From the NCBI RefSeq assembly GCF_001270745.1, contig NZ_KQ434754.1, positions 1-64,000 on the forward strand: a DNA stretch of 64,000 bases. The letters run 5' to 3'. Of the stretch, positions 1-64,000 are shown piece after piece. The position numbers and the translations under genes are program-made. The notes under the pieces were generated by a model. The model was given only the letters and a program-made list of their open reading frames with translations. It ran no database searches and was not told where the DNA came from. The stretch comes from Jiangella muralis. Lineage in GTDB: Bacteria > Actinomycetota > Actinomycetes > Jiangellales > Jiangellaceae. Every line of letters begins with the position of its first letter. Position 1 is the first letter of the stretch.

Positions 1-470
1 CCGACCAGCGGCCCGATCGCGGTGCCGCCGGAGACGCTGGCGATCACGACGCCGACGGCGACCGCCCGCTGCCGCGCGTCCCGGAACATCGTCGCCGTCA
101 ACGACAGCGTCGACGGCATCAGCGTCGCCCCGGCCACGCCGAGCAGCGCCCGCGCCGCGATCAGCGTCTCGGCGGTGGGCGCCCAGGCGGCGAGCACGGA
201 GAGGACGCCGTACGCAGCGGCGCCGATCATCAGCAGCCGCCGCCGGCCGATCCGGTCCCCGACGGCGCCGAGCGCCAGCATCGACCCGGCCAGCAGGAAC
301 GCATAGACGTCGACGATCCACAGCAGCTGCGTCCCGGTCGGATTCAGATCGGCGTCGATGGCCGGCAGCGCGAGATGGGTGACGGTCAGCTCCAGCGACG
401 CCAGCACCGCGACGACGCACAGCACGGCCAGCCCGGCCCACGCCCGGCGAGAGGTCTGCGTAGTGATCAC
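1..470 (-). CDS. MFS drug/metabolite exporter, DHA2-like (N-terminal part)
   Basis: The gene runs off the left edge; only the first ~156 residues are present. Reading from a GTG at 470 the protein starts MITTQTSRRAW, followed by a hydrophobic helix and a segment ending GAVGDRIGRRR, the signature loop between helices 2 and 3 of major facilitator proteins. The LWIVDVYAFLLAGSM stretch resembles 14-helix DHA2 exporters (SmvA/QacA type), proton-driven effluxers of cationic drugs. No strong ribosome-binding site is visible before the GTG. The gene lies downstream of, and in the same direction as, the MarR pair at 636-1534, so MarR control of an exporter is plausible, but a hairpin separates them. 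The substrate cannot be told. Confidence 0.85.
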   Translation of the reverse strand, partial: MITTQTSRRAWAGLAVLCVVAVLASLELTVTHLALPAIDADLNPTGTQLLWIVDVYAFLLAGSMLALGAVGDRIGRRRLLMIGAAAYGVLSVLAAWAPTAETLIAARALLGVAGATLMPSTLSLTATMFRDARQRAVAVGVVIASVSGGTAIGPLV

Positions 471-552
471 GCCCCACAGCAGACAACCTCAAGCGTGATT
501 GAGGTCAAGTCAAGGGATGGCGGCGGTGCCCGCTCCGCCGCCCCGGCTTCTT

Positions 553-605
553 CATGATCATCCAAGTTTGGGTCGCTATCACGCCCAAAAACTTGGATGA
601 TCATG
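553..605 (-). terminator. Large inverted repeat between MarR operon and MFS gene
   Basis: Two arms of about 23 bases (553-575 and 582-605) pair almost perfectly; the left arm begins CATGATCATCCAAGTTT and the right arm mirrors it with two extra bases. It lies 30 bases past the stop of the minus-strand gene at 636. There is no T-tract, as is common in high-GC actinobacteria. Terminator role is inferred from position and structure. Confidence 0.6.
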
Positions 606-635
606 GAAGTGGGGTGGTGGTGAGCGCCCGGCGAC

Positions 636-1070
636 CTAGATCTCCGAGCGCAGCTCCGCGGCCCGCGCCGCCACGGTGGCGAGCACCCGCCGCGTCGTCG
701 CCAGTTCGGAGGCGTCGATGCCCGCGTACACCTGCGCCGTCACCCCGACCACCCCCGCGTACAGGTCGTCGTACTGGGCCCGGCCGTCCGCCGTGAGCCC
801 GGCCTGCTCGTAGCCGTCGTACGCCAGCAGCCCGCGCTCCTCCAGCGAGCAGAGCACCGCCGTGGCCTCTCTGGGTTCGATGTCGAGCGCCAGGACGAGG
901 CCGTCGCGCAGGGACGGCTGCGACACCCGGTCCGGCGCCGTTCCCAGCGTGCGGAGCGCGACCCATTCGGCGAGCGTGACGCCCTTGGTGTCGAGGATGA
1001 CGCCGAGGAGGGAGTGGATGGCCTTGGCCGCGGCGCCGATGTCGACGCCGACGAGCGGGGTGATGATCAC
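636..1070 (-). CDS. MarR-like winged-helix protein
   Basis: A 144-residue protein from a GTG at 1070, preceded by a good GGAGGA ribosome-binding site, overlapping the upstream MarR gene by four bases (GTGA), so the two are translationally coupled. The middle (around LAEWVALRTL to RGLLAYDGYEQAGLTADG) has the shape of a MarR winged helix: helix-rich DNA-reading segment, then a wing and the typical 'LT..G' turn. The C-terminal third is alanine-rich helix suited to dimerisation. Two adjacent MarR-type regulators suggest a heterodimer or a co-sensing pair. The assignment is based on overall shape; sequence identity to characterised MarR proteins looks low. Confidence 0.7.
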   Translation of the reverse strand: MIITPLVGVDIGAAAKAIHSLLGVILDTKGVTLAEWVALRTLGTAPDRVSQPSLRDGLVLALDIEPREATAVLCSLEERGLLAYDGYEQAGLTADGRAQYDDLYAGVVGVTAQVYAGIDASELATTRRVLATVAARAAELRSEI

Positions 1071-1534
1071 GGGGTCCTCCCGGGGTCGGGCGGCGGCGGC
1101 GCGTCGAGCAGGACGGTGAGGGTGGCGGCGAACTCGCGGGTGCGCTCGCTGCCCGTCCCGCCGAGCGGCTCGGCGAGCTGGTCCTGCAGCGTCATGACGC
1201 GGGCGCCGGCGGCTTCGATGACTTCCGCGCCACGGTCGGTGAGGGTCAAGCGGACGGCGCGGGAGTCGGCCGGGTCGGCGGTGCGGAGCAGCAGGCCGTT
1301 GCCCTCGAGCGTGCGTACCAGCTTGGAGACGAAGACCGCGTCGAGGCCGGTGTGGTCGGACAGCTCCCGCTGGCTGGGCTGCCCGCCGGCCTGGCTGACG
1401 CCGTAGAGGGTGGCGAGCACGGAGAACTGCGCCTGGGTGAGCCCGAACGGCGCGAGCACCTTGTCGAGCAACGCTCCCCACTTGGTGGCGAGGCGCCAGA
1501 CGAGGTAGCCCGCGGTCGGGTTCTTCTTCATCAC
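1067..1534 (-). CDS. MarR family transcriptional regulator
   Basis: A 155-residue MarR protein, the usual family length. Residues ~35-100 hold the winged helix: GLTQAQFSVLATLYG, then QRELSDHTGLDAVFVSKLV as recognition helix, then the DPADSRAVRLTLTDRG wing. MarR proteins are dimeric repressors released by small phenolic or oxidising ligands. Two start codons are adjacent (GTG at 1534, ATG at 1531), both with weak ribosome-binding sites. A perfect palindrome sits 15 bases upstream, so self-repression is likely. It heads a two-gene operon with the smaller winged-helix protein. The exporter at 1-470 is a candidate target by inference. Confidence 0.9.
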   Translation of the reverse strand: MMKKNPTAGYLVWRLATKWGALLDKVLAPFGLTQAQFSVLATLYGVSQAGGQPSQRELSDHTGLDAVFVSKLVRTLEGNGLLLRTADPADSRAVRLTLTDRGAEVIEAAGARVMTLQDQLAEPLGGTGSERTREFAATLTVLLDAPPPPDPGRTP

Positions 1535-1548
1535 CGGAAAAACTGTAC

Positions 1549-1565
1549 GTGGACACTATGTCCAC
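1549..1565. promoter_or_regulatory. Perfect palindrome, likely MarR operator
   Basis: GTGGACA-N3-TGTCCAC, seven-base arms with three-base spacer, lies just before the MarR start codons. Size and symmetry fit a MarR dimer site. Binding is inferred. Confidence 0.6.
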
Positions 1566-1587
1566 GGCAACCTTTTATCGGCCGGGA

Positions 1588-4137
1588 TCAGAGCCGCGGG
1601 TCGACCGGCTCCGATTCCAGCGCCAGCACGGCGAAGACCGGCTCGTGCACCCGCCACGGCGGCCCGGACCGGGCCAGCCGCTCCAGCGACTCCAGCCCGA
1701 GCGCGTACTCCCGCAGCGCCAGCGACCGCTTGTGCCCGAGCCCGCGGTCCTTCAACCGGTCCAGGTTCGCCGGCAACGTGTAGTCGGGGCCGTAGATGAG
1801 GCGCAGGTACTCGCGCCCGCGCACCTTGAGCCCCGGCTGCACCAGCCCCTTCCCGCCGCGGACGAGGTTGGCGGCCGGCTTGACGACCATCCCCTCGCCG
1901 CCGTCGTCGGTGAGCGCCGACCACCACTCGACCCCGGCCGCGACGGACGGGGCCGAGGACGTCGACACCTCCAGGCGCCGGGTGGGCCGGAACAGGACGG
2001 GGTCCGCGGCGACCAGGCGGTCGGCCAGTCCCAGGTGCCACAGGTGCGGCCGGTCGTGCCAGGTCGCGCCCTCCGACGCGAGCAGCTGGAACGGCGCCAC
2101 CTGCACGCCGTCGAGCCCGTCGACCGGCCAGACGTAACGCCGGTACGCGGCCGCGAACGCCGCGGCGTTCGCCGCACGCGCCGTCGTCCGGTCCAGCAGC
2201 GCCGCCACGTCCAACCCGCGTCCGGCGGCCGCCGACAGCTCCGCCACCGCGACCGGCAGCGCCGACCGCGCCGCCGCCCCGACGGACGCGTACTGGCCAC
2301 GCAGCAGCGACTCGGCCTTCGCCGACCACGGCAGCAGCTCGGCGTCGAGCAGCAGCCAGTCGGTGCCCAGCTCGTCCCACAGCCCGGCCGCGGCGACGGC
2401 CGCCCGCACCCCGTCCAGCAGCTCCGCGGTCAGAGCGGAGGAGAAGAACGACCGCCCCGTCCGCGTGTACACCGCACCGGTCTCCCCCAGCGTCGCGCCG
2501 AACCGGCGGGTGGCCGCCGCCTGGTCGCGGCAGACCAGCACGACGGCGCGCGAGCCCATGTGCTTCTCCTCGCACACCACCTGCTCGACGCCGTCGGCGG
2601 CGAACGCCGCGAACGCCTCGGCCGGGTGCTCCAGGACGTCCGGCAGCGGCGATGTCGCGACCGGCGCCATGGTCGGCGGCAGGTACGGCAGCCAGCGCGG
2701 ATGCAGGGCGAACCGGCTCATCACCTCCAGCGCGCCGGCCGCGCTCTCGGCCCGCACCGTGACCCGGCCGTGGTGTGCGGTCTCGACGACGCGCTTCCCG
2801 AGCACGTCGGTGAGGTCCAGCTCGTCGCCGCCGCGGGACGGGGCAGCGACGGCCGGGACCAGCGGCTTGACCGGCTCGTACCAGACCCGCTCGGCCGGCA
2901 CCTGGACGACCTCACGCTCCGGGTAGCGCAGCGCGGTGAGCTGCCCGCCGAACACACAGCCGGTGTCGAGGCACATCGTGTTGTTGACCCACTCCGCCTC
3001 GGGCGTGGGCGTGTGCCCGTACAGCACCATCGCGCGGCCGCGGTACTCGTTGGCCCACGGATAGCGCACCGGCAGGCCGAACTCGTCGGTCTCGCCGGTG
3101 GTGTCGCCGTAGAGCGCGAACGAGCGGACCCGCCCGGACGCGCGACCGTGGTAGGCCTCCTTGAGCCCGGCGTGTGCGACCACCAGTTTCCCGTCGTCGA
3201 GGACGAGGTGCGAGACGAGGTCGCGGCACCACTCGCGCACCGTGACGGTGAAGTCCGGCGGCTCGGCCTCCAGCTGGGCCAGCGTCTCGGCCAGCCCGTG
3301 CCCGACCTTCACCTGCCTGCCGTCGAGGGCGCGGATCAGCTTGTGCTCGTGGTTGCCGGGGACGGCGAGCGCATGCCCGGCCGCCGTCATGCCCATGGCC
3401 AGCCGCAGCACGCCCGGGCTGTCGGGGCCGCGGTCGACGAGGTCGCCGAGGAAGACCACCCGCCGGCCCTCGGGGTGGACGGCGTCGACGGCGCGCCCGG
3501 CGTCGTCGCGCACCAGGGCGTAGCCGAGGCGGTCGAGCAGCGCCTCCAGCTCGGCCCGGCAGCCGTGCACGTCGCCGATGACGTCGAACGGGCCGTGCTC
3601 GTCGCGCCGGTCGTTGAACAGCCGCTCCCGCGTGATCGTCACCGCCTCGATCTCGTCGATCGAGCGCAGCACGTGCACCTGCCGGAAGCCCTCCTTCGCC
3701 AGGCCGCGCAGCGACCGGCGCAGCTGGTCACGCTGGCGCCGGACAACGTGCGGCCCGAAGTCGCGGTCGGGACGCTCGCGGTTGCGCTCGAGGCACACGC
3801 TCTCGGGGACGTCGAGGACGATCGCGACGGGCAGCACGTCGTGCGCCTTGGCGAGGTCGACGATCTTGCGGCGGGCGTCGCGCTGCACGTTGGTGGCGTC
3901 GACGACGGTGAGCCGGCCGCCGGCCAGCCGCTTCCCGGCGATGTAGTACAGGACGTCGAACGCGTCGCCGCTGACCGTCTGGTCGTTCTCGTCGTCGGCG
4001 ACGAGGCCGCGGCAGAAGTCGCTGGACACGACCTCGAACCGGCCGAAGTGCCTGGCGGCGAACGTCGACTTGCCGGAGCCGGACACGCCGACCAGCGCGA
4101 CGAGGGACAGCTGCGGGATGGCGATGGACGTGCTCAT
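1588..4137 (-). CDS. pnkp: Polynucleotide kinase-phosphatase-ligase of the RNA repair system
   Basis: An 849-residue three-domain RNA repair enzyme, close to the ~870 residues of the Clostridium thermocellum protein. N-terminal kinase: P-loop GVSGSGKST at residues 17-25, which phosphorylates 5'-OH RNA ends. Middle metallophosphoesterase: GDVHG (188-192), GDLVDRG (231-237), GNHE (261-264), AHAG (321-324) and GHTP (374-377), which removes 2',3'-cyclic phosphate. C-terminal ligase-type nucleotidyltransferase: EEKHMGSR with the lysine nucleophile at 525. In the family, ligation needs the partner Hen1, encoded directly upstream; the two genes overlap by four bases (ATGA). Start chosen at the ATG at 4137 for this overlap and because the P-loop follows at the expected distance. 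All visible motifs are intact, so it should be active. Confidence 0.95.
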   Translation of the reverse strand: MSTSIAIPQLSLVALVGVSGSGKSTFAARHFGRFEVVSSDFCRGLVADDENDQTVSGDAFDVLYYIAGKRLAGGRLTVVDATNVQRDARRKIVDLAKAHDVLPVAIVLDVPESVCLERNRERPDRDFGPHVVRRQRDQLRRSLRGLAKEGFRQVHVLRSIDEIEAVTITRERLFNDRRDEHGPFDVIGDVHGCRAELEALLDRLGYALVRDDAGRAVDAVHPEGRRVVFLGDLVDRGPDSPGVLRLAMGMTAAGHALAVPGNHEHKLIRALDGRQVKVGHGLAETLAQLEAEPPDFTVTVREWCRDLVSHLVLDDGKLVVAHAGLKEAYHGRASGRVRSFALYGDTTGETDEFGLPVRYPWANEYRGRAMVLYGHTPTPEAEWVNNTMCLDTGCVFGGQLTALRYPEREVVQVPAERVWYEPVKPLVPAVAAPSRGGDELDLTDVLGKRVVETAHHGRVTVRAESAAGALEVMSRFALHPRWLPYLPPTMAPVATSPLPDVLEHPAEAFAAFAADGVEQVVCEEKHMGSRAVVLVCRDQAAATRRFGATLGETGAVYTRTGRSFFSSALTAELLDGVRAAVAAAGLWDELGTDWLLLDAELLPWSAKAESLLRGQYASVGAAARSALPVAVAELSAAAGRGLDVAALLDRTTARAANAAAFAAAYRRYVWPVDGLDGVQVAPFQLLASEGATWHDRPHLWHLGLADRLVAADPVLFRPTRRLEVSTSSAPSVAAGVEWWSALTDDGGEGMVVKPAANLVRGGKGLVQPGLKVRGREYLRLIYGPDYTLPANLDRLKDRGLGHKRSLALREYALGLESLERLARSGPPWRVHEPVFAVLALESEPVDPRL

Positions 4138-5537
4138 GCCGGCGCCTCCGTCCGGGTGAAGACGGCCAGCTGGGTCGGCGGGCCGGCGTCGGGATCGAGC
4201 TCGCCCACCGGCGCGAACGCGACGGTGTACCCGTGCGCGCCGGCGACCCGCGACGCCCAGTCGGCGAACTCGGCCCGGGTCCACTCGAACCGGTGGTCCT
4301 GGTGCCGCAGCGCACCCTCGTCCATCCCTGGGAACAGCACGTTGTACTCGGCGTTCGGGGTGGTGACGACGACCGCGCCCGGCCGCGCGTGCCCGAACAC
4401 CGTCCGCTCGAGGTCGGGCAGCCGCTCCGGGTCGACGTGCTCGACCACCTCCATCAGCACGACGGCGTCGAAGCCGGCCAGGCGGTCGTCGCGGTAGGTG
4501 ACCGACGACTGCAGCAGCGTGATGCGGTCTCGCTGGCGCTCGCCCATACGGTCCAGGCGCAGCCGGTCGGCCGCCTTCTCCAGCACCCGCGGCGCGACGT
4601 CGGCGCCGACGATCTCGGTGAACGACGAGTCGGCCAGCAGCTCGCGCAGCAGCGCGCCCTCACCGCAGCCGAGGTCGACGACGCGGTGCGCGCCCGCCGT
4701 CCGCAACTGCTCGACGACGGCGGTCCGGCGCAGCGTCGCCAGCGGCACCGGCGCCGGCGGGTCGGCCTCCTCGGTCTCGTCGAGCTCGTCCGGTGCGTCG
4801 TCGTCGAGCTCGGCGAGGCGGGTCAGCGCGTCGGTGACGAATCCGCGCTGGTGCGCCAGGTAGCGCGTGACGATGGCGTCACGCCGCGGGTGCGCCTGCA
4901 GCCAGGACCCGCCGGTGCGGATCAGCTTGTCGACCTCGTCGCTGCTCACCCAGTAGTGCTTCGCGCCGTCCAGCACCGGCAGCAGCACGTAGAGGTGCGA
5001 CAGCGCCTGGTCCAGCGGCAGCGTGCCGCGCAGCGTCACGTCGGCGTAGCGGGAGTCGCCCCACGCGGGCAGCTCCGGGTCCAGCGGCCGCAGCACCGCG
5101 TCGACCGTCCAGCCGAGCGGCTCGAACAGGTCGACGACCACGTCGGCCCCACCCCGCGACGGCAGCGCCGGGACGTGCACCTCCAGCGGCAGCGGCACGC
5201 CGGCCAGCTCGGGCCGGGCGTCGCAGCGACCCTTCAGCGCCGACCCGAACACCCGGCCCAGCGCCACCGACAGCATCGACGACGCCGCGTACGGCCGGTC
5301 GTTGACGTACTGCGCGAGGCTCACCGCGTCGCCACCGAACCGCCGTCCGCGCACCAGCCCGATCGGGTCGACCTCGAGCAGCAGCGCCACCGTGCACCGC
5401 TCGTCGGTCGCCTCCGGGTAGAAGACGTGCGCGACGCCGACGCTCAGGTCGAAGCGCTGCACCCGGTCGGGATGCTTGTGCAGCAGGTAGCCGAGGTCGC
5501 TGGCGTGGGCGGCGGTCGAGGTCAGGGTCAGCAGCAC
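4134..5537 (-). CDS. hen1: 3'-terminal RNA ribose 2'-O-methyltransferase Hen1
   Basis: A 467-residue bacterial Hen1. Residues 1 to ~240 form the N-terminal domain that activates the Pnkp ligase; the C-terminal half is a Rossmann methyltransferase with SAM motif DLGCGEG (287-293) and the metal-binding EVVEHVD (363-369) plus RHQDHRFEW (411-419). It methylates the 2'-OH at the 3' end of cleaved RNA before ligation, so the repaired RNA resists a second ribotoxin cut. Start is a GTG at 5537 giving MLLTLTSTAA, typical of the family. First gene of a two-gene operon, divergent from a sensor kinase 96 bases away. Targets in nature are thought to be ribotoxin-cleaved tRNAs. Confidence 0.95.
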   Translation of the reverse strand: MLLTLTSTAAHASDLGYLLHKHPDRVQRFDLSVGVAHVFYPEATDERCTVALLLEVDPIGLVRGRRFGGDAVSLAQYVNDRPYAASSMLSVALGRVFGSALKGRCDARPELAGVPLPLEVHVPALPSRGGADVVVDLFEPLGWTVDAVLRPLDPELPAWGDSRYADVTLRGTLPLDQALSHLYVLLPVLDGAKHYWVSSDEVDKLIRTGGSWLQAHPRRDAIVTRYLAHQRGFVTDALTRLAELDDDAPDELDETEEADPPAPVPLATLRRTAVVEQLRTAGAHRVVDLGCGEGALLRELLADSSFTEIVGADVAPRVLEKAADRLRLDRMGERQRDRITLLQSSVTYRDDRLAGFDAVVLMEVVEHVDPERLPDLERTVFGHARPGAVVVTTPNAEYNVLFPGMDEGALRHQDHRFEWTRAEFADWASRVAGAHGYTVAFAPVGELDPDAGPPTQLAVFTRTEAPA

Positions 5538-5633
5538 CGGACCATTGTCACCGTCGGCGCTACCTGGTGGCGATGCGATTTCTCGCTCCTGGGAGTGAGG
5601 ACGCCGCCGGTGGTCCGCGCCGATACTGGGCAC

Positions 5634-6773
5634 GTGGAGCGACTCAACGAGTACGGCGAGCGGCTGGCCGCGTGGGCGCGCGGCCTGCCACCGGTCGCCG
5701 TCGACGCCGCCATCGCGGCCGCCTGCGCGCTCTACGTCATCTTCAACGCCGGGGTGGCCGACAAGCTGGCCTGGTGGGTGCCGCTGGCGGCGTCGGTCAA
5801 CGCGCTGCCGCTGCTGTGGCGCCGTCAGTACCCGTTCGCCGTCGCGGCCATCACCGGCCTGTCGACGACGGTGCTGGCCAGCGCGGACGTGCTGTCCGAC
5901 GTGCCGGCAGCGCAGCTGGTCGCCACCTACACGTTCGCCGCGCTGTCGCCGCCGCTGAAGCGGCTGATCGCGGTCGTGGCGACGGCCGTCGGCATCACCA
6001 TCTCGATCGTCATCCCGCACGACGAGGCGCTCAACCTCGGCATGATCGGCATCATGTTCGCGGTCGCGTACGCGCTGGGCACCGCGGCCCGGGCCCGCCG
6101 CGACCGCATCGCGATGCTCGAGGAGCGCGCGCTGCGGCTCACCCAGGAGCACGAGACCGCCGCCACCCGCGAACGCGAGCGGATCGCCCGCGAGATGCAC
6201 GACATCCTCGCCCACTCGATGGGCCTGGTCGTCGTGCAGGCGGAGGCCGGGCCGATCGCCGTCCGGCACGACCCCGACCGCGCGGAGCAGATGTTCGACA
6301 CCATCTCCGACACCGCCCGCGACGCGCTGGCCCAGCTGCGCCGGGTGCTCGGCGTGCTGCGCGCGACCGACGACGAGCGCGCACCGCAACCCGGCCTCGA
6401 CGCGCTCCCCGGCCTGGTCAGGCAGGTCGACGACGCGGGGCTGACGGCGACGCTCAGCGAGGACGGCACACCCCGGCCGGTCCCCGCCGACGTCGCGACG
6501 ACGGCGTACCGGATCGTCCAGGAGTCGCTGACGAACACCGTCAAGCACGCCGCCGCCGGACGCGTCGACGTGCGGCTGACCTGGACCGACGACCACCTGC
6601 GCATCGAGGTCGACGACGACGGCGGCGGGCCGGGCACGCCGTCCTCCAACGGCGGTGGGCACGGCCTGGTCGGCATGCGCGAACGGGTCGCCGCGGTGGG
6701 CGGGACGCTCGACACCGGGCCAGGCCCCGGCGGCGAGGGCTTTCGCGTCACCGCCTCCCTGCGCTTGGATTAG
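5634..6773 (+). CDS. Sensor histidine kinase (HisKA_3, NarL-type partner)
   Basis: A 379-residue membrane kinase. Four or five hydrophobic helices fill residues ~20-150, followed by a helical linker and the HisKA_3 dimerisation motif REMHDILAH with the phosphorylated histidine at residue 189. The ATP-binding domain shows the N box (QESLTNTVKHA) and a glycine-rich loop (DDDGGGPG, then GHGLVGMRERV). The short extracytoplasmic loops suggest sensing within the membrane, as in DesK-like kinases. Start is a GTG at 5634. Its response regulator begins four bases after its stop, and an MMPL transporter follows in the same direction. Confidence 0.92.
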   Translation: MERLNEYGERLAAWARGLPPVAVDAAIAAACALYVIFNAGVADKLAWWVPLAASVNALPLLWRRQYPFAVAAITGLSTTVLASADVLSDVPAAQLVATYTFAALSPPLKRLIAVVATAVGITISIVIPHDEALNLGMIGIMFAVAYALGTAARARRDRIAMLEERALRLTQEHETAATRERERIAREMHDILAHSMGLVVVQAEAGPIAVRHDPDRAEQMFDTISDTARDALAQLRRVLGVLRATDDERAPQPGLDALPGLVRQVDDAGLTATLSEDGTPRPVPADVATTAYRIVQESLTNTVKHAAAGRVDVRLTWTDDHLRIEVDDDGGGPGTPSSNGGGHGLVGMRERVAAVGGTLDTGPGPGGEGFRVTASLRLD

Positions 6774-6777
6774 GAAC

Positions 6778-7476
6778 GTGCCCGACCCGACCATCCGTGT
6801 GCTGATCGCCGACGACCAGGCGCTGGTGCGCGGCGGCTTCGCGATGATCCTCGACGTGCAGCCCGACATCGCCGTCGTGGGAGAGGCCGAGGACGGCGTC
6901 AATGCCGTCGCCGCCGCACGCGAGCTGCGCCCCGACGTCGTGCTGATGGACGTCCGCATGCCGCACATGGACGGCATCGAGGCGACCACCACGATCTGCC
7001 GCGAGACCGACGCCCGGGTGCTCGTGCTCACCACGTTCGACCTCGACGAGTACGTGTACGACGCCCTGCGGGCCGGCGCCAGCGGCTTCCTGCTCAAGGA
7101 CATGCGCCGCGACGAGCTGGTCGAGGCGGTCCGCGTCGTCGCGTCCGGCGAGGCGCTGCTGGCGCCGTCGGTCACCCGCCGGCTGATCGCGGACGTCGTC
7201 GGGCGCGGCGGCGGACCGCCCGGCGCCGGGCAGGGCGCGGCCGACGGCCGGCTCGACGCGCTGACCGTCCGCGAGACCGACACCCTGCGCCAGGTCGCCC
7301 GCGGGCTGTCCAACGCCGAGATCGCGGCCGAGCTGTTCGTCACCGAGCACACGGTGAAGACGCACGTCAGCAGCATGCTCAGCAAGCTCGGCCTGCGCGA
7401 CCGCGTCCAGGCGGTCGTGCTCGCGTATGAGACGGGCCTGGTCACCCCGGGCGATTCCACCCCCGCTGGCGCGTGA
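6778..7476 (+). CDS. Response regulator, NarL/LuxR family
   Basis: A 232-residue regulator. The receiver domain has the acidic pair (ADD, residues 11-13), phospho-acceptor Asp58 in VVLMDVRMP and the conserved lysine in GFLLKDM. A glycine-rich linker leads to a LuxR helix-turn-helix (LTVRETDTLRQVARGLSNAE, then VTEHTVKTHVSSML). It should dimerise on phosphorylation by the upstream kinase and bind DNA. Start is the GTG four bases after the kinase stop, giving MPDPTIRVLIADD. The MMPL transporter 148 bases downstream is the obvious candidate target. Confidence 0.92.
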   Translation: MPDPTIRVLIADDQALVRGGFAMILDVQPDIAVVGEAEDGVNAVAAARELRPDVVLMDVRMPHMDGIEATTTICRETDARVLVLTTFDLDEYVYDALRAGASGFLLKDMRRDELVEAVRVVASGEALLAPSVTRRLIADVVGRGGGPPGAGQGAADGRLDALTVRETDTLRQVARGLSNAEIAAELFVTEHTVKTHVSSMLSKLGLRDRVQAVVLAYETGLVTPGDSTPAGA

Positions 7477-7503
7477 CCTCGCGGCCGGCTACCAGCCTTC
7501 CCA

Positions 7504-7542
7504 CTCCTGAGAGCGAGGCCGCCGCTCCTGCGAGCGAGGCCG
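7504..7542. repeat. Direct repeat upstream of the MMPL gene
   Basis: Two 18-base copies of CTCCTGAGAGCGAGGCCG (7504-7521 and 7525-7542) differ at one position and are 21 bases apart centre to centre, i.e. two helical turns. They lie 80-120 bases before the MMPL start. Such spacing would suit a response-regulator dimer pair; this role is speculative. Confidence 0.4.
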
Positions 7543-7624
7543 GAGTCCGCTCTTCCCGGCGATCCGCCGGAGGGCATCCGAGGAACACGATCGACGCAGT
7601 CCATCGGTTCCTCAGGAGGCCGCC

Positions 7625-9718
7625 ATGTTACGCAGCATCACCGGGTTCGCCGTCAGGCGGCCCGTCATCGTCATCCTCGTGTGGGTGGCCGTCCTCGCCG
7701 CCGGATTCGGCATCGGTATCGGCGTGTTCGACCGCCTCACCTCCGACACCGGCGTCGTTCCGGGTAGCGAGTCCGCCCAGGCCGAGGAGCACGTCGACGA
7801 CGCCGCCCCGCAGCCGGACGTCGTCACCGCCGTCATCGAGGGCGCCACCCCCGAGGCGCTGGCGGCCGGCCTGGCCGATGTCGCGGCGATCCCCGGGATC
7901 GCGTCGGTCTCGCCGCCGCTGCCGTCCGAGTCCGGCGACGCGGCCCTCGTCGAGATCGGGCTCTCGCCCGGCCTGGAGGACGACGGCGAGGAAGAGGCGG
8001 CGGCCGCCGCCGAGCGGCTGGAGTCGATCGACGCGACGTCCGTCGTGGTCGCCGGCGGTCCACTGTCCGACGTCGAGTTCGCCGAGACCGCCCAGGAGGA
8101 CGTCGCCCGCGCGGAGATGCTGACCCTGCCGGTCGTGTTGATCCTGCTGCTGCTGGTGTTCGGCGGGCTGCTCGCGGCCGGGCTGCCGCTGCTGGTGGCG
8201 ATGATCGGCGTCGGCTCGACGTTCGGCATCCTGTTCGCGTTCAGCCAGGTCACCGACGTCTCGGTGTACGCGATCCAGATCACGACGATGCTGGCCGTCG
8301 GGCTCGCCGTCGACTACGCGCTGCTGATGGTGAGCCGGTTCCGCGAGGAGCGGCGCACCGCGCCCGACGTGCGCGAAGCCGTACTGCGCACCTCGGCGAC
8401 GGCCGGGCGGACGGTCGTGTTCTCCGGGCTGACGGTGGCCGTCGCGCTGGCCGGGCTGGTGGTCTTCAACGACCCGTTCCTGCGCTCGATGGGGCTGGCC
8501 GGGTCCGCCATCGTGCTGGCCGACATGGCCGCCGCGCTGACGCTGCTGCCGGCGCTGCTGGCGAAGTTCGGCCACCGCATCTCGCCGTCGCGGGAGAAGT
8601 CCGGCGACGGCGTGTTCGCCCGGGTCGCCCGCGGCGTGCAGAAGCGCCCCGTCCTCACGCTGGTCACGACGGCGGCCGCGCTGGTCACGCTGGCGGCGCC
8701 GGTCGCGGACCTGCACATCTCGCAGGGCGACCCGCGGATGCTGCCGGCGTCGACCGACACCCGCGAGTTGTGGACGCAGCTCAACACGCACTTCCCCGAG
8801 CAGGCCCGCTGGACCGGCGACATCGAGATCGTCGCGTCGGCGCCGGAGAACGCGGTCGAGGGCCTGCGAGAGACCGTCGCGGACCTGCCCGGCATCGAGT
8901 CGGTCGAGGTCGTCCCGCTGACCGACGACCTCACCGGCCTGGCCGCGACCCCGTCCGGCGACGCCGAGGGCCCGGCCGCCCAGGACGCCGTCCGGTCGAT
9001 CCGCGCGCTGGACCTGCCCTACGAGATCCAGGTCGGCGGCGACACCGCGACACTGGTCGACTACCAGGCGATGCTGGGCGACCGGCTGCCGTGGGCGATC
9101 GCGCTGGTGGCGATCGGCACGCTGACCCTGCTGTTCGCGTTCACCGGCTCGATCCTGCTGCCGATCAAGGCGATCCTCACCAACCTGCTGAGCATCGGCG
9201 CCGCCCTCGGCGTGGTCGTCTGGGTGTTCCAGCAGGGCCACCTGGCCGGGCTGCTCGGCACCGACGGCCTCGGCTACCTGCACCTGACCGTCCCGATCCT
9301 GGTCGGCGCGATCGCGTTCGGGCTCTCCGTCGACTACGAGGTGTTCCTGCTGTCGCGGATCCGCGAGCGCTGGCTGGCCGGCGACGGCCCGCGTGGCTCG
9401 GTGGTCGCCGGGCTGCAGCGCACCGGCGGCATCGTCACCGCGGCCGCACTGATCATCGGCGTCGTCTTCACCGGGTTCGTGTTCGGCGGGTTCGCGCCGA
9501 TCAAGGCGATCGGGCTCGGGCTGGTGCTGGCGATCGCGCTGGACGCGATCGTGGTCCGGATGCTGCTGGTCCCGGCGACGATGACGCTGCTCGGCGCGCG
9601 CAACTGGTGGCTGCCGCGGCCGCTGCGCCGGCTGCACGACCGGCTGGCGCTCACCGAGTCGTCGCCGTCCCGGCCGGAGGAGGCGCCGGCCGAGCGCGGC
9701 CCCGCGACGGTGGGCTGA
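7625..9718 (+). CDS. MMPL family RND-type transporter
   Basis: A 697-residue membrane protein with the two-fold RND layout: helix 1 (VRRPVIVILVWVAVLAAGF), a ~150-residue extracytoplasmic loop, five helices with AVGLAVDYALLMVSRFREE, a second loop around residues 350-470, then helices with the matching FGLSVDYEVFLLSRIRERW. MMPL proteins export lipids, glycolipids or drugs using the proton gradient. Start ATG has a strong AGGAGG site seven bases upstream. It lies behind a kinase/regulator pair and probably belongs to that regulon. The substrate is not known. The gene ends at a long hairpin shared with the convergent sigma-factor gene. Confidence 0.93.
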   Translation: MLRSITGFAVRRPVIVILVWVAVLAAGFGIGIGVFDRLTSDTGVVPGSESAQAEEHVDDAAPQPDVVTAVIEGATPEALAAGLADVAAIPGIASVSPPLPSESGDAALVEIGLSPGLEDDGEEEAAAAAERLESIDATSVVVAGGPLSDVEFAETAQEDVARAEMLTLPVVLILLLLVFGGLLAAGLPLLVAMIGVGSTFGILFAFSQVTDVSVYAIQITTMLAVGLAVDYALLMVSRFREERRTAPDVREAVLRTSATAGRTVVFSGLTVAVALAGLVVFNDPFLRSMGLAGSAIVLADMAAALTLLPALLAKFGHRISPSREKSGDGVFARVARGVQKRPVLTLVTTAAALVTLAAPVADLHISQGDPRMLPASTDTRELWTQLNTHFPEQARWTGDIEIVASAPENAVEGLRETVADLPGIESVEVVPLTDDLTGLAATPSGDAEGPAAQDAVRSIRALDLPYEIQVGGDTATLVDYQAMLGDRLPWAIALVAIGTLTLLFAFTGSILLPIKAILTNLLSIGAALGVVVWVFQQGHLAGLLGTDGLGYLHLTVPILVGAIAFGLSVDYEVFLLSRIRERWLAGDGPRGSVVAGLQRTGGIVTAAALIIGVVFTGFVFGGFAPIKAIGLGLVLAIALDAIVVRMLLVPATMTLLGARNWWLPRPLRRLHDRLALTESSPSRPEEAPAERGPATVG

Positions 9719-9736
9719 CCCCGTCCCCTCCCCCCA

Positions 9737-9810
9737 AGTTGATCTTGGAGTAACTGCGGAAACACTGGGCGAAATGCCCGATACATTCCGCGGTGACTCC
9801 AAGATCAACT
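9737..9810. terminator. Long bidirectional hairpin between convergent genes
   Basis: Outer arms AGTTGATCTTGGAGT (9737-9751) and its exact complement (9796-9810) enclose a second imperfect pair (CTGCGGAA with TTCCGCGG) and a central GGGC-GAAAT-GCCC hairpin, giving one nested stem-loop. It separates the MMPL stop (9718) from the sigma-factor stop, whose first base pair lies at the arm's end (9810). A bidirectional terminator is the simplest reading. Confidence 0.7.
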
Positions 9811-11027
9811 CACGTCGTGAGCTCGCGTAGCCGTCGTTCCAGCAGCCGCCGCTCGGGCTCGGTCCGGGCGGCGGCGACGGCGTCCCGGTAGGCCGCGGCC
9901 GCCTCGCGACGCCGTCCGGCCCGGCGCAGCAGATCGGCCCGGACGGCGGGCAGCAGCGGGTACTCCGCCAGCTCGGCGGCGACCGCGCCCACCGCCGTCA
10001 GCCCCGCCTCCGGCCCGTCCCGGAAGCCCACCGCGACCGCCCGGTTCAGCGCGATCACCGGCGACGACCGCAGCGTCAGCAGCGCGTCGTAGGCGGCGAC
10101 GATGCGGACCCAGTCGGTGTCGCCGGCGCGAGCCGCGCTCGTGTGCAGCGCGGCGATCTCGGCCTGCAGCCGGTAATAGCCGGGCGGGTGGCCGGTCCCG
10201 CGGGCCGCCGCGAGCGCCGTCCGCCCCGCCTCGACGCGATCGTGGTCCCACCGGCCGCGGTCCTGCTCCTCCAACGTGACCAGTTCGCCCGCCGCGTCGG
10301 TCCGGGCCGCGCGGCGGGCGTGCTGCAGGAGCAGCAGCGCGTGCAGCCCGAGCACCTCGTCGTCCTCCGGGAGCAGCCGCGCGACCAGCCCGGACAGCTG
10401 GACCGCCTCGGCGGCGAGGTCGTCGTCCAACGCCGCGTAGCCCTCGGTGAAGATCAGGTAGACGACGGCGAGAACGGCATCCGTGCGGGCGGCCAGCCGA
10501 TGCGACTCGGGCACCCGGAAACCGATGCCGGCGTGCTCGATCTTGTTCTTCGCACGCAGCAGCCGCTGCCCCATCGTCGCCTCGCTGACCAGGAACGCCC
10601 GGGCGATCTGCCGCGTCGACAGCCCGGCCACCGACTTCAGCGTCAGCGCCACCCGGCCGGCCATCGGCAGCGCCGGGTGGCAGCAGGTGAACAGCAACTT
10701 CAGCCGGTCGTCGCCGTACGGGCCGGGCTCGTCGCCGGTGAGGTCGCGGGCCAGTTCGGCCAGCGCCTGTGCCTCCCGCAGCTTCGCCCGCTCGGTCTGC
10801 CTCCGTCTGAGCACGTCGACGGCACGGCGCCGGGCCGTCGTCGTCAGCCAGGCGCTCGGATTGTCCGGGACGCCGTCGAGCGGCCAGCGTTCCAGCGCCC
10901 GCTCGACGGCGTCCTGCAGGCAGTCCTCGGCGAGGTCGAAGTCGCCCGTCACCCGGATCAGCGCGGCGACGATGCGCAGCCGCTCGGCGGCGACGGCGCC
11001 GGCAACGGCCGCCCGGGCGTCCGTCAC
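9810..11027 (-). CDS. ECF-type RNA polymerase sigma factor with DUF6596-like C-terminal region
   Basis: A 405-residue protein, about twice a normal ECF sigma factor. Region 2 is at residues ~10-80 (VTGDFDLAEDCLQDAVERAL and the -10 reading NPSAWLTTTARRRAVDVLRR), region 4 at ~110-175 (LSTRQIARAFLVSEATMGQRL). The rest is an alpha-helical extension rich in TPR-like helices, known in ECF factors that pair with DGPF/YCII proteins. Indeed the DGPF gene lies directly upstream and overlaps by four bases (GTGA), fixing the GTG start at 11027. No anti-sigma gene is present; the C-terminal extension may control activity. Regulon unknown. Confidence 0.92.
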   Translation of the reverse strand: MTDARAAVAGAVAAERLRIVAALIRVTGDFDLAEDCLQDAVERALERWPLDGVPDNPSAWLTTTARRRAVDVLRRRQTERAKLREAQALAELARDLTGDEPGPYGDDRLKLLFTCCHPALPMAGRVALTLKSVAGLSTRQIARAFLVSEATMGQRLLRAKNKIEHAGIGFRVPESHRLAARTDAVLAVVYLIFTEGYAALDDDLAAEAVQLSGLVARLLPEDDEVLGLHALLLLQHARRAARTDAAGELVTLEEQDRGRWDHDRVEAGRTALAAARGTGHPPGYYRLQAEIAALHTSAARAGDTDWVRIVAAYDALLTLRSSPVIALNRAVAVGFRDGPEAGLTAVGAVAAELAEYPLLPAVRADLLRRAGRRREAAAAYRDAVAAARTEPERRLLERRLRELTT

Positions 11028-11362
11028 CCGTCGAGCGGCCAGAACGGCCGCAGCTCCAGCCGTCCGGTGTAGGCCATCGAGTGCTTCGACGCGATCTCGA
11101 TCGCCTCGTCGAGATCGGCGCAGTCGAGCACGTCGAAGCCGACGATCCACTCGTTGGTCTCGGCGAACGGGCCGTCGGTGACCAGCAGCTCGCCGCCCCG
11201 GACTCGGACCGTGGTCGCGGCGGACGGCGGGCGCAGCCGGTCGCCGACGACGTGCTTGCCGGCGCCCGTCACGTAGGCGAACCACTCCTCGATGTCGGGA
11301 GCGGCAGCGGCGTCGGCCTCGGAGTGGGCGGGATCGGTGCCGACGAGCATCAGGTACTTCAT
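11024..11362 (-). CDS. YCII/DGPF-domain protein
   Basis: A 112-residue protein beginning MKYLMLVG and carrying the hallmark DGPFAETNE segment (residues 63-71) of the DGPF/YCII family, with the closing LRPFWPLDG also typical. The fold is a dimeric ferredoxin-like barrel. These proteins are almost always encoded next to the long ECF sigma factors, as here with a four-base overlap. Biochemical role is not established; a co-regulator or small-ligand sensor is commonly assumed. A GGAG site lies eight bases before the ATG. It heads the operon. Confidence 0.93.
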   Translation of the reverse strand: MKYLMLVGTDPAHSEADAAAAPDIEEWFAYVTGAGKHVVGDRLRPPSAATTVRVRGGELLVTDGPFAETNEWIVGFDVLDCADLDEAIEIASKHSMAYTGRLELRPFWPLDG

Positions 11363-11466
11363 GGCGGGTTCTCCTTCGCAGGGATGCTGTCATCTTCGCG
11401 GTACCCCCCCACGACGAACGGGACGGGCGTGATCCGACACTCCTCCCGAGGACAGCTTCCCTCTCC

Positions 11467-11485
11467 GCCGGGCGCGGCGCCCGGC
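11467..11485 (-). terminator. GC hairpin after the sugar operon
   Basis: GCCGGGCGC, one base, and its perfect complement lie 11 bases past the stop of the ROK regulator at 11496, the last gene of the eight-gene operon. No T-tract. The remaining bases of the gap (11363-11495) show no gene. Confidence 0.55.
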
Positions 11486-11495
11486 AGCGGGTGCG

Positions 11496-12713
11496 TCAGA
11501 GCGTCACGCCGAGCTGGTGCGTGACGGCCGCGGCGGCGGCGCCCAGCAGGCCGGATCGGGTGGAGTTCTCGTCCATGACGATGACCGGCCGAGCGTTCAG
11601 CGCCGCCATGGTCCGATCCCCGACGTGTGCCCGGACCCGGTCGAGGAGGCGCTGCCCGGCGGCCACGATCGGGCCGTGCAGGATGAACAGCGGGATCGAC
11701 AGCACGTGGAACAGGTTGACGATGCCCAGGGCGACGTGAGCGGCGTACTCGTCGAGAACCTCGGCTCCGGCGGCGTCGCCGTCCGCCGCGAGCTCGGTCA
11801 GCGCGTGCGGGGTCGCCGCCGCCCCCGGCAGCCCGGCCCGCTCGCAGCGGCGGCGCAGCCACCGCAGCGAGGCCAGCGTCTCCCAGCAGCCGCGCTGGCC
11901 GCACCGACACAGCTCGCCGTCGTGGTCCAGCGTCATGTGACCGACCTCGGTCGCGACGAGCGGCCCCCGGTGCAGCCGTCCGTTCAGCATGATCCCCGCG
12001 CCGATGCCGTCGCCGATCTGCAGTGCGGCGAAGTCGCGGACGCCGCGGGCCTGGCCGAACCAGCGCTGCCCGAGGGCCAGCGCGCGGGCGTCGTCCTCGA
12101 GCACCACCGTGGTGCCGGTCGCGGCGGCGAGCAGGGCGGGCAGCCGCGATCCCGGCAGCACGTCGATCGTGGTGGAGGCGAGGATCTCGCCACCCGGGCC
12201 GAAGAAGCCGGGCAGCGCGAGCCCGACGGCGGCCAGCCGCTGCTGCGGACCGAGCACCGACCGGATGGCGTCGAGCGCGGCGGCGTCGAACTCGGCGGTG
12301 CTGTCCACCGGCGGCAGTGCGACGCTGCGCCGGACCGAGACCTGCCCTTCCGGGCCGACGACGCCCACGTCGACCGTGCCGGGCTCGATCACCACGGCGC
12401 CGAGCGGGCCGCGATCGGTGAACCAGAGCGGCCGCGACGGCTTGCCGACCCGGCGCGACCCACTCGCCTCGGCGGGCCGCTCGTGCAGCACACCCTCGGC
12501 CAGCAGCCCGGAGACGACGCCACCGATGCTGGCCCGGGTGACGCCGCTGTGGCGGGCCAGGTCGGCGCGTGACAGCGGCCCGTGGTCGGCCAGCGCCTGC
12601 AACACCCGGGCCCGGTTCGTGCTGGCGACGGCGGTGGTGGAGAGCAGGCCGGTCTCGGGGCGCGGCCCCAGCGCGACGACGCGCGGTCCCGTCCGCGCCG
12701 CGGACTCGCTCAT
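11496..12713 (-). CDS. ROK family transcriptional repressor
   Basis: A 405-residue ROK regulator. The N-terminal winged helix is at residues ~35-90 (LSRADLARHSGVTRASIGGV), followed by a sugar-kinase-like ROK domain containing the zinc-binding CRCGQRGCWE. Family members (NagC, Mlc, XylR) bind sugar or sugar-phosphate to release DNA. It is the last gene of the operon and overlaps the ceramidase-like gene by four bases (ATGA at 12710-12713), so it is co-translated with the pathway and most likely represses it. The phosphate-ATP motif of true ROK kinases is not evident, supporting a regulator rather than an enzyme. Confidence 0.93.
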   Translation of the reverse strand: MSESAARTGPRVVALGPRPETGLLSTTAVASTNRARVLQALADHGPLSRADLARHSGVTRASIGGVVSGLLAEGVLHERPAEASGSRRVGKPSRPLWFTDRGPLGAVVIEPGTVDVGVVGPEGQVSVRRSVALPPVDSTAEFDAAALDAIRSVLGPQQRLAAVGLALPGFFGPGGEILASTTIDVLPGSRLPALLAAATGTTVVLEDDARALALGQRWFGQARGVRDFAALQIGDGIGAGIMLNGRLHRGPLVATEVGHMTLDHDGELCRCGQRGCWETLASLRWLRRRCERAGLPGAAATPHALTELAADGDAAGAEVLDEYAAHVALGIVNLFHVLSIPLFILHGPIVAAGQRLLDRVRAHVGDRTMAALNARPVIVMDENSTRSGLLGAAAAAVTHQLGVTL

Positions 12714-14086
12714 GGTCCGGACCGCTTCCCGCCGCGGCCGGCGTCGGTCGTGCCCGGGAGGTCGCGGGCCAGCGCCAGCACGGTGCCGGTGAGCCGCTCC
12801 ACGGTGCCCGGCGCATGACGGGTGCTGCCCACCTCGTAGCCGCGCCGAGAGAAGTCCTCGCGCACCGGCAGGTAGCTGGCGGCCGCGTTCGCGTAGCCGA
12901 TGGGCAGCACGTCGTCACCGAGCTCGTCGCGCAGCCGGTCCGCCGACGTGGTCAGCGGCTCGCCGGGCAGCGCGATCAGGCGGAACCCGCCGAGGGCGAA
13001 CACCTGGACCGGCAGGGTGGCGCCTGCGGCGGGCGGGAAGTCGACACAGAGGTAGCTGGGACGGGCGGCCATCAGGTCCTCGATCCACCACTGCTGTGCC
13101 GTCGCGGTGGCGCGGTCGCGCACCGCGCCGGAGCCGGCCGACGCGACGGCGGCTCGGGCCGCGGCCAGCTCGCGGCGGATCCGCTCCTGTGCGGGCGGTG
13201 CCTTGGCCTCGACGGCGACGTCCGCGGCGGCCGCTGCGAGGGCCGGGACGTCGAGGACGGTGTCCGCCCGGTCCAGCGGCACCGGCAGGTCGCGGTCGCG
13301 GCTGAGGTTGATGGTCCGGTTCGGCAGCGCCGCGCGGAGCGCGGTGAGGATCGCGTCCGCCGCCCTGACGCCGAACTGCCGGCCGAGCAGCCGCATGTCG
13401 GCCGCGCTCTGGTCGTGGAAGATCGGGTTGATGTCGCCGGCGAAGCCCTGGACGAACACCGCCCGGCCACCACAGGCGGCCTCGACGGTGTCGCACAGCG
13501 TTCCGGGGAAGTCGCGGGAGTACTCCGCCGTCGCCGGTCCGAGCACGGTCGGGTGGCAGGCCAGGCCGACCAGCGACGCCACCACCTCGCCGGCGTCGTC
13601 CACCGCGACCAGCGCGGTGCCGGTGCGATCGACCGGTCCGGCCGGGTCGCGCCGGTTGTGTACCAGTCCGGTGACGTCGAACCGGACCCGGCGCAGCTCG
13701 GCGGCACGAGCGTCGCGGACCGCGGCGGCCGCGGCGGCGACGGCGGACCGGGCGATCTCGGCGTGGAGGTCCTCGTGCCCGGCGCCGACGGCCGGGCCGC
13801 AGTGGGTGTGGGTGGCCGCGACCATGACGTGGTCCGGCGGCGTTCCCAGCTCTCGTCCGACGCCGGCACGGATGGCGGCCGTCAGCGCGGCCGGCACGTA
13901 GAGCAGATCGGCCACGACCAGCGCCAGGGTGACGCCGCGGTGACCGAACACCACCACCCGGCAGGCGAGGTCGTCGAGCGCGCCCCCGGCGGGCGACTGG
14001 CGAGCGGCGTACCCGGCCAGCTCGTGGCCGGGGGCCGGCGTGAAGGGCACGGCCGCGGCCCCGACGCGCAGTCGCGAGGCACTCAT
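12710..14086 (-). CDS. Neutral/alkaline ceramidase-like N-terminal domain protein
   Basis: A 458-residue protein starting MSASRLRVGAAAVPFTPAPG, a typical opening for the non-lysosomal ceramidase fold. Metal ligands look present: ATHTHCGPA near residue 95 and GLACHPT near 175. The segment equivalent to the ceramidase active-site loop (GDVSP) reads GDINP here, so the nucleophilic serine is replaced by asparagine. No signal peptide is seen, so it is cytoplasmic, unlike secreted ceramidases. It is embedded in a sugar-catabolic operon between a ROK kinase and a ROK regulator, overlapping both by four bases. A metal-dependent hydrolase or deacylase acting on a sugar intermediate is possible; true ceramidase activity is unlikely. 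Confidence 0.8.
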   Translation of the reverse strand: MSASRLRVGAAAVPFTPAPGHELAGYAARQSPAGGALDDLACRVVVFGHRGVTLALVVADLLYVPAALTAAIRAGVGRELGTPPDHVMVAATHTHCGPAVGAGHEDLHAEIARSAVAAAAAAVRDARAAELRRVRFDVTGLVHNRRDPAGPVDRTGTALVAVDDAGEVVASLVGLACHPTVLGPATAEYSRDFPGTLCDTVEAACGGRAVFVQGFAGDINPIFHDQSAADMRLLGRQFGVRAADAILTALRAALPNRTINLSRDRDLPVPLDRADTVLDVPALAAAAADVAVEAKAPPAQERIRRELAAARAAVASAGSGAVRDRATATAQQWWIEDLMAARPSYLCVDFPPAAGATLPVQVFALGGFRLIALPGEPLTTSADRLRDELGDDVLPIGYANAAASYLPVREDFSRRGYEVGSTRHAPGTVERLTGTVLALARDLPGTTDAGRGGKRSGP

Positions 14087-15021
14087 CGCACCCCCTCCTG
14101 GTCGTGCGTCAGCGCCGCCATGACGTGCGGGTCGTGCTCGCACAGCGCGGCGGCGCCGTGCAGCGTGCTGTGCGAGCCGTGGATCGGGCGCTCGATCGCC
14201 GGGCCGGGGCCGATCCGCGCACGCAGCCGGTCGCGCAGCGACGGGAAGAACCCGTCCTGCCGCAGGACGCCGCCGCCGAGGACGAGAATCGTGGCCCGGA
14301 CCCGTGTCATCGCCGTCGTCAGCGCGGTCGCAAGATGGTCCAGCGCCTGGTCGAGGACCAGCCGGGCCGCCGGTTCGCCGTGCTCGGCCGCGGCTGCCAC
14401 GTCGGCCACGGACGGCTCCGCGCCCGCCTCGCCGGTGAGGTCGAGGTAGCGCCGGACGATGCCGGCGCCGGAGCTGTACGCCTCGAGGCAGCCCCGGCGG
14501 CCGCACCCACAGCGCGCGGCGTCGTCGCCGGTCGCGACCCGCAGGTGGCCCAGCTCGCGCTCGCCGGTGCCGTCCTGCCAGTCGAGCAGGCCGTTGCGGA
14601 TGACGCCCATGCCGATGCCGGTCGACATGGTGACGTACAGCCCGTCGCGGTGTCGCGCCCGGGACGGGTGGGCGAGCTCGGCGAGCGTCGCCGCGGTCGC
14701 GTCGCCGATCAGCTCCAGTTCGCAGCCGGTGGCCGCGGCGACGGTGGCGACGAGCGGGTGGTCGCGCCAGGGCAGATTCGCCGCGGAGATCACCCGGCCG
14801 GCCGCCCGGTCCAGGTGCCCGGCGCTGGCCACGACGATGCGCTCGCCCGGCCGCGGCGCCCACCGGTCGATGGCGCTCAGCACCTGCCGCGTCAGCCCGG
14901 CGGCGCCCTCGTCGACCCGCGTGGGGATGCGGTGGACGACGTCCGGTGCCGCCGACTCCGCGGATTCGATCTTGGTTCCGCCGACGTCGACCGCGATCCC
15001 CGCCCGCACGGCACCGCTCAT
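14083..15021 (-). CDS. ROK family sugar kinase
   Basis: A 312-residue ROK kinase. The phosphate-binding motif DVGGTKIE is at residues ~12-19, the sugar-site GELGHLR-type segment appears as RELGHLRVA, and the zinc site is CGCGRRGCLE. There is no helix-turn-helix, so this is an enzyme: ATP-dependent phosphorylation of a hexose or N-acyl hexosamine, by family similarity to glucokinase, NagK and NanK. The Asp of the IGDATAATLAE segment is in the expected place for a catalytic base. Start ATG at 15021 overlaps the SIS gene by four bases. The substrate is presumably the sugar brought in by the ABC system of this operon. Confidence 0.9.
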   Translation of the reverse strand: MSGAVRAGIAVDVGGTKIESAESAAPDVVHRIPTRVDEGAAGLTRQVLSAIDRWAPRPGERIVVASAGHLDRAAGRVISAANLPWRDHPLVATVAAATGCELELIGDATAATLAELAHPSRARHRDGLYVTMSTGIGMGVIRNGLLDWQDGTGERELGHLRVATGDDAARCGCGRRGCLEAYSSGAGIVRRYLDLTGEAGAEPSVADVAAAAEHGEPAARLVLDQALDHLATALTTAMTRVRATILVLGGGVLRQDGFFPSLRDRLRARIGPGPAIERPIHGSHSTLHGAAALCEHDPHVMAALTHDQEGVR

Positions 15022-15731
15022 GCGGGCTCGCGGCGGTCGACGTTGGCGCTGGGGATGACCCCCGGGTCGTGGCCGCGAGCGGAGAGGACGCGGGCCACCG
15101 ACACGTTGATCAGCTGGGCGATCAGCGCTCCGCTGATGGTGGAGACGGCGCCGGTGCGCTCGCCGCCGGGCAGCGCGACGGCGGCGTCGCCCACCGGGCC
15201 GTGATTGTCGATGACGTCGTCGGCGACGTCGCCGAGGCGCAGGCCGGAGGGGTGCCTCGACGGCATCGCCGCGCTGTGCTGCCTCGACAGCACGGCCGCC
15301 ACGTAGACGCCGTGCTCCCGGGCCTCCCGTGCCAGTTCGACGATGGCGCCGTTGCGGCCGCTCTGCGAGGCGATGAGCACTGCGTCGCCGGGTCCGACCT
15401 CGAACAGCCTCAGCAGTTCGACACCGCGGCGCGGGTCGCGTTCGGGCTCGGAGTCCGACAGCTGCAGGTGCGCCGGTCGAGGCTCGGTGCGCAGGTCGTC
15501 GAGGTTCATGGAGACGAAGCCCGGCAGGCCGCCGGCGCGGTGGCACAGCTCGTCGGCGACGGCTTTGGAGTGGCCGGCGCCGAACGTGTAGACCCGGTGC
15601 CCGGACTGCAGGACGTCGGCGAACCGCTCGGCCACCCGCCGGATCGTGACCGCCTCGTCGCGGCCGGCCGCGACGGCCGGAGCGAGCAGCGCCTCGACCG
15701 TGGAGCGGTACTCGTCGGCGGGGTCGGTCAT
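15018..15731 (-). CDS. SIS-domain sugar-phosphate protein
   Basis: A 237-residue single SIS-domain protein. The sugar-phosphate loop is visible as TFGAGHSKAVADELCHRAG and the second phosphate-contacting segment as LIASQSGRNGAIVELA. It resembles the UPF0309/NagB-II-like isomerases found beside ROK kinases and amino-sugar transporters. Likely role: isomerisation, deamination or etherase chemistry on the phosphorylated sugar made by the neighbouring kinase; the exact reaction is not readable. It overlaps its neighbours by four bases on both sides (ATGA at 15728-15731 and 15018-15021). Confidence 0.87.
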   Translation of the reverse strand: MTDPADEYRSTVEALLAPAVAAGRDEAVTIRRVAERFADVLQSGHRVYTFGAGHSKAVADELCHRAGGLPGFVSMNLDDLRTEPRPAHLQLSDSEPERDPRRGVELLRLFEVGPGDAVLIASQSGRNGAIVELAREAREHGVYVAAVLSRQHSAAMPSRHPSGLRLGDVADDVIDNHGPVGDAAVALPGGERTGAVSTISGALIAQLINVSVARVLSARGHDPGVIPSANVDRREPA

Positions 15732-16753
15732 CGCTGCGTTCCTTCCGTGCCGTGTCCGGTGCGGGCCGGGACCGTGACGGTACCCCCGGTCTCGATCGAC
15801 TCGTGCAGCGCGACCAGCAGCAGGGTGTTGTCGACGGCGTCGGCGAGCGGGTCCGCCGGACGATCGGCCCCGTCCACACGATCGAGGAACTGGGTGAGCC
15901 GCGCCTCGGTCCAGTCGATGACCGCCGGGTGGACGTAGGCGTCCCGACCGGCCAGGTGGATCATCTGGTCGGAGGTGTCCACGTACAGCGCACCCTCGCT
16001 GCCGAGCAGTTCGAACCGGAAGTCGACCGGCGACGGCAGCGTGTCGGGCAGGCTCCAGGACGACTCGTACAGGCCGCTGATCTCGCGGTCATACCGGACC
16101 AGCGCGTGGATGAGGTCGTACGTGTCGACGCCGCGCTCGCGCAGCACCCGGCGGATGCCGGTGGCGGTCACCTCGGTGGCCGTGGCCCCCGTCAGCCAGG
16201 AGGCGAGGTCGAAGACGTGGCTGAGCAGGAACCAGCCGGAGGTCGTGTGCTCCGCCCAGCGCAGCAGCGACGTCGGGTACCGGACGGCGTTGCTCAGCCG
16301 CGCGTTGACGCCGATTACCTCGCCGATGTCGCCGCGGTCGACCGCCTCCTTGACCCGGGTGAAGACCGGGTTGGAGCGGTTGGTGAAGTTGCACTCGGCG
16401 TAGACGCCGGCGGCGCGGGCGGCCGCGCGCATGCGGGCGGCCGTCTCAGGGTCGGTCGCCAGCGGCTTCTCCACCAGCACCGGGACGCCGTGCTCGATGC
16501 AGGCGAGGAACGGCTCGGCGTGCAGGTGGTCGGGGACCGCGATGTAGGCGGCGTCCGGCCGGACCGTGTCCAGCATGGCGCCGACGTCGTCGAAGACCGG
16601 AGCGCCGACCCGGTCGCCGAGCCGGCCGGCGGCACCCGGGTCGGTGTCGCAGACGCCGGCGATCGAGGCGCGCCAGCGCAGGTTGGTTCCGGCCACGGCA
16701 TCGGCGTACGCGGCGCCCATGACGCCGCACCCGATGATGACGATCTTCGACAT
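15728..16753 (-). CDS. Gfo/Idh/MocA family oxidoreductase
   Basis: A 341-residue NAD(P)-dependent dehydrogenase. The N-terminal Rossmann fold opens with IVIIGCGVMGAAYADAVAG; the family EKP motif appears in VPVLVEKPLA near residue 100, and the C-terminal alpha/beta domain begins around NARLSNAVRY. Family enzymes oxidise or epimerise sugars, inositols or amino sugars at a hydroxyl carbon. The start at 16753 (MSKIVIIG) is preceded by GAGAGG. The gene follows the ABC permease by 29 bases and overlaps the SIS gene. Substrate unknown, but it suggests the imported sugar is oxidised during catabolism. Confidence 0.92.
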   Translation of the reverse strand: MSKIVIIGCGVMGAAYADAVAGTNLRWRASIAGVCDTDPGAAGRLGDRVGAPVFDDVGAMLDTVRPDAAYIAVPDHLHAEPFLACIEHGVPVLVEKPLATDPETAARMRAAARAAGVYAECNFTNRSNPVFTRVKEAVDRGDIGEVIGVNARLSNAVRYPTSLLRWAEHTTSGWFLLSHVFDLASWLTGATATEVTATGIRRVLRERGVDTYDLIHALVRYDREISGLYESSWSLPDTLPSPVDFRFELLGSEGALYVDTSDQMIHLAGRDAYVHPAVIDWTEARLTQFLDRVDGADRPADPLADAVDNTLLLVALHESIETGGTVTVPARTGHGTEGTQR

Positions 16754-16782
16754 ACGGATGGACCTCTCTGGGGTGGACAGGG

Positions 16783-17610
16783 TCACTTGACGGCTCCGGC
16801 GGTCAGGCCGGTGACCAGCTGGCGTTGCAGGAACGCCACGACGAGCACGGCCGGCACCAGGACGATCACGACGGCGGCGCACAGCGGCCCCCACGCGATG
16901 CTCTGCTGCCCGATGAACGTCGACACGTGCACGGTGAGCGTCCGGGTGTCGCGGCCGCTCAGCACGATGGGGATGAGGAACTCGTTCCACGCGAACAGCG
17001 CGGTGAACACCGTGGCGCTGGCCACTCCGGCGCGGGACACCGGCAGCACGACGTGCAGCAGCAGCCGGAGCCGGCCACAGCCGTCGGCCATGGCCGCCTC
17101 CTCGATCTCGATCGGGACGCTGCGGATGAACGACGCCAGCACCAGCGTGGCGAACGGGGTCAGGAACGCCGCGTACACGACGACCAGGACGAGCGTGGTG
17201 TCGTACAGGCCGGCCGAGGAGACGACCGAGTACAGCGGGACCAGGAAGACGATGCCCGGCACCGCCTGCGCCAGCACGATGAGCAGGACGAACGCCGGCC
17301 GCCCGCGGGGGCGCAGCCGCACCAGTGCGTAGGCGGCCGGGAACGCGACGGCGATGGTCAGCAGCGTGGCCAGCGCGGTGACGGTGACGGACGTCGTCAC
17401 CGAGCCGATGAAGGCCCGGGAGCCGAGCAGCTCGCTGTAGTTGGACCAGACCGGCGAGTCCGGCAGCAGCGACGGCGGGTACGACTGCGCCTCGCGGGTG
17501 GTCTTCAGCGAGGTCAGGGCCGTCCAGAGGACCGGGGAGACGGCGATCGCCGCTGCCAGTGTCAGCACCAGCAGCCGGAGGGCACGTGGGACGAGCCGCC
17601 GGGCCGTCAT
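16783..17610 (-). CDS. Carbohydrate ABC transporter permease (MalG type)
   Basis: A 275-residue inner-membrane permease with six predicted helices. The cytoplasmic EAA loop that docks the ATPase is seen as EEAAMADGCGRLRLLLHVVLP at residues ~180-200 (family consensus EAA---G---------I-LP). It forms the membrane channel with the MalF-type partner encoded just upstream, overlapping by four bases. No ATPase gene exists in this operon; a shared MsmK/MsiK-type ATPase elsewhere would be needed, as is usual for actinobacterial sugar importers. Confidence 0.93.
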   Translation of the reverse strand: MTARRLVPRALRLLVLTLAAAIAVSPVLWTALTSLKTTREAQSYPPSLLPDSPVWSNYSELLGSRAFIGSVTTSVTVTALATLLTIAVAFPAAYALVRLRPRGRPAFVLLIVLAQAVPGIVFLVPLYSVVSSAGLYDTTLVLVVVYAAFLTPFATLVLASFIRSVPIEIEEAAMADGCGRLRLLLHVVLPVSRAGVASATVFTALFAWNEFLIPIVLSGRDTRTLTVHVSTFIGQQSIAWGPLCAAVVIVLVPAVLVVAFLQRQLVTGLTAGAVK

Positions 17611-18566
17611 GCGCGCATCATCCGGTTGAAGAACCAGTAGAACGGCAACGCAAGCACGGCCATGGCGACCGCCACCGCGCAGGCCCGGCCGAGCTGGAAG
17701 TTCACCATCGACTCCTGGTAGGCGAGCATCGAGAGGTTAACGGTGCTGTCGCCCGGGCCGCCGCGCGTGATGATGAAGACCAGGTCGAACATCCGGTAGT
17801 CCGCGGCCACCCGCAACGCCGCCGTCACGGCCAACACGGGCGCGATCGAGGGCAGCGTGATCCTGGTCAGCGTCCGCCACCGCCCGGCGCCGTCCAGCGC
17901 GGCCGCCTCGTACAGGTCGTCCGGGACGCCGACCAGCGCGGCCAGCAGCAACAGGGTCACGAACGGGATGTTGATCCACGAGTTGACGACGACGACGAGG
18001 CCCAGCGCGCCCCACGGGGTGCCCAGCAGGTTGGGCTGCCACGTGTCGTCGACGAGTGAGGCGATCCACCGCACCGCGCCCAGGTCCGGGTCGGCCACGA
18101 ACCGGAACACCAGCCCGACCGCGACCGGTGTCAGCATCATCGGCAGGCTGATCAGCGCACGCAGCGCGCCCTTGCCGTGCAACGGCTTGACCAGCAGCAG
18201 CGCCAACCCCAGCCCGATCGGCAACTGCACCACCACGCTCAGCACGATGACCAGCGTGGTGACCCGCAGCGCCGAGACGAAGTCCGGCGTGAACACCTCG
18301 GTGACATAGTTCTGCCAGCCGATGAACGACCGGGCCTCGAGCGACACCAGGTTCTCGTCGGTCAGCGAGGTGACCGCGGCGACCACCAGCGGCACACCGA
18401 CGGCGAACAGCAGCAGCGCCCAGGCCGGCGAGCTCAGCGCCAGGCCGGTCCAGCGGTCCCGGCGCGTCCGCCGGCCCCCGGTGCGGGGCGGCCGGCCGGC
18501 CCGGCGAGGTCGTTCGTCCGTCGTGTCGGCCGGGGCGGGCGGCGCCGGCATCGTCCTTCCAGCCAT
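17607..18566 (-). CDS. Carbohydrate ABC transporter permease (MalF/UgpA type)
   Basis: A 319-residue permease. After a ~45-residue arginine/proline-rich cytoplasmic head come six helices, with the EAA loop YEAAALDGAGRWRTLTRITLP at residues ~225-245. It pairs with the downstream MalG-type permease (overlap ATGA at 17607-17610). The binding-protein gene ends two bases before its start, so the three transport genes form one translational unit. Confidence 0.93.
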   Translation of the reverse strand: MAGRTMPAPPAPADTTDERPRRAGRPPRTGGRRTRRDRWTGLALSSPAWALLLFAVGVPLVVAAVTSLTDENLVSLEARSFIGWQNYVTEVFTPDFVSALRVTTLVIVLSVVVQLPIGLGLALLLVKPLHGKGALRALISLPMMLTPVAVGLVFRFVADPDLGAVRWIASLVDDTWQPNLLGTPWGALGLVVVVNSWINIPFVTLLLLAALVGVPDDLYEAAALDGAGRWRTLTRITLPSIAPVLAVTAALRVAADYRMFDLVFIITRGGPGDSTVNLSMLAYQESMVNFQLGRACAVAVAMAVLALPFYWFFNRMMRA

Positions 18567-18568
18567 GC

Positions 18569-19861
18569 TCAGCCGCAGTTCTCCGCGCCGGACATGATCG
18601 ACTCGACCTCGCTCTGTGCCGCCGCGAGCAGCGTCGCGGCGTCGGTCCCGTCCGCCGCCGCCGAGCTGAGCTGCACCGACAGCGCCGTGATGATCTCAGG
18701 CAGCTGCGTGATGTAGGGCAGGTGGCCGCCGTGCGCGGCGGCCTCCACCAGCGTCGGCAGGTACGGGATGGCCTCCAGGGCCGCCTGGTTCTCCAGCAGC
18801 GACTGCCGGGCCGGCGGAGGCGCGCCCTCCTCGATCAGCCGCTCCATCGAGTCGCGGCCGAGCGCGTACTCGAGGAACTCCCACGCGGTGTCCTGCGCGG
18901 CGGACTGCTCCCCGATGCCGATCAGCCAGCCGAACAGCAACGTGCTGCCGCCCTCGGCCATCGGCGGCAGCGTCATGTCGAAGCCGTCCACGATCTGCGA
19001 CTGCTCCGGGTCGCCGATGGTCGACCAGTACCCGGTGGCGTTGATCTGCTGGCCGACCTGGCCCTGCGCGAACGCCGTGGTCATCTCGTTGCCGCCGCCG
19101 TTGACCACGGTCGCCGGCGTGGTGTCGAGCAGCTCGAGGTAGGTCTCGGTCGCGGCGAGCGCCTGCGGCGTGTCCAGCGCCGGCGTGCAGGTGCCCGGCG
19201 CCAGCAGGCTGCCGCCGTGCAGGTAGATCGCCTCCAGCCAGTAGTAGCCGCCGATCTGCGCGCCGAACCCGGAGCCGTTGCCGGCGATCCCGGAGTCCTG
19301 CAGCGCCCGCGCGTTCGCGATGTACGACTCCCAGGTCGGCTCCGGCTCCAGGCCCAGGTCGGCGAAGAGGTCGGTGCGGTACCAGAGCACGTACGGCTCG
19401 GTGGACAACGGGATGCCGTAGGCCGTCCCGTCGTACCGGGCGTACTCGTTGACCTGCTCGGAGAAGTCGCCGGCGTCGTACGCCTCCGACGACTCCGTCC
19501 TCTCGCCGATGTCGGCCAGCGCCCCGGCCTCGACCAGCGCCGCCAGCATCGGGCTGTCGAACTGGATGACGTCGAAGCCCTGGCCGGATTGCCGGGCGCC
19601 GAGCAGGATCTGCGAGGTCAGCTGGTCGTACGGGATGTCGACGAACTCGACCGTCACGCCGGTCTCGTCCTCGAAGTCCGCCGCGATGGCCTGCAGTGCG
19701 GTCGCGCTGGGACTGGACGAGACGGCGATCGTGATGGAGTCGGCGGTCCCGGTCGAGTCCGCTCCGCCCCCGCCCCCACCGCACGCGACGAGCACCAACG
19801 ACACGGCCGCCACCCCGGCCACGCCGGCGCCCCGGCCCCAAGGAACACGCGTTGTCTGCAT
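18569..19861 (-). CDS. Extracellular sugar-binding lipoprotein (ABC family 1)
   Basis: A 430-residue solute-binding protein. The signal peptide ends in a lipobox (SLVLVACGGG), so the mature protein is lipid-anchored outside the membrane. Residues ~45-70 (ITIAVSSSPSATALQAIAADFEDETGVTVEFV, seen in shorter blocks) match family 1 sugar-binding proteins, as does the FDVIQFDSPMLAALVEAGAL region near 100. First gene of the eight-gene operon. It sets substrate specificity, but the sugar cannot be deduced. Its upstream region (19862-20040) is comparatively AT-rich for ~60 bases (AGTTTGTAG on the coding strand) and should hold the operon promoter and ROK operator. Confidence 0.93.
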   Translation of the reverse strand: MQTTRVPWGRGAGVAGVAAVSLVLVACGGGGGGADSTGTADSITIAVSSSPSATALQAIAADFEDETGVTVEFVDIPYDQLTSQILLGARQSGQGFDVIQFDSPMLAALVEAGALADIGERTESSEAYDAGDFSEQVNEYARYDGTAYGIPLSTEPYVLWYRTDLFADLGLEPEPTWESYIANARALQDSGIAGNGSGFGAQIGGYYWLEAIYLHGGSLLAPGTCTPALDTPQALAATETYLELLDTTPATVVNGGGNEMTTAFAQGQVGQQINATGYWSTIGDPEQSQIVDGFDMTLPPMAEGGSTLLFGWLIGIGEQSAAQDTAWEFLEYALGRDSMERLIEEGAPPPARQSLLENQAALEAIPYLPTLVEAAAHGGHLPYITQLPEIITALSVQLSSAAADGTDAATLLAAAQSEVESIMSGAENCG

Positions 19862-20044
19862 CAGGCACCCCTCTGACGTGAGGTAAAAAGTATGAGACGA
19901 CTACAAACTAGAGAAGCACATCCCGCAGACGCGCGCAACACCGTGCGATCGAGTGCCGGCGTGGGTGCGGCCGATGCGGCTCGCCGACGCTGCTCGCGCT
20001 CCTTCCGCGCTCTGCCTGCGGTCAGGACGGCACACGGCGCGGTG

Positions 20045-20077
20045 AGACGCCGGGGACGGCTCGGGGTCCCGGCGTCT
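20045..20077 (-). terminator. Strong hairpin downstream of the DinB gene
   Basis: AGACGCCGGG (20045-20054) pairs perfectly with 20068-20077 around a 13-base loop. It lies ~55 bases beyond the DinB stop at 20132. The remainder of 19862-20131 contains no convincing gene. Confidence 0.6.
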
Positions 20078-20131
20078 GCGAGGGGGTACGTCAGGCCGCG
20101 GAGTCCGCCGCCGATGAGAGGCGGGCTCCTC

Positions 20132-20695
20132 TCACGCCGTCGTCGGCTGCGGCGGGTCCTCGCCGACGAGGCCGTCGACGTTCTCGCGGAGGAGGTCGGC
20201 GTGCCCGGTGTGCCGGATGTAGTGCTCGACCGCGTCGACGAGGACGCGGCGCAGGTTGGGGTGATCGCCGGCCTCGGTCGTGAAGATCGACGGCTGGTCC
20301 AGGCCGCCGCCGTTCGCGAGCACCGTCGCCCAGGCCGCGCGTGACCGCTGCACCGACGCACGCCACAACGTGTACAGCTCGTCGGGGGTGTCGTTCGCCG
20401 CCGAGTGCCAGTCCCACTCGGGGTCGGCGTCGAAGTTCGCCTGCTTCCACGGCTCCGGCAGGTGCTCGCCGGTGAGGTACTCGGCGATGCGCAGGTCCTC
20501 GCACAACGCCACGTGCTTGACCAGCCCGCCGAGCGTCATGGCGGACGGCGGCAGCGGCTTGGCCAGCGCCGCGGCGTCGAGGCCGCCGCACTTCCAGGCG
20601 AACTGCGCCCGGGCGCGTTCGAGGGCGAACATCAGCATCTCGACCTCGTCGCCCGCCATCGACTCCTCGATGACGGTCAGGTCCTCTAGGTCCAT
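20132..20695 (-). CDS. DinB/DUF664 family protein
   Basis: A 187-residue protein of the DinB four-helix-bundle fold. Histidines expected to bind a metal are seen in LVKHVALCED (near residue 65) and in VEHYIRHTGHADLLRE (near 160), spaced as in family members. Many actinobacterial DinB proteins are thiol (mycothiol) transferases, so a thiol S-transferase is a reasonable guess; DUF664 members remain mostly untested. It is divergent from the WYL regulator, with paired palindromes in the 59-base gap, suggesting control by that regulator. Start ATG at 20695. Confidence 0.85.
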   Translation of the reverse strand: MDLEDLTVIEESMAGDEVEMLMFALERARAQFAWKCGGLDAAALAKPLPPSAMTLGGLVKHVALCEDLRIAEYLTGEHLPEPWKQANFDADPEWDWHSAANDTPDELYTLWRASVQRSRAAWATVLANGGGLDQPSIFTTEAGDHPNLRRVLVDAVEHYIRHTGHADLLRENVDGLVGEDPPQPTTA

Positions 20696-20715
20696 GGCAG
20701 GAACGCTAGAGTCGG

Positions 20716-20744
20716 TTCCGGACGTTCCGCTTCCGGATCCGGAA
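20716..20744. promoter_or_regulatory. Tandem palindromes in the DinB-WYL divergent promoter
   Basis: An exact 14-base palindrome TTCCGGATCCGGAA (20731-20744) sits one base after a related copy TTCCGGACGTTCCG (20716-20729). Placement between two divergent start codons is typical of an autoregulated operator. The binder is presumably the WYL regulator. Confidence 0.55.
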
Positions 20745-20754
20745 AGATCTTGCG

Positions 20755-21711
20755 ATGTCGCATGACACGAGCCCCACGGCGCGGGCGCTGCTCGCCCTGG
20801 AACTCATCCAGTCCGGCCCCGGCATCACGGCCGACCGGCTGGCCGACGCCCTGGGCGTCACCGAGCGGGCCGCCCGCCGCTACGTCGGCATCCTGCGCGA
20901 GGCCGGCCTGCCGATCGAGTCGGCCCGCGGCCCCTACGGCGGCTACCGGCTCGGCCGCGGCGTCCGGCTGCCGCCGCTGCTGTTCTCCGCCGCCGAGGTG
21001 CTCGGCCTGGTCATGGCCGTCCTCGACGGTCACCACGACGCCGCCGACGCTGCCGACCCGGTCGGCAGCGCGCTGGGCAAGCTGCTGCGGGCGCTGCCCG
21101 AGCCGATCGCCGAACAGGCCGAGGCGGTCCGGCGGACGACCGCCCCGGCACCGGACCGCGCGGCCGCCCGCCCCGACCCGTCGACCGCGACGACCCTCGT
21201 CCAGGCCTGCGCCGACCGCTGCCGCGTCCGCATCGGCTACCGCTCCGAGGCCGGCTCCGAGTGGACCGCCGACGTCGATCCGTGGGCCGTCGTCGTCCGG
21301 CACGGCCGCTGGTACCTGCTGTGCTGGTCGCACGGCGCCGACGCCCGGCGCGCGTACCGCATCGACCGCGTCACGTCGGTGTCCGTGCTGACGACGTCAT
21401 TCACACCGCCACCCGGTCTCGACGCCGTCGCCGAACTGGAGGCGCACCTGGCCCGCGGCTGGGAGTTCGACACCGAGGTGATCATCGAGGGCCCGCTGGA
21501 GAAGGTGCGGCCGTGCGTGGCGCCCATGCTCGGCACCCTCGAGCCGCTCGACGACGACACCACCCGGCTGACCGGCAGCACCAGCAACCCCTGGTGGTAC
21601 GCCGAGCAGCTGGCCCGGCTGCCGGTGCCGTTCCGGATCGTCGGCTGCGTGGAGCTGCGCCACACCGCCCGCGCCGTCGGCCGGCGCCTCGTCGACGCGT
21701 CCGGGCTGTAG
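20755..21711 (+). CDS. HTH/WYL-domain transcriptional regulator
   Basis: A 318-residue regulator. An HTH_11 winged helix is at residues ~8-60 (GITADRLADALGVTERAARRYVGIL, seen in parts), followed by GPYGGYRLGRGVRLPPLLF. The WYL domain spans ~140-215, with the ligand-sensing segment around GRWYLLCWSHGADARRAYRIDRV in short pieces (WYLLCW; YRIDR). A C-terminal WCX-like extension follows. WYL proteins sense nucleotides or nucleic-acid fragments and often control repair or stress genes. Divergent to the DinB gene. ATG at 20755 with a weak ribosome-binding site. Confidence 0.92.
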   Translation: MSHDTSPTARALLALELIQSGPGITADRLADALGVTERAARRYVGILREAGLPIESARGPYGGYRLGRGVRLPPLLFSAAEVLGLVMAVLDGHHDAADAADPVGSALGKLLRALPEPIAEQAEAVRRTTAPAPDRAAARPDPSTATTLVQACADRCRVRIGYRSEAGSEWTADVDPWAVVVRHGRWYLLCWSHGADARRAYRIDRVTSVSVLTTSFTPPPGLDAVAELEAHLARGWEFDTEVIIEGPLEKVRPCVAPMLGTLEPLDDDTTRLTGSTSNPWWYAEQLARLPVPFRIVGCVELRHTARAVGRRLVDASGL

Positions 21712-21816
21712 CGACCGCCGGTCGCGACCACCGCGTCCGGCCGGTAGCGGCCGCCGCATCAACCGGCCCGGCCGCGGGATCAACCGGCGGCGGCCGCCGT
21801 GGCGGAGGGTGGGTGG

Positions 21817-22992
21817 GTGGCCTCCCCGTCCCCGCGCGCCCAGCCGGCGCCGTCCGCCGTCCTGACCGACCGGCCCAGCTGGGCGCCCGTCGTCGCGCTC
21901 GCCGCCGGGATCGCGATGCTGGTCGCGAGCGAGTTCCTGCCGGCCGGCGTGCTGCCCGCGCTCGCGGCCGACGTCGGCGTCAGCGAAGGGGTCGCCGGCC
22001 TGGCCGTCGCGGCCACGGCGATCGCCGGCGCCCTCACCGCCCCGAGCATCGCCGTCGTGCTGCCGCGCGCCGACCGGCGCACCGTCCTCGTCGTCCTGCT
22101 GCTCGTCGGCGCGGCGGCGAACCTCGCGGTGGCGGTCGCGCCGAACTTCGCCGTCCTGCTGGCCGGCCGGCTGCTGCTCGGGGTGGCGATCGCCGGGTAC
22201 TGGTCGTTCGCGTTCGGCGCCGGACTGTATGCGGTGGGTGGGCGGGACCGGGCCGTGTCGTCGGCCATCGCGTTCGGGGTCAGCGTCGCGACCGTCGTGG
22301 GCGTGCCGGTCGGCGCCGTCGTCGGGGACGTGGTCGGCTGGCGGGCCGCGTTCGGCGGGGCCGCGGTGCTCGGCCTGCTGGCCGCCGCCGGGCTCGCTCG
22401 CGCGCTGCCGTCCGTCCCGGCGCACCCGGCCGCGGGCATCCGGATGCTGCGTCAGGCGCTCGGGCACCGCCGCCTGATGGCCGGGATCGGCTGCGTCGTG
22501 CTGGTGGCGTTCGGCAACTTCGCGGCGTACCCGTACATCCGCGTCGCCACTGAGGAACTGGACCCGGGCAGCACGACGTGGCTGCTGCTGGCCTGGGGCG
22601 TCGGCGGCGTCGCCGGGACGCTCGTGGCCGGTGCGGTCGCCGTCCGGCTGCGACTGCTCGCCGGGCTCGCACCGACACTGCTCGGCGTGAGCCTGCTTCT
22701 CGCGACGACCGACTCGCTACCGTGGCTGACGGTGGCGGTCGTGCTGTGGGGCTTCGCCTTCAACATGGTTCCCGTGGCGACCCAACTCTGGGTGGCGCGG
22801 GTCGAACCCGAACGCGTCGAGTCCGCGATGTCGTTGCAGGTCACCGCGTTCCAGGTCGCCATCACGATCGGCTCCGCGGCAGGCGGCGCCCTGCTCGACG
22901 CCTATGGCGTCGGAGTCCCGTTCGTCGTCGGCGCCGCCGCCGCCGTGGCTGCCGGGGTGGGGTTCGCGCTGCTGCGGATCCCGGCCCGCTGA
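21817..22992 (+). CDS. MFS exporter, DHA1 (AraJ/Cmx-like)
   Basis: A 12-helix major facilitator of about 391 residues. After a short cytoplasmic head, helix 1 contains IAMLVASEFLPAGVLPAL, a segment typical of DHA1 sugar/drug/nucleoside exporters, and the helix 4-5 region contains GRLLLGVAIAGYWSFAFG. A GTG at 21817 is favoured because GGAGGG lies seven bases upstream; a GTG at 21799 in frame is possible (six more residues). Likely a proton-coupled effluxer. The convergent AraC gene overlaps its 3' end. Confidence 0.88.
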   Translation: MASPSPRAQPAPSAVLTDRPSWAPVVALAAGIAMLVASEFLPAGVLPALAADVGVSEGVAGLAVAATAIAGALTAPSIAVVLPRADRRTVLVVLLLVGAAANLAVAVAPNFAVLLAGRLLLGVAIAGYWSFAFGAGLYAVGGRDRAVSSAIAFGVSVATVVGVPVGAVVGDVVGWRAAFGGAAVLGLLAAAGLARALPSVPAHPAAGIRMLRQALGHRRLMAGIGCVVLVAFGNFAAYPYIRVATEELDPGSTTWLLLAWGVGGVAGTLVAGAVAVRLRLLAGLAPTLLGVSLLLATTDSLPWLTVAVVLWGFAFNMVPVATQLWVARVEPERVESAMSLQVTAFQVAITIGSAAGGALLDAYGVGVPFVVGAAAAVAAGVGFALLRIPAR

Positions 22993-23802
22993 GCGGTCGC
23001 GCCACTGTTGCGGCGCGACGCCGTGCTGAGCGGAGAAGGCGCGGCTGAACGCCGCCACCGACCCGTACCCGACGGCGTACGCCACCTGCGTCACCGCCTG
23101 CCCGCCGACGCCGAGCCGCCGTCGCGCCTCCCACATCCGCACGTCGCGCAGCACCCGCATCGGGCTGCGGCCGGCGATACGGCGGAACCGGTCGGTCAGC
23201 GCCGAACGGGACAGGTGGACGAGGCCGGCCATGCGGTCCAGCGTCCACGCCTCCCCCGGGTGCGCCGCGAGAGCCGCCACCACCGTCGCGACCTGCTCGT
23301 CGCCGCCTGCTCCGTTCGCGCCCGAGGGCGCGTCCTCCAGCCAGGACGCCGTCATCGCGGCGCCGACCAGCCCCGCGTAGCTGGCCACGAACAGCGACGG
23401 GTGGCAACCGTCGTTGATGGGGCAGGTCATGACGAGGCCGGTGACGCCGCGGTGGCGGTCGCTGAACGCCGTCACCACCAGCGGGCTCGGCACCGGATGC
23501 GCCGGGACGACCAGCCGCAGGTCGGCGACGAGCACGAACGCCGGCTCCGTCGCCGCCACCCGGAACGCCGTCGTCCCATCCACATACACGGCGTCGCCCG
23601 CGTGCATCCGCCGCCGCCCCGCCGCCGTCTCGACGTCGATGGCCCCCTCCCAGACCAACGCCCACATCGACCCCGGCGCCTCGGCCAGCCGCTCAGCGGT
23701 GGCCAGCCGCACGCGGCGGACGGTGGACATTTCCCAGCGGGCCACCGCCCCGCCCGGGTCGGTGGACGCGGCCGGCTCCGGGCTCGGCAGGACTGCTGTC
23801 AC
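22717..23802 (-). CDS. AraC family regulator with cupin-type sensor domain
   Basis: The recognisable protein covers residues ~25-275: an N-terminal AraC cupin domain (MWALVWEGAIDVETAAG, then MHAGDAVYVDG), and two C-terminal helix-turn-helix motifs (WTLDRMAGLVHLSRSALTDRF and VTQVAYAVGYGSVAAFSRAF) ending at GVAPQQWRDRS. The reading frame does not stop there but continues ~88 codons through the 3' end of the convergent MFS gene to 22717; that tail looks like non-native antisense sequence. The start is uncertain: GTG at 23802, GTG at 23745 or ATG at 23730, none with a clear ribosome-binding site. The neighbouring MFS exporter is a plausible target. Confidence 0.72.
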   Translation of the reverse strand: MTAVLPSPEPAASTDPGGAVARWEMSTVRRVRLATAERLAEAPGSMWALVWEGAIDVETAAGRRRMHAGDAVYVDGTTAFRVAATEPAFVLVADLRLVVPAHPVPSPLVVTAFSDRHRGVTGLVMTCPINDGCHPSLFVASYAGLVGAAMTASWLEDAPSGANGAGGDEQVATVVAALAAHPGEAWTLDRMAGLVHLSRSALTDRFRRIAGRSPMRVLRDVRMWEARRRLGVGGQAVTQVAYAVGYGSVAAFSRAFSAQHGVAPQQWRDRSAGRDPQQREPHPGSHGGGGADDERDSDAIGVEQGAACRGADRDGDLERGDLQRHRGLDAFGFDPRHPELGRHGNHVEGEAPQHDRHRQPR

Positions 23803-23848
23803 AGACAGGCCAGCCGCCCCGCGCGGTCCGGTTATTCCCGGCGGCGCC

Positions 23849-26800
23849 TCACTGGGCCATGTCGACGAAGCGGCTGTAGTGGCCCTGGAAGGCGACCGTG
23901 ATGGTGGCGGTGGGGCCGTTACGGTGCTTGGCCACGATGAAGTCGGCCTCGCCCGCTCGCGGCGACTCCTTCTCGTAGGCGTCCTCGCGGTGCAGCAGGA
24001 TGACCATGTCGGCATCCTGTTCGATGCTGTTGTGGGTAGCGACGCCGTCGGCGATGAAGTTGTGGGTGCCCATGACAGTGGCGTCGTAGACATCCTGTTC
24101 GCCGAGCGGCTCGATGGCGACGATCTCGTCCCAGAGGAGGTCGTTGGTGGCGTACATCTCCAGCTCGGCGCTGCCCAGCACCGTCGCCACCCGGCCGAGA
24201 CGGTCGCGGCTCGGCGCGTGCTTCCACATCGTGCTGCCGCCGAACCGGGTCTTCATGGCCGCCGCGAAGGCACGGTGCGACATGCCCTGCTCGGCCAGGA
24301 TGGTGCGAACGTCCTGCCAGACCTCGCGCGGCACGGTGTCGACGTTGGCGTTGGAGGAGCCGGATTCGAGGATGGTGAGCAGCCGCTCGCACCCCTCGGA
24401 CCGGGCACCGTGACAGCCGATCTCGCGCAGGAACCGCAGTTGCTCGTCCCGGCCGGAGATGTCCAGGGTGTACTGCGGCCGGTAACCCGCCTTGGGCGTC
24501 GCGACCCGGAGGCGGGTCGAGATGCCGTAACGCAGCAGCAGCCGCGAGACGCCGTCGAGGAGGCGCCGGCTGGTGGTGGCGAAATAGATGCGTCCGGACC
24601 GGCCGTTGCGGTTCACCGTCACCGAGCCGTCAGTGGCCCACAGGTGCCGCAGGAACAGGGTGATCTGCGTTTTGGGCAGGCCGAAGACGGCATCAGGAAC
24701 GAACTTCTCGGGCGAGCGCAGCCCGAACAACCCGAGCCCGTCGAGCCAGGCGGCGATCGGGTTCCGGCGCCCGTGCGTCAGGCGGTATGGCGCCGGTAGC
24801 CGCAGCGTCGTCACCCGCGCGGCGGCGTAGTCGTCGCGGACGGCGGTGATGCCGAAGTGCCGCGCGGCCTCGGTGACCGCGGCCAGGTTCTCCTCGTCGA
24901 CAGACGCGTAGCGGATGGGCTGACGCCGGACGAACGAACCGTCGCCGATGAGATGGGCGAGCATGACGATCTCGGCGTCGGCCCACCGCTGCGTCACCAG
25001 TGGGCCGGGCACGTGCCGCGGCACGCCCAGCCGGGCACCCACCGAGAGCTCACCCAACGGCCGCCAGCCGTCATAGGTGAGGAACGGGTGGTTCGCCGTC
25101 GCGTCGATCTGCTTTCCCGAGGCGAGACGCAGACGGAAGGTCTCCTTGCGACCGCTCGGGAACGCATGCGTCATGGTGCGCGGGACGTAGCGGAGGCTGT
25201 CGTCGAGGCTCCAGACCGGGATGTCGCGCTCCCCCGACGCCAGCAGCGCACCGATGGTGATCTCGGCGCCGGTGTCTGCCCGCAATATGCGCGTCGACGC
25301 CGGCAAACAGCCGGATTCGCGCAGGTCGGACAGCATCGGCTTCTTGTCCTGGCGCTGCTCGGGGCCACGGTTCAGCTGGCTCATCGCGATGACGGGGACC
25401 TCGAGCTCCTTCGCCAGCAGCTTGAGCGCGCGGGAGAACTCGGCGACCTCCTGCTGGCGGCTCTCGACGCGCTTGCCGCTGGTCATCAACTGGAGGTAGT
25501 CGATGATGACGAGGCGGAGGTCGTTGCGCTGCTTGAGCCGCCGGCACTTGGCCCGGATCTCCATCATCGTCATGTTGGGCGAGTCGTCGATGAAGAGGGG
25601 CGCGCTGGAGACCTCGCCGGTGCTGCGGGCGATGCGGTTCCAGTCGTCGTCGGTCATCTGGCCGGAGCGCATGTGGTGCAGCGGGACCTTGGCCTCGGCG
25701 GAGAGCAGGCGCATGGTGATCTCGTTGCGGCCCATCTCCAGCGAGTAGACGACCGACGTCAGCCCGTGCTTGATGGACGCCGCCCGGGCGAGATCGAGGC
25801 CGAGGGTCGAGTTGTGCGTCGGGATGCAGGAACGACCGGCGAGGTAGAGGTGATCGGCGGCATCGACCTCGACGCAACGGACGGGAACGGACGGAACGGG
25901 ACGGACGTCGACCACCATGCGGGCCGTCGGGCCGCTGCCGAGGCGCTGCCGCTGCCGCTTGCGCCGCAGCCGGAACACGGCATCGCGCGGTGTGAAGGTG
26001 ATGCAGTAGGAGGTCGACGTGGCCTCGGAGCGTCCCTTGACGCGTTTGGTGGTCATGCTCGCCCGGTAGCCGAGCGAGTGGACGAGCTCGAGCGCTCCCT
26101 CGGCGAGCCGGCGGCTGGTGACGGCGAACTGCACGAGGCCGTTCTGGTTCACGTACCCGTCGGTGTCGAGCAGGCCGGCGAGAAGGTCGCGGCGCTGCTG
26201 GATCGACGCCCGCAGGTACTCCCGTGGGATGTGCTTGTCGCCGAGTACACCCATGGTCCGCAGCACTGCCTGGACCGTCCCGTGGTGACGGTGGCAGGCC
26301 TCGCAGCGTCGCAGCCCGGACGAGGGCCGGCCGCAGTCGGGACACGCCGGCGCGACGGCGACGCCGGGCAGCCCGCGCACCCGCCCGCCGCAACGCCGCC
26401 CGCAGGTGCGGACCTGGCTGGTCTTCGGCACGAACGAGGCACCGCAGACGACACACGAGCGCTCGGCGACCGGCGCGGGTTCGGGCATTCGCAACGAGTA
26501 GAGCCGGCCGCCCTGCGGCTGCACCCGCAAACCCGTACGCCGGATCTCCTCGGCGATCTCAGGATCGTCGGACGTGAACCTCGCCGCCGCGCTGTGGCCG
26601 TCGCCCAGCCACACACCGAGGGCGTACGCCGGCAGCGGGAGATCGCGGTCGGGCAGGTCGAACGCATCGGCCAGCCGCACCGCATGGTTCAGCCGCCGGT
26701 CACCGCCCGCGCAGCGCAGCGTCGCGGCCAGCTCCTCCGTCGTCACGATGCCCGGGTGCTCCGCGGCGGCCCAGCTGCCCACCGGGCGGGAGACCCGGTG

Positions 26801-27967
26801 CGCGAGTTCACTGAGCAGCAGTCGGCGCGAGTACGTCGGGACCGCGGCCCGGTGCGGCGCCGGCGCACCGGCCCTGACCGCCTGGACGGCGCCGTGGATG
26901 GCGTGCCGGAACTCGGCGCCGACCTCGGCGACGGCCTCCGCGGCAGTGACGAGATGGTCGGCCTCGGTCTCGGCACGGGTGGCTATCGCGCAGGCCCTGG
27001 CCACGGATGCGTCCGGCCAGTAGAAGCGGGGTGACCGTCGCTCGCCCGCCGCTCGCCGGCCGGCCCGGGTGGTCGTGGCCCACTGGTGCTGGGCGTCGGC
27101 CACGATGACCGTGCCGTCGGAGAACTCGACCTCGTAGCAAGGACGATCGGTCATGACCTCGGTCGCGGCGACGACCTTGGTGGGCCGGCCGTCGGCGCCG
27201 ATGAGCAGGTCGCCGACCCGGACCTCACCCATGGTCGTCCAGCCCGTCGGCGTCGGCAGTGGCGTGTCCAGCGCCAGTGCCTTGCCGACGGCCGGTCGCG
27301 CGGCCAGAATCACGAGCTGACCAGGGTGAAGACCGTTCGTCAGCGCGTCGAGGTCGGTGAAGCCGGTGGGGACGCCGACCATCTGGCCGCCGCGCGAGCC
27401 GATGGCCTCGATCTCGTCGAGCGTGCCCTCCATGATCTCGGAGAGCGGGTGGTAGTCCTCGGACGACCGCTTCTCGGTGATGGCGTAGATCTCGGCCTGG
27501 GCGCGGTCGACGATCATGTCGGCGTCGCCGTCGTCGCTGTAGCCCATCTGGGTGATGCGGGTGCCGGCCTCGACGAGGCGGCGCAGGACGGCGCGCTCGC
27601 GGACGATCTCGGCGTAGAAGCCGGCGTTGGCGGCCGACGGCACGGAGGAGACGAGGGTGTGCAGGTACGGCGCGCCGCCGACCCGGCCCAGCTCGCCCCG
27701 CTTCTGCAACTGTGCCGCGACGGTGACGGCGTCGGCGGGTTCGCCGCGGCCGTAGAGGTCGATGATCGCCTCGTAGACGGCCTCGTGCGCCGGCCGGTAG
27801 AAGTCGTTGCCGCGGATGATCTCGACGACGTCGGCGATGGCGTCCTTGGACAGCAGCATGCCGCCCAGCACCGACTGCTCGGCGGCGACGTCCTGGGGCG
27901 GCGTGCGGCCGTAGTCGACGGGGGCTTCCTCCCGCCGATCCGGCAGCTCCGCGACGCTCACGCCCAC
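23849..27967 (-). CDS. dnaB: Replicative DNA helicase DnaB with two inteins
   Basis: A 1372-residue precursor. Extein pieces are residues 1-229, 720-886 and 1314-1372, totalling 455, the normal DnaB size. The first holds the N-terminal domain (TPPQDVAAEQSVLGGMLLS) and ends within the Walker A loop (ARPAVGK); the second contains VIIDYLQLM (Walker B) and MSQLNRGPEQR; the third begins SIEQDADMVI. The hexameric helicase unwinds DNA ahead of the replisome, so both inteins must splice out for viability. Start may be GTG at 27967 or GTG at 27961 (MSVAEL), the latter better spaced from a G-rich site. Codon use and GC are uniform across the inteins, suggesting long residence. Confidence 0.97.
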   Translation of the reverse strand: MGVSVAELPDRREEAPVDYGRTPPQDVAAEQSVLGGMLLSKDAIADVVEIIRGNDFYRPAHEAVYEAIIDLYGRGEPADAVTVAAQLQKRGELGRVGGAPYLHTLVSSVPSAANAGFYAEIVRERAVLRRLVEAGTRITQMGYSDDGDADMIVDRAQAEIYAITEKRSSEDYHPLSEIMEGTLDEIEAIGSRGGQMVGVPTGFTDLDALTNGLHPGQLVILAARPAVGKALALDTPLPTPTGWTTMGEVRVGDLLIGADGRPTKVVAATEVMTDRPCYEVEFSDGTVIVADAQHQWATTTRAGRRAAGERRSPRFYWPDASVARACAIATRAETEADHLVTAAEAVAEVGAEFRHAIHGAVQAVRAGAPAPHRAAVPTYSRRLLLSELAHRVSRPVGSWAAAEHPGIVTTEELAATLRCAGGDRRLNHAVRLADAFDLPDRDLPLPAYALGVWLGDGHSAAARFTSDDPEIAEEIRRTGLRVQPQGGRLYSLRMPEPAPVAERSCVVCGASFVPKTSQVRTCGRRCGGRVRGLPGVAVAPACPDCGRPSSGLRRCEACHRHHGTVQAVLRTMGVLGDKHIPREYLRASIQQRRDLLAGLLDTDGYVNQNGLVQFAVTSRRLAEGALELVHSLGYRASMTTKRVKGRSEATSTSYCITFTPRDAVFRLRRKRQRQRLGSGPTARMVVDVRPVPSVPVRCVEVDAADHLYLAGRSCIPTHNSTLGLDLARAASIKHGLTSVVYSLEMGRNEITMRLLSAEAKVPLHHMRSGQMTDDDWNRIARSTGEVSSAPLFIDDSPNMTMMEIRAKCRRLKQRNDLRLVIIDYLQLMTSGKRVESRQQEVAEFSRALKLLAKELEVPVIAMSQLNRGPEQRQDKKPMLSDLRESGCLPASTRILRADTGAEITIGALLASGERDIPVWSLDDSLRYVPRTMTHAFPSGRKETFRLRLASGKQIDATANHPFLTYDGWRPLGELSVGARLGVPRHVPGPLVTQRWADAEIVMLAHLIGDGSFVRRQPIRYASVDEENLAAVTEAARHFGITAVRDDYAAARVTTLRLPAPYRLTHGRRNPIAAWLDGLGLFGLRSPEKFVPDAVFGLPKTQITLFLRHLWATDGSVTVNRNGRSGRIYFATTSRRLLDGVSRLLLRYGISTRLRVATPKAGYRPQYTLDISGRDEQLRFLREIGCHGARSEGCERLLTILESGSSNANVDTVPREVWQDVRTILAEQGMSHRAFAAAMKTRFGGSTMWKHAPSRDRLGRVATVLGSAELEMYATNDLLWDEIVAIEPLGEQDVYDATVMGTHNFIADGVATHNSIEQDADMVILLHREDAYEKESPRAGEADFIVAKHRNGPTATITVAFQGHYSRFVDMAQ
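24029..25309 (-). other. DnaB intein 2 (class 1, LAGLIDADG homing endonuclease)
   Basis: A 427-residue intein between DLRESG and SIEQDAD of DnaB, the same insertion point used by the Synechocystis DnaB intein. It starts with Cys1 (CLPASTRIL), has block B TANHPF, block F QDVYDATVMGTHNFIADG and ends with His-Asn, followed by Ser as the +1 residue: a standard class 1 splicing set. Two LAGLIDADG helices are visible (VMLAHLIGDG at intein residues 115-124 and FLRHLWATDG at 219-228), so the homing endonuclease may still be active. Boundaries are set by the conserved extein junctions. Confidence 0.95.
25811..27280 (-). other. DnaB intein 1 (class 3, Ala1, LAGLIDADG endonuclease with Cys clusters)
   Basis: A 490-residue intein splitting the Walker A loop between ARPAVGK and STLGLD, the site also used in mycobacterial DnaB. 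Residue 1 is Ala, not Cys or Ser. The class 3 W-C-T set is present: Trp67 in DAQHQW, Cys469 in VRCVEV and Thr488 in PTHN, with Asn490 terminal and Ser +1. LAGLIDADG helices are YALGVWLGDG (219-228) and LLAGLLDTDG (366-375). Between them lie two cysteine clusters (Cys276/279/293/297 and Cys313/316/326/329) that look like zinc ribbons, an unusual insertion. Confidence 0.93.
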
Positions 27968-28000
27968 CCCTTCGTCACCGGCTGGTCATACATATGTTCT

Positions 28001-28017
28001 AACAGCCAAGGGCTGTT
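28001..28017. promoter_or_regulatory. Inverted repeat in the dnaB leader
   Basis: AACAGCC-N3-GGCTGTT, exact seven-base arms, lies 34 bases before the dnaB start and just after the candidate -10 box. It could be an operator or a leader hairpin. Confidence 0.4.
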
Positions 28018-28022
28018 TGGCG

Positions 28023-28052
28023 AACCTATGGCCCGCTTCGGCGCGTCGCCAA
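28023..28052 (-). promoter_or_regulatory. dnaB: Candidate dnaB promoter
   Basis: On the minus strand TTGGCG (28047-28052) is followed after 18 bases by TAGGTT (28023-28028), a fair match to a housekeeping promoter. The DnaA-box cluster begins six bases upstream of the -35. Confidence 0.4.
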
Positions 28053-28057
28053 GTCGG

Positions 28058-28222
28058 TGATCCACAGGGGCTGTGGACCGGCTGTGGAGACGCCGCGTAA
28101 ACGATCATCCCCAACTGTGGACAACCCTGGGGACGGCGGCCCGGCCGGTTGTTCACAACGCCGACGAAACGACAGGTCACACGCGAGATTCTTCGTCCAC
28201 CGGGTGTGGACGGAGATCCACA
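28058..28222. promoter_or_regulatory. Cluster of DnaA-box-like sequences
   Basis: Seven nonamers resembling the DnaA box occur in 165 bases: TGATCCACA (28058), CGGTCCACA (minus, 28072-28080), GTCTCCACA (minus, 28083-28091), TTGTCCACA (minus, 28116-28124, exact actinobacterial consensus), TTGTTCACA (28149), CCGTCCACA (minus, 28205-28213) and AGATCCACA (28214). They fill the gap between dnaB and a MATE gene. Known DnaA clusters serve as origins, titration sites or promoter control; no dnaA or dnaN is nearby, so control of dnaB or DnaA titration is favoured. Confidence 0.6.
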
Positions 28223-28291
28223 GAGCAAGATCTCAAATGGCGAGACGATGGTCACGCGAGGACAGGTGTCACCCCTACCGTCGGTGCTGCC

Positions 28292-29629
28292 ATGATTCGA
28301 CATCCGTTCCGCCGGCACGCGGCCGACGGCGAAATCCTGCGGCTCGCGCTGCCCGCCCTGGGCGCGCTGGTCGCCGAGCCGCTGTTCCTGCTGACCGACT
28401 CCGCCATCATCGGGCACCTCGGCACCCCCGAGCTGGCCGGCCTCGGCATCGCGTCGACGGTGCTGGCGACGCTGGTGAACGTGTCGATCTTCCTCGCCTA
28501 CGGGACGACGGCCGCGGTGGCCCGGCGGCTGGGCGCGGGCGACCAGGCCGGCGCGCTGCGCTCGGGCATCGACGGCTGCTGGCTGGCCGTGCTGATCGGC
28601 GTCGCGACGGTGGCCGCCGGCTGGCCGCTGACGCCGTGGGTGGTGTCGCTGTTCGGGCCGGGCGACGACGTGGCCGGGTACGCGGAGACGTACCTGCGGA
28701 TCAGCCTGCTCGGCATCCCGTCCATGCTGCTGGTGCTCGCCGCGACCGGTGTCCTGCGCGGCCTGCAGGACACGAGGACGCCGCTCTACGTCGCGGTGAC
28801 GGGGGCGGTCGCGAACGTCGTGCTGAACGTCGTGCTGGTGTACGGGCTCGGCCTCGGCATCGGCGGCTCGGCGCTGGGCACCGTCCTCGCCCAGACCGGC
28901 ATGGCCGCCGTGTTCATCCGGGTCGTCGCGCGCGGCGCCCGGCGGGCCGGCGTCGGGCTCCGGCCGGACGGGCGCGGCGTCGCGCAGGCGATCGGGGCCG
29001 GCGTCCCGCTGATCGTCCGGACGGTCGCGATGCGGGTCGCGCTCATCGTCATCACCGTCGTGGCGGCCGGGTTGGGGACGGCGGAGCTGGCCGCGCACCA
29101 GGTGGCGTTCACGACGTGGACGCTGCTGGCACTGATCCTCGACGCGGTCGCGATCGCCGCCCAGGCGCTGGTCGGCCGGGCGCTCGGCGCCGGCGACGTG
29201 GACGGCGCGCGGTCGATCACCCGGCGCATGGTGCAGTGGGGCGTGCTGTCCGGGTTCGCGCTCGCCGTGCTGCTGCTGGCGATCGGCAACGGTTACGCGC
29301 GGCTGTTCACGCCGGACGCCGAGGTGCGGTCGCTGCTGTTCGCCGCGCTGGTGGTGGCCGCGGCGATGCAGCCGATCGCTGGGTGGGTGTTCGTGCTCGA
29401 CGGGGTCCTGATCGGCGCCGGCGACGGGCGCTACCTGGCCTGGGCATCAGTGCTCTCGGTGGTGGCGTTCCTGCCGGCGGCCTGGGCCGTCTCCGTCGCG
29501 GACGTGTCCGGGCAGGCCGGCCTCATGTGGCTCTGGGGCACGATCGGCCTGTGGATGCTGGTGCGGCTGGTCACGCTCGCGCTCCGGGAACGCAGCGACA
29601 CCTGGATGATCACCGGCGCGGTCCGCTGA
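28292..29629 (+). CDS. MATE family efflux transporter (DinF-like)
   Basis: A 445-residue protein with 12 hydrophobic helices in two matching halves. The first opens with EILRLALPALGALVAEPLFLLTD in short blocks typical of the DinF branch (LPALGALVAEPL, DSAIIGHLGT), and the second has ELAAHQVAFTTWTLLALI. MATE transporters export cationic compounds using proton or sodium gradients. ATG at 28292 was chosen because family similarity starts there; no ribosome-binding site is visible, so the transcript may be leaderless. Divergent from dnaB. Confidence 0.92.
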   Translation: MIRHPFRRHAADGEILRLALPALGALVAEPLFLLTDSAIIGHLGTPELAGLGIASTVLATLVNVSIFLAYGTTAAVARRLGAGDQAGALRSGIDGCWLAVLIGVATVAAGWPLTPWVVSLFGPGDDVAGYAETYLRISLLGIPSMLLVLAATGVLRGLQDTRTPLYVAVTGAVANVVLNVVLVYGLGLGIGGSALGTVLAQTGMAAVFIRVVARGARRAGVGLRPDGRGVAQAIGAGVPLIVRTVAMRVALIVITVVAAGLGTAELAAHQVAFTTWTLLALILDAVAIAAQALVGRALGAGDVDGARSITRRMVQWGVLSGFALAVLLLAIGNGYARLFTPDAEVRSLLFAALVVAAAMQPIAGWVFVLDGVLIGAGDGRYLAWASVLSVVAFLPAAWAVSVADVSGQAGLMWLWGTIGLWMLVRLVTLALRERSDTWMITGAVR

Positions 29630-29644
29630 GCGGTGGCGACGGGG

Positions 29645-30622
29645 TCAGGCCCAGCCGTGCTTCGCGGCCTGGAAGCCGAGCTGCAGCCGGGTGTCGGCGC
29701 CGGCGGCGTCCATCAGGGCCCGCACCCGCCGCTGCACCGTCCGCAACGACATGTCCAGCATGTTCGCGATCGCCTGGTCGGTCAGCCCCGCCAGCAGCAA
29801 CCCGAAGATCCGGGCGTCGAGGGTGGTGAGCCCGGACGGCGGGCGCTCGGCCAGCGCCCCGCCGGTGCCGAGGACCAGCGGGACCGCCTCGTCCCACACC
29901 TTGTCGAACAGCGCCATCAGCGCGTCGAGCAGCCCGCTCTGGTGCACGAGCAGCGCGCCGATGGCCCGCGCCTCACCGGACACCAGCGGCACCAGCGCGA
30001 TCTGCCGGTCGACCACGAGCAGCCGGATCGGCACCACGGGCGCGACCCGCACCTCTTCGCCGTCGGCCAGGGCGGCCTCGGCGGCGGCCGCGAAGCCGGG
30101 GCGGTCGAACGCGGCTCGCTCGAGGACGACGCGGAAGCGGACGCCACGTTCGACGGCAGCCTCCTCGGCGGTGTTCTCCTCGCCGGAGATCGCGACGACC
30201 TCCGCTTTCGTCAGGCCGAGCACCTCGGACCGGGCCGACGCCTGCAGCTGCATGAACCGTTGCGCGACGGCCTGGGCGCCGTAGACGACGTCGACCACGT
30301 CGCCGACGCTGCGGTCGGATTCGGTGCGCCGGTACGCCTCGGTGAGCGCGGCGATCTCGACCTCGGCGCGGCGCAGCTCCTCCTGCCGGTCGACGACGAG
30401 GGCGGCCAGGGCGACGGACGGCGGCGACGCGACGTAGTGCTCGGGGCTGGCGCTGGACCGGGCCGCGAGGCCGCGGCGCTCCAGTGACGCCAGCGCCGTC
30501 GCCGCCTCGCCTGGCCGCAGACCCAGGCGTGCGGCCAGGGCGGCGACGTCGGTGGACGGCACCTCGACCAGCGCGCGATAGGCGGACTCCTCCACCTCAC
30601 CCAGCCCGAGCACATCGAACAC
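29645..30622 (-). CDS. TrmB-like/LuxR C-terminal regulator
   Basis: A 325-residue regulator with two DNA-binding ends. The N-terminus (MFDVLGLGEVEESAYRAL, then STDVAALAARLGLRPGEAAT) is a TrmB-like winged helix; the C-terminus (LTTLDARIFGLLLAGLTDQA, MLDMSLRTVQRRVRALMDAAG) is a LuxR helix-turn-helix. The middle is a ligand-binding-like alpha/beta region. Start is a GTG at 30622 with a GAGGAGG site. This architecture is frequent in actinobacteria next to large secreted proteases, as here: it is divergent from a subtilase gene and probably controls it. Ligand unknown. Confidence 0.88.
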   Translation of the reverse strand: MFDVLGLGEVEESAYRALVEVPSTDVAALAARLGLRPGEAATALASLERRGLAARSSASPEHYVASPPSVALAALVVDRQEELRRAEVEIAALTEAYRRTESDRSVGDVVDVVYGAQAVAQRFMQLQASARSEVLGLTKAEVVAISGEENTAEEAAVERGVRFRVVLERAAFDRPGFAAAAEAALADGEEVRVAPVVPIRLLVVDRQIALVPLVSGEARAIGALLVHQSGLLDALMALFDKVWDEAVPLVLGTGGALAERPPSGLTTLDARIFGLLLAGLTDQAIANMLDMSLRTVQRRVRALMDAAGADTRLQLGFQAAKHGWA

Positions 30623-30751
30623 GATGCCTCCTCTACCCGCAGGTCGTCGCTGGCGGATACCGGTCATGACGCATTCGCGCCAGTATGCATTGTCCCGAAT
30701 CGTGGCAGATTTACGAATGTTCCGTCTCCCTCCCGAAAGCGGGGCCGAACC

Positions 30752-33700
30752 GTGCCTGCTCTCCGCCGCATCGCCGCCGCGCTGACCCTCGCGCTGGCCA
30801 CGCTCCCGCTCTCCGGCCAGGCCGCCGCGCCCGCGGACGATCCGCCGGCGACGCCGCTGCCGCAGCTCCCGGACGGGGTCGAGGCCGGCGGCGTCCGCAC
30901 CGTCACGCTGATCACCGGCGACGTCGCGGTGCTGACGTACGGACGGGGCGACGCGCCGGCCGTGCGGGTGCAGTCCGACGATCCCGGCGGTTACGACGTG
31001 CGCACCGAGGGCGACGACGTGTACGTCATCCCGGCGTCGGCCGAGCAGGCGCTGACCGAGAACCGGGTCGACCGGCAGCTGTTCAACGTCACCGGCCTGG
31101 TCGAGCAGGGCCTGGACGACGCGTCGACCGGCAGCATCCCGCTGATCGTCACCTATGCCGGCGGCGCCGCAGCCTCCCGCGGCGCCGCCCTGCCCGCCGG
31201 GACGGAGCGGACGGCGAGCCTGCCGTCGATCGGCGCCGACGTCCTCGACGCCGACAAGGCCGCCACCGAGTCCGTCTGGAACGCCGTCGTGCCGCAGCCG
31301 ACGGCGTTCGGCCGGCAGGTGGAAAAGATCTGGCTGGACGCTCGGGTCGCGCCGGTGCTGGACGAGAGCGTCCCGTACGTCGGCGCGCCCGACGCGTGGG
31401 CGGCCGGGTTCGACGGCGCCGGCAGCACGGTCGCCGTCCTCGACACCGGCATCGACGCCGAGCACCCGGACGTCGCCGAGGCGCTCGTCGTGGCCGAGAA
31501 CTTCACCGACAGCCCCGACGTCGTGGACCGCGACGGCCACGGCACCCACGTCGCGTCGACGGTGCTCGGCTCCGGGGCGGCGGCCGGCGGGAGCTACCGC
31601 GGCGTCGCGCCGGGCGCGGGCCTGCTGGTCGGCAAGGTGCTCGGTGACGATGGCTTCGGCGAGCTGTCGTGGATCATCGCCGGCATGGAGTGGGCCGTCG
31701 AGCAGGGCGCCGACGTCGTCAACATGAGCCTCGGCAACAGCGAGCTGGGCGCCTGCGACGACCCGATGGTGCAGGCGGTCGACGCGCTGTCGGCGGCGTC
31801 GGACACCTTGTTCGTCATCGCGGCCGGCAACCTCGGCGGCCCGGCCGAGACCGTCACCAGCCCGGGCTGCGCCGCCAGCGCGCTGACCGTCGGCGCGGTC
31901 GACCTCAACGACGCGACGGCGAGCTTCTCCGGCCGCGGGCCGGTCGCGGTGACGCGCGCCGTCAAGCCCGACATCGCCGGGCCGGGCGTGGACATCACCG
32001 CCGCCCGCGCCGGCGGCCGCGGCGACGCCGCCTACACGAACATGAGCGGCACGTCGATGGCGACCCCGCACGTCGCCGGCGCCGCGGCCGTCGTCCAGCA
32101 GGCACACCCGGACTGGACCGGCGAGCAGGTGAAGGCCGCCCTGCAGAGCACGGTCCGCCCGGACAACGAGACCGACGTCTACGACCAGGGCGCCGGCATC
32201 CTCGACGTCGCGACGGCGGCGACGGCGCAGCTCAGCGGCCCCGGCACGGTCGACCTCGGCACGCTGGCCTGGCCGCACGACCCGTCTGAGGCGGTCACCA
32301 CCGACGTCGTCTACACGAACACCGGCGGCGCCGACGCGACGCTGACCTTCACGCTGGACGCCCGCGGCGAGAACGGCGCCGCGCTGCCGGACGACGCGAC
32401 GACGCTCGGCGTGACGACGCTGACGGTCCCGGCCGGCGGCACCGCTGCGCTGCCGGTCAGGTTCGACCCGTCGGTCCTCGACTACGGGCACTACGGCGCC
32501 GTCAGCCTCCGGCTGGTCGCGCGGGCCGGCGACGCCACCGTCGTCACCCCGATCGGCGCGTACGCCGAGCCGCAGCAGGTCGACGTCACGTTCCGGGTGC
32601 TCGGCCGCGACGGCCAGCCGGCCGGCGACGCCAGCACGCTGGACGTGTTCGACCTGGACAGCATCGCCGCCCAGCGGGTCAGCCTCGACGGCGCCGACGT
32701 CACGCTGCGGCTGCGCGCCGGCACGTACTCGATCGCCGCGACCGTCGCCGTCACCGACCCGGAGACGTTCCAGGTCACCGAGGCGGCGTTCCTGGCCGAG
32801 CCGGAACTCGACCTGCTCGGCGACCGGACCGTCACGCTGGACGCGCGCCGCGCGCTGCCGGTCAAGGTGCGCACCGACGAGCCGATGCGGATGCACAGCG
32901 GCAGCGTGTCCTACGCCCGCATCGTCGACAACTGGATCCTGTCCAACACCCGCTACTTCCGCGCCAGCCTGGACACCCTGTACCTGGGCCGGATGGCCGA
33001 CGTGGAGCGCGGCGACTTCGACGTGACGGAGTCGTGGCTCTACACGACGCCCGACGGCGCCGCCGAGCCGGCCGACTACCACCTGGTCTACCCGCACACC
33101 GGGAAGATCACGACGCGCGACGTCAACCACCGGGTCGAGCAGGACCGGCTGGCCCGCATCGACTCGACGTACAACACGCCCGGCGCCCCCGACCAGTACG
33201 CGCAGTACCTCGACGCCTACAGCGCTCAGCGGGAGGCGTTCGTCCCGCTCGGCGACGTCGTGGAGTTCGCGGCGCCCGGCACCCGGACGGCGTACGTGAC
33301 CGCGGACGTGCCGGTGCGCCAGACCGTGATCCACCCCGACGGCACGCGGTGGTACTGGGGCACGCCGATGTCGTCGGCGACCCGGCCGCTGGCACCGGGC
33401 AGCCGCACCGCGGAGACCTGGTACGGCGCCGGGCTGCGGCCCGCGGTCCCCGCCGACGCGCTGGGCACGTACGACCCGTCCGGCCGCGTCGGGAACATCA
33501 TCTGGACCAACCTCCCGGCGTGGGCGGACAGCCAGCCCGGCCACTTCGCGTGGAACGGGCTCAACGACCTCGGCAACATGGAGCTGTTCGCCGGCGGGCA
33601 ATCGCTGGGCGCGTGGGGCTTCTACGGCCAGGGCCAGTGGGACGTCCCCGCCGCCGCTACCGACTTCGAACTGGTCTACGACCTCGTCCGGTACGACCGC

Positions 33701-34102
33701 AGCTTCTCGACCTGGACGTCGCCGCTGTTCACCCAGACCAGCTGGCGGTTCACGTCGTCGGCGGCGGACGGTGGCGCGCTGCCGCTGCTGTTCCCCACGT
33801 ATGACGTCGAGGTCGACGGGCAGAACCGGGCCGCGGCGGTGGACGGCTACCGCGTCGAGGTCGGCGTCGAGGCGACCCCGTCGTACGATCACGGCTCGCT
33901 CACCGGCGCCGCCGCCTGGGTGTCCTACGACGACGGCGAGACCTGGGCCGAGGTGCCCGCAACGCTGGACGGCGACACCGTCGTCGCGACCGTCGACAAC
34001 CGGCCGGCCGCCGGCGGGCACGTCTCGGTCAAGGTCGAGCTGACCGACGCGAACGGCGTCGGCGTGACCCAGTGGACGCGGCGCCTCTACGGCGTCGTCT
34101 GA
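30752..34102 (+). CDS. Secreted S8 (subtilisin-like) serine peptidase
   Basis: A 1116-residue secreted protease. A Sec signal (RRIAAALTLALATLPLSGQAAA) opens the protein, followed by a ~190-residue propeptide-like region. The peptidase domain has the full triad: Asp231 (VAVLDTGID), His263 (DGHGTHVAS) and Ser435 (SGTSMATPH), with oxyanion Asn360 (AAGN). After ~residue 490 come several beta-rich domains (VDLGTLAWP, then many WY-containing repeats) to the C-terminus, perhaps for substrate or wall binding. No LPXTG anchor is seen. Start is a GTG at 30752. Three CATTCG/CGAAT elements (30672-30719) precede it and may bind the divergent TrmB/LuxR-type protein. Confidence 0.93.
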   Translation: MPALRRIAAALTLALATLPLSGQAAAPADDPPATPLPQLPDGVEAGGVRTVTLITGDVAVLTYGRGDAPAVRVQSDDPGGYDVRTEGDDVYVIPASAEQALTENRVDRQLFNVTGLVEQGLDDASTGSIPLIVTYAGGAAASRGAALPAGTERTASLPSIGADVLDADKAATESVWNAVVPQPTAFGRQVEKIWLDARVAPVLDESVPYVGAPDAWAAGFDGAGSTVAVLDTGIDAEHPDVAEALVVAENFTDSPDVVDRDGHGTHVASTVLGSGAAAGGSYRGVAPGAGLLVGKVLGDDGFGELSWIIAGMEWAVEQGADVVNMSLGNSELGACDDPMVQAVDALSAASDTLFVIAAGNLGGPAETVTSPGCAASALTVGAVDLNDATASFSGRGPVAVTRAVKPDIAGPGVDITAARAGGRGDAAYTNMSGTSMATPHVAGAAAVVQQAHPDWTGEQVKAALQSTVRPDNETDVYDQGAGILDVATAATAQLSGPGTVDLGTLAWPHDPSEAVTTDVVYTNTGGADATLTFTLDARGENGAALPDDATTLGVTTLTVPAGGTAALPVRFDPSVLDYGHYGAVSLRLVARAGDATVVTPIGAYAEPQQVDVTFRVLGRDGQPAGDASTLDVFDLDSIAAQRVSLDGADVTLRLRAGTYSIAATVAVTDPETFQVTEAAFLAEPELDLLGDRTVTLDARRALPVKVRTDEPMRMHSGSVSYARIVDNWILSNTRYFRASLDTLYLGRMADVERGDFDVTESWLYTTPDGAAEPADYHLVYPHTGKITTRDVNHRVEQDRLARIDSTYNTPGAPDQYAQYLDAYSAQREAFVPLGDVVEFAAPGTRTAYVTADVPVRQTVIHPDGTRWYWGTPMSSATRPLAPGSRTAETWYGAGLRPAVPADALGTYDPSGRVGNIIWTNLPAWADSQPGHFAWNGLNDLGNMELFAGGQSLGAWGFYGQGQWDVPAAATDFELVYDLVRYDRSFSTWTSPLFTQTSWRFTSSAADGGALPLLFPTYDVEVDGQNRAAAVDGYRVEVGVEATPSYDHGSLTGAAAWVSYDDGETWAEVPATLDGDTVVATVDNRPAAGGHVSVKVELTDANGVGVTQWTRRLYGVV

Positions 34103-34148
34103 GGGCGGCTACCGGACCGGTCGGGGTACGCCTGCGACACTGGCGGCG

Positions 34149-36131
34149 ATGGATGTCTTGACGTTCCCGATCGTGGCGACCTTCTCGGTCCTGACCGCGC
34201 TGGTCTTCGGGCTGATCGCGCAGCGGCTGCTGGGTGTGCGGCTCGGGCTGTTCCGACTGCTGCTGACCGGCGCGTTCGCGTTGTTCGTCGGGCCGCTGAT
34301 CATGTTCGCGCTGCTCGACCAGTTCACCCTGTCGCCGGACGGGCTGACCGACGATCGCGAGGGCGCGGTCGCGTTCTGGTTCGCGCTGCTGGCCGCCGTG
34401 CTGACGATCCTCGCGTCGATGGTGCTGCTGGTCATCATCGAGGCGTTCGTGCCGATGGGTTCGCTGCCGCCGGCACTCGTGTGGGGCCGCGGGCTGCTCG
34501 GCCGGCTGCGCCGCACCCGGCGGTACTGGCAGATCATCGGCATCGCGATGCGGCACGGCCTCGGGTCGTACCTGCGTGGCACCCGCGACCGCACCCTGGA
34601 CGCCCCGTCCGGACGGGCGCAGCTGGGCCGGGCGCTGACGAACACGCTGAACGCAGGCGGCGTCACGTTCGTGAAGCTCGGCCAGATCCTCGCCACCCGC
34701 CGCGACGTGCTGCCCGCCGAGGTGGCCGACGAGCTGGCACGGCTGCAGGACGACGCCGCGCCGGTGCCGTGGCCGGACATCGAGAAGGTCATCGTCGCGG
34801 AGCTGAACGCGCCGGTCGAGGACGTCTTCGCCGAGTTCGACCGCGAGCCGCTGGCGGCCGCATCCGTCGGCCAGGTGCACGTCGCCCGGCTGCACAGCGG
34901 CGCCGAGGTGGTCGTCAAGGTGCAGCGGCCGGGCATCCGGCCGGTGGTCGAGCGCGACCTCGACATCGCCGCGCGGCTGGCCGCGCGGCTGGAGTCGGGC
35001 ACCCGGTGGGGCCGCCGCATGGGCGTCCGCCCGCTGGCGGCCGGCCTGGCCGAGGCGATCCGCGAAGAGCTGGACTACCGCATCGAGGCCGAGAACATCA
35101 CCGCCGTGGCGATGGCGCCGAGCCGGCAGCCCGACGTCGTCCTGCCCGAGCCGCACCTCGCGCTGTGCACCGAGCGGGTGCTGGTGATGGACCGGCTGCA
35201 GGGCACGCCGCTGAACCGGGCCGACGTCGTCATCCGGCAGCACGACTTCGACCGTGACGCGCTCGCCACCACGCTGCTGGACTGCCTGCTGCGGCAGATC
35301 GTCCTCGACGGCATCTTCCACGCCGACCCGCACGGCGGGAACATCTTCCTGCTCGACGACGGCCGGCTCGGGCTGCTCGACTTCGGCTCGGTCGGACGGC
35401 TGGACGGCGCCCTGCGCGACGCGCTGCAACGGCTGCTCGTCGGCGTCGACCGGGGTGACCCGCTCGCCGTCAGCGACGCGCTGCTGGAACTGGTGCCGCG
35501 CCCGGACGAGATCGACCAGCAGCGGCTGGAGCGCGACCTCGGCCGGTTCATGGCCAGGCACACGTCCGGGACGCCCAGCACCGGCGTCCGGATGTTCGGC
35601 GACCTCTTCCGGGTGGTCGCCGACCACGGCCTGGCCATCCCGCCGGAGATCGCCGCGGTGTTCCGCGCGCTGGCGACGGCCGAGGGCACGCTGACCCGGC
35701 TCACGCCGCGGTTCGACCTCATCGGCAGCGCCCGCTCGCTGGCCAGCGGCTACGTCGAGGAGCAGTACGGACCGGAGCATCTCAAGCGGGCCGTCACCGA
35801 GGAGCTGGCGGCGCTGCTGCCGATCCTGCGCCGGCTGCCGCGACGGGTCGAGCGCATCGCCAGCGCCGCCGAGCACGGCCGCCTGGGCATCAACATCAGG
35901 CTGCTCGCCGACGAGCGCGACCGCGCCGTGCTGACCACCATGCTGCACGAGGTGCTGCTGACGTTCCTCGCCGCGACCACCGGCATCATGGCCGTGCTGC
36001 TGATCGGCACCGGCGGCGGGCCACAGCTCACCGACGACGTCGGGCTGTACGAGCTGATCGGCTACAACATGCTGGTGATCAGCGCGATCCTGGCGCTGCG
36101 GGTGCTGGCGCAGATCTTCCGCCGCGGCTGA
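34149..36131 (+). CDS. ABC1/UbiB (AarF) family atypical kinase
   Basis: A 660-residue protein. Three hydrophobic helices come first (residues ~8-28, 35-52 and 72-100), then the ABC1 kinase-like fold with its family signatures: KLGQ motif (TFVKLGQILATRRD, near 175), the alanine-rich nucleotide loop AAASVGQVH, VVKVQRPGI with the lysine, HADPHGGNIFLLDD (catalytic loop) and LLDFGSVG (metal loop). Two more membrane helices close the C-terminus. UbiB-type proteins support isoprenoid quinone metabolism through an ATPase activity; here menaquinone would be the relevant quinone, by inference. ATG at 34149. Confidence 0.92.
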   Translation: MDVLTFPIVATFSVLTALVFGLIAQRLLGVRLGLFRLLLTGAFALFVGPLIMFALLDQFTLSPDGLTDDREGAVAFWFALLAAVLTILASMVLLVIIEAFVPMGSLPPALVWGRGLLGRLRRTRRYWQIIGIAMRHGLGSYLRGTRDRTLDAPSGRAQLGRALTNTLNAGGVTFVKLGQILATRRDVLPAEVADELARLQDDAAPVPWPDIEKVIVAELNAPVEDVFAEFDREPLAAASVGQVHVARLHSGAEVVVKVQRPGIRPVVERDLDIAARLAARLESGTRWGRRMGVRPLAAGLAEAIREELDYRIEAENITAVAMAPSRQPDVVLPEPHLALCTERVLVMDRLQGTPLNRADVVIRQHDFDRDALATTLLDCLLRQIVLDGIFHADPHGGNIFLLDDGRLGLLDFGSVGRLDGALRDALQRLLVGVDRGDPLAVSDALLELVPRPDEIDQQRLERDLGRFMARHTSGTPSTGVRMFGDLFRVVADHGLAIPPEIAAVFRALATAEGTLTRLTPRFDLIGSARSLASGYVEEQYGPEHLKRAVTEELAALLPILRRLPRRVERIASAAEHGRLGINIRLLADERDRAVLTTMLHEVLLTFLAATTGIMAVLLIGTGGGPQLTDDVGLYELIGYNMLVISAILALRVLAQIFRRG

Positions 36132-36197
36132 CACCCTCTAGCGCTCTCATCCATTCCGGGTGAGTCCACCGCGCCGTAGGCTGCCTAGCGTCGGGGC

Positions 36198-37571
36198 ATG
36201 GGGCGCCACGAGGACACCTACGACGACCGCTACGGCAACTCGTTCCTGCAGCGACCGGCGCCGGACGATCGGCTGCCGCAGCAGGGCATGCCGGCCATCG
36301 ACGCGATGCGGCTGCTCGGCGAGGAGCTCGTGCTGGACGGCATCCCGATGCGTAACCTCGCCACGTTCGTGACGACGTGGATGGAGCCGGAGGCGCAGCG
36401 TGTCATCGCCGACAACCTGCACCGCAACTACATCGACCACGCCGAGTACCCGCAGACGGCGCTGATCGAGCAGCGCTGCATCCGCATGCTGGCCGACCTC
36501 TTCCATGCGCCCGGCCCGACCACCGGCACCCGCACGCAGGGCTCGTCCGAGGCGATCATGCTCGGCGCGCTGTCGCTGAAGTGGAAGTGGCGGAAGCGGC
36601 GCGAGGCCGCGCGGCAGAGCACCGACCGGCCGAACCTGGTGTTCGGCGGCGACGTACACGTCGTCTGGGAGAAGTTCTGCCGCTACTTCGACGTCGAGCC
36701 GCGGATCATCCCGCTGCGACCGGACCGCCTCACCATCGGCCCGAGTGACGTCGAGCCGCACGTCGACGAGAACACCATCGGCGTCGCGGCGGTGCTCGGC
36801 ACCACGTTCACCGGGCACTCCGACGACATCTCCGGCATCAACGACCTGCTGGTGCGGCTGCGCGACGAGAAGGGGCTGGACGTCCCGCTGCATGTCGACG
36901 CGGCCAGCGGCGGGTTCGTGTGGCCGTTCCTCTACCCGGACACGAAGTGGGACTTCCGGCTGGAGCAGGTCCGCTCGATCAACGTGTCCGGGCACAAGTA
37001 CGGCCTGGTCTACCCGGGCATCGGCTGGCTGGTGTTCCGCGGCGCCGACGACCTCGCCGAGGACCTCGTCTTCTACGAGAACTACCTGGGCAAGAGCGAC
37101 GCGACGTTCACGCTGAACTTCTCCACCGGCGCCAGCATGGTGCTCGCGCAGTACTACAACTTCGTCCGCTACGGGCACGACGGCTACCGCGCGATCATGC
37201 AGACGATGCAGACCAACGCGCAGGCGCTGGCCAAGCGGATCGTCGACGCCGGCGACTTCGAGCTGGTCGGCCATCCAGACGCGGAGCAGCTGCCGCTGGT
37301 GGCGTTCCGGCTGGCCGGCGAGCACGACTACGACGAGTTCGACGTCGCGGGGCAGCTGGCCGGCGAGCACGGCTGGATGCTGCCGGCGTACACGCTGCCG
37401 CCGAACGCCGACCACGTGACGATCATGCGCGCCCTGGTGAAGCAGACCCTCGGCCGCTCGCTGGCGGACACGCTGGCCGACGACCTCGCGCACGCCTGCA
37501 CGACGCTGGACGCGAAGGGCGGGCTGCACGAGCGTGAGCGCCGCCGGGTGAAGTCCGGAACCGGCTACTGA
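36198..37571 (+). CDS. gadB: Glutamate decarboxylase
   Basis: A 457-residue PLP enzyme, standard size for bacterial GadB (~466). The PLP lysine is Lys267 in SGHKYGLVYPG and the PLP-nitrogen-binding Asp is Asp234 in LHVDAASGGF; the QGSSEAIMLG loop (114-123) binds phosphate. It converts glutamate to GABA and CO2, consuming a proton. No glutamate/GABA antiporter gene is adjacent, so a metabolic (GABA shunt) rather than strict acid-resistance role is possible. ATG at 36198. Its last seven bases overlap the convergent small gene's end. Confidence 0.95.
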   Translation: MGRHEDTYDDRYGNSFLQRPAPDDRLPQQGMPAIDAMRLLGEELVLDGIPMRNLATFVTTWMEPEAQRVIADNLHRNYIDHAEYPQTALIEQRCIRMLADLFHAPGPTTGTRTQGSSEAIMLGALSLKWKWRKRREAARQSTDRPNLVFGGDVHVVWEKFCRYFDVEPRIIPLRPDRLTIGPSDVEPHVDENTIGVAAVLGTTFTGHSDDISGINDLLVRLRDEKGLDVPLHVDAASGGFVWPFLYPDTKWDFRLEQVRSINVSGHKYGLVYPGIGWLVFRGADDLAEDLVFYENYLGKSDATFTLNFSTGASMVLAQYYNFVRYGHDGYRAIMQTMQTNAQALAKRIVDAGDFELVGHPDAEQLPLVAFRLAGEHDYDEFDVAGQLAGEHGWMLPAYTLPPNADHVTIMRALVKQTLGRSLADTLADDLAHACTTLDAKGGLHERERRRVKSGTGY

Positions 37572-37870
37572 TCGGCCTTGCGGGCCAGCGCCGCCTCGAG
37601 CCGGTCGACCTTGCCGGTGATCTCGCCGGTGTGGCCTGGCCGGATGTCGGCCTTGAGCACCAGGCTGACGCGGTGACCGTGCCGGCCGACCGCCTCGCAG
37701 GCGCGCTTGACGACGTCCATGCACTCGTCCCACTCACCCTCGATGGTGGTGAACATGGAGTCGGTGCTGTTCGGCAGCCCGGAGGCGCGGACGACGGCGA
37801 CGGCGTCGGCCACCGCTTCGGACACGGACTCGCCGGTGCCGGACGGTGCGACGGAGAACGCGATGAGCAT
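37565..37870 (-). CDS. MTH1187/YkoF-like thiamine-binding family protein
   Basis: A 101-residue protein with the ferredoxin-like fold sequence of the MTH1187 (PF01910) family: MLIAFSVAPSGTGESV at the start, then STDSMFTTIEGEW and HGHRVSLVLKADIRPG. Members bind thiamine-like or other small ligands and form tetramers; function is not settled. Its 3' end overlaps gadB by seven bases on the opposite strand. Confidence 0.85.
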   Translation of the reverse strand: MLIAFSVAPSGTGESVSEAVADAVAVVRASGLPNSTDSMFTTIEGEWDECMDVVKRACEAVGRHGHRVSLVLKADIRPGHTGEITGKVDRLEAALARKADQ

Positions 37871-37916
37871 GCCGTCATCGTAGGCCGCAGTCCGCGCAGC
37901 CGCCGCGGCGGCGCAG

Positions 37917-38966
37917 CTAGTACGCCAGCGTCCCCCAGCCCAGCGCCACGCCCCACACCGGCCACAGCAGCGCCGGCCCGACGGCGGCCCAGTCGTCAGC
38001 GGTGATCATGCCCTCCTCCAGGCTGCCCTTGATCAACCCCAGCCCGCCCGACAGCACGAGCACCGCCACCAGCGACGCCGGGACGACGGCCAGCCCGACC
38101 GGCACCCGGCGGCCGCGCCACACCGGGATCCAGCGCGGGAACACCTCGCCCCACCGCTGCACCAGCCCGAGTGTCAGCGCGGTCCCCACCAGCGCGAACG
38201 ACGCCAGCCAGGCGCCGGCCCAGAGCGAGCCGTCGGCCATGCCGTCCGCGTGCAGGTCCGCGTCGATGCCCAGCGGGAACCCCGCCACCCAGATCCACCG
38301 GGTGACGGCGTACAGCGCCGGGATCGCCGCCGCCACATAGACCGCCGGACGGGCCCAGCGCAGCACCGTCGCCACCGCCGCCGACCGGTCCGGGCGTCCG
38401 CACCGCGCGCAGCTGCCGACCGTCCGCCGGGCGTAGACGACGGTCGCCGCCGCCCACAGGAACCCGCCGGCCAGCGCGATCACCTGGTGCAGGTGCTCGA
38501 CACCGAGCGCGTCGCCGACCTGCGCCCGCATCTCCGCGTCGAACGGCGCCTTGAACAGGATCATCGGCAGGTACCCGGCGACGGCCAGAATCCGGGTGTC
38601 CGGCACGACCACCAGCAGGACCGCCGTCAGCGTGCCGCCGAGCCCGACGGCGAACCGCCGCCACCAGCGCGGCACCGGTGCGCCGGGACGGTAGCGGGCC
38701 ATGACGGCGCCAGTGCCGGCGGCCGCCAGCGCGACCGCCGCGAACAACGGCGCGCCGACGTCGGCCGGCACACCGCCGAGCAGGGACAGCTGGCGGTCCG
38801 GGTCGGCCCGGCCCACCGGGAAGCCGGCGCCGGTGAGCGTCCAGCCCAGCGCCGTCAGCCCGTAGCCGAGCGCCCACAGTGTCGCGGCCCACGGCGCCCA
38901 CTCGGGCCAGCGGCGCAGCACGCCGGTGCGCGGCGCCGGACCCACGGTCGTCATCGTCGAGTTCAT
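37917..38966 (-). CDS. Polytopic membrane protein of unknown function
   Basis: A 349-residue protein with about eight hydrophobic helices (e.g. WAATLWALGYGLTALGWTL, FAVGLGGTLTAVLLVVVP, LWAGAWLASFALVGTALTLG). A cytoplasmic loop near residues 180-195 holds a CARCGRPDR pair of cysteines. I do not recognise a family. It lies downstream of a response regulator on the same strand (gap 74 bases), so it may be part of, or controlled by, that TetR-kinase-regulator group. A small-molecule or signal transducer role cannot be claimed. Confidence 0.75.
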   Translation of the reverse strand: MNSTMTTVGPAPRTGVLRRWPEWAPWAATLWALGYGLTALGWTLTGAGFPVGRADPDRQLSLLGGVPADVGAPLFAAVALAAAGTGAVMARYRPGAPVPRWWRRFAVGLGGTLTAVLLVVVPDTRILAVAGYLPMILFKAPFDAEMRAQVGDALGVEHLHQVIALAGGFLWAAATVVYARRTVGSCARCGRPDRSAAVATVLRWARPAVYVAAAIPALYAVTRWIWVAGFPLGIDADLHADGMADGSLWAGAWLASFALVGTALTLGLVQRWGEVFPRWIPVWRGRRVPVGLAVVPASLVAVLVLSGGLGLIKGSLEEGMITADDWAAVGPALLWPVWGVALGWGTLAY

Positions 38967-39040
38967 GCTCCGACCTTCGCCCGTGGACGGCGGCCGCGGC
39001 CTCCCGCCGCCTGGTGAACCGCCTACCCCGTAAGGGGGAT

Positions 39041-39751
39041 TCAGCGCGGGCTGATGAAGCCGGACTCGTAGGCGGCGATGACGGCCTGGGTGCGGTCGCG
39101 GACGCCCAGCTTCGTGAGCACGTTGCCGACGTGCGTCTTCACCGTCTCGACGCCGACGACCAGCTCGGCGGCGATCTCGGCGTTGGATTTCCCGGCCGCC
39201 ACCAGCCGCAGCACCTCGGCCTCCCGCTCGCTCAGCCCGGCGCCGGCCAGCGCGTCGCCGCCGTTGCCACCGTGCGACGCGGCCAGGCCGCGGATGGCGG
39301 CCGGGAACAGCAGCGAGTCACCGCGGGCCACCGTCCGGACGGCCTGCACGATCTGCTCCGGCCGGGCCCGCTTGAGCAGGAACCCGTGTGCACCGGCGCG
39401 CAGCGCCTCGTACACGTAGTCGTCGTTCTCGAAGGTCGTGACGACGAGGATGCGCGGCGCGTCGTCACGGCGGCTGAGCAGCCGGGTCGCCTGGATGCCG
39501 TCGACCGCGGGCATCCGCACGTCCATCAGCACGACGTCCGGCCGGGACCGCGTCACCAGCGGCCCCACCTCCGCGCCGTCGGCCGCCTCGTCGACGACCC
39601 GCAGGTCCGGCTCGGCGTCGATGATGGCCCGCAGACCGGCCCGCACCAGCGGCTCGTCGTCCACCAGCAGCACCTTGATCTCGTCCCCTTGCGGGACTTG
39701 CCTCCGCATGGGACCTCGCGGTCGGCTCTGAGCCTGGGTCTCGTCCGTCAC
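39041..39751 (-). CDS. Response regulator, NarL/LuxR family
   Basis: A 236-residue regulator. Receiver: acidic pair in LLVDDEP, phospho-acceptor Asp77 in VVLMDVRMP, and conserved Lys in GFLLKRA. LuxR helix-turn-helix: LSEREAEVLRLVAAGKSNAE and GVETVKTHVGNVL. GTG at 39751 overlaps the kinase stop by four bases (GTGA), which favours it; an ATG at 39709 with GAGG upstream would give a 222-residue form starting nearer the receiver domain. Partner of the upstream kinase. Confidence 0.9.
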   Translation of the reverse strand: MTDETQAQSRPRGPMRRQVPQGDEIKVLLVDDEPLVRAGLRAIIDAEPDLRVVDEAADGAEVGPLVTRSRPDVVLMDVRMPAVDGIQATRLLSRRDDAPRILVVTTFENDDYVYEALRAGAHGFLLKRARPEQIVQAVRTVARGDSLLFPAAIRGLAASHGGNGGDALAGAGLSEREAEVLRLVAAGKSNAEIAAELVVGVETVKTHVGNVLTKLGVRDRTQAVIAAYESGFISPR

Positions 39752-40995
39752 CGCGCCTCCCGTCCCGGCAGCTGCACCCGCACCCGCCACACCCCGTCCG
39801 CGGCCTGCGCGGACAACTCGCCGCGCAGCAGCCGCACGCGCTCTCGCATCCCGCGCAGGCCGCGGCCACCGTTCGCCCGCGACGACGGCGGCGCGCCGTC
39901 CGGCAGCGGGTTCGACACCTCGATGTCCAGACCGTCCGCCGTCGCGGCGACCCGCAACCGGACCGGCAGCTCCGCCGCGTGCCGGGCCGCGTTCGTCAGG
40001 CCCTCCTGGACGATGCGGTACGCCTCGCGCGACAGCGCCGGCGGCACCGCGGCGAGGTCGCCGTCGACCGTCGCCTCCAGGTCCATGCCCGTGGCCCGGG
40101 TGTCGTCGATCAGCCGGGGCAGGTCGGCGAGCGTGCGCTGCGGCGACGCGCCGCCGTCCGGGGCCGTGCCGCCCGCGCGGAGCACACCCAGCACGTGGTC
40201 GAGGTCCTCCATGGCGGCGCGGCCGGCCTCCTCGACCGCGACCAGCGCGCGGCGGGCGAACTCCGGATCGGTGTCGAGCACCCGGCGCGCGGCGGCCGCC
40301 TGCAGCGTCGTCACCGTGAGGGCGTGCCCGACGGAGTCGTGCAGGTCGCGGGCCAGCCGGTTGCGTTGGGCGAACTCGTGCGCCTGAGCCTCCATGGCCA
40401 GCCGCAGCTCGGCCGGCGACGGGCCCAGCAGCAGCGGCGCGAACCATGCCAGCAGCGCGCCCAGCCCGGCCACCAGGTACGCCGTCGCGACGACCAGCCC
40501 GAGACCGAGCAGCACCGCCCACGCCCCGCCGACGTCGTCGACGACCACCAGCCCGGTGGTGTCGGCGCCGTCGTCGAACCCCAGCCCGCGCACCACCAGC
40601 ATGACCGCAGTCGGCGCCGACACGAGCACCGCAGTCATCGCGGCGCCGCCGCTGAGCAGGTGCAGCACGTACCAGCCGGCGCCGAACAGCCGGCTCTCCC
40701 ACGGCGGGTCGGCGGCGGGGTCGGGCAGGTCGACGTCGAGCAGGCCGCGGGTCGCGGTGATCTCCAGCGCCCGCATCGCCGGCAGGAACGGCGGCACCGT
40801 GCCGATGACGAACGTGACCGCGGCCAGCACCCCGGCCGGGACGTAGGGTGTGCCCGGCTCGGTGAACAGCTGCACGAACGCGACGATCAGCAGCACGTAC
40901 GGGAGCACGATGACGCCGCCGAGTAGCAGGTGCACGCCCCGGCGGACCAGCCGGCGCCCGGCGAGCGGCGCGACGACGGTCCGGAGCACTCCCAC
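39748..40995 (-). CDS. Sensor histidine kinase (HisKA_3)
   Basis: A 415-residue membrane kinase with two pairs of hydrophobic helices in residues ~20-210 and no large outside loop. The dimerisation/phosphorylation motif is RDLHDSVGHALTVTTLQ (His near 250), with the ATP-binding N box VQEGLTNAARHAAE and the glycine-rich NGGRGLRGMRERV. It should phosphorylate the overlapping response regulator. The start is ambiguous between GTG at 40995 and GTG at 40989. A TetR gene ends 23 bases upstream, suggesting one transcript TetR-kinase-regulator. Confidence 0.9.
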   Translation of the reverse strand: MGVLRTVVAPLAGRRLVRRGVHLLLGGVIVLPYVLLIVAFVQLFTEPGTPYVPAGVLAAVTFVIGTVPPFLPAMRALEITATRGLLDVDLPDPAADPPWESRLFGAGWYVLHLLSGGAAMTAVLVSAPTAVMLVVRGLGFDDGADTTGLVVVDDVGGAWAVLLGLGLVVATAYLVAGLGALLAWFAPLLLGPSPAELRLAMEAQAHEFAQRNRLARDLHDSVGHALTVTTLQAAAARRVLDTDPEFARRALVAVEEAGRAAMEDLDHVLGVLRAGGTAPDGGASPQRTLADLPRLIDDTRATGMDLEATVDGDLAAVPPALSREAYRIVQEGLTNAARHAAELPVRLRVAATADGLDIEVSNPLPDGAPPSSRANGGRGLRGMRERVRLLRGELSAQAADGVWRVRVQLPGREAR

Positions 40996-41018
40996 GCCCC
41001 CGATTGTCGCAGGCGTCG

Positions 41019-41597
41019 TCAGGGCAGCGTGCGCTCGCCGTCGTCGCCGGGCAGCATCGACAGCGCCACCGCGCAGGCGGCGTCGAAGATCTCGTCCGTG
41101 GTCGCCTCGGCGTCGCTCATGATCATCGGTGCGCCGTGCAGCGCGAAGAACGCCATGCGCCCGCACAGCTGCACCGGCAGCGGGTCGCGCGGGTCGACGA
41201 CGAAGTCGAGCAGCACCCGCATACGCCCGCGCAGCGCCTCGCCGCACTGGTGCGCCCGCAGCGCGGGCTGGTTCTCCAGCAGGAACCGCAGCAGCGGCGT
41301 GCCCTGCCCCCGAATCGCCTTGGCGTACCGCTCGATCAGCTCGCGCCGGCTCTCGGCCGTCGGCTGCTGGCCGCGGGCCCAGTCGACCACCTCGTCGACC
41401 GCCGTCAGCAGGTCGTCGACCAGGCTCTGGACGATGTCGTCCTTGCTCTTGAAGTAGTAGTAGAGCGACGCCTTCGTCATGCCGAGACGCTCGGACAGTT
41501 CGCGCAGCGACGTCTTGTCGTAGCCCTGCTCGGCGAACAGCTCCAGCGCGACGTTCTGGATGCGCGTTCGCGTGCTGCGCGGGTCTCGGTCGAGCAT
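41019..41597 (-). CDS. TetR family transcriptional regulator
   Basis: A 192-residue TetR protein, normal length. The N-terminal helix-turn-helix is TRIQNVALELFAEQGYDKTS followed by LRELSERLGMTKASLYYYFKSKDD. The C-terminal helical ligand domain is generic. It heads the minus-strand run TetR-kinase-regulator-membrane protein. A weak palindrome lies 46 bases upstream (41643-41658). Ligand not predictable. Confidence 0.92.
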   Translation of the reverse strand: MLDRDPRSTRTRIQNVALELFAEQGYDKTSLRELSERLGMTKASLYYYFKSKDDIVQSLVDDLLTAVDEVVDWARGQQPTAESRRELIERYAKAIRGQGTPLLRFLLENQPALRAHQCGEALRGRMRVLLDFVVDPRDPLPVQLCGRMAFFALHGAPMIMSDAEATTDEIFDAACAVALSMLPGDDGERTLP

Positions 41598-41642
41598 GGG
41601 ACTCCGTCATCGTGGGGGGTCGTGCAGTGAACGTACCCAGAT

Positions 41643-41658
41643 GTGGGAAAGGTTCCAC
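41643..41658. promoter_or_regulatory. Imperfect palindrome before the TetR gene
   Basis: GTGGGAAAGGTTCCAC has matching outer arms (GTGG/CCAC) and 10 of 16 symmetric positions. Size fits a TetR site, but symmetry is modest. Confidence 0.3.
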
Positions 41659-41684
41659 GTCAACGACCTGGTGCAGACGCACGA

Positions 41685-41721
41685 AGGCCCGCGGTCCGGC
41701 GTGCTGCCGGCGCGCGGGCCT
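41685..41721 (-). terminator. Terminator of the rpsF-ssb-rpsR-rplI operon
   Basis: AGGCCCGCG (41685-41693) pairs exactly with 41713-41721, with a smaller CCGGC/GCCGG pair inside the loop. It starts 15 bases beyond the rplI stop. No T-tract. Confidence 0.7.
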
Positions 41722-41735
41722 CGCGGTGGGACGAA

Positions 41736-42182
41736 TCAGGCCGGGACGACCTCGAGCGCGACGTTCGCCGCGACGTCGGGGTGCAGGCGCACCGTGACGC
41801 TGTGGGTGCCGACCGTCTTGATCGGGCTGCGCACCTCGATGCGACGCTTGTCGATGGCCGGGCCACCGGACGCCGTGACGGCCGACGCGATGTCGGCCGA
41901 GGTGACGGCGCCGAACAGGCGGCCGGAGTCGCCGGCCTTGGCGACCAGCTTGACGGCTGTGCCCTCGAGCTGCGCCTTGACCGCACGAGCGGAGTCGAGG
42001 TCGGCGAACTCGCGGGCCGAGCGGGCGCGGCGGATGGAGTCGATCTCCTTCTGCCCACCCTTCGTCCACGCCATCGCGAAACCACGCGGCACGAGGTAGT
42101 TGCGGCCGTAGCCGTCCTTGACCTCGACGACGTCACCGGCGGCACCGAGCCCCGGCACTTCCTGGGTGAGAATCAGCTTCAT
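41736..42182 (-). CDS. rplI: 50S ribosomal protein L9
   Basis: A 148-residue L9. The N-terminal rRNA-binding domain is intact ([36 protein letters not shown] in family order, e.g. [11 protein letters not shown]), then the long connecting helix (residues ~40-75) and the C-terminal domain with [13 protein letters not shown] and the closing [15 protein letters not shown]. Last gene of the S6-SSB-S18-L9 operon, 14 bases after rpsR. Confidence 0.97.
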
Positions 42183-42196
42183 GGCGTCCTCTCCCC

Positions 42197-42433
42197 TCAG
42201 CGAGCCGTCGAGGTGTACGGCAGCAGCGCCATCTCGCGGGCGTTCTTGATGGCCGTGGCGACGTCACGCTGGTGGCGCGTGCAGTTGCCGGTGACGCGAC
42301 GGGCCCGGATCTTGCCGCGGTCGGAGATGTACTTCCGCAGCAGCGAGGTGTCCTTGTAGTCGACGTAGTCGACCTTGTCCTTGCAGAAGGCGCAAACCTT
42401 CTTCTTCGGCTTGCGCAGCGGGGGCTTTGCCAT
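42197..42433 (-). CDS. rpsR: 30S ribosomal protein S18
   Basis: A 78-residue S18 with the core [20 protein letters not shown] and [20 protein letters not shown]. The N-terminal CAFCKDKVD keeps a CxxC pair; another Cys is in NCTRH, so this is close to the zinc-binding (C+) paralogue form. S18 partners S6 in the 30S platform. The GGAGGAG site precedes the ATG. Confidence 0.97.
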
Positions 42434-42513
42434 CGTGGTGCTCCTCCTTCGGGGAGCCCGGTCGCCTCGCTGGCCGCGGCTGACCGGGATGGGTTGACGG
42501 GCGCGTTCCCCAG

Positions 42514-42538
42514 CGGGGCGGCCTCCAGAGCCGCCCCG
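42514..42538 (-). terminator. Hairpin in the ssb-rpsR gap
   Basis: CGGGGCGGC (42514-42522) pairs exactly with 42530-42538 around a seven-base loop, 21 bases after ssb. Since rpsR and rplI follow on the same strand, it is probably an attenuator or partial terminator. Confidence 0.5.
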
Positions 42539-42558
42539 GAACGCTGATTACGTGGTGA

Positions 42559-43092
42559 TCAGAACGGGGGTTCGTCGGACGACGGACCGGCCGGAGCAGC
42601 GCCCCAGGGGTCGTTGCCGCCGCCGCCCTGCTGCGGCGCACCGCCGCCGCCGGACGGGGTGGCCCACGGGTCGTTGCCACCGCCGGCAGGAGCGCCGCCG
42701 CCACCGAAACCGCCGCCGCCACTCGAGCGCTGCGTCTTCGTGACCTTGGCGGTGGCGAAACGCAGGCTCGGGCCGATCTCGTCGACCTCCAGCTCGACGA
42801 CCGTGCGCTTCTCCCCCTCGCGGGTCTCGTACGAGCGCTGCTTGAGCCGGCCCTGAGCGACAACACGCATGCCGCGCTGCAGCGACTCGGCGACGCTCTC
42901 GGCCGCCTGCCGCCACACCGAGCACCGCATGAACAGCGCATCGCCGTCCACCCAGGTGCTGGTTTCGCGGTTGAACGTGCGCGGCGTGGACGCAATGGTG
43001 AAGTTCGCGACCGCGGCGCCGCTGGGCGTGAAGCGAAGCTCAGGGTCGTCGGTCAAGTTGCCGACGACCGTGATGACGGTCTCGCCTGCCAT
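42559..43092 (-). CDS. ssb: Single-stranded DNA-binding protein
   Basis: A 177-residue SSB. The OB fold covers residues 1-115 ([56 protein letters not shown]). The flexible linker is rich in Gly and Pro, and the tip is the acidic SSDEPPF that recruits replication and repair partners. Between rpsF (12 bases upstream) and rpsR, as in most bacteria. Confidence 0.97.
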
Positions 43093-43104
43093 GGGTGGTC
43101 CCTC

Positions 43105-43395
43105 TCAGTGGGCTTCCGGCCGAACGACCTTGGTACGCAGCACCGTCTCGGAGAGTCCGAGCTGGCGGTCGAGCTCTGCCACGGTGTCGGCCTCGCACGT
43201 GACGTCGAGCACCGCGTAGATGCCCTCGCTCTTCTTGCTGATCTCGTACGAGAGCTTGCGGCGGCCCCAGATGTCGATCTTCTCGACCGAGCCACCGGAC
43301 TCGCGTACGACCCCGAGGTACTGCTCGAGGCTGGGCTGCACGGTGCGCTCCTCGGACTCGGGGTCCAGGATCACCATGACCTCATAGCGACGCAT
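43105..43395 (-). CDS. rpsF: 30S ribosomal protein S6
   Basis: A 96-residue S6: [19 protein letters not shown] start, [19 protein letters not shown] core and a short C-terminus without the E. coli glutamate tail. First gene of the operon; AGGAGGTGATC lies just upstream of the ATG, a very strong ribosome-binding site. Confidence 0.97.
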
Positions 43396-43422
43396 GCCGG
43401 ATCACCTCCTGTGGTCTTCGCG

Positions 43423-43441
43423 GCCACGGTCTCTCCGTGGC
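43423..43441 (-). promoter_or_regulatory. Leader hairpin before rpsF
   Basis: GCCACGG-N5-CCGTGGC, exact seven-base arms, lies 28 bases before the rpsF start, between the leader and its ribosome-binding site. S6:S18 complexes repress their own leaders in many bacteria through a CCG-containing stem; a similar role here is only suggested. Confidence 0.4.
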
Positions 43442-43575
43442 AGGAGGGCTGAACGTCGTTGGCCCGGTCGGATGCACACAGGTCCGTGCACGACCAGGCC
43501 GCAGGCAAGGTTACCAGCGATGAGCCGAAACGCCGATTCCGTCATCCACAGGGGTTGACCTGCACTCACGAACCG

Positions 43576-44001
43576 TCAGAAATCGGCTCCGGCCTCCAGC
43601 CGCTGCCGCAGCAACCGCTCCAGCGGCATCGACTCGCCGTCCCGCGCGCCGACGCCCACCTGCAGCGGCGGATCGGACGGCGCGATGCGCACGCCGGCCA
43701 GCCGCGACCGCGCCGACCGGGGCACGTCCAGCAGGTAGAACGCGCCGTCCTCGCCGACCGCCATCGCCCGGTTGCGGCGGACGTACCAGCCGCGCAGGCC
43801 GGTCTTGTACCGGACGGCGCCGTCGGCGACCCGCGCCCGCAACGGCCCCGGCGCGATGCCGGCGGTCGTCATCGCCGCGACGAAGTCCGCGACGATCGCC
43901 TTCGCCCGCTCCGTCTCGGCCGCCTGCTTGCGCGCCAGCGCGTCGGCATGCGATTGGAGGGCCTCCCGCCGCTGCTCCCGCCAACTCCCCTCACCACTCA
44001 C
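43576..44001 (-). CDS. Conserved-looking protein of unknown function
   Basis: A 141-residue soluble protein. Residues 5-45 are a charged helix with likely coiled-coil character (REQRREALQSHADALARKQA), followed by a compact beta-rich half (VRYKTGLRGWYVRRNRAMAV, GEDGAFYLLDVP). No catalytic motif or family recognised. It is divergent from endonuclease IV (85 bases apart). The clean frame and codon pattern support it being real. Confidence 0.75.
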   Translation of the reverse strand: MSGEGSWREQRREALQSHADALARKQAAETERAKAIVADFVAAMTTAGIAPGPLRARVADGAVRYKTGLRGWYVRRNRAMAVGEDGAFYLLDVPRSARSRLAGVRIAPSDPPLQVGVGARDGESMPLERLLRQRLEAGADF

Positions 44002-44086
44002 CCCTGCACCCTACGAGGGCGTGTGCTGCTCAGCCGTGCCGCCACCGCGCCGAACTCTGTCGGCCCCGCGCGGTAGCGTCTGGAGC

Positions 44087-44875
44087 ATGGCTGAGCAGCG
44101 CATCGGAGCCCACGTCAAGCAGGGCGATCCGATCACGACGTCCAAGGGCACCGGGGCCGGCGCGGTGCAGATCTTTCTCGGCGACCCGCAGGACTGGAAG
44201 GCACCGAAGCTGGCCCATCCGGGCGGCGCCGAAGGGCTGAAGGCCGACGCCGAGGCGGCGGGGCTGACGGTGTACGTGCACGCGCCGTACGTCGTCAACG
44301 TCGCCACCACGAACAACCGCATCCGCATCCCGAGCCGCAAGATCCTGCAGCAGCACGTCGACGTCGCGGCGCAGGTCGGCGCGGCCGGGCTGGTGGTGCA
44401 CGGTGGTCACGTGCTGAAGGACGACGACCCGCAGAAGGGCGTGGACAACTGGCGCAAGGCGGCCGAGCAGCTCGACGCGAAGGTGCCGGTGTTCATCGAG
44501 AACACCGCTGGCGGCGACTACGCCATGGCCCGCAAGCTCGACCGCCTGGCCGCGCTGTGGGACGCCGTCGGCGAGTTCGGGTTCGGGTTCTGCCTCGACA
44601 CCTGCCACGCGTTCTCGGCCGGCATCGCGCCCGAGGACATGGTGGAGAAGACGCGGGCCATCACCGGGCGCATCGACCTCGTGCACGCCAACGACAGCCG
44701 CGACCCGTTCGACTCCGGCGCCGACCGGCACGCCACCATCGGCACCGGCAGCATCGGCGGCGAGGCCATCGTCGCGGTCATCGAGGCGGCGGGCACCGAC
44801 GCCATCGTCGAGACGCCGGCCGAGGGCCAGGACGCCGACGTCGCCTACCTCCTCAATCACTTCAAAGCCGGGTGA
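44087..44875 (+). CDS. nfo: Deoxyribonuclease IV (AP endonuclease)
   Basis: A 262-residue TIM-barrel AP endonuclease of the EndoIV family. Metal-binding residues appear in the expected order: YVHAPYVVN, VVHGGHV, VFIENTAGG, GFCLDTCHAFSAG, LVHANDSRDP and IVETPAEG. It cuts the backbone 5' to abasic sites and removes 3' blocking groups in base excision repair, using zinc. Start ATG at 44087 gives MAEQRIGAHV. The bacterial family is usually ~280 residues, so this is slightly short but complete. Confidence 0.93.
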   Translation: MAEQRIGAHVKQGDPITTSKGTGAGAVQIFLGDPQDWKAPKLAHPGGAEGLKADAEAAGLTVYVHAPYVVNVATTNNRIRIPSRKILQQHVDVAAQVGAAGLVVHGGHVLKDDDPQKGVDNWRKAAEQLDAKVPVFIENTAGGDYAMARKLDRLAALWDAVGEFGFGFCLDTCHAFSAGIAPEDMVEKTRAITGRIDLVHANDSRDPFDSGADRHATIGTGSIGGEAIVAVIEAAGTDAIVETPAEGQDADVAYLLNHFKAG

Positions 44876-44985
44876 CCGCGGACGGCGACAGCAGGCAGGC
44901 CGGGGGCAGGCCGCCCGCCCGCAGACCAGCGAGGCCGGTGTCCGGCCGGACTCACCGCGCAGCCGGTCGGCAGACCCCCAAGCGG

Positions 44986-45492
44986 TCAGGCGTCGACGTG
45001 TGGCCGGGCCCGGGCCGCCTCCGCTACGCCGGCGACGGCCTCGGGCCGCACGGTGTCGCGGACGATGCGCAGCGCCTCGGTCAGCGCCTCCAGTTGCTCC
45101 GGCGTCAGCAGGCCGGTGTACCAGCGGTCGACGTCCTCGATGTGGTCGGCGACGGCGGCCGTCACCCGCTCGAGGCCGGTGTCGGTGAGCACGGCCCAGG
45201 TGCCGCGGCGGTCGGTGTCGCAGCTGGCGCGCACCACCAGCCCGGCCCGCTCCAGCCGGTCGACCACGCGGGTCACGCCGCTGGTGGTCAGGCTCGTCTG
45301 CGCGGCGAGGTCGCTCATGCGCAGTTGGCAGTTGGGTGTGCGGCCCAGCCGCAGCAGGATTTCCAGCTCGTTCTCGGACAGGCCGTGGCGGCCCAGGCGG
45401 GCGGCGAACTTGTTGGTCAGCCCCCGGTGCACCTCGACGAGCAGACCGACGGCGGTGAGCCGGTCGTCGTCGATGATTCGCGTCGTCGCCAT
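44986..45492 (-). CDS. MarR family transcriptional regulator
   Basis: A 168-residue MarR protein: LSENELEILLRLGRTPNCQL, the recognition helix SDLAAQTSLTTSGVTRVVDR, and the wing RASCDTDRRGTWAVLTDTG. Divergent from a YceI gene with a short intergenic palindrome between them, a common actinobacterial pairing in which the MarR protein represses yceI. ATG at 45492; no clear ribosome-binding site, possibly leaderless. A GGCCGG-N3-CCGGCC hairpin at 44933-44947 lies beyond its stop. Confidence 0.9.
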   Translation of the reverse strand: MATTRIIDDDRLTAVGLLVEVHRGLTNKFAARLGRHGLSENELEILLRLGRTPNCQLRMSDLAAQTSLTTSGVTRVVDRLERAGLVVRASCDTDRRGTWAVLTDTGLERVTAAVADHIEDVDRWYTGLLTPEQLEALTEALRIVRDTVRPEAVAGVAEAARARPHVDA

Positions 45493-45531
45493 AGATGCTG
45501 ATGCTAACAATGGTTGACGGCGCAAAATATT

Positions 45532-45549
45532 GAATGCTGAAGCACATTC
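45532..45549. promoter_or_regulatory. Inverted repeat between marR and yceI
   Basis: GAATG-N8-CATTC within an AT-rich divergent spacer (45493-45568), 20 bases before the YceI start. Likely MarR operator; short arms make this tentative. Confidence 0.4.
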
Positions 45550-45568
45550 GTCAGAGAAAGGGCAGGCC

Positions 45569-46177
45569 ATGGCCGAGGCGCACATCGCCCGCAACGTGCA
45601 CCCGTGGAACGGGCTGACCGTGCCGGCCGCCGGCGTCTTCACGCTCGACCCCAAGCACGCCGACGTGACGTTCGCCGTCCGGTACCTGATGCTGACGCAG
45701 ATCAGGGGCCGGTTCGACGACATCCGGGCGACGCTGACGCTCGGCGAGGACCCCACCGCGTCGCAGGTCGAGGTCGTCGTCGGGACGGCCAGCCTCGCCA
45801 CCGGCGAGGACGACCGCGACCAGCGGCTGCGCTCGCCCGACTTCTTCGACGTCGCCGAGCACCCGGAGCTGACGTTCCGGTCCACCACGATCGCTCACGT
45901 CGAGGGCAACGAGTTCGTGCTGGCCGGCGACCTCACCATCCGCGGCACCACCCGGCCGGTGGAGTTCCGGGCCAGCTTCGACGGCGTCGGCTTCGACCCG
46001 TGGGGGGCGCAGGTCGTCGGGCTCAGCGCGCGCACCGAGATCGACCGCGAGCGCTGGGGCCTGACGTGGAACCGGGCGCTCGAGACCGGCGGCGTGCTGA
46101 TCGGCAAGACGGTCGTGCTGGAGATCGACGCCGAGTTCACCCGACCGGCCCAACCGGACACTCCCGGACGTTCGTGA
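45569..46177 (+). CDS. YceI family protein
   Basis: A 202-residue YceI lipocalin-like barrel. Family segments are clear: FTLDPKHADVTFAVRYLML near the start, ATLTLGEDP, DQRLRSPDFFDVAEHPELTF and LTIRGTTRPVEF. YceI proteins bind isoprenoid chains such as quinone-like lipids. There is no signal peptide, so it is cytoplasmic, unlike the periplasmic E. coli protein. Start ATG at 45569 is preferred over an in-frame ATG 39 bases upstream because of family alignment and a purine-rich AAAGGG. Confidence 0.92.
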   Translation: MAEAHIARNVHPWNGLTVPAAGVFTLDPKHADVTFAVRYLMLTQIRGRFDDIRATLTLGEDPTASQVEVVVGTASLATGEDDRDQRLRSPDFFDVAEHPELTFRSTTIAHVEGNEFVLAGDLTIRGTTRPVEFRASFDGVGFDPWGAQVVGLSARTEIDRERWGLTWNRALETGGVLIGKTVVLEIDAEFTRPAQPDTPGRS

Positions 46178-46217
46178 TCGTTCTCGGGTCCGCACGCGAA
46201 CCGGGTACCCTCGCCCC

Positions 46218-47357
46218 GTGACACGCTCCTCCGCCCTCACCGTCCGAGAGATCACGAGCGACCAGCATCTCGCCGCGATCACCGAGCGGCCTTCGGTCAG
46301 CTTCCTCCAGACGCCAGCGTGGGGTGTGGTCAAGCGCGACTGGCGGTCCCGCTCCGTCGGCTGGTTCGACGGCGACAAGCTGGTCGGCGAGGCGCTGGTG
46401 CTGTACCGCAAGGCGCCGCGGGTGCGCCGCTATCTCGCCTACGTCCCCGAGGGCCCGAGCATCGACTGGGACGGCGTCTCGGCCGCCGGTGACCTCCAGC
46501 GCTGGCTGGCCCCGCTGGTCGAGCACGTGAAGGCGCAGGGCGCGTTCGGCCTCCGCATGGGGCCGCCGGTGGTGGGCCGCCGCTGGTCCAACGCCACCCT
46601 GAAGAACGCCCTGGCCGACCCCGGCGTGGCCCGGCTGCGCGACGTCCCGGCCGACGAGACCACCACCACGGGCACCGCCCTGGCCGAGCAGCTGACGGCG
46701 CTGGGCTGGCGCCCGCCGGCCGAGGTCGACGGGTTCGCCGCCGGCCAGCCGCGGCACGTGTTCCAGCTGCCGCTCGAGGGCCGGTCCGAGGACGACGTCC
46801 TCAAGGGCTTCAACCAGCTGTGGCGGCGCAACATCAAGAAGGCCGACAAGTCCGGCGTCGTCGTGTCGCTCGGCACCAGCGCCGACCTGCCGGAGTTCCA
46901 CCGCATCTACGCCGAGACCGCCCAGCGCGACGCCTTCACGCCGCGCCCGCTGTCGTACTTCGAGGGCATGTGGGCCGCGATGACGGGCGAGGCGCCGGAG
47001 CGGCTGCGGCTCTATCTGGCGCACCACGAGGGCGACCTCGTCGCGGCCGCCACCATGACCCGCGTCGGCACGCACGCCTGGTACTCCTACGGCGCCTCGA
47101 CGACGACCAAGCGCGACGTCCGCGGCTCCAACGCGATCCAGTGGCGGATGATGTGCGACGCGCTGGCCGAGGGGTGCGCCGTCTACGACCTGCGCGGCAT
47201 CACCGACACGCTGTCCGAGGACGACCCGCACGCGGGCCTGATCCGGTTCAAGCTGGGTACCGGCGGCCACGCGGTCGAGTACGTCGGGGAGTGGGACCTG
47301 CCGATCTCGCGCGTCCTCTACTCTGCCTTCGACCTGTACATGAAGCGCCGGAGCTGA
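46218..47357 (+). CDS. FemABX-type peptidoglycan aminoacyltransferase
   Basis: A 379-residue two-GNAT-domain protein. The N-terminal half has the family opening SFLQTPAWGVVKRDWRS and RRYLAYVPEGPSIDW; the C-terminal GNAT half has QLWRRNIKKADKSGV and the terminal YDLRGITDTLSEDDPHAGL. FemX/VanK-like enzymes transfer an amino acid from tRNA to the lysine or diaminopimelate side chain of the wall precursor on the inner face of the membrane. GTG at 46218. The alanine-racemase-like gene starts five bases after its stop. Confidence 0.92.
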   Translation: MTRSSALTVREITSDQHLAAITERPSVSFLQTPAWGVVKRDWRSRSVGWFDGDKLVGEALVLYRKAPRVRRYLAYVPEGPSIDWDGVSAAGDLQRWLAPLVEHVKAQGAFGLRMGPPVVGRRWSNATLKNALADPGVARLRDVPADETTTTGTALAEQLTALGWRPPAEVDGFAAGQPRHVFQLPLEGRSEDDVLKGFNQLWRRNIKKADKSGVVVSLGTSADLPEFHRIYAETAQRDAFTPRPLSYFEGMWAAMTGEAPERLRLYLAHHEGDLVAAATMTRVGTHAWYSYGASTTTKRDVRGSNAIQWRMMCDALAEGCAVYDLRGITDTLSEDDPHAGLIRFKLGTGGHAVEYVGEWDLPISRVLYSAFDLYMKRRS

Positions 47358-47362
47358 CTCCG

Positions 47363-48406
47363 TTGTCCCTGACCCTGCACATCGCCGCCGATCAGTGGCG
47401 CGGCCGGGTGCGCCGCTACGTCCAGGACGCCTCCGCCGCCGGCGTCACCGTCGTCCCGGTCACCAAGGGCAACGGCTACGGCTTCGGCAACGCCGTGCTG
47501 GCGGCCGAGGCGGCCCGGCTGGGGGTGGCCACGCTCGCCGTCGGCACCTACGAGGAACTGCCCGCCGTCACCACCGAGTTCGGCGGTGACCTGCTGGTGC
47601 TGTCGCCGTGGCGGCCGTGGCTGGCCGGCGCGATCGGCGACGACCGCGTCGTCCACACCGTCTCGCGGCTGGAGGACCTGCGCCAGCTGGCCGCCGGCGC
47701 CGCCCGGCCGCGGGTGGTCGTCGAGGTGCTGACCAGCATGCGGCGGCACGGCATCGACCCCGGCGAGCTGGCCGAGACGGCGAAGCTGCTCGACGACGTA
47801 CGGTTCGAGGGGTTCGCGCTGCACCTGCCGCTGGCCGGCGACCACGCCGCTGAGGCGACGACGCTGGCCCGGCGGGCGTTCGAGGCGGTCCCGACGGCGG
47901 CGCGGACGGTCTGGGCGAGCCACCTGAGCGCCGAGCACGCGGCGGCCGTGGGCCGCGACACCGACGCCGAGGTGCGGCTGCGGGTGGCGACGGCGCTCTG
48001 GCTCGGCGACCGCTCCGGGCTGACCCCCCGGGCGACGGTGCTGGACGTGCACCGGGTGCGACGCGGCGAGACGTACGGCTACCGGCAGCGCCGGGCCCGC
48101 CGCGACGGCTCGATCGTGGTGGTCGCGGGCGGCACGGCGCACGGCGTGGCCCTGCAGGCCCCGGTCGCGGCGAGCTCGCTGCGGCAGCGGGCGACGGCGC
48201 TGGCCCGCGGCGGCCTGGAGGCCGGCGGCCGGTCGCTGTCGCCGTTCCGCGTCGCCGGTAAGCAACGCTGGTTCGCCGAGCCGCCGCACATGCAGTGCTC
48301 GATGATCTGGCTCCCCGCCGATGTCGAGCCGCCCACCGTCGGCGACCAGCTCGACGTCGAGGTGCGCTTCACCACCACCACCTTCACCCACCTCGCCTGG
48401 GACTGA
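47363..48406 (+). CDS. Alanine racemase-like PLP protein
   Basis: A 347-residue protein with the alanine racemase N-terminal barrel: the PLP lysine is Lys35 in VTKGNGYGFGN (family V.KaNAYG.G), and FEGFALHLPLAG and TVWASHLS match barrel strands. The C-terminal barrel with RRGETYGYRQRR holds a Tyr in the place of the racemase Tyr. Start is a TTG five bases after the FemX-like stop, with GGAG upstream. It may make or bind the amino acid attached by the FemX-like enzyme; substrate unproven. Confidence 0.85.
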   Translation: MSLTLHIAADQWRGRVRRYVQDASAAGVTVVPVTKGNGYGFGNAVLAAEAARLGVATLAVGTYEELPAVTTEFGGDLLVLSPWRPWLAGAIGDDRVVHTVSRLEDLRQLAAGAARPRVVVEVLTSMRRHGIDPGELAETAKLLDDVRFEGFALHLPLAGDHAAEATTLARRAFEAVPTAARTVWASHLSAEHAAAVGRDTDAEVRLRVATALWLGDRSGLTPRATVLDVHRVRRGETYGYRQRRARRDGSIVVVAGGTAHGVALQAPVAASSLRQRATALARGGLEAGGRSLSPFRVAGKQRWFAEPPHMQCSMIWLPADVEPPTVGDQLDVEVRFTTTTFTHLAWD

Positions 48407-48410
48407 CTGC

Positions 48411-49553
48411 CTAGCCGGCCCACCGACCGGTCAGATACGCCGAGGCCCACACCGACATCAACGGCACGGACACGGCGAGGTACGCCCAGAGCACCCAGCG
48501 GCGGCGGGCGGCCAGCAGCGCGATCGTCACCCACAGCGGCCACCACAGCAGCGTCGCCCGGGGCACCGAGAAGAACCACGTCGACGTGCCGAAGGCGATG
48601 ACCTGCAGGCCGATCCACGTCGCCTCGCCCCAGCGGCGCCACCAGAGCAGGGCGCCGGTCAGCACGACCCCGACCAGCATGGCGACGATCTCGGCGCGGA
48701 ACATCCACGCGAACCCGGGCGACTGCGTGCCACCGAACGCGGCCTGCCACGTGGCGTCGAGCGACGCCCACGGCCAGGTGAAGTGACGGTCCCAGCCTTC
48801 GGCCTGGGCGTGCAGCCAGGCCAGCCAGTCGCCGGTCTCGGACTCCAGGTAGAGCGACCACGCGAGCAGCGGCAGCGCGGGCAGGAACAGCCAGCCGAGG
48901 CCGGACCACCAGGGCCGCCCGGCCCGCTCGGTCGCCTCCCGCCGGGTGGTCAGCCACTGGACGGCGACGGCGACGGCCAGGAACACGCCGCTGACCCGCA
49001 CCGTGCAGGACAGCGCCGTCAGCACTCCGGCCGCCAGCCAGTGCTGCCGTCGCGCCGCCAGCCAGGCCGGGAACGCGCAGGCGAGGAAGAGCGCCTCGGT
49101 GTACGGGGCGGCGAGGAACACCGCCGACGGCGACATGGCCCAGACGAGGACGGTGAGCCGGCCGATCCGCTGGCCGCCCTCCAGTTCACCGATGCGGCCC
49201 AGCGCCACCGCGGCGACGGCGCCGGCGACCAGCGACACGATCAGCCCGGCGGCGACGTGCCGCAGTCCCAGCTCGCCGCCGAGCCAGAGGAACGCCGGGA
49301 AGCCGGGGAAGAACGCCTCGTTGGGGACGCCGGTGGGCTGCCCGCCGTAGCCGTGGATCGCGATGCCGAGGTAGTGCCAGTAGTCCCACTGCTGCCACCG
49401 GTCCAGCGCTGGGACGACGTCCTGGCCGGCGGTGACGAACATCCAGCCGGTGGCGGCGGCGATGACCCACATCGAGACGCGGGTGGCCAGCCAGATGCCG
49501 AGGGAGTCGCGGTCGACGGCGCGGACCCGCTCGGCCAGCGTCCGCGCGGTCAT
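48411..49553 (-). CDS. Membrane mannosyltransferase (GT-C, PIG-V-like)
   Basis: A 380-residue protein with ~9 membrane helices. The first outside loop has DRWQQWDYWHYLGIA with the acidic/aromatic pattern of GT-C glycosyltransferases, followed by NEAFFPGFPAFLWLGG and WAMSPSAVFLAAPYTEALFL, typical of PIG-V-related actinobacterial enzymes. Such proteins move mannose from a polyprenyl donor to glycans or proteins outside the membrane. It overlaps the upstream GT by four bases (ATGA at 49550-49553). Confidence 0.87.
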   Translation of the reverse strand: MTARTLAERVRAVDRDSLGIWLATRVSMWVIAAATGWMFVTAGQDVVPALDRWQQWDYWHYLGIAIHGYGGQPTGVPNEAFFPGFPAFLWLGGELGLRHVAAGLIVSLVAGAVAAVALGRIGELEGGQRIGRLTVLVWAMSPSAVFLAAPYTEALFLACAFPAWLAARRQHWLAAGVLTALSCTVRVSGVFLAVAVAVQWLTTRREATERAGRPWWSGLGWLFLPALPLLAWSLYLESETGDWLAWLHAQAEGWDRHFTWPWASLDATWQAAFGGTQSPGFAWMFRAEIVAMLVGVVLTGALLWWRRWGEATWIGLQVIAFGTSTWFFSVPRATLLWWPLWVTIALLAARRRWVLWAYLAVSVPLMSVWASAYLTGRWAG

Positions 49554-50968
49554 GGCGTCTCCTCCCGCCGCCGGTGCCGGTGCCGGGGAGCGACGGCGTC
49601 GCGCGGCGTCAGGAACGGGCGGACGGGGTCTTCCTCGGGACGGCGGATGTCGCGCACGACCATCCCAACGAGCCAGAGCAGCCCAGCGATCCGCAGCAGG
49701 ACGGCCAGCGCGTACTGGTCGTTCGTCAGCAGCGGCGCGGACGGGTCGTAGAGGGTGGCCAGGTAGCGCCACAGGAGCACGAAGTAGACGACCTCGGCCA
49801 GCTGCCAGATGGCGAGGTCGCGTACCCGAGGCCGCGCGAGCACCGCCAGCGGCAGCAGCCACAGCGAGTACTGCGGCGACCACACCTTGTTCACCAGCAG
49901 GAACGCGGCAACCGCGAGGAAGGCGAGCTGGGTGACGCGGGGCGGCGAGGGCGCGGTGAGGGCGAGCGCGGCGATCAGCACCAGCAGCACCGCCGCGGAC
50001 ACGACGACGAGGTCGTCGACGGACTCGGGCAGCAGGCCCGGCTTCAGCAGGCCGATCGCAACCCAGGTGGAGCCGTAGTCGGCGGCGCGGTCGGCGTTGA
50101 AGGTGAAGAACTGCCGCCAGCCCTCCGGCGCCCACCACTCCACCGGCAGGTTCACCGCGCACCACGCGACGACGGCGGCGACGGCGGCCAGGGCGGCGTC
50201 GCGCAGGGCGGCCCGCCGCTCCGGTGACCGCAGCGCCACCAGCACCAGGACGCCGAGCAGCAGCACGGGGTACAGCTTCGTGGCGGTGCCGAGCCCGATC
50301 AGCACCCCGGCGAGCACCGGCCGGTCCCGCGTCCACGCCAGGATCGCCAGCGACGTCGCCAGCACCGCCAGCAGGTCCCAGTTGATGTACGCACTGAGCA
50401 GCAGCAACGGCGACGCCGCCACCAGCAGCCCGTCCCACGGCCGGCGCGACACCGTCCGCGCCGTCGCGACCACGACACCCAGCGCGCACAGGGCCATGAG
50501 CCCGGCGGTGAGGTCGAAGAAGACCACGCTCTCCGCGAAGTCGGGCGCCAGCTCGCCGCCACCGCCGAACGCGTCGTACAGCGCGCCCGCCACGATCGCC
50601 GTCACCTGCATGACGGCGCCGGTCAGCACCGGGTACTCCAGCAGGCTGTCGCGGTAGGCCAGCAGCCCGTCGGCGAAGCCGCGCTCGCGGTACAGGAACG
50701 CGACGTCGCTGTAGCAGAGCGACGTCCACATGGACCGGTCCGCGCGGTCGGCCCAGCCGGTGGCCCGGCACGGCTGGTCGGCCAGCAGCCCGAGCGCCAG
50801 CACGACGACGGCGATCAGCAGCGCCACCCGGACCGGGCCCCACCACCGCCGGGGTTGGGCCGCCCGGCGCCCGAACGGCCCGCCGATCGCCTCGCTCAGG
50901 CCCGCGACGACCGGATCGTCACGACTGGGCGCGGCAGCGGCCGCGCGGCGCTGCGGCGTCACCGACAC
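49550..50968 (-). CDS. Membrane glycosyltransferase (GT87/DUF2029-like)
   Basis: A 472-residue polytopic protein with ~11 helices. SDVAFLYRERGFADG and YRDSLLEYPVLTG form the outside loop of GT87 enzymes; SAYINWDLLAVLATSLAIL and GLGTATKLYPVLLLGVLVL are family helices. GT87 members are alpha-mannosyltransferases building phosphatidylinositol mannosides or lipoglycans using polyprenyl-phosphate mannose. Start GTG at 50968. Two-gene operon with the PIG-V-like enzyme, and downstream of the penicillin-binding protein gene. Confidence 0.87.
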   Translation of the reverse strand: MSVTPQRRAAAAAPSRDDPVVAGLSEAIGGPFGRRAAQPRRWWGPVRVALLIAVVVLALGLLADQPCRATGWADRADRSMWTSLCYSDVAFLYRERGFADGLLAYRDSLLEYPVLTGAVMQVTAIVAGALYDAFGGGGELAPDFAESVVFFDLTAGLMALCALGVVVATARTVSRRPWDGLLVAASPLLLLSAYINWDLLAVLATSLAILAWTRDRPVLAGVLIGLGTATKLYPVLLLGVLVLVALRSPERRAALRDAALAAVAAVVAWCAVNLPVEWWAPEGWRQFFTFNADRAADYGSTWVAIGLLKPGLLPESVDDLVVVSAAVLLVLIAALALTAPSPPRVTQLAFLAVAAFLLVNKVWSPQYSLWLLPLAVLARPRVRDLAIWQLAEVVYFVLLWRYLATLYDPSAPLLTNDQYALAVLLRIAGLLWLVGMVVRDIRRPEEDPVRPFLTPRDAVAPRHRHRRREETP

Positions 50969-50998
50969 GAGTCGACAGCTTAGACGGGCCGTGGACGG

Positions 50999-53419
50999 TC
51001 AGCGGTCGGCGCCGCCGTCGCCCCAGGCTCCGCCGCCGTTGGCATTGCCGTTGCCGCCGGTCGGTTCGTCGGTCGGTTCGTCGGTGGGGGTGCCGCTGGT
51101 GTCGCCGCCGGCTCCGCCGTCGGTGCCGGACCATTCGTTGCCCGACTCGTCGCCGCCGGTGTCGCCGGACGTGTCGCCACCGGTGTCGCCGGACGTGTCG
51201 CCACCGGTGTCGCCGGACTCGTCGGAGCCCGACTCGTCACCGCCGTTCCCGCCGCCGTTCTCGTTCCCGTTGTCGTTGCCGTTGTCGCCGTTCTCGTCCT
51301 CGTCAGGGGTCTCGGTCGGGGTGGGCGTCGGGGTGGGCGACGGGTTGACCGGGTCGCCGACCTCGGCCGGCTCCGGGAACTCCTGGATCTCGATGCCATC
51401 GAGCGCGCCGGCCATGAACGCGGTCCAGATGCGGGCCGGGAAGGCGCCACCGGTGAAGGTGTCCATGCCGTCGACGCCGTCGAGCGAGACGGTGCCGGCG
51501 GTCTCGCCCTCGCCGCGGAAGATCACGACGCTGGCCGACAGCTGCGGAACGTAGCCGGAGAACCAGGCGGTGAGGTCCTCGTGGGTGCCGGTCTTGCCGG
51601 CGGCCGGCCGGTTGAGGTTCTGCGCCTCGCGGCCGCTGCCGTTCTGCACCACCTGGCTCAGCGCGAACGTGGTGTCGGCGACGACGCCCGGGTCCAGCAC
51701 CGACTCGGGCGCCGGCTCGACGCGGTACGGGACATTGCCGCCGGGTTCGGTGACGGAGCGGACGGTGTACCAGTCGGTGTGCCGGCCGCCCGCGGCCAGC
51801 GTGGCGTACGCCTCGGCCATGTCGATGGGCCGGACGTGCCCGATGCCGATGGTGACGCGCGGGTCCTGCCGCAGCTGCGCCTCCTCGTCGGCCGCGTAGG
51901 CGAGTCCGGACGCCAGCTGGGCGTCGACGATGCTGTCGGGCCCGATGTTCATGGCGAGGTCCACGAACGCGGTGTTCATGGAGTTCTCGGTGGCCGTGAC
52001 CAGGTCGATGGCCTCGCCGTACTCCTTGTCGTCCTGGTTGTGCACCGGCGGGCCGAGGATCGGGTCGGTGAGCGTGTTGCCGGAGTACCGGCTCTCCAGC
52101 GAGATGCCCTGCTCCAGCGCCGCCGCCAGCGTGAACGGCTTCACCGTCGACCCGCCCTGGACCGATGCGTCGAGGGCGTCGTTGAACGGCTGCTCGACGG
52201 CGTCGGGCCCGCCGTACATGGCGACGACGGCGCCGTCACCGGGCGTCACGGCGGCGAGGCCGACCCGGACGCCCTCGGCGCTCTCCTGCGGCCGCTCCGC
52301 CTCGACCGACTGGATGGCGGCGGACTGCGCCTGCGGGTCGAACGTCGAGACGACGCGCAGGCCGCCGGTGTCGATCTCTTCCTCGGTGAAGCCGTTGTCG
52401 ATCAGCTCGTCGCGGACCTGCGCCAGCAGGTAGCCGTTCGGGCCGCCGTAGCGGTTGGTCTTCTGCTCGGGCACGACCTCCGGCACCACCAGCGTCTCGG
52501 CGGTCGCGGCGTCGAGGGTGCCGATGTCGACCATGCCGTCGACGACGTAGTCGAAGCGCTGCTGGTACCGCTCGGCGTTCTCCGGGCCCAGCGTGGGGTC
52601 GTAGCGCGTCGGCGAGCGCAGGATGCCGGCCAGCGCCGCGCACTGGGCGGTGTCGAGCTCGGACACCGGCACGCCGAAGTAGGAGCGGGACGCCGTCTGG
52701 ACGCCGTAGACGCCGCCGCGGCCGAACCAGATGGTGTTGAGGTACGACGCGAGGATGTCGTCCTTGTCGAGCTGCTGGTCGATCTTGACCGAGATGAACA
52801 GCTCCTGCACCTTGCGGGTCAGGGTCTGGTCCTGGGTCAGGTAGTAGTTCTTGACGTACTGCTGGGTGATCGTGGAGCCACCGCCGGCCGCCGTCGACCC
52901 GTTGTTCTGGATGTAGCCGATGCCCGCGCGCACCAGGCCGACCGGGTCGAACCCGTTGTTGTCGTAGAAGCTGCGGTCCTCGGCGGCCACGACCGCGTCC
53001 TGGCAGGCCTGCGGGATGTCGGAGATGTCGACGGTCTCGCGGTTCTCGGCGCTGAACCGGCCGAGCTCGGTCTCGCCGTCGTTCCAGTAGACGATGGTCG
53101 CTTCGGACCGGGCGAACGCGTTGGCCTCGGGGATGTCCGTCATGGCGTAGGCGATGCTGATGCCGGCGACGCCGAGCAGCATCATGCCGAGCGCGTAGAG
53201 GCCGAAGGCCTTCCAGGAGACGAACCGGCGCCAGCCCTTGCGGCGGCCCTTGCCGTTCTTCTTGCCGCTGCGGCCCGCGGCGTAGCGGCGGCCGCCGCCG
53301 CCGCGTTCAGGGGTCGACGACGAGACCGCGCCCGCGGACGCGGCGGTCCTGGGGGCCGCGCCCTTGGACGCGGCCGTACGCGCGCGGTCACCCGCGCGGC
53401 GGCGCCCTTGGTTCGTCAC
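50999..53419 (-). CDS. Class A penicillin-binding protein
   Basis: An 806-residue bifunctional wall synthase. A basic cytoplasmic tail leads to one membrane helix (residues ~71-92), then the GT51 glycosyltransferase with catalytic Glu147 (AAEDRSFYDN) and GGSTITQQYVKN, and the transpeptidase with Ser424-x-x-Lys427 (STVK), Ser480-x-Asn482 (SMN) and KTG at 609-611. All catalytic motifs are intact. Residues ~690-806 are a low-complexity tail of Pro/Thr then Gly/Asp/Ser repeats, probably extending into the wall. Start GTG at 53419. Confidence 0.95.
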   Translation of the reverse strand: MTNQGRRRAGDRARTAASKGAAPRTAASAGAVSSSTPERGGGGRRYAAGRSGKKNGKGRRKGWRRFVSWKAFGLYALGMMLLGVAGISIAYAMTDIPEANAFARSEATIVYWNDGETELGRFSAENRETVDISDIPQACQDAVVAAEDRSFYDNNGFDPVGLVRAGIGYIQNNGSTAAGGGSTITQQYVKNYYLTQDQTLTRKVQELFISVKIDQQLDKDDILASYLNTIWFGRGGVYGVQTASRSYFGVPVSELDTAQCAALAGILRSPTRYDPTLGPENAERYQQRFDYVVDGMVDIGTLDAATAETLVVPEVVPEQKTNRYGGPNGYLLAQVRDELIDNGFTEEEIDTGGLRVVSTFDPQAQSAAIQSVEAERPQESAEGVRVGLAAVTPGDGAVVAMYGGPDAVEQPFNDALDASVQGGSTVKPFTLAAALEQGISLESRYSGNTLTDPILGPPVHNQDDKEYGEAIDLVTATENSMNTAFVDLAMNIGPDSIVDAQLASGLAYAADEEAQLRQDPRVTIGIGHVRPIDMAEAYATLAAGGRHTDWYTVRSVTEPGGNVPYRVEPAPESVLDPGVVADTTFALSQVVQNGSGREAQNLNRPAAGKTGTHEDLTAWFSGYVPQLSASVVIFRGEGETAGTVSLDGVDGMDTFTGGAFPARIWTAFMAGALDGIEIQEFPEPAEVGDPVNPSPTPTPTPTETPDEDENGDNGNDNGNENGGGNGGDESGSDESGDTGGDTSGDTGGDTSGDTGGDESGNEWSGTDGGAGGDTSGTPTDEPTDEPTGGNGNANGGGAWGDGGADR
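51149..51214 (-). repeat. In-frame tandem repeat in the PBP tail
   Basis: Eight-residue units (GDTGGDTS) repeat at residues 736-757, from 24-base tandem copies at the DNA level. Copy number is likely variable between strains. Confidence 0.7.
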
Positions 53420-53600
53420 TGAGTTCCCGGTCGGGTCGGGGACATCGGCTGTCCGGTGCGCGCGATGAGGCGCCCCGGAGTCATGCAGAGCCTACGACGC
53501 TCCATGGTCGATCACGCCAATCCTGCTCGCGCCCCGGACGTTTCAAACCTGCTGTGACGACACAGCCGTCACACCCGTCACGCCGTTGTCGACGGGTCAC

Positions 53601-53630
53601 TTGCGGTTCGCGCCCGAGACGCCCTATCGT
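53601..53630 (+). promoter_or_regulatory. padR-ino1 promoter
   Basis: TTGCGG (53601-53606), 18-base spacer, TATCGT (53625-53630). The predicted start of transcription falls inside the palindrome that follows, so repression by a bound regulator would block initiation. Confidence 0.55.
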
Positions 53631-53633
53631 TCT

Positions 53634-53654
53634 GATGTATCGGTTCGATACATC
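53634..53654. promoter_or_regulatory. Perfect 9-3-9 palindrome, likely PadR operator
   Basis: GATGTATCG (53634-53642), GTT, then its exact complement (53646-53654). It lies 32 bases before padR and overlaps the predicted transcription start. The ATGT/ACAT ends match the known PadR pattern ATGT-N-ACAT. Autoregulation of padR-ino1 is strongly suggested. Confidence 0.7.
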
Positions 53655-53685
53655 GAGCTGACAATGATGCAAGGGAGCGTACCTC

Positions 53686-54333
53686 GTGGGCAAGCGGGCA
53701 GACGCGTTGGAGCTGGCCATCCTGGGCCTGCTGCACGACGCGCCGCTGCACGGCTACGAACTGCGCAAGAGGGTGAACTCGCTGCTGGGGTGGGGGCGAG
53801 CGTTCTCGTACGGCACCTTGTATCCGACCTTGAAGGCGATGGTGCGGCAGGGCTACCTGGCCGAGGACGAGCCCGTCGACACGCTGGTGACGACGGGCCC
53901 GCACCGCAGCGGGCGCCGTGCCCGCATCGCCTATCGGCTCACACCCGAGGGCAAGGAGCGCTTCGCCGACCTGCTCGCACACACCGGGCCGTCGGCCTGG
54001 GACGACGAGCACTTCGGCGTGCACTTCGCGTTCTTCGGCCGGGCCGACGCCGATACCCGCATGCGGATCCTCATCGGCCGGCGCAGCCGGCTGCAGGAGA
54101 AGCTCGATCAGTTCCGCTCGGCACTGTCGCGCACCCGAGAGCGACTCGACGCCTACACGCTGGAGCTTCAGCGGCACGGCCTGGAGTCGGTCGAGCGCGA
54201 GGTCAAGTGGCTCGACGACCTGATCAGCGCCGAACAGCGCTCGATCGGCAGGCCAATGGGCGCCACGCCCACCCCAGGGTCCGGTGAGCCACCGGCGCCC
54301 TCCACCGGAATCGAAGGAGAGAACGGCCGATGA
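53686..54333 (+). CDS. PadR family transcriptional regulator
   Basis: A 215-residue PadR protein. The winged helix is at residues 6-95: [41 protein letters not shown], and the wing [16 protein letters not shown]. The C-terminal long helices ([21 protein letters not shown]) dimerise. In actinobacteria this gene regularly precedes inositol-3-phosphate synthase, and here their overlap is four bases (ATGA). Start GTG at 53686 with GGGAG upstream. Confidence 0.93.
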
Positions 54334-55409
54334 GCTCGGTTCGTGTAGGCATCGTCGGCGTGGGTAACTGCGCCGCATCGCTCGTGCAGGGCGTGCACTA
54401 TTACCGTGACGCCGACCCGGCGACGAAGGTCCCCGGCCTGATGCACGTTCAGTTCGGCGACTACCACGTCCGTGACGTCGAGTTCGTCGCCGCGTTCGAC
54501 GTCGACGCCAAGAAGGTCGGGCAGGATCTCGCCGACGCCATCGGCGCCAGCGAGAACAACACCATCAAGATCTGCGACGTGCCGCCCACCGGCGTCGTCG
54601 TGCAGCGTGGCCACACGCTGGACGGCCTGGGCAAGTACTACCGCGAGACCATCGTCGAGGACGAGAGCGAGGCGGTCGACGTCGTCGCCGCGCTGAAGGC
54701 CGCCAAGGTCGACGTCCTCGTCTGCTACCTGCCGGTCGGCTCCGAGGAGGCCGCGAAGTTCTACGCGCAGGCCGCCATCGACGCCGGCGTGGGCTTCGTC
54801 AACTGCCTCCCGGTCTTCATCGCCGGCACCCAGGAGTGGGCCGACAAGTTCACCGCCGCGGGCGTCCCGATCGTCGGCGACGACATCAAGTCGCAGATCG
54901 GCGCCACCATCACGCACCGCGTGCTGGCCAAGCTGTTCGAGGACCGCGGCGTCACCGTCGACCGGACGTATCAGCTCAACGTCGGCGGCAACATGGACTT
55001 CAAGAACATGCTCGAGCGCGAGCGGCTGGAGTCCAAGAAGATCTCGAAGACGCAGTCCGTCACCTCGCAGCTGGTCGACGGCCTCGAGCCGCGCAACGTG
55101 CACATCGGCCCGTCCGACTACGTCGCGTGGCTGGACGACCGCAAGTGGGCGTTCATCCGGCTCGAGGGCCGCAACTTCGGCGACGTCCCGCTGAACCTGG
55201 AGTACAAGCTCGAGGTCTGGGACTCCCCGAACTCGGCCGGCATCGTCATCGACGCGATCCGGGCGGCGAAGATCGCGATGGACCGCGGCGTCGGCGGGCC
55301 GATCCTCTCGGCATCGTCCTACTTCATGAAGTCGCCGCCGGAGCAGTACTCCGACGACGTCTGCCGCGAGAAGGTCGAGCAGTTCATCCGCGGCGAGATC
55401 GAGAGCTGA
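54330..55409 (+). CDS. ino1: Inositol-3-phosphate synthase
   Basis: A 359-residue bacterial-type MIPS, the usual length. The NAD-binding motif [15 protein letters not shown] is at residues 7-21; [12 protein letters not shown] and [12 protein letters not shown] are the catalytic core signatures, and [15 protein letters not shown] holds active-site residues. It cyclises glucose-6-phosphate to inositol-3-phosphate for phosphatidylinositol, mannosides and mycothiol. Co-translated with the upstream PadR gene, presumably its regulator. Followed by a strong terminator. Confidence 0.97.
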
Positions 55410-55424
55410 TCCGGTCACGGATCA

Positions 55425-55461
55425 CGAGGAGCCGGCGCCCCGCTGGGGTGCCGGCTCCTCG
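55425..55461 (+). terminator. Strong terminator after ino1
   Basis: A stem of ~17 base pairs with one mismatch and a three-base loop (left arm from 55425, CGAGGAGCCGGCG; right arm ending 55461) begins 16 bases after the ino1 stop. Confidence 0.85.
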
Positions 55462-55844
55462 GTGCTCGGACGCCCGGGCGTTGGGCTGATCCGCGGATCA
55501 GCCGAACGGACACACCCGGCGGGCAGTGCCGCCCGCCGTCCACCGGGCCTCCGGCACGCGAACTGCGCAGCTACCGGGCGTGATCACTGGTCCGCCCACA
55601 GATGAGAATCCCCTCGCCGATGCGGCAGTTTGACGTGGCTCGTCTACCATTTCCGTCATGCTCCGGTGGGATCGTGTGCCAGATTGAGGTGTTTCACCCA
55701 TCGGTCGCCTATTGACAGAACGCTGCCGGGCAGCAAGCGTCGTCTAGCGGCGCGTGTGCGTCCCGGAGCACGACGGCGGCCACCAAGGGGCCCGAGTCGC
55801 TCACAGGCGAGCGGCCATGGGGGACGACAGAGGAAGGAACATCG
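55462..55844. promoter_or_regulatory. Upstream region of the conservon, with palindromes
   Basis: No convincing gene. A perfect 20-base palindrome GGCTGATCCGCGGATCAGCC lies at 55484-55503 and GCTGCC-G-GGCAGC at 55722-55734. TTGACA at 55712-55717 is a possible -35 for cvnA, without an obvious -10. Confidence 0.5.
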
Positions 55845-58800
55845 ATGACGCGGACCGCCCGAGGACGCCGTAGCAACGACGGCGCCACGAAGCGGGCGCG
55901 CGCGAATCTGCGCCCAGCAGACCTGCGCCCAGCCGTGAAGTCCGGTCGTGCGAAGCAGAGCGGCGACGGCGAGCGCTCGCGGTCGTTCTGGCAGTCCTTC
56001 CTGCACGACCGCAGCGTCCGGTCGCGCGTCGCCGCACTGGTCCTCCTCCCGCTGCTCGGCACGCTCGTGCTCGGCACGCTGTTCTTCAAGAACTCGCTCG
56101 ACGACGCCTCGTCCGCCTCGCGCACCGAGAGCCTGGCCGAGGTCGGCATGGTGGCGCTGCAGGCCCTGCAGGCGGTGCAGGACGAGCGCGACGTCACCGG
56201 ACTCGCGGACGGCGGCGGCACCGAGCCGGCGTCGGTCGACACCGCCCGCGAGGCGACCGACGCCGCCATCGCCGCCCTGAACAAGGAGATCGACGAGCAC
56301 CGCGGCGACGACCTCGGCTCGGCCTACGCGGCCGCGGTCGAGCAGTACGAGACCGAGGTCGACCGGCTGAGCGGCACCACGAACGAGTCCAACTACCGTC
56401 TCCAGCGCGACGCCAAAAACCCGGCCTTCAACGACGGCGGCACCGCCGGCTACCACCGCTTCGCCGAGGTGCTGCAGCGGCTGGCCACCGCCGCCGCCAC
56501 CGGAACCGAGGACCCCGCGCTGGCCCGCCGCATCTCGGCGCTGGCCGACGTCGCCCAGGCGGTCGAGTCGGCGTCGCTCGAGCGTGGTGTCGTCGCCTAC
56601 TTCATGACACCGGGCGCCAAGCCCTCGCAGGTCGATCGCGACCAGGCCGTGGCGCTGCAAGGCGAGCAGTCCATGCTGCTGGACGGCCGGTTCCTCCGCG
56701 CCCTCGGCTTCACCGAGCAGCAGCGCATCTACTCCAACGAGATCTACGTCGCCAACCGCGACCTCACCCAGGCCCGCACCGACATCGCCGATTTCGCCGA
56801 GCCGCGCATCGACAAGGCGCAGTGGTGGGAGCTCTCGACGCAGCGCCTCGACGCCCTGCGCGACATCCAGCAGGACACCGGCAACAGCGTGCTGTCGCTG
56901 GCGGCCGACCGCACCGACAGCTCCCGGGTCACGGCGCTGTTCAGCGCGCTCGGCGTGCTCGCCGTCCTGGCGCTCACCGTCTACCTCGCCATCGTCGTGG
57001 CGCGGTCCATCATCGGCCCGCTGCGCCGGCTGCGCGCCTCGGCGCTCGAGACCGCGCAGACCCAGCTGCCGGCGCTGGTCGAGCGGGTGCACAAGGACGG
57101 CCCGACGGTGGCCCGCGACCTCCCCGACGCCGTCACGGCCGAGGGCCGCGACGAGATCGGCCAGGTCGCCACGGCGTTCAACGACGTCCACTCCACCGCC
57201 GTCCGGGTCGCCGCCGAGCAGGCGCTGCTGCGGCAGAACCTCGACACCATCGTCGTCAACCTCTCCCGCCGCACCCAGTCGCTGGTCGACCGCCAGCTCG
57301 GCGAGATCGAGGGCCTCGAGCAGCGCGAGCGCGACCCCGACCAGCTGAGCACGCTGTTCCGCATCGACCACATGGCCACCCGCGTCCGGCGGCACGCCGA
57401 GAGCCTCCTGGTCCTCGCCGGCGTCGAGGAGATGCGCAAGCACACCAGCGCGGCCGGCGTCCTCGACGTCGTCCGCACCGCGGTCGGCGAGGTCGAGCAG
57501 TACCCGCGGGTGAAGTTCGGCGTCATGCCGACCGACCTCATCACCGCCGGCGCCGTCGACGACATCGCCCACCTGCTGGCCGAGCTGATCGACAACGCCA
57601 CCGAGTTCTCCGCGCCGGCCACGCCGGTCCGGGTCACCAGCCAGCCGCTGCTCGGCGGCGGGCTGCGCCTGCAGGTCACCGACTCCGGCCTGGGCATCCC
57701 GGCCGGCCAGCTCGAGGAGCTGAACGAGCGGCTGCGCAACGTCGGCGACATCGACGTCGCGGCGTCCCGCACGCTGGGCCTCTACGTGGTCGCGCGGCTG
57801 GCCGCCAAGCACGGCATCCAGGTGCGGCTCGAGCCGGTGCCCGAGGGCGGCACGGCCGCGCAGGTCGACCTCCCGGCGCACCTCATCCTCTCCCCGCTCG
57901 ACACCAGCGAGGGCGTCATCCCGCCGGTTCCGGCCGAGCCGGTGGCGGCGCAGCCGGCCGGTGGCCTGAGCGACTCCTGGAACCTCGACCCGAGCCCGGC
58001 GCCGTTCCGCCGCGACGACTCCTCGCCGTCACTGCCGCTCACCGCGCCGGCCGTGTCCGGCCTGCCCCGCCGCGGCGAGCGTCCCGACGAGACCCGCATC
58101 CCGGTCGAGGCGTCCGACCTGCCGCGGCCGACGGCCGACCCCGCGCCCGCCATGGACGCCGGCCGGCCCACCTGGCCCAGCCCGGAGGAGTCGCGGCTAC
58201 GTCCCGACACCGGCGAGTCGCGCATCGCGCCCATCACGGCCGAGACCCGTTTCGACACCGGCGAGCACGCCGTCGCCGACACCGGTGAGCACAAGCTGGC
58301 CGAGACCGGCGAACGCCGCCTCTCCGACACCGGCGAGCGCCGGGTCTCGACCGACCACGGCGCCCGGCCCGACGACGCGTGGCGGCAGCCGCTGACCAAC
58401 GGCAGCACCGGCTCGGCGCTGCCGACCCGCGAGCCCCGGCAGGAGCCGCGGCCCGAGACCCGCCCGCCGGCGTCGCCGCCACCGGCCATGCCGGCCGTGC
58501 CCGCCGCGGCGGCCGCCCGTTCCTCGCTGCGAGCACCCGAGCCGGTGCTGCCGGACAGCGACTCGCCGATCTACGACTCCGTCGCCTCCGCCTGGTTCAG
58601 CCGGTCCGGCACCTCGACCACCGACGACTGGTCCAGCCCGGCCGACGAAGGCTGGCGGCGGGCCGCCGAGGCGCTGCGCTCCGCCGAAGAGGCGGCCAGC
58701 GCTCGCGCCGGCCAGCGCGACACCGAGCCGATCCAGGCGTCGCCGCGGGTGGGTTCCGGCTGGGCGAGCCGCGAGACGGCACCGCCGCCCCCGGTGCCCG

Positions 58801-59054
58801 AGCCGGTCGCGGAGGCCGAGCCCGCGCTCAGTGCGTCCGGACTGCCGCTGCGGCGGCGCGGCGCCTCGCTGGTGCCCGGCTCCATCGGCGAGCTCAACGA
58901 GACCGAACCCCGGCGCCCTGCCGCGGCGGCCAAGGACGCGAGTAACGTTGCCTCGACGCTGGCCAGCCTGCAGCGAGGTGTCGGGCGCGGCCGGGAGGAA
59001 ACCGGTGGTTGGGTCCCCAAGCGGCCCAGCGACCCCGAGAGGAGCGATTCGTGA
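55845..59054 (+). CDS. cvnA: Conservon sensor histidine kinase (nitrate/nitrite-sensor domain type)
   Basis: A 1069-residue kinase heading a conservon. Basic cytoplasmic start, TM1 (residues ~62-82), an outside nitrate/nitrite-sensing-like helical domain (to ~360), TM2 (~363-385), HAMP (IIGPLRRLRASALE), a helical segment with LFRIDHMATRVRRHAESLL, and the ATPase domain (LLAELIDNATEFSAPATPV, TDSGLGIPAGQLEELN). From ~690 on is a 380-residue disordered tail rich in Pro, Glu and TGE repeats. GGAAGGA precedes ATG 55845. Conservon proteins work as G-protein-like signalling modules in Streptomyces. The next gene overlaps by four bases. Confidence 0.92.
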   Translation: MTRTARGRRSNDGATKRARANLRPADLRPAVKSGRAKQSGDGERSRSFWQSFLHDRSVRSRVAALVLLPLLGTLVLGTLFFKNSLDDASSASRTESLAEVGMVALQALQAVQDERDVTGLADGGGTEPASVDTAREATDAAIAALNKEIDEHRGDDLGSAYAAAVEQYETEVDRLSGTTNESNYRLQRDAKNPAFNDGGTAGYHRFAEVLQRLATAAATGTEDPALARRISALADVAQAVESASLERGVVAYFMTPGAKPSQVDRDQAVALQGEQSMLLDGRFLRALGFTEQQRIYSNEIYVANRDLTQARTDIADFAEPRIDKAQWWELSTQRLDALRDIQQDTGNSVLSLAADRTDSSRVTALFSALGVLAVLALTVYLAIVVARSIIGPLRRLRASALETAQTQLPALVERVHKDGPTVARDLPDAVTAEGRDEIGQVATAFNDVHSTAVRVAAEQALLRQNLDTIVVNLSRRTQSLVDRQLGEIEGLEQRERDPDQLSTLFRIDHMATRVRRHAESLLVLAGVEEMRKHTSAAGVLDVVRTAVGEVEQYPRVKFGVMPTDLITAGAVDDIAHLLAELIDNATEFSAPATPVRVTSQPLLGGGLRLQVTDSGLGIPAGQLEELNERLRNVGDIDVAASRTLGLYVVARLAAKHGIQVRLEPVPEGGTAAQVDLPAHLILSPLDTSEGVIPPVPAEPVAAQPAGGLSDSWNLDPSPAPFRRDDSSPSLPLTAPAVSGLPRRGERPDETRIPVEASDLPRPTADPAPAMDAGRPTWPSPEESRLRPDTGESRIAPITAETRFDTGEHAVADTGEHKLAETGERRLSDTGERRVSTDHGARPDDAWRQPLTNGSTGSALPTREPRQEPRPETRPPASPPPAMPAVPAAAAARSSLRAPEPVLPDSDSPIYDSVASAWFSRSGTSTTDDWSSPADEGWRRAAEALRSAEEAASARAGQRDTEPIQASPRVGSGWASRETAPPPPVPEPVAEAEPALSASGLPLRRRGASLVPGSIGELNETEPRRPAAAAKDASNVASTLASLQRGVGRGREETGGWVPKRPSDPERSDS
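58206..58349 (+). repeat. Degenerate DTGE repeats in CvnA tail
   Basis: The coding frame repeats a short unit, (D/E)TGE followed by 4-8 variable residues, five to six times (DTGES, DTGEH, DTGEH, ETGER, DTGER). DNA copies share GACACCGGCGAG. A flexible interaction region or a slippage-prone tract. Confidence 0.65.
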
Positions 59055-59446
59055 CCAACGCCTCCAGCGACGAGCTCGGCTGGCTGCTCGACCGTTTCGT
59101 CGACCGCACCACGGGCGCCGCGCACGCGGTGGTGGTGTCCGCCGACGGTCTGCACCTGGCCGGCTCCACGGGCATGCCGCGTGAACGCGGCGAGCAGCTC
59201 GCTGCGGTGGTGTCCGGACTGGCCAGCCTCACGGTCGGCGCTTCGCTGATCCTGGGCGCGGGCACCGTCCAGCAGACCCTGGTAGAGATGAGCAACGGCT
59301 TCCTGCTGGTCATGGCGGTCGGCGACGGCGCGCACCTGGCCGTGCTGGCAGCCTCCACCGCCGACCTCGGTCAGGTGGGCTACGAGATGGCCCTGCTCGT
59401 GGAACGCGTGGGCGCCGTCCTCAACCCGGCCACCCGGGTGGGGTGA
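59051..59446 (+). CDS. cvnB: Conservon roadblock/LC7 protein
   Basis: A 131-residue roadblock/LC7-fold protein: ELGWLLDRFVDRTTGAAHAV, SADGLHLAGSTGMPRERGEQ and GNGFL-like MSNGFLLVMAVGDGAHLAVL. Such proteins regulate the small GTPase (here CvnD), in the manner of MglB. GTG at 59051 overlaps the cvnA stop (GTGA). Confidence 0.93.
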   Translation: MTNASSDELGWLLDRFVDRTTGAAHAVVVSADGLHLAGSTGMPRERGEQLAAVVSGLASLTVGASLILGAGTVQQTLVEMSNGFLLVMAVGDGAHLAVLAASTADLGQVGYEMALLVERVGAVLNPATRVG

Positions 59447-59530
59447 GAATCGACGTGCACGAGTGCCGGATGTGGTAGGGATTCGGGTCAGCAGCGCGCA
59501 GATCTGCGATCCGACGATGGTCTGGAGGTC

Positions 59531-59896
59531 ATGATGGCGGCACCTGACGGCCGGAGGGTACGGCCGTACCTTGCGACGCGTGGGCGCACGCGCCCGGTGC
59601 AGGACATCGCCATCGAGGCCCTCGTCTCCACCACGAAGGACGGCCGCACCAACGGCTCCGACCCGGAGCCGGAACGGGAGCGGATCCTCCGGCTGTGCCA
59701 CTCGCCACGGTCCGTGGCCGAGGTGGCCGCAATCGTCTCGATGCCACTCGGCGTGGCCCGCGTGCTCGTCGCGGACCTCGAGACCGAAGGACTGGTGCGG
59801 GTCGCTGACCCGCATGCGGCGTTCGCCGGCTCCGAGGAGCCGGCTCGTAATCTGAGCGTGCTGGAAAGGGTGAGGGATGGCCTTCGTCGACTCTGA
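59531..59896 (+). CDS. cvnC: Conservon DUF742 protein
   Basis: A 121-residue DUF742 protein: RRVRPYLATRGRTRP at the start, then a winged-helix-like part (ILRLCHSPRSVAEVAAIVSM and GVARVLVADLETEGLVRV). It may link sensor and GTPase. ATG at 59531; GGAGG spacing favours the next ATG at 59534. It overlaps cvnD by 20 bases. Confidence 0.92.
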   Translation: MMAAPDGRRVRPYLATRGRTRPVQDIAIEALVSTTKDGRTNGSDPEPERERILRLCHSPRSVAEVAAIVSMPLGVARVLVADLETEGLVRVADPHAAFAGSEEPARNLSVLERVRDGLRRL

Positions 59897-60473
59897 GGTG
59901 TCTGGCGGCACACAGGCCGACCAAGACGCGCTGTCGGTCAAGATCGTCGTGGCCGGCGGTTTCGGCGTGGGCAAGACGACGTTCGTCGGCGCGGTCAGCG
60001 AGATCGAGCCGCTGCGCACCGAGGCACTGATGACGGAGGCCTCGACCAGCGTCGACGACCTCTCCATGCTGCCCGACAAGCGCACCACGACCGTCGCCAT
60101 GGACTTCGGCCGCATCACGCTGGCCGACGACCTCGTGCTGTACCTCTTCGGCACGCCGGGTCAGAACCGGTTCTGGTTCATGTGGGACGACATCACCCGC
60201 GGCGCCATCGGCGCGGTCGTGCTCGTCGACACCCGCCGCCTGGCCGACTGCTTCGGCGCCATCGACTACGTCGAGCAGCGCGGCATCCCGTTCGTCGTCG
60301 CGCTCAACGCGTTCAACGGCATCCAGGAGCACGACGTCGAGGACGTCCGCGACGCTCTCCAGGTCGGCCCCGAGGTCCCGTTCGTCGTCACCGACGCGCG
60401 CGACCGCGAGTCGGTCAAGGTCGTGCTCGTCACGCTGGTCGAGCACGCGATGTCGCTGATCCAGCAGACCTGA
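59877..60473 (+). CDS. cvnD: Conservon small GTPase
   Basis: A 198-residue small GTPase (MglA-like, ATP_bind_1). P-loop GGFGVGKTT (residues ~27-35), switch region with DDLSMLPDKRTTTVAMDFG, G3-like FGTPGQNRF, and base-binding NAFNG. Partner CvnB is expected to modulate nucleotide state. Closes the conservon cvnABCD; the optional cytochrome P450 of some conservons is absent. Confidence 0.94.
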   Translation: MAFVDSEVSGGTQADQDALSVKIVVAGGFGVGKTTFVGAVSEIEPLRTEALMTEASTSVDDLSMLPDKRTTTVAMDFGRITLADDLVLYLFGTPGQNRFWFMWDDITRGAIGAVVLVDTRRLADCFGAIDYVEQRGIPFVVALNAFNGIQEHDVEDVRDALQVGPEVPFVVTDARDRESVKVVLVTLVEHAMSLIQQT

Positions 60474-60518
60474 CCCGGTTCGCCGGAACCTCCCGCGCGC
60501 ACTGTCCGTCCTAGTGAC

Positions 60519-62120
60519 ATGCGTCACAGGGGGTGGCTGGCCGGGCTCGTCATCACGCTGACGGCGTGCACCGCGGCGGACGCCGAGCCCGGCGACGCCG
60601 CGACCGCACCGGAGGAGCAGCGTTACACGGGCACGTTCACGGTGCTCGAGAGTGCTGAGCACGGCCCGCAACTGTGCCCCGCGGGCGCGCTCGCGAGCTA
60701 CCCGCCGCAGTGCGGCGGCCCGGACATCCCGAACTGGGACTGGGACGCCGTCGAGCACGAGACGATCGACGGCGTCAGCTGGGGCGACTACCAGGTCACC
60801 GGCACCTTCGACGGCGCCGTGTTCACGCTGACCGAGCCGGCCGGACCGCCCGAGCCGTCGGACCGGCAGCCGCGGTCGCCCGGCCCCGACCTCGACACAC
60901 CTTGCCCGGCGCCGGCGGGCGGCTGGGTGCTCGCCAACCCCGCCACCGCGAGCACCGAGGCGCTCGCCGCCACCGTCGACTACGCCGCGACGCTGCCCGG
61001 CTACGGCGGCCTGTGGGTCGATCGCGAGGTGGAGCAGCCGCCGGACGCGCCACCTCCGGCCGCCGCGCCGGGGGCCATCCTCAACGTCGCCTTCACCGGC
61101 GACCTCGCCGCGCGCGAGGCGGAGCTGCGCGCCGTCTGGGGCGGCGCGCTCTGCGTCACGCAGGCCCGGCACCCGCACACGCGGCTGGAGGAGATCCAGG
61201 CGGAGCTGGCCGGGAAGCACGGCATCTTCTCCGCCGCCGTGATGGAGCAGGAGAACCTCGTCGACGTCCAGGCGCTGTTCGACGATGGCCTGCAGGAGCG
61301 GCTCGACGACGAGTACGGACCCGACACCGTCCGGGTGACCGCCTCCTTGCGGCCGGTGCCACCCTCCGACGCCGCGCCGACGATCTACGAAGGCACGTTC
61401 TTCGTGCACGAGCGGCCGGACGGTCCGCCGCACGCCTGCTGGGCGGTCATGGAGTCCTACCCGCCGCAGTGCGGCGGGGACATCGAGGTGCGCGGCTGGT
61501 CCTGGGACGACGTCGGCGGCGAAGAGTCGGCCGACGGCGTGACTTGGGGCGACTACCACATCAGAGGGACCTGGGACGGCACCGCGCTGACGCTGACCGG
61601 GCCGGCTGAACCGCCACCGCCCCGCGACGAGCAGGAGGACCCGTTCCCGCCGTTCGACACGCTCTGCCCCACCCCGCCCGGCGGCTGGGCGATCCTCGAC
61701 GGCGCGTTGACACACTCGGCTGACTTCGACGCCGCGTACGCCTACGCCCGCGCCGCGCCCGGCTACGTCGACCTCTGGCTGGACCGCGACGTGCCGATGG
61801 AAGACCGGTCGGCGACGGCGCCGGCCGAGATCGTCGTCAACGTGCGGTTCACCGCCGACCTCGCCACCCACGAGGCCGCGCTGCGGAGCCTGTACGGCGG
61901 CGCCATCTGCGTGAGCCAGGCCGAGCGCACTGAGCAGGAACTGGAGGCGATCGCCGCCGAGATCCGGACCGAGTACGACGCCATCTCCTCGTCGAGCTAC
62001 TCGGCGACCAACTCGGTGTGGATCCAGGTGGTCGTCGACGACGGCCTGCAGGAACGGCTCGACGAGCAGTACGGGCCGGGCGTGGTACGGGTCGAGGCGC
62101 TGCTGCAGCCGGTGGACTGA
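60519..62120 (+). CDS. Lipoprotein with two copies of an unrecognised four-Cys module
   Basis: A 533-residue lipoprotein. The short signal ends at a lipobox with Cys17 (LTLTACT). Two modules follow, residues 36-281 and 290-533, that share SYPPQCGG, W.WD, GV.WG.Y, a C..GGW segment, FT.DL...EAELR, GG..CV and VDDGLQERLDEQYG. Each module has four matched cysteines, suiting two disulfides outside the cell. Module 2 lacks the PQLC form but keeps a Cys. No known domain is recognised. It directly follows cvnD and is followed by a one-module paralogue. Confidence 0.85.
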   Translation: MRHRGWLAGLVITLTACTAADAEPGDAATAPEEQRYTGTFTVLESAEHGPQLCPAGALASYPPQCGGPDIPNWDWDAVEHETIDGVSWGDYQVTGTFDGAVFTLTEPAGPPEPSDRQPRSPGPDLDTPCPAPAGGWVLANPATASTEALAATVDYAATLPGYGGLWVDREVEQPPDAPPPAAAPGAILNVAFTGDLAAREAELRAVWGGALCVTQARHPHTRLEEIQAELAGKHGIFSAAVMEQENLVDVQALFDDGLQERLDDEYGPDTVRVTASLRPVPPSDAAPTIYEGTFFVHERPDGPPHACWAVMESYPPQCGGDIEVRGWSWDDVGGEESADGVTWGDYHIRGTWDGTALTLTGPAEPPPPRDEQEDPFPPFDTLCPTPPGGWAILDGALTHSADFDAAYAYARAAPGYVDLWLDRDVPMEDRSATAPAEIVVNVRFTADLATHEAALRSLYGGAICVSQAERTEQELEAIAAEIRTEYDAISSSSYSATNSVWIQVVVDDGLQERLDEQYGPGVVRVEALLQPVD

Positions 62121-62162
62121 GGCCGGCCGGAACGCCGTGGCCTCGACCGACGTCCAAGTGGC

Positions 62163-63002
62163 ATGCGTCACTTCGGGTGGATCGTCGCCGCGCCGGTCGC
62201 GGCCCTGCTGCTCGCCGCCTGCGGCGATGAGGAGGCGCCCGTCAGCGCCTCGCCGTCGGACCTGCCGTCGTCCGCCGACCCCGGCCAGCTCTACACCGGG
62301 ATCTTCACCGTCCTCGAGAGCCCCGAGCACGGCCCGCAGCTGTGCAGCATGGTGGCGGAGTCCTATCCGCCGCAGTGCGGCGGTCCCGACATCGCCGGCT
62401 GGAACTGGGACGACGCGCCCGACGCCGAGTCCGCCAGCGGCGTCACCTGGGGTTTCTACTCCGTCACGGGCACCTGGGACGGCAGCACGTTCACGCTGAC
62501 CGAGCCGCCGCTGCCCGGCGCGGCCACCTCGCCGGTGGTTCCCGATGACGCGGCGCCCGACTTCACCTCGCCGTGCGAGCCGTCGGCCGGCGGGTGGGCC
62601 GTCACGGACCCCGCGACCGCCACCGACGCCGCGCTGAACGCCGTCAACGCGTACGTCGACGAGCAGGCCGACGGCGCGGGCATGTGGGTCGACTCCTCCG
62701 TCCAGCCCACCGTGCTCAACGCCCGGTTCACCGGCGACCTCGACGCGCACGAGGCCGAGTTGCGCGGGCTCTGGGGCGGCCCGCTGTGTGTCAGTGCGGC
62801 CGACCGCAGCACGCGGGACCTCACCGCGATCCAGGACGAGCTCACCGCGGCCGTCCCCGACCTGCTCTCCGTCGGCCCGGAGGTCACGGCCAACGCCGTG
62901 CAGCTGAGCGTGTTCGTCGACGACGGGCTGCAGGCGGAGCTGGACGCGCAGTATGGCGAGGGCGTCGTCGTCGTGAGCGCCACGCTGCGGCCGGTCGAGT
63001 GA
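62163..63002 (+). CDS. Lipoprotein with one copy of the same four-Cys module
   Basis: A 279-residue paralogue of the preceding gene. Lipobox at Cys20 (LLLAACGDE), a Ser/Pro-rich spacer, then one module (residues 44-279): FTVLESPEHGPQLC, SYPPQCGGPDIAGW, SGVTWGFYSVTGTWDG, ...GGW, FTGDLDAHEAELRGLWGG, LCVSA and VDDGLQAELDAQYGEG. It matches module 1 of the neighbour most closely, suggesting duplication. Function unknown; export and disulfide pairing inferred. Confidence 0.85.
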   Translation: MRHFGWIVAAPVAALLLAACGDEEAPVSASPSDLPSSADPGQLYTGIFTVLESPEHGPQLCSMVAESYPPQCGGPDIAGWNWDDAPDAESASGVTWGFYSVTGTWDGSTFTLTEPPLPGAATSPVVPDDAAPDFTSPCEPSAGGWAVTDPATATDAALNAVNAYVDEQADGAGMWVDSSVQPTVLNARFTGDLDAHEAELRGLWGGPLCVSAADRSTRDLTAIQDELTAAVPDLLSVGPEVTANAVQLSVFVDDGLQAELDAQYGEGVVVVSATLRPVE

Positions 63003-63065
63003 CGCGCTCTGCCCTGAGCAGACGAGCGTGACCGGCGCCCGGACCGCTGGCTAGCGTCGGACGCC

Positions 63066-64000
63066 ATGAGCCGTCATGCGATCGTCGTCGGCAGCACCGG
63101 CCAGATCGGCCGCGCCGCCGTGGAGTCCCTGCTCGACGACGGCTGGTCCGTCACGGCCGTGCACCGCGGCAGCACCACGGCACCGTCAGGCTGGGCCCGG
63201 CGCGGCGTCGACGAGCGGCTGGCCGACCGCGCGGACCTCGCCGGCGTGCTGCGCGAGACCGGCGGCGCCGACGTCCTGCTCGACACCATCGCCTACGACG
63301 ACGCCGACGCGCGGCTGCTGCTGGGCCTGGCCGGCGACGTCGGCTCGCTGATCGTCGTCTCCAGCGCCTCGGTGTACGCCGACGACGCGGGCCGCACGCT
63401 GGACGAGGCGACCGGGCCGGACGACTTCCCGCGCTTCGCCGGGCCGGTGCCGGAGACCCAGGCCACGACGGCGCCGGGGCCGGCCACCTACTCGACGAAG
63501 AAGCTGCTGCTGGAGAACACCCTGCTCGACGACGGCCGGCTGCCGGTCACCGTGCTGCGGCCGTGCGCCATCCACGGCCCGGGCAGCACCAGCCCGCGCG
63601 AGGTCTGGCCGCTGCTGCGCGCGCTGGACCGGCGGCCGCGCATCCCGCTGTCGCACGGCGGCCGCAGCCGGTTCCACACCACCAGCGCGGCGAACCTCGG
63701 CGAGCTGGTCCGGCTCGCGGCCGGGCGCCCGGCCAGCCGGATCCTCAACGCCGGCGACCCGGAGCCGCCGTCCGTCGCCGACATCGTCCGGATCGTCAGC
63801 GCCACCGCCGGCCACGAGCCGGAGCTGGTGCCTCTGGACGGCCCGGCGCCGGCCAGCGGCGTCGGGCGCACCCCGTGGTCCGTGCCGCGCCCGTTCCTCG
63901 TGGCCATGACGGCGGCGGCGACGGAGCTGGGCTACGTGCCGGTCGCGAGCTACGCCGAGGCCGTCGAGTCGACGTCGGCCTGGCTGCGCGGCCGGCTCGC
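63066..64000 (+). CDS. NAD(P)-dependent epimerase/reductase (C-terminus cut)
   Basis: Runs off the right edge with ~311 residues shown. Rossmann motif IVVGSTGQIGRAAVESLL (residues ~5-22); the catalytic region has VVSSASVYAD followed by TYSTKKLLLEN (Tyr and Lys of the YxxxK type) and LRPCAIHGPGS, as in extended SDR epimerases. Substrate unknown. ATG at 63066. Confidence 0.88.
   Translation, partial: MSRHAIVVGSTGQIGRAAVESLLDDGWSVTAVHRGSTTAPSGWARRGVDERLADRADLAGVLRETGGADVLLDTIAYDDADARLLLGLAGDVGSLIVVSSASVYADDAGRTLDEATGPDDFPRFAGPVPETQATTAPGPATYSTKKLLLENTLLDDGRLPVTVLRPCAIHGPGSTSPREVWPLLRALDRRPRIPLSHGGRSRFHTTSAANLGELVRLAAGRPASRILNAGDPEPPSVADIVRIVSATAGHEPELVPLDGPAPASGVGRTPWSVPRPFLVAMTAAATELGYVPVASYAEAVESTSAWLRGRL

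Follow-up and report, generated by a model that had tools for sequence, protein, structure and literature searches.

A widespread family of actinobacterial lipoproteins whose C-terminal half is related to the pro regions of alpha-lytic-type proteases

Two adjacent genes in a 64,000-nucleotide stretch of the Jiangella muralis genome (referred to as a whole as the window) encode members of a real, widespread, and unnamed lipoprotein family, the C-terminal half of which appears to be related to the pro regions of alpha-lytic-type proteases and carries no protease. In the alpha-lytic protease family, pro regions are well-known catalysts of folding and, to our knowledge, have been met only as throw-away parts of proteases. 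Their two-domain body is now found on lipoproteins and on a cell-wall-binding protein, in each case with no protease attached. An unnamed actinobacterial family gains a fold and a testable activity, propeptide-derived proteins are extended to the chymotrypsin-like clan, and the lipoproteins provide a natural example of a pro region released from its client.

Two lipoprotein genes and their three modules

All features described here lie on the + strand. Gene 1 (60519..62120), delimited from its open reading frame and the module alignment, encodes a two-module lipoprotein of 533 amino acids, and gene 2 (62163..63002), delimited from its open reading frame, encodes a one-module lipoprotein of 279 amino acids. 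The two genes are 42 bp apart on one strand; a scan revealed no terminator-like site between them, and promoter and terminator scans were empty. By sequence, each protein begins with a signal peptide and a lipobox that fits the SPase II pattern L-x-A/G-C, namely LTAC with Cys17 in gene 1 (60519..60569) and LAAC with Cys20 in gene 2 (62163..62222). Among named relatives, J. endophytica is the closest found, with 80% identity across gene 2.

The three modules are co-linear over approx. 240-250 alignment columns and share 48-51% identity. Moreover, a search with gene 2 as the query retrieves both remaining modules of this genome with E values of 1e-58 and 3e-52, far above chance. A preliminary description of this DNA had proposed three modules with a set of common motifs (e.g., SYPPQCGG, W.WD, and EAELR) and four matched cysteines each; in the alignment, the motifs are largely invariant, and the cysteine count is exact, the sole extra cysteine of each protein being that of the lipobox.

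Each module consists of a beta-rich N-domain followed by two units, R1 and R2. In module 1 (M1), the N-domain (60624..60839), placed by alignment and by homology to the model described below, contains the cysteine pair 53/65, while the model, half-profile comparisons, and sequence together assign R1 (60951..61172) as similar to the N-domain of a pro region and R2 (61176..61358) as similar to its C-domain. In module 2 (M2), the N-domain (61386..61604) was placed by alignment and sequence; R1 (61713..61928) and R2 (61929..62117), which reaches the C-terminus of gene 1, were assigned from alignment, half-profile comparisons, and sequence. Module 3 (M3), encoded by gene 2, has an N-domain (62292..62507) with a disulfide, Cys61-Cys72, predicted from AlphaFold2 models and the co-distribution of cysteines. 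Its R1 (62622..62807) is an alpha-beta-beta-alpha-beta unit according to the model, structure alignment, half-profile comparison, and cysteine co-distribution, and a second predicted disulfide, Cys138-Cys209, joins the linker to R1. The last unit, R2 (62808..62999), forms the end of the gene 2 chain and was assigned from the model, structure alignment, and half-profile comparison.

Predicted fold and structural neighbours

Module 3 was modelled with AlphaFold2 from a 10-row alignment that combined modules from the window with others from Jiangella (pLDDT 81.5, pTM 0.72). The model comprises, in order, the beta-rich N-domain, a disordered linker (residues 84-97), R1 (116-173), and R2 (178-238), with R1 and R2 predicted as successive alpha-beta-beta-alpha-beta units. 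A direct comparison of the two units is suggestive of an internal repeat (P 0.0022). In a Foldseek search against the PDB, the top seven matches were all pro-region chains of alpha-lytic protease (best E 2.6e-4, prob 1.0; TM-target 0.50-0.62 for the pro-region matches), and all five matches with E <= 0.001 were among them. VIA-align superimposed the model (residues 108-237) on chain 3pro_D (residues 23-161) with a Z score of 7.1 and, for 122 residues, an rmsd of 4.4 A; the next protein of another kind had a Z score of 5.5 and an rmsd of 9.2 A. A Z score of 7.1 is modest on its own, but it exceeds those of unrelated rows and fits what the sequences show. The predicted structure of module 3 thus has the two-domain fold of a pro region. 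At the end of the structural alignment, model residue 237 corresponds to residue 161 of the 166 residues of the pro region and three residues of the lipoprotein remain; therefore, the lipoprotein would stop approx. 2 residues before the position of the cut site. The N-domain modelled alone (pLDDT 72) had no Foldseek match under E 0.09 and gave one VIA row, 3nqi, with a Z score of 5.0, which is within noise.

Profile evidence for homology to pro regions

The sequence comparison used 20 pro regions extracted from PF02983 proteases of related genomes. When the C-parts of 41 long-form family members were compared with this set by hhalign, the match had a P value of 4.6e-8 (prob 94.9). Its score of 51.7 lies well outside the distribution of 200 column shuffles (mean 11.8, sd 2.5, max 23.5), and reversed-alignment controls gave P values of 0.23 and 0.32, while a control with the N-domain of the family gave 0.77. 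The match does not depend on one lineage, as the P value was 6.5e-8 with Jiangella sequences only and 3e-6 with non-Jiangellaceae sequences only. In particular, R1 fits the N-terminal half of the pro regions (P 6.4e-5) and not the C-terminal half (P 0.39), and R2 fits the C-terminal half (P 1.7e-5) better than the N-terminal one (P 0.012), so the match is co-linear and in the right order. In a blind retrieval with the C-part profile against 6689 open reading frames, the best four non-family matches were all pro regions.

A phylum-wide search also yielded proteins that match the C-part alone, from genomes outside the class (L171-L175). Three of these bridging proteins are lipoprotein-like by sequence (L171, L172, and L174), one (L173:1871-4018, genome G601) carries CWB2 cell-wall-binding domains (Pfam E 2e-44), and one (L175) is another secreted-looking protein with a pro-region-like unit. 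Aligned jointly, the bridging proteins match the family with a P value of 3.4e-21 and the pro regions with a P value of 6.7e-11, the latter over 105 columns that span both halves. No protease domain was detected in them by Pfam, and none is recognised by the PF02983 model. A possible nearest protease-linked form was noticed in L126 (G031:C37:181254), an S1-like peptidase (LLTAGHC) with a pro region that contains YAGAWIDQ and is very like the lipoprotein family.

Taken together, the profile match, its controls, the co-linearity, the blind retrieval, and the bridging proteins give good support, at the level of sequence profiles, to the homology of R1R2 with pro regions of the alpha-lytic type, though the PF02983 model itself does not reach the family (it matched neither window protein at E values up to 1 and none of 37 relatives at values up to 0.1). 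With the predicted fold added, it is highly probable that R1R2 is such a relative. The back half of the module is no longer of unknown descent.

Lipoproteins and pro regions share the same two alpha-beta-beta-alpha-beta units in the same order, as known for alpha-lytic protease (S1E, PF02983; 2pro/3pro/4pro), as well as profile homology over both units, a chain end near the cut site, and the motifs YAGxWxD, xSxxELxxIxxxL, and VDxxxNxVxV. The lipoproteins differ in that no protease follows, a lipid anchor is present, and PF02983 is undetected; they also possess an additional conserved beta domain at the N-terminus, with one predicted disulfide, and a second predicted disulfide in R1. The prosegment of SGPB retains the C-domain, and long and short forms exist among pro regions and lipoproteins alike, the difference being similar and made up by the N-unit. 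The prosegments of alpha-lytic protease and SGPB are 166 and 76 residues long, respectively (PMC4077824).

Distribution and architecture of the family

No match to Pfam-A or NCBIfam was obtained for the two window proteins or 37 relatives, and PDB sequence searches with the window proteins or the 37-member alignment returned no relative; the earlier remark that no family could be recognised stands. Matches to streptavidin (E 0.027), pheromone, and phage-coat proteins were rejected as weak and confined to single members. The motif YPPQCGG was not found in the literature searched. The family occurs widely among Actinomycetota: carriers comprise 20 of 60 near-relative genomes, 53 of the 394 genomes sampled across the class, and 19 of 246 across the phylum, some of the last being C-part-only matches. 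Since the plasmids, phages, and viral contigs searched contained no relative, there is no support for a mobile-element origin.

Two architectures are found. The long form, to which the window proteins belong, is the module of approx. 240 residues; the short form consists of the N-domain and the last ~62 residues, so that R2 is kept and R1 is absent. In a 51-member alignment, every long form (41/41) has all four cysteines, and every short form (10/10) has exactly the first two and no other. It is this distribution that predicts disulfides between cysteines 1 and 2 (Cys61-72) and between cysteines 3 and 4 (Cys138-209, gene 2 numbering), and it lends good inferential support to the earlier suggestion of a disulfide-bonded domain. 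The lipobox pattern is present in 46 of 55 family rows, most of the misses being remnants, and almost every intact member has one. Conservation is highest in the N-domain, with its motifs PPQC, W.WD, WG, and GT.DG, and is also strong in R2 and in both the strand and the tail at the C-terminus (L236, P238, G226, Q218, and D222); in intact members the chain stops a few residues past the last strand.

Duplication, decay, and evolutionary rate

The preliminary description had envisaged a recently duplicated, secreted, lipid-anchored, and undescribed family. All of this is supported except the timing. In a tree of the modules, M1, M2, and M3 of different Jiangella species form three separate clades with long stems, which indicates that the duplications predate the radiation of the carrier species and are not recent. 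Copy number later fell in Jiangella: two genomes (G005 and G003) retain only M3, and another (G008) retains M2 and M3. In Jiangella aurantiaca (G007; L041:8669-10891 / L062), gene 1 looks broken: the frame of module 1 stops partway through the module and module 2 lies in a different one, a pattern that would fit a deletion within the gene, between its modules. Module remnants with frameshifts or stops lie downstream of M3 in G001 (L056) and G002 (L057), and such remnants are all that is left in G006 (L061). Across Jiangella, gene 2 evolves fast (median dN/dS 0.52); the corresponding values for the genes of the conservon upstream are 0.05-0.07 for cvnB-D and a median of 0.40 for cvnA. As a separate observation, cvnA (55845-59054) diverges much faster than cvnB-D across the genus.

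Proposed function and alternatives

The best explanation of the module, held with slightly less than even confidence, is that it is a surface-tethered, protease-free pro-region relative that binds or inhibits extracellular proteases. In such a mechanism, the lipid anchor and the beta domain of ~75 residues would hold the pro-region-like R1+R2 body outside the membrane, the sheet of R2 might, on the pattern of the alpha-lytic protease complex, pair with a hairpin at the edge of a chymotrypsin-like protease, and the short tail at the C-terminus might come close to the active site, so that the lipoprotein could bind and inhibit extracellular proteases at the cell surface. In PMC2829044, which cites Sauter 1998, the pro-protease junction of alpha-lytic protease is described as lying across the active site, and a hairpin of the protease as forming a five-stranded sheet together with Pro. 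Free-standing propeptide-like inhibitors are known from other protease families, i.e., SUB1-ProM (PMC6993865) and CTLA-2 and crammer (PMC4089206). SUB1-ProM of Plasmodium (subtilisin type) and CTLA-2/crammer (cathepsin type, I29) are likewise propeptides that exist without their protease; however, they belong to other protease families and folds, they are neither membrane-anchored nor in tandem as the lipoproteins are, and inhibition has been shown for them, whereas here it is inferred. A shared fold does not establish a shared function, and protease binding or inhibition as such, which is argued by analogy, is considered possible but somewhat doubtful.

Pfam detects no protease domain in the window lipoproteins, the chains of which end soon after the last strand. 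Because a recognisable PF02983 protease of their own is absent from 46 of the 53 sampled carriers, all Jiangella included, a foreign protease would be a likelier target than a cognate one; in 12 Jiangella genomes, no PF02983 protease exceeds the cut-off. In the class sample of 394 genomes, the lipoprotein and a PF02983 protease occur together in 7 genomes against 14.3 expected, a deficit (Fisher p 0.019) that is confounded by phylogeny. Given this lack of positive co-occurrence, there is no obvious endogenous target. Further points against this explanation are that the tail of the family is approx. 2 residues shorter than that of alpha-lytic protease and that the role of the best-conserved part, the N-domain, is not accounted for. 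A wider proposal, which is rather unlikely, would make the family a widespread unnamed class in Actinomycetota of tethered, protease-free pro regions that inhibit the chymotrypsin-like proteases of neighbours or predators, with the tandem copies, fast divergence, and decay in Jiangella reflecting changing targets.

A serious rival, plausible enough to be weighed but on balance doubtful, is that the fold of the pro region has been put to new use as a general-purpose extracellular domain that binds a ligand, peptidoglycan, or protein and has no protease partner. The bridging lipoproteins and the CWB2 protein, which carry the same unit on other anchors without a protease, would fit such re-use, as would the absence of positive co-occurrence with PF02983 and the high conservation of the N-domain; however, it does not account well for the strong conservation of R2 and the C-terminal strand and tail, or for intact chains that end just past the last strand, as expected if the end matters. 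The module might alternatively serve in trans as a membrane-based steric chaperone for a secreted protease of the same cell. Pro regions are foldases, and the genome of the window encodes at least two secreted trypsin-type (IVGG) S1 proteases without a large or alpha-lytic-type pro region of their own. Membrane-based steric chaperones exist (PMC3352829), such as the lipase-specific foldase Lif, which acts from outside the enzyme's own chain; the client of Lif is known, and no sequence relation to the lipoproteins is claimed. Such a role is nevertheless unlikely, and less likely than inhibition of a foreign protease, because Jiangella has no PF02983 protease over the cut-off, co-occurrence is rare, and the host proteases are of the trypsin type rather than the kinetically trapped alpha-lytic type; moreover, in most carriers no protease gene lies beside the lipoprotein gene. 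The alpha-beta-beta-alpha-beta order also recalls BON-domain phospholipid-binding lipoproteins of the DolP kind, and DolP (7a2d, E 1.4e-2) and BonA (6v4v, E 1.5e-2) do appear lower in the Foldseek list. This candidate, considered from topology, is disfavoured to the point of being highly improbable: 17 BON domains show no similarity at the profile level by hhalign (P 0.11-0.18), PF04972 is not matched, and the rmsd is over 10 A compared with about 4 A for the pro region.

The remaining alternative arises from the conservon directly upstream (55845..60473), a neighbour identified by Pfam that comprises cvnA (55845-59054), cvnB (59009-59446), cvnC (59531-59896), and cvnD (59877-60473) and encodes a NIT-HAMP-HATPase kinase, a Roadblock protein, a DUF742 protein, and a GTPase. 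The lipoprotein might be an accessory input comparable to CvnE or CvnF that acts as an extracellular sensor and passes its signal to the CvnA kinase. Gene 1 begins 45 bp after cvnD on the same strand, with no terminator-like site in the gap, and CvnA has an extracytoplasmic NIT domain (Pfam E 2.5e-22); the Jiangella loci, L069, and L070 all preserve the adjacency, and a transporter gene intervenes in a further Jiangellaceae locus (L068). However, six Jiangellaceae (G012, G015, G016, G018, G019, and G020) share the INO1-cvn block, with CvnD 86-96% identical, and have no lipoprotein; cvnD is followed there by a convergent CCA-adding-enzyme gene, with a short predicted open reading frame in between in three of them. 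No cvn genes lie beside the lipoprotein gene in L067 or the non-Jiangellaceae loci, within the flanks examined, and the high dN/dS of gene 2 differs sharply from that of cvnB-D. The known accessories are also located just after cvnD, but they are a cytochrome P450 (CvnE) and a GAF protein (CvnF), with domains that Pfam does not find in the lipoproteins, and both accompany CvnA kinases without an extracytoplasmic NIT domain (PMC13343842), whereas here an extracytoplasmic lipoprotein stands beside a NIT-bearing CvnA and is absent from relatives that keep the conservon. An accessory function is thus very unlikely. As for the link to the conservon suggested in the preliminary description, the genes are neighbours in Jiangella and in three more Jiangellaceae (one with a gene between) but not in the six Jiangellaceae that lack the lipoprotein or in the non-Jiangellaceae carriers examined; the link is weak and lineage-local. 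Shared transcription with the conservon is possible, and a dedicated conservon role is not supported.

Other genomic neighbourhoods

On the other side, the lipoprotein genes are followed by a NAD-dependent epimerase-like gene (63066..64000, +; Pfam) that runs off the window and is likewise a neighbour only. In Jiangellaceae, the content of the interval from cvnD to the convergent CCA-adding-enzyme gene varies (window 60474-64000; L108-L113): it includes no lipoprotein in six genomes and, elsewhere, lipoproteins with or without the epimerase gene.

Outside Jiangellaceae, no conserved partner was found, the hemQ/msrB and leuA/era neighbourhoods each being conserved only inside one taxonomic family. 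In one locus (L071, genome G037), the family gene lies between genes for a secreted metallopeptidase-like protein (HEIGHGFGLDD) and a trypsin-like protease (TAAHC), an arrangement that was not observed in the congeners L080 and L084. In Microbacteriaceae-like genomes (L090, L092, and L095), the short form adjoins a leuA-like gene and, in L092, also an era-like gene. In Nocardioidaceae-like genomes (L077, L078, L079, L081, L082, L089, and L091), the family gene is located just downstream of a gene resembling that of HemQ (coproheme decarboxylase) and is convergent with an msrB-like gene, both names having been assigned by eye from sequence; these surroundings may provide a heme or redox lead.
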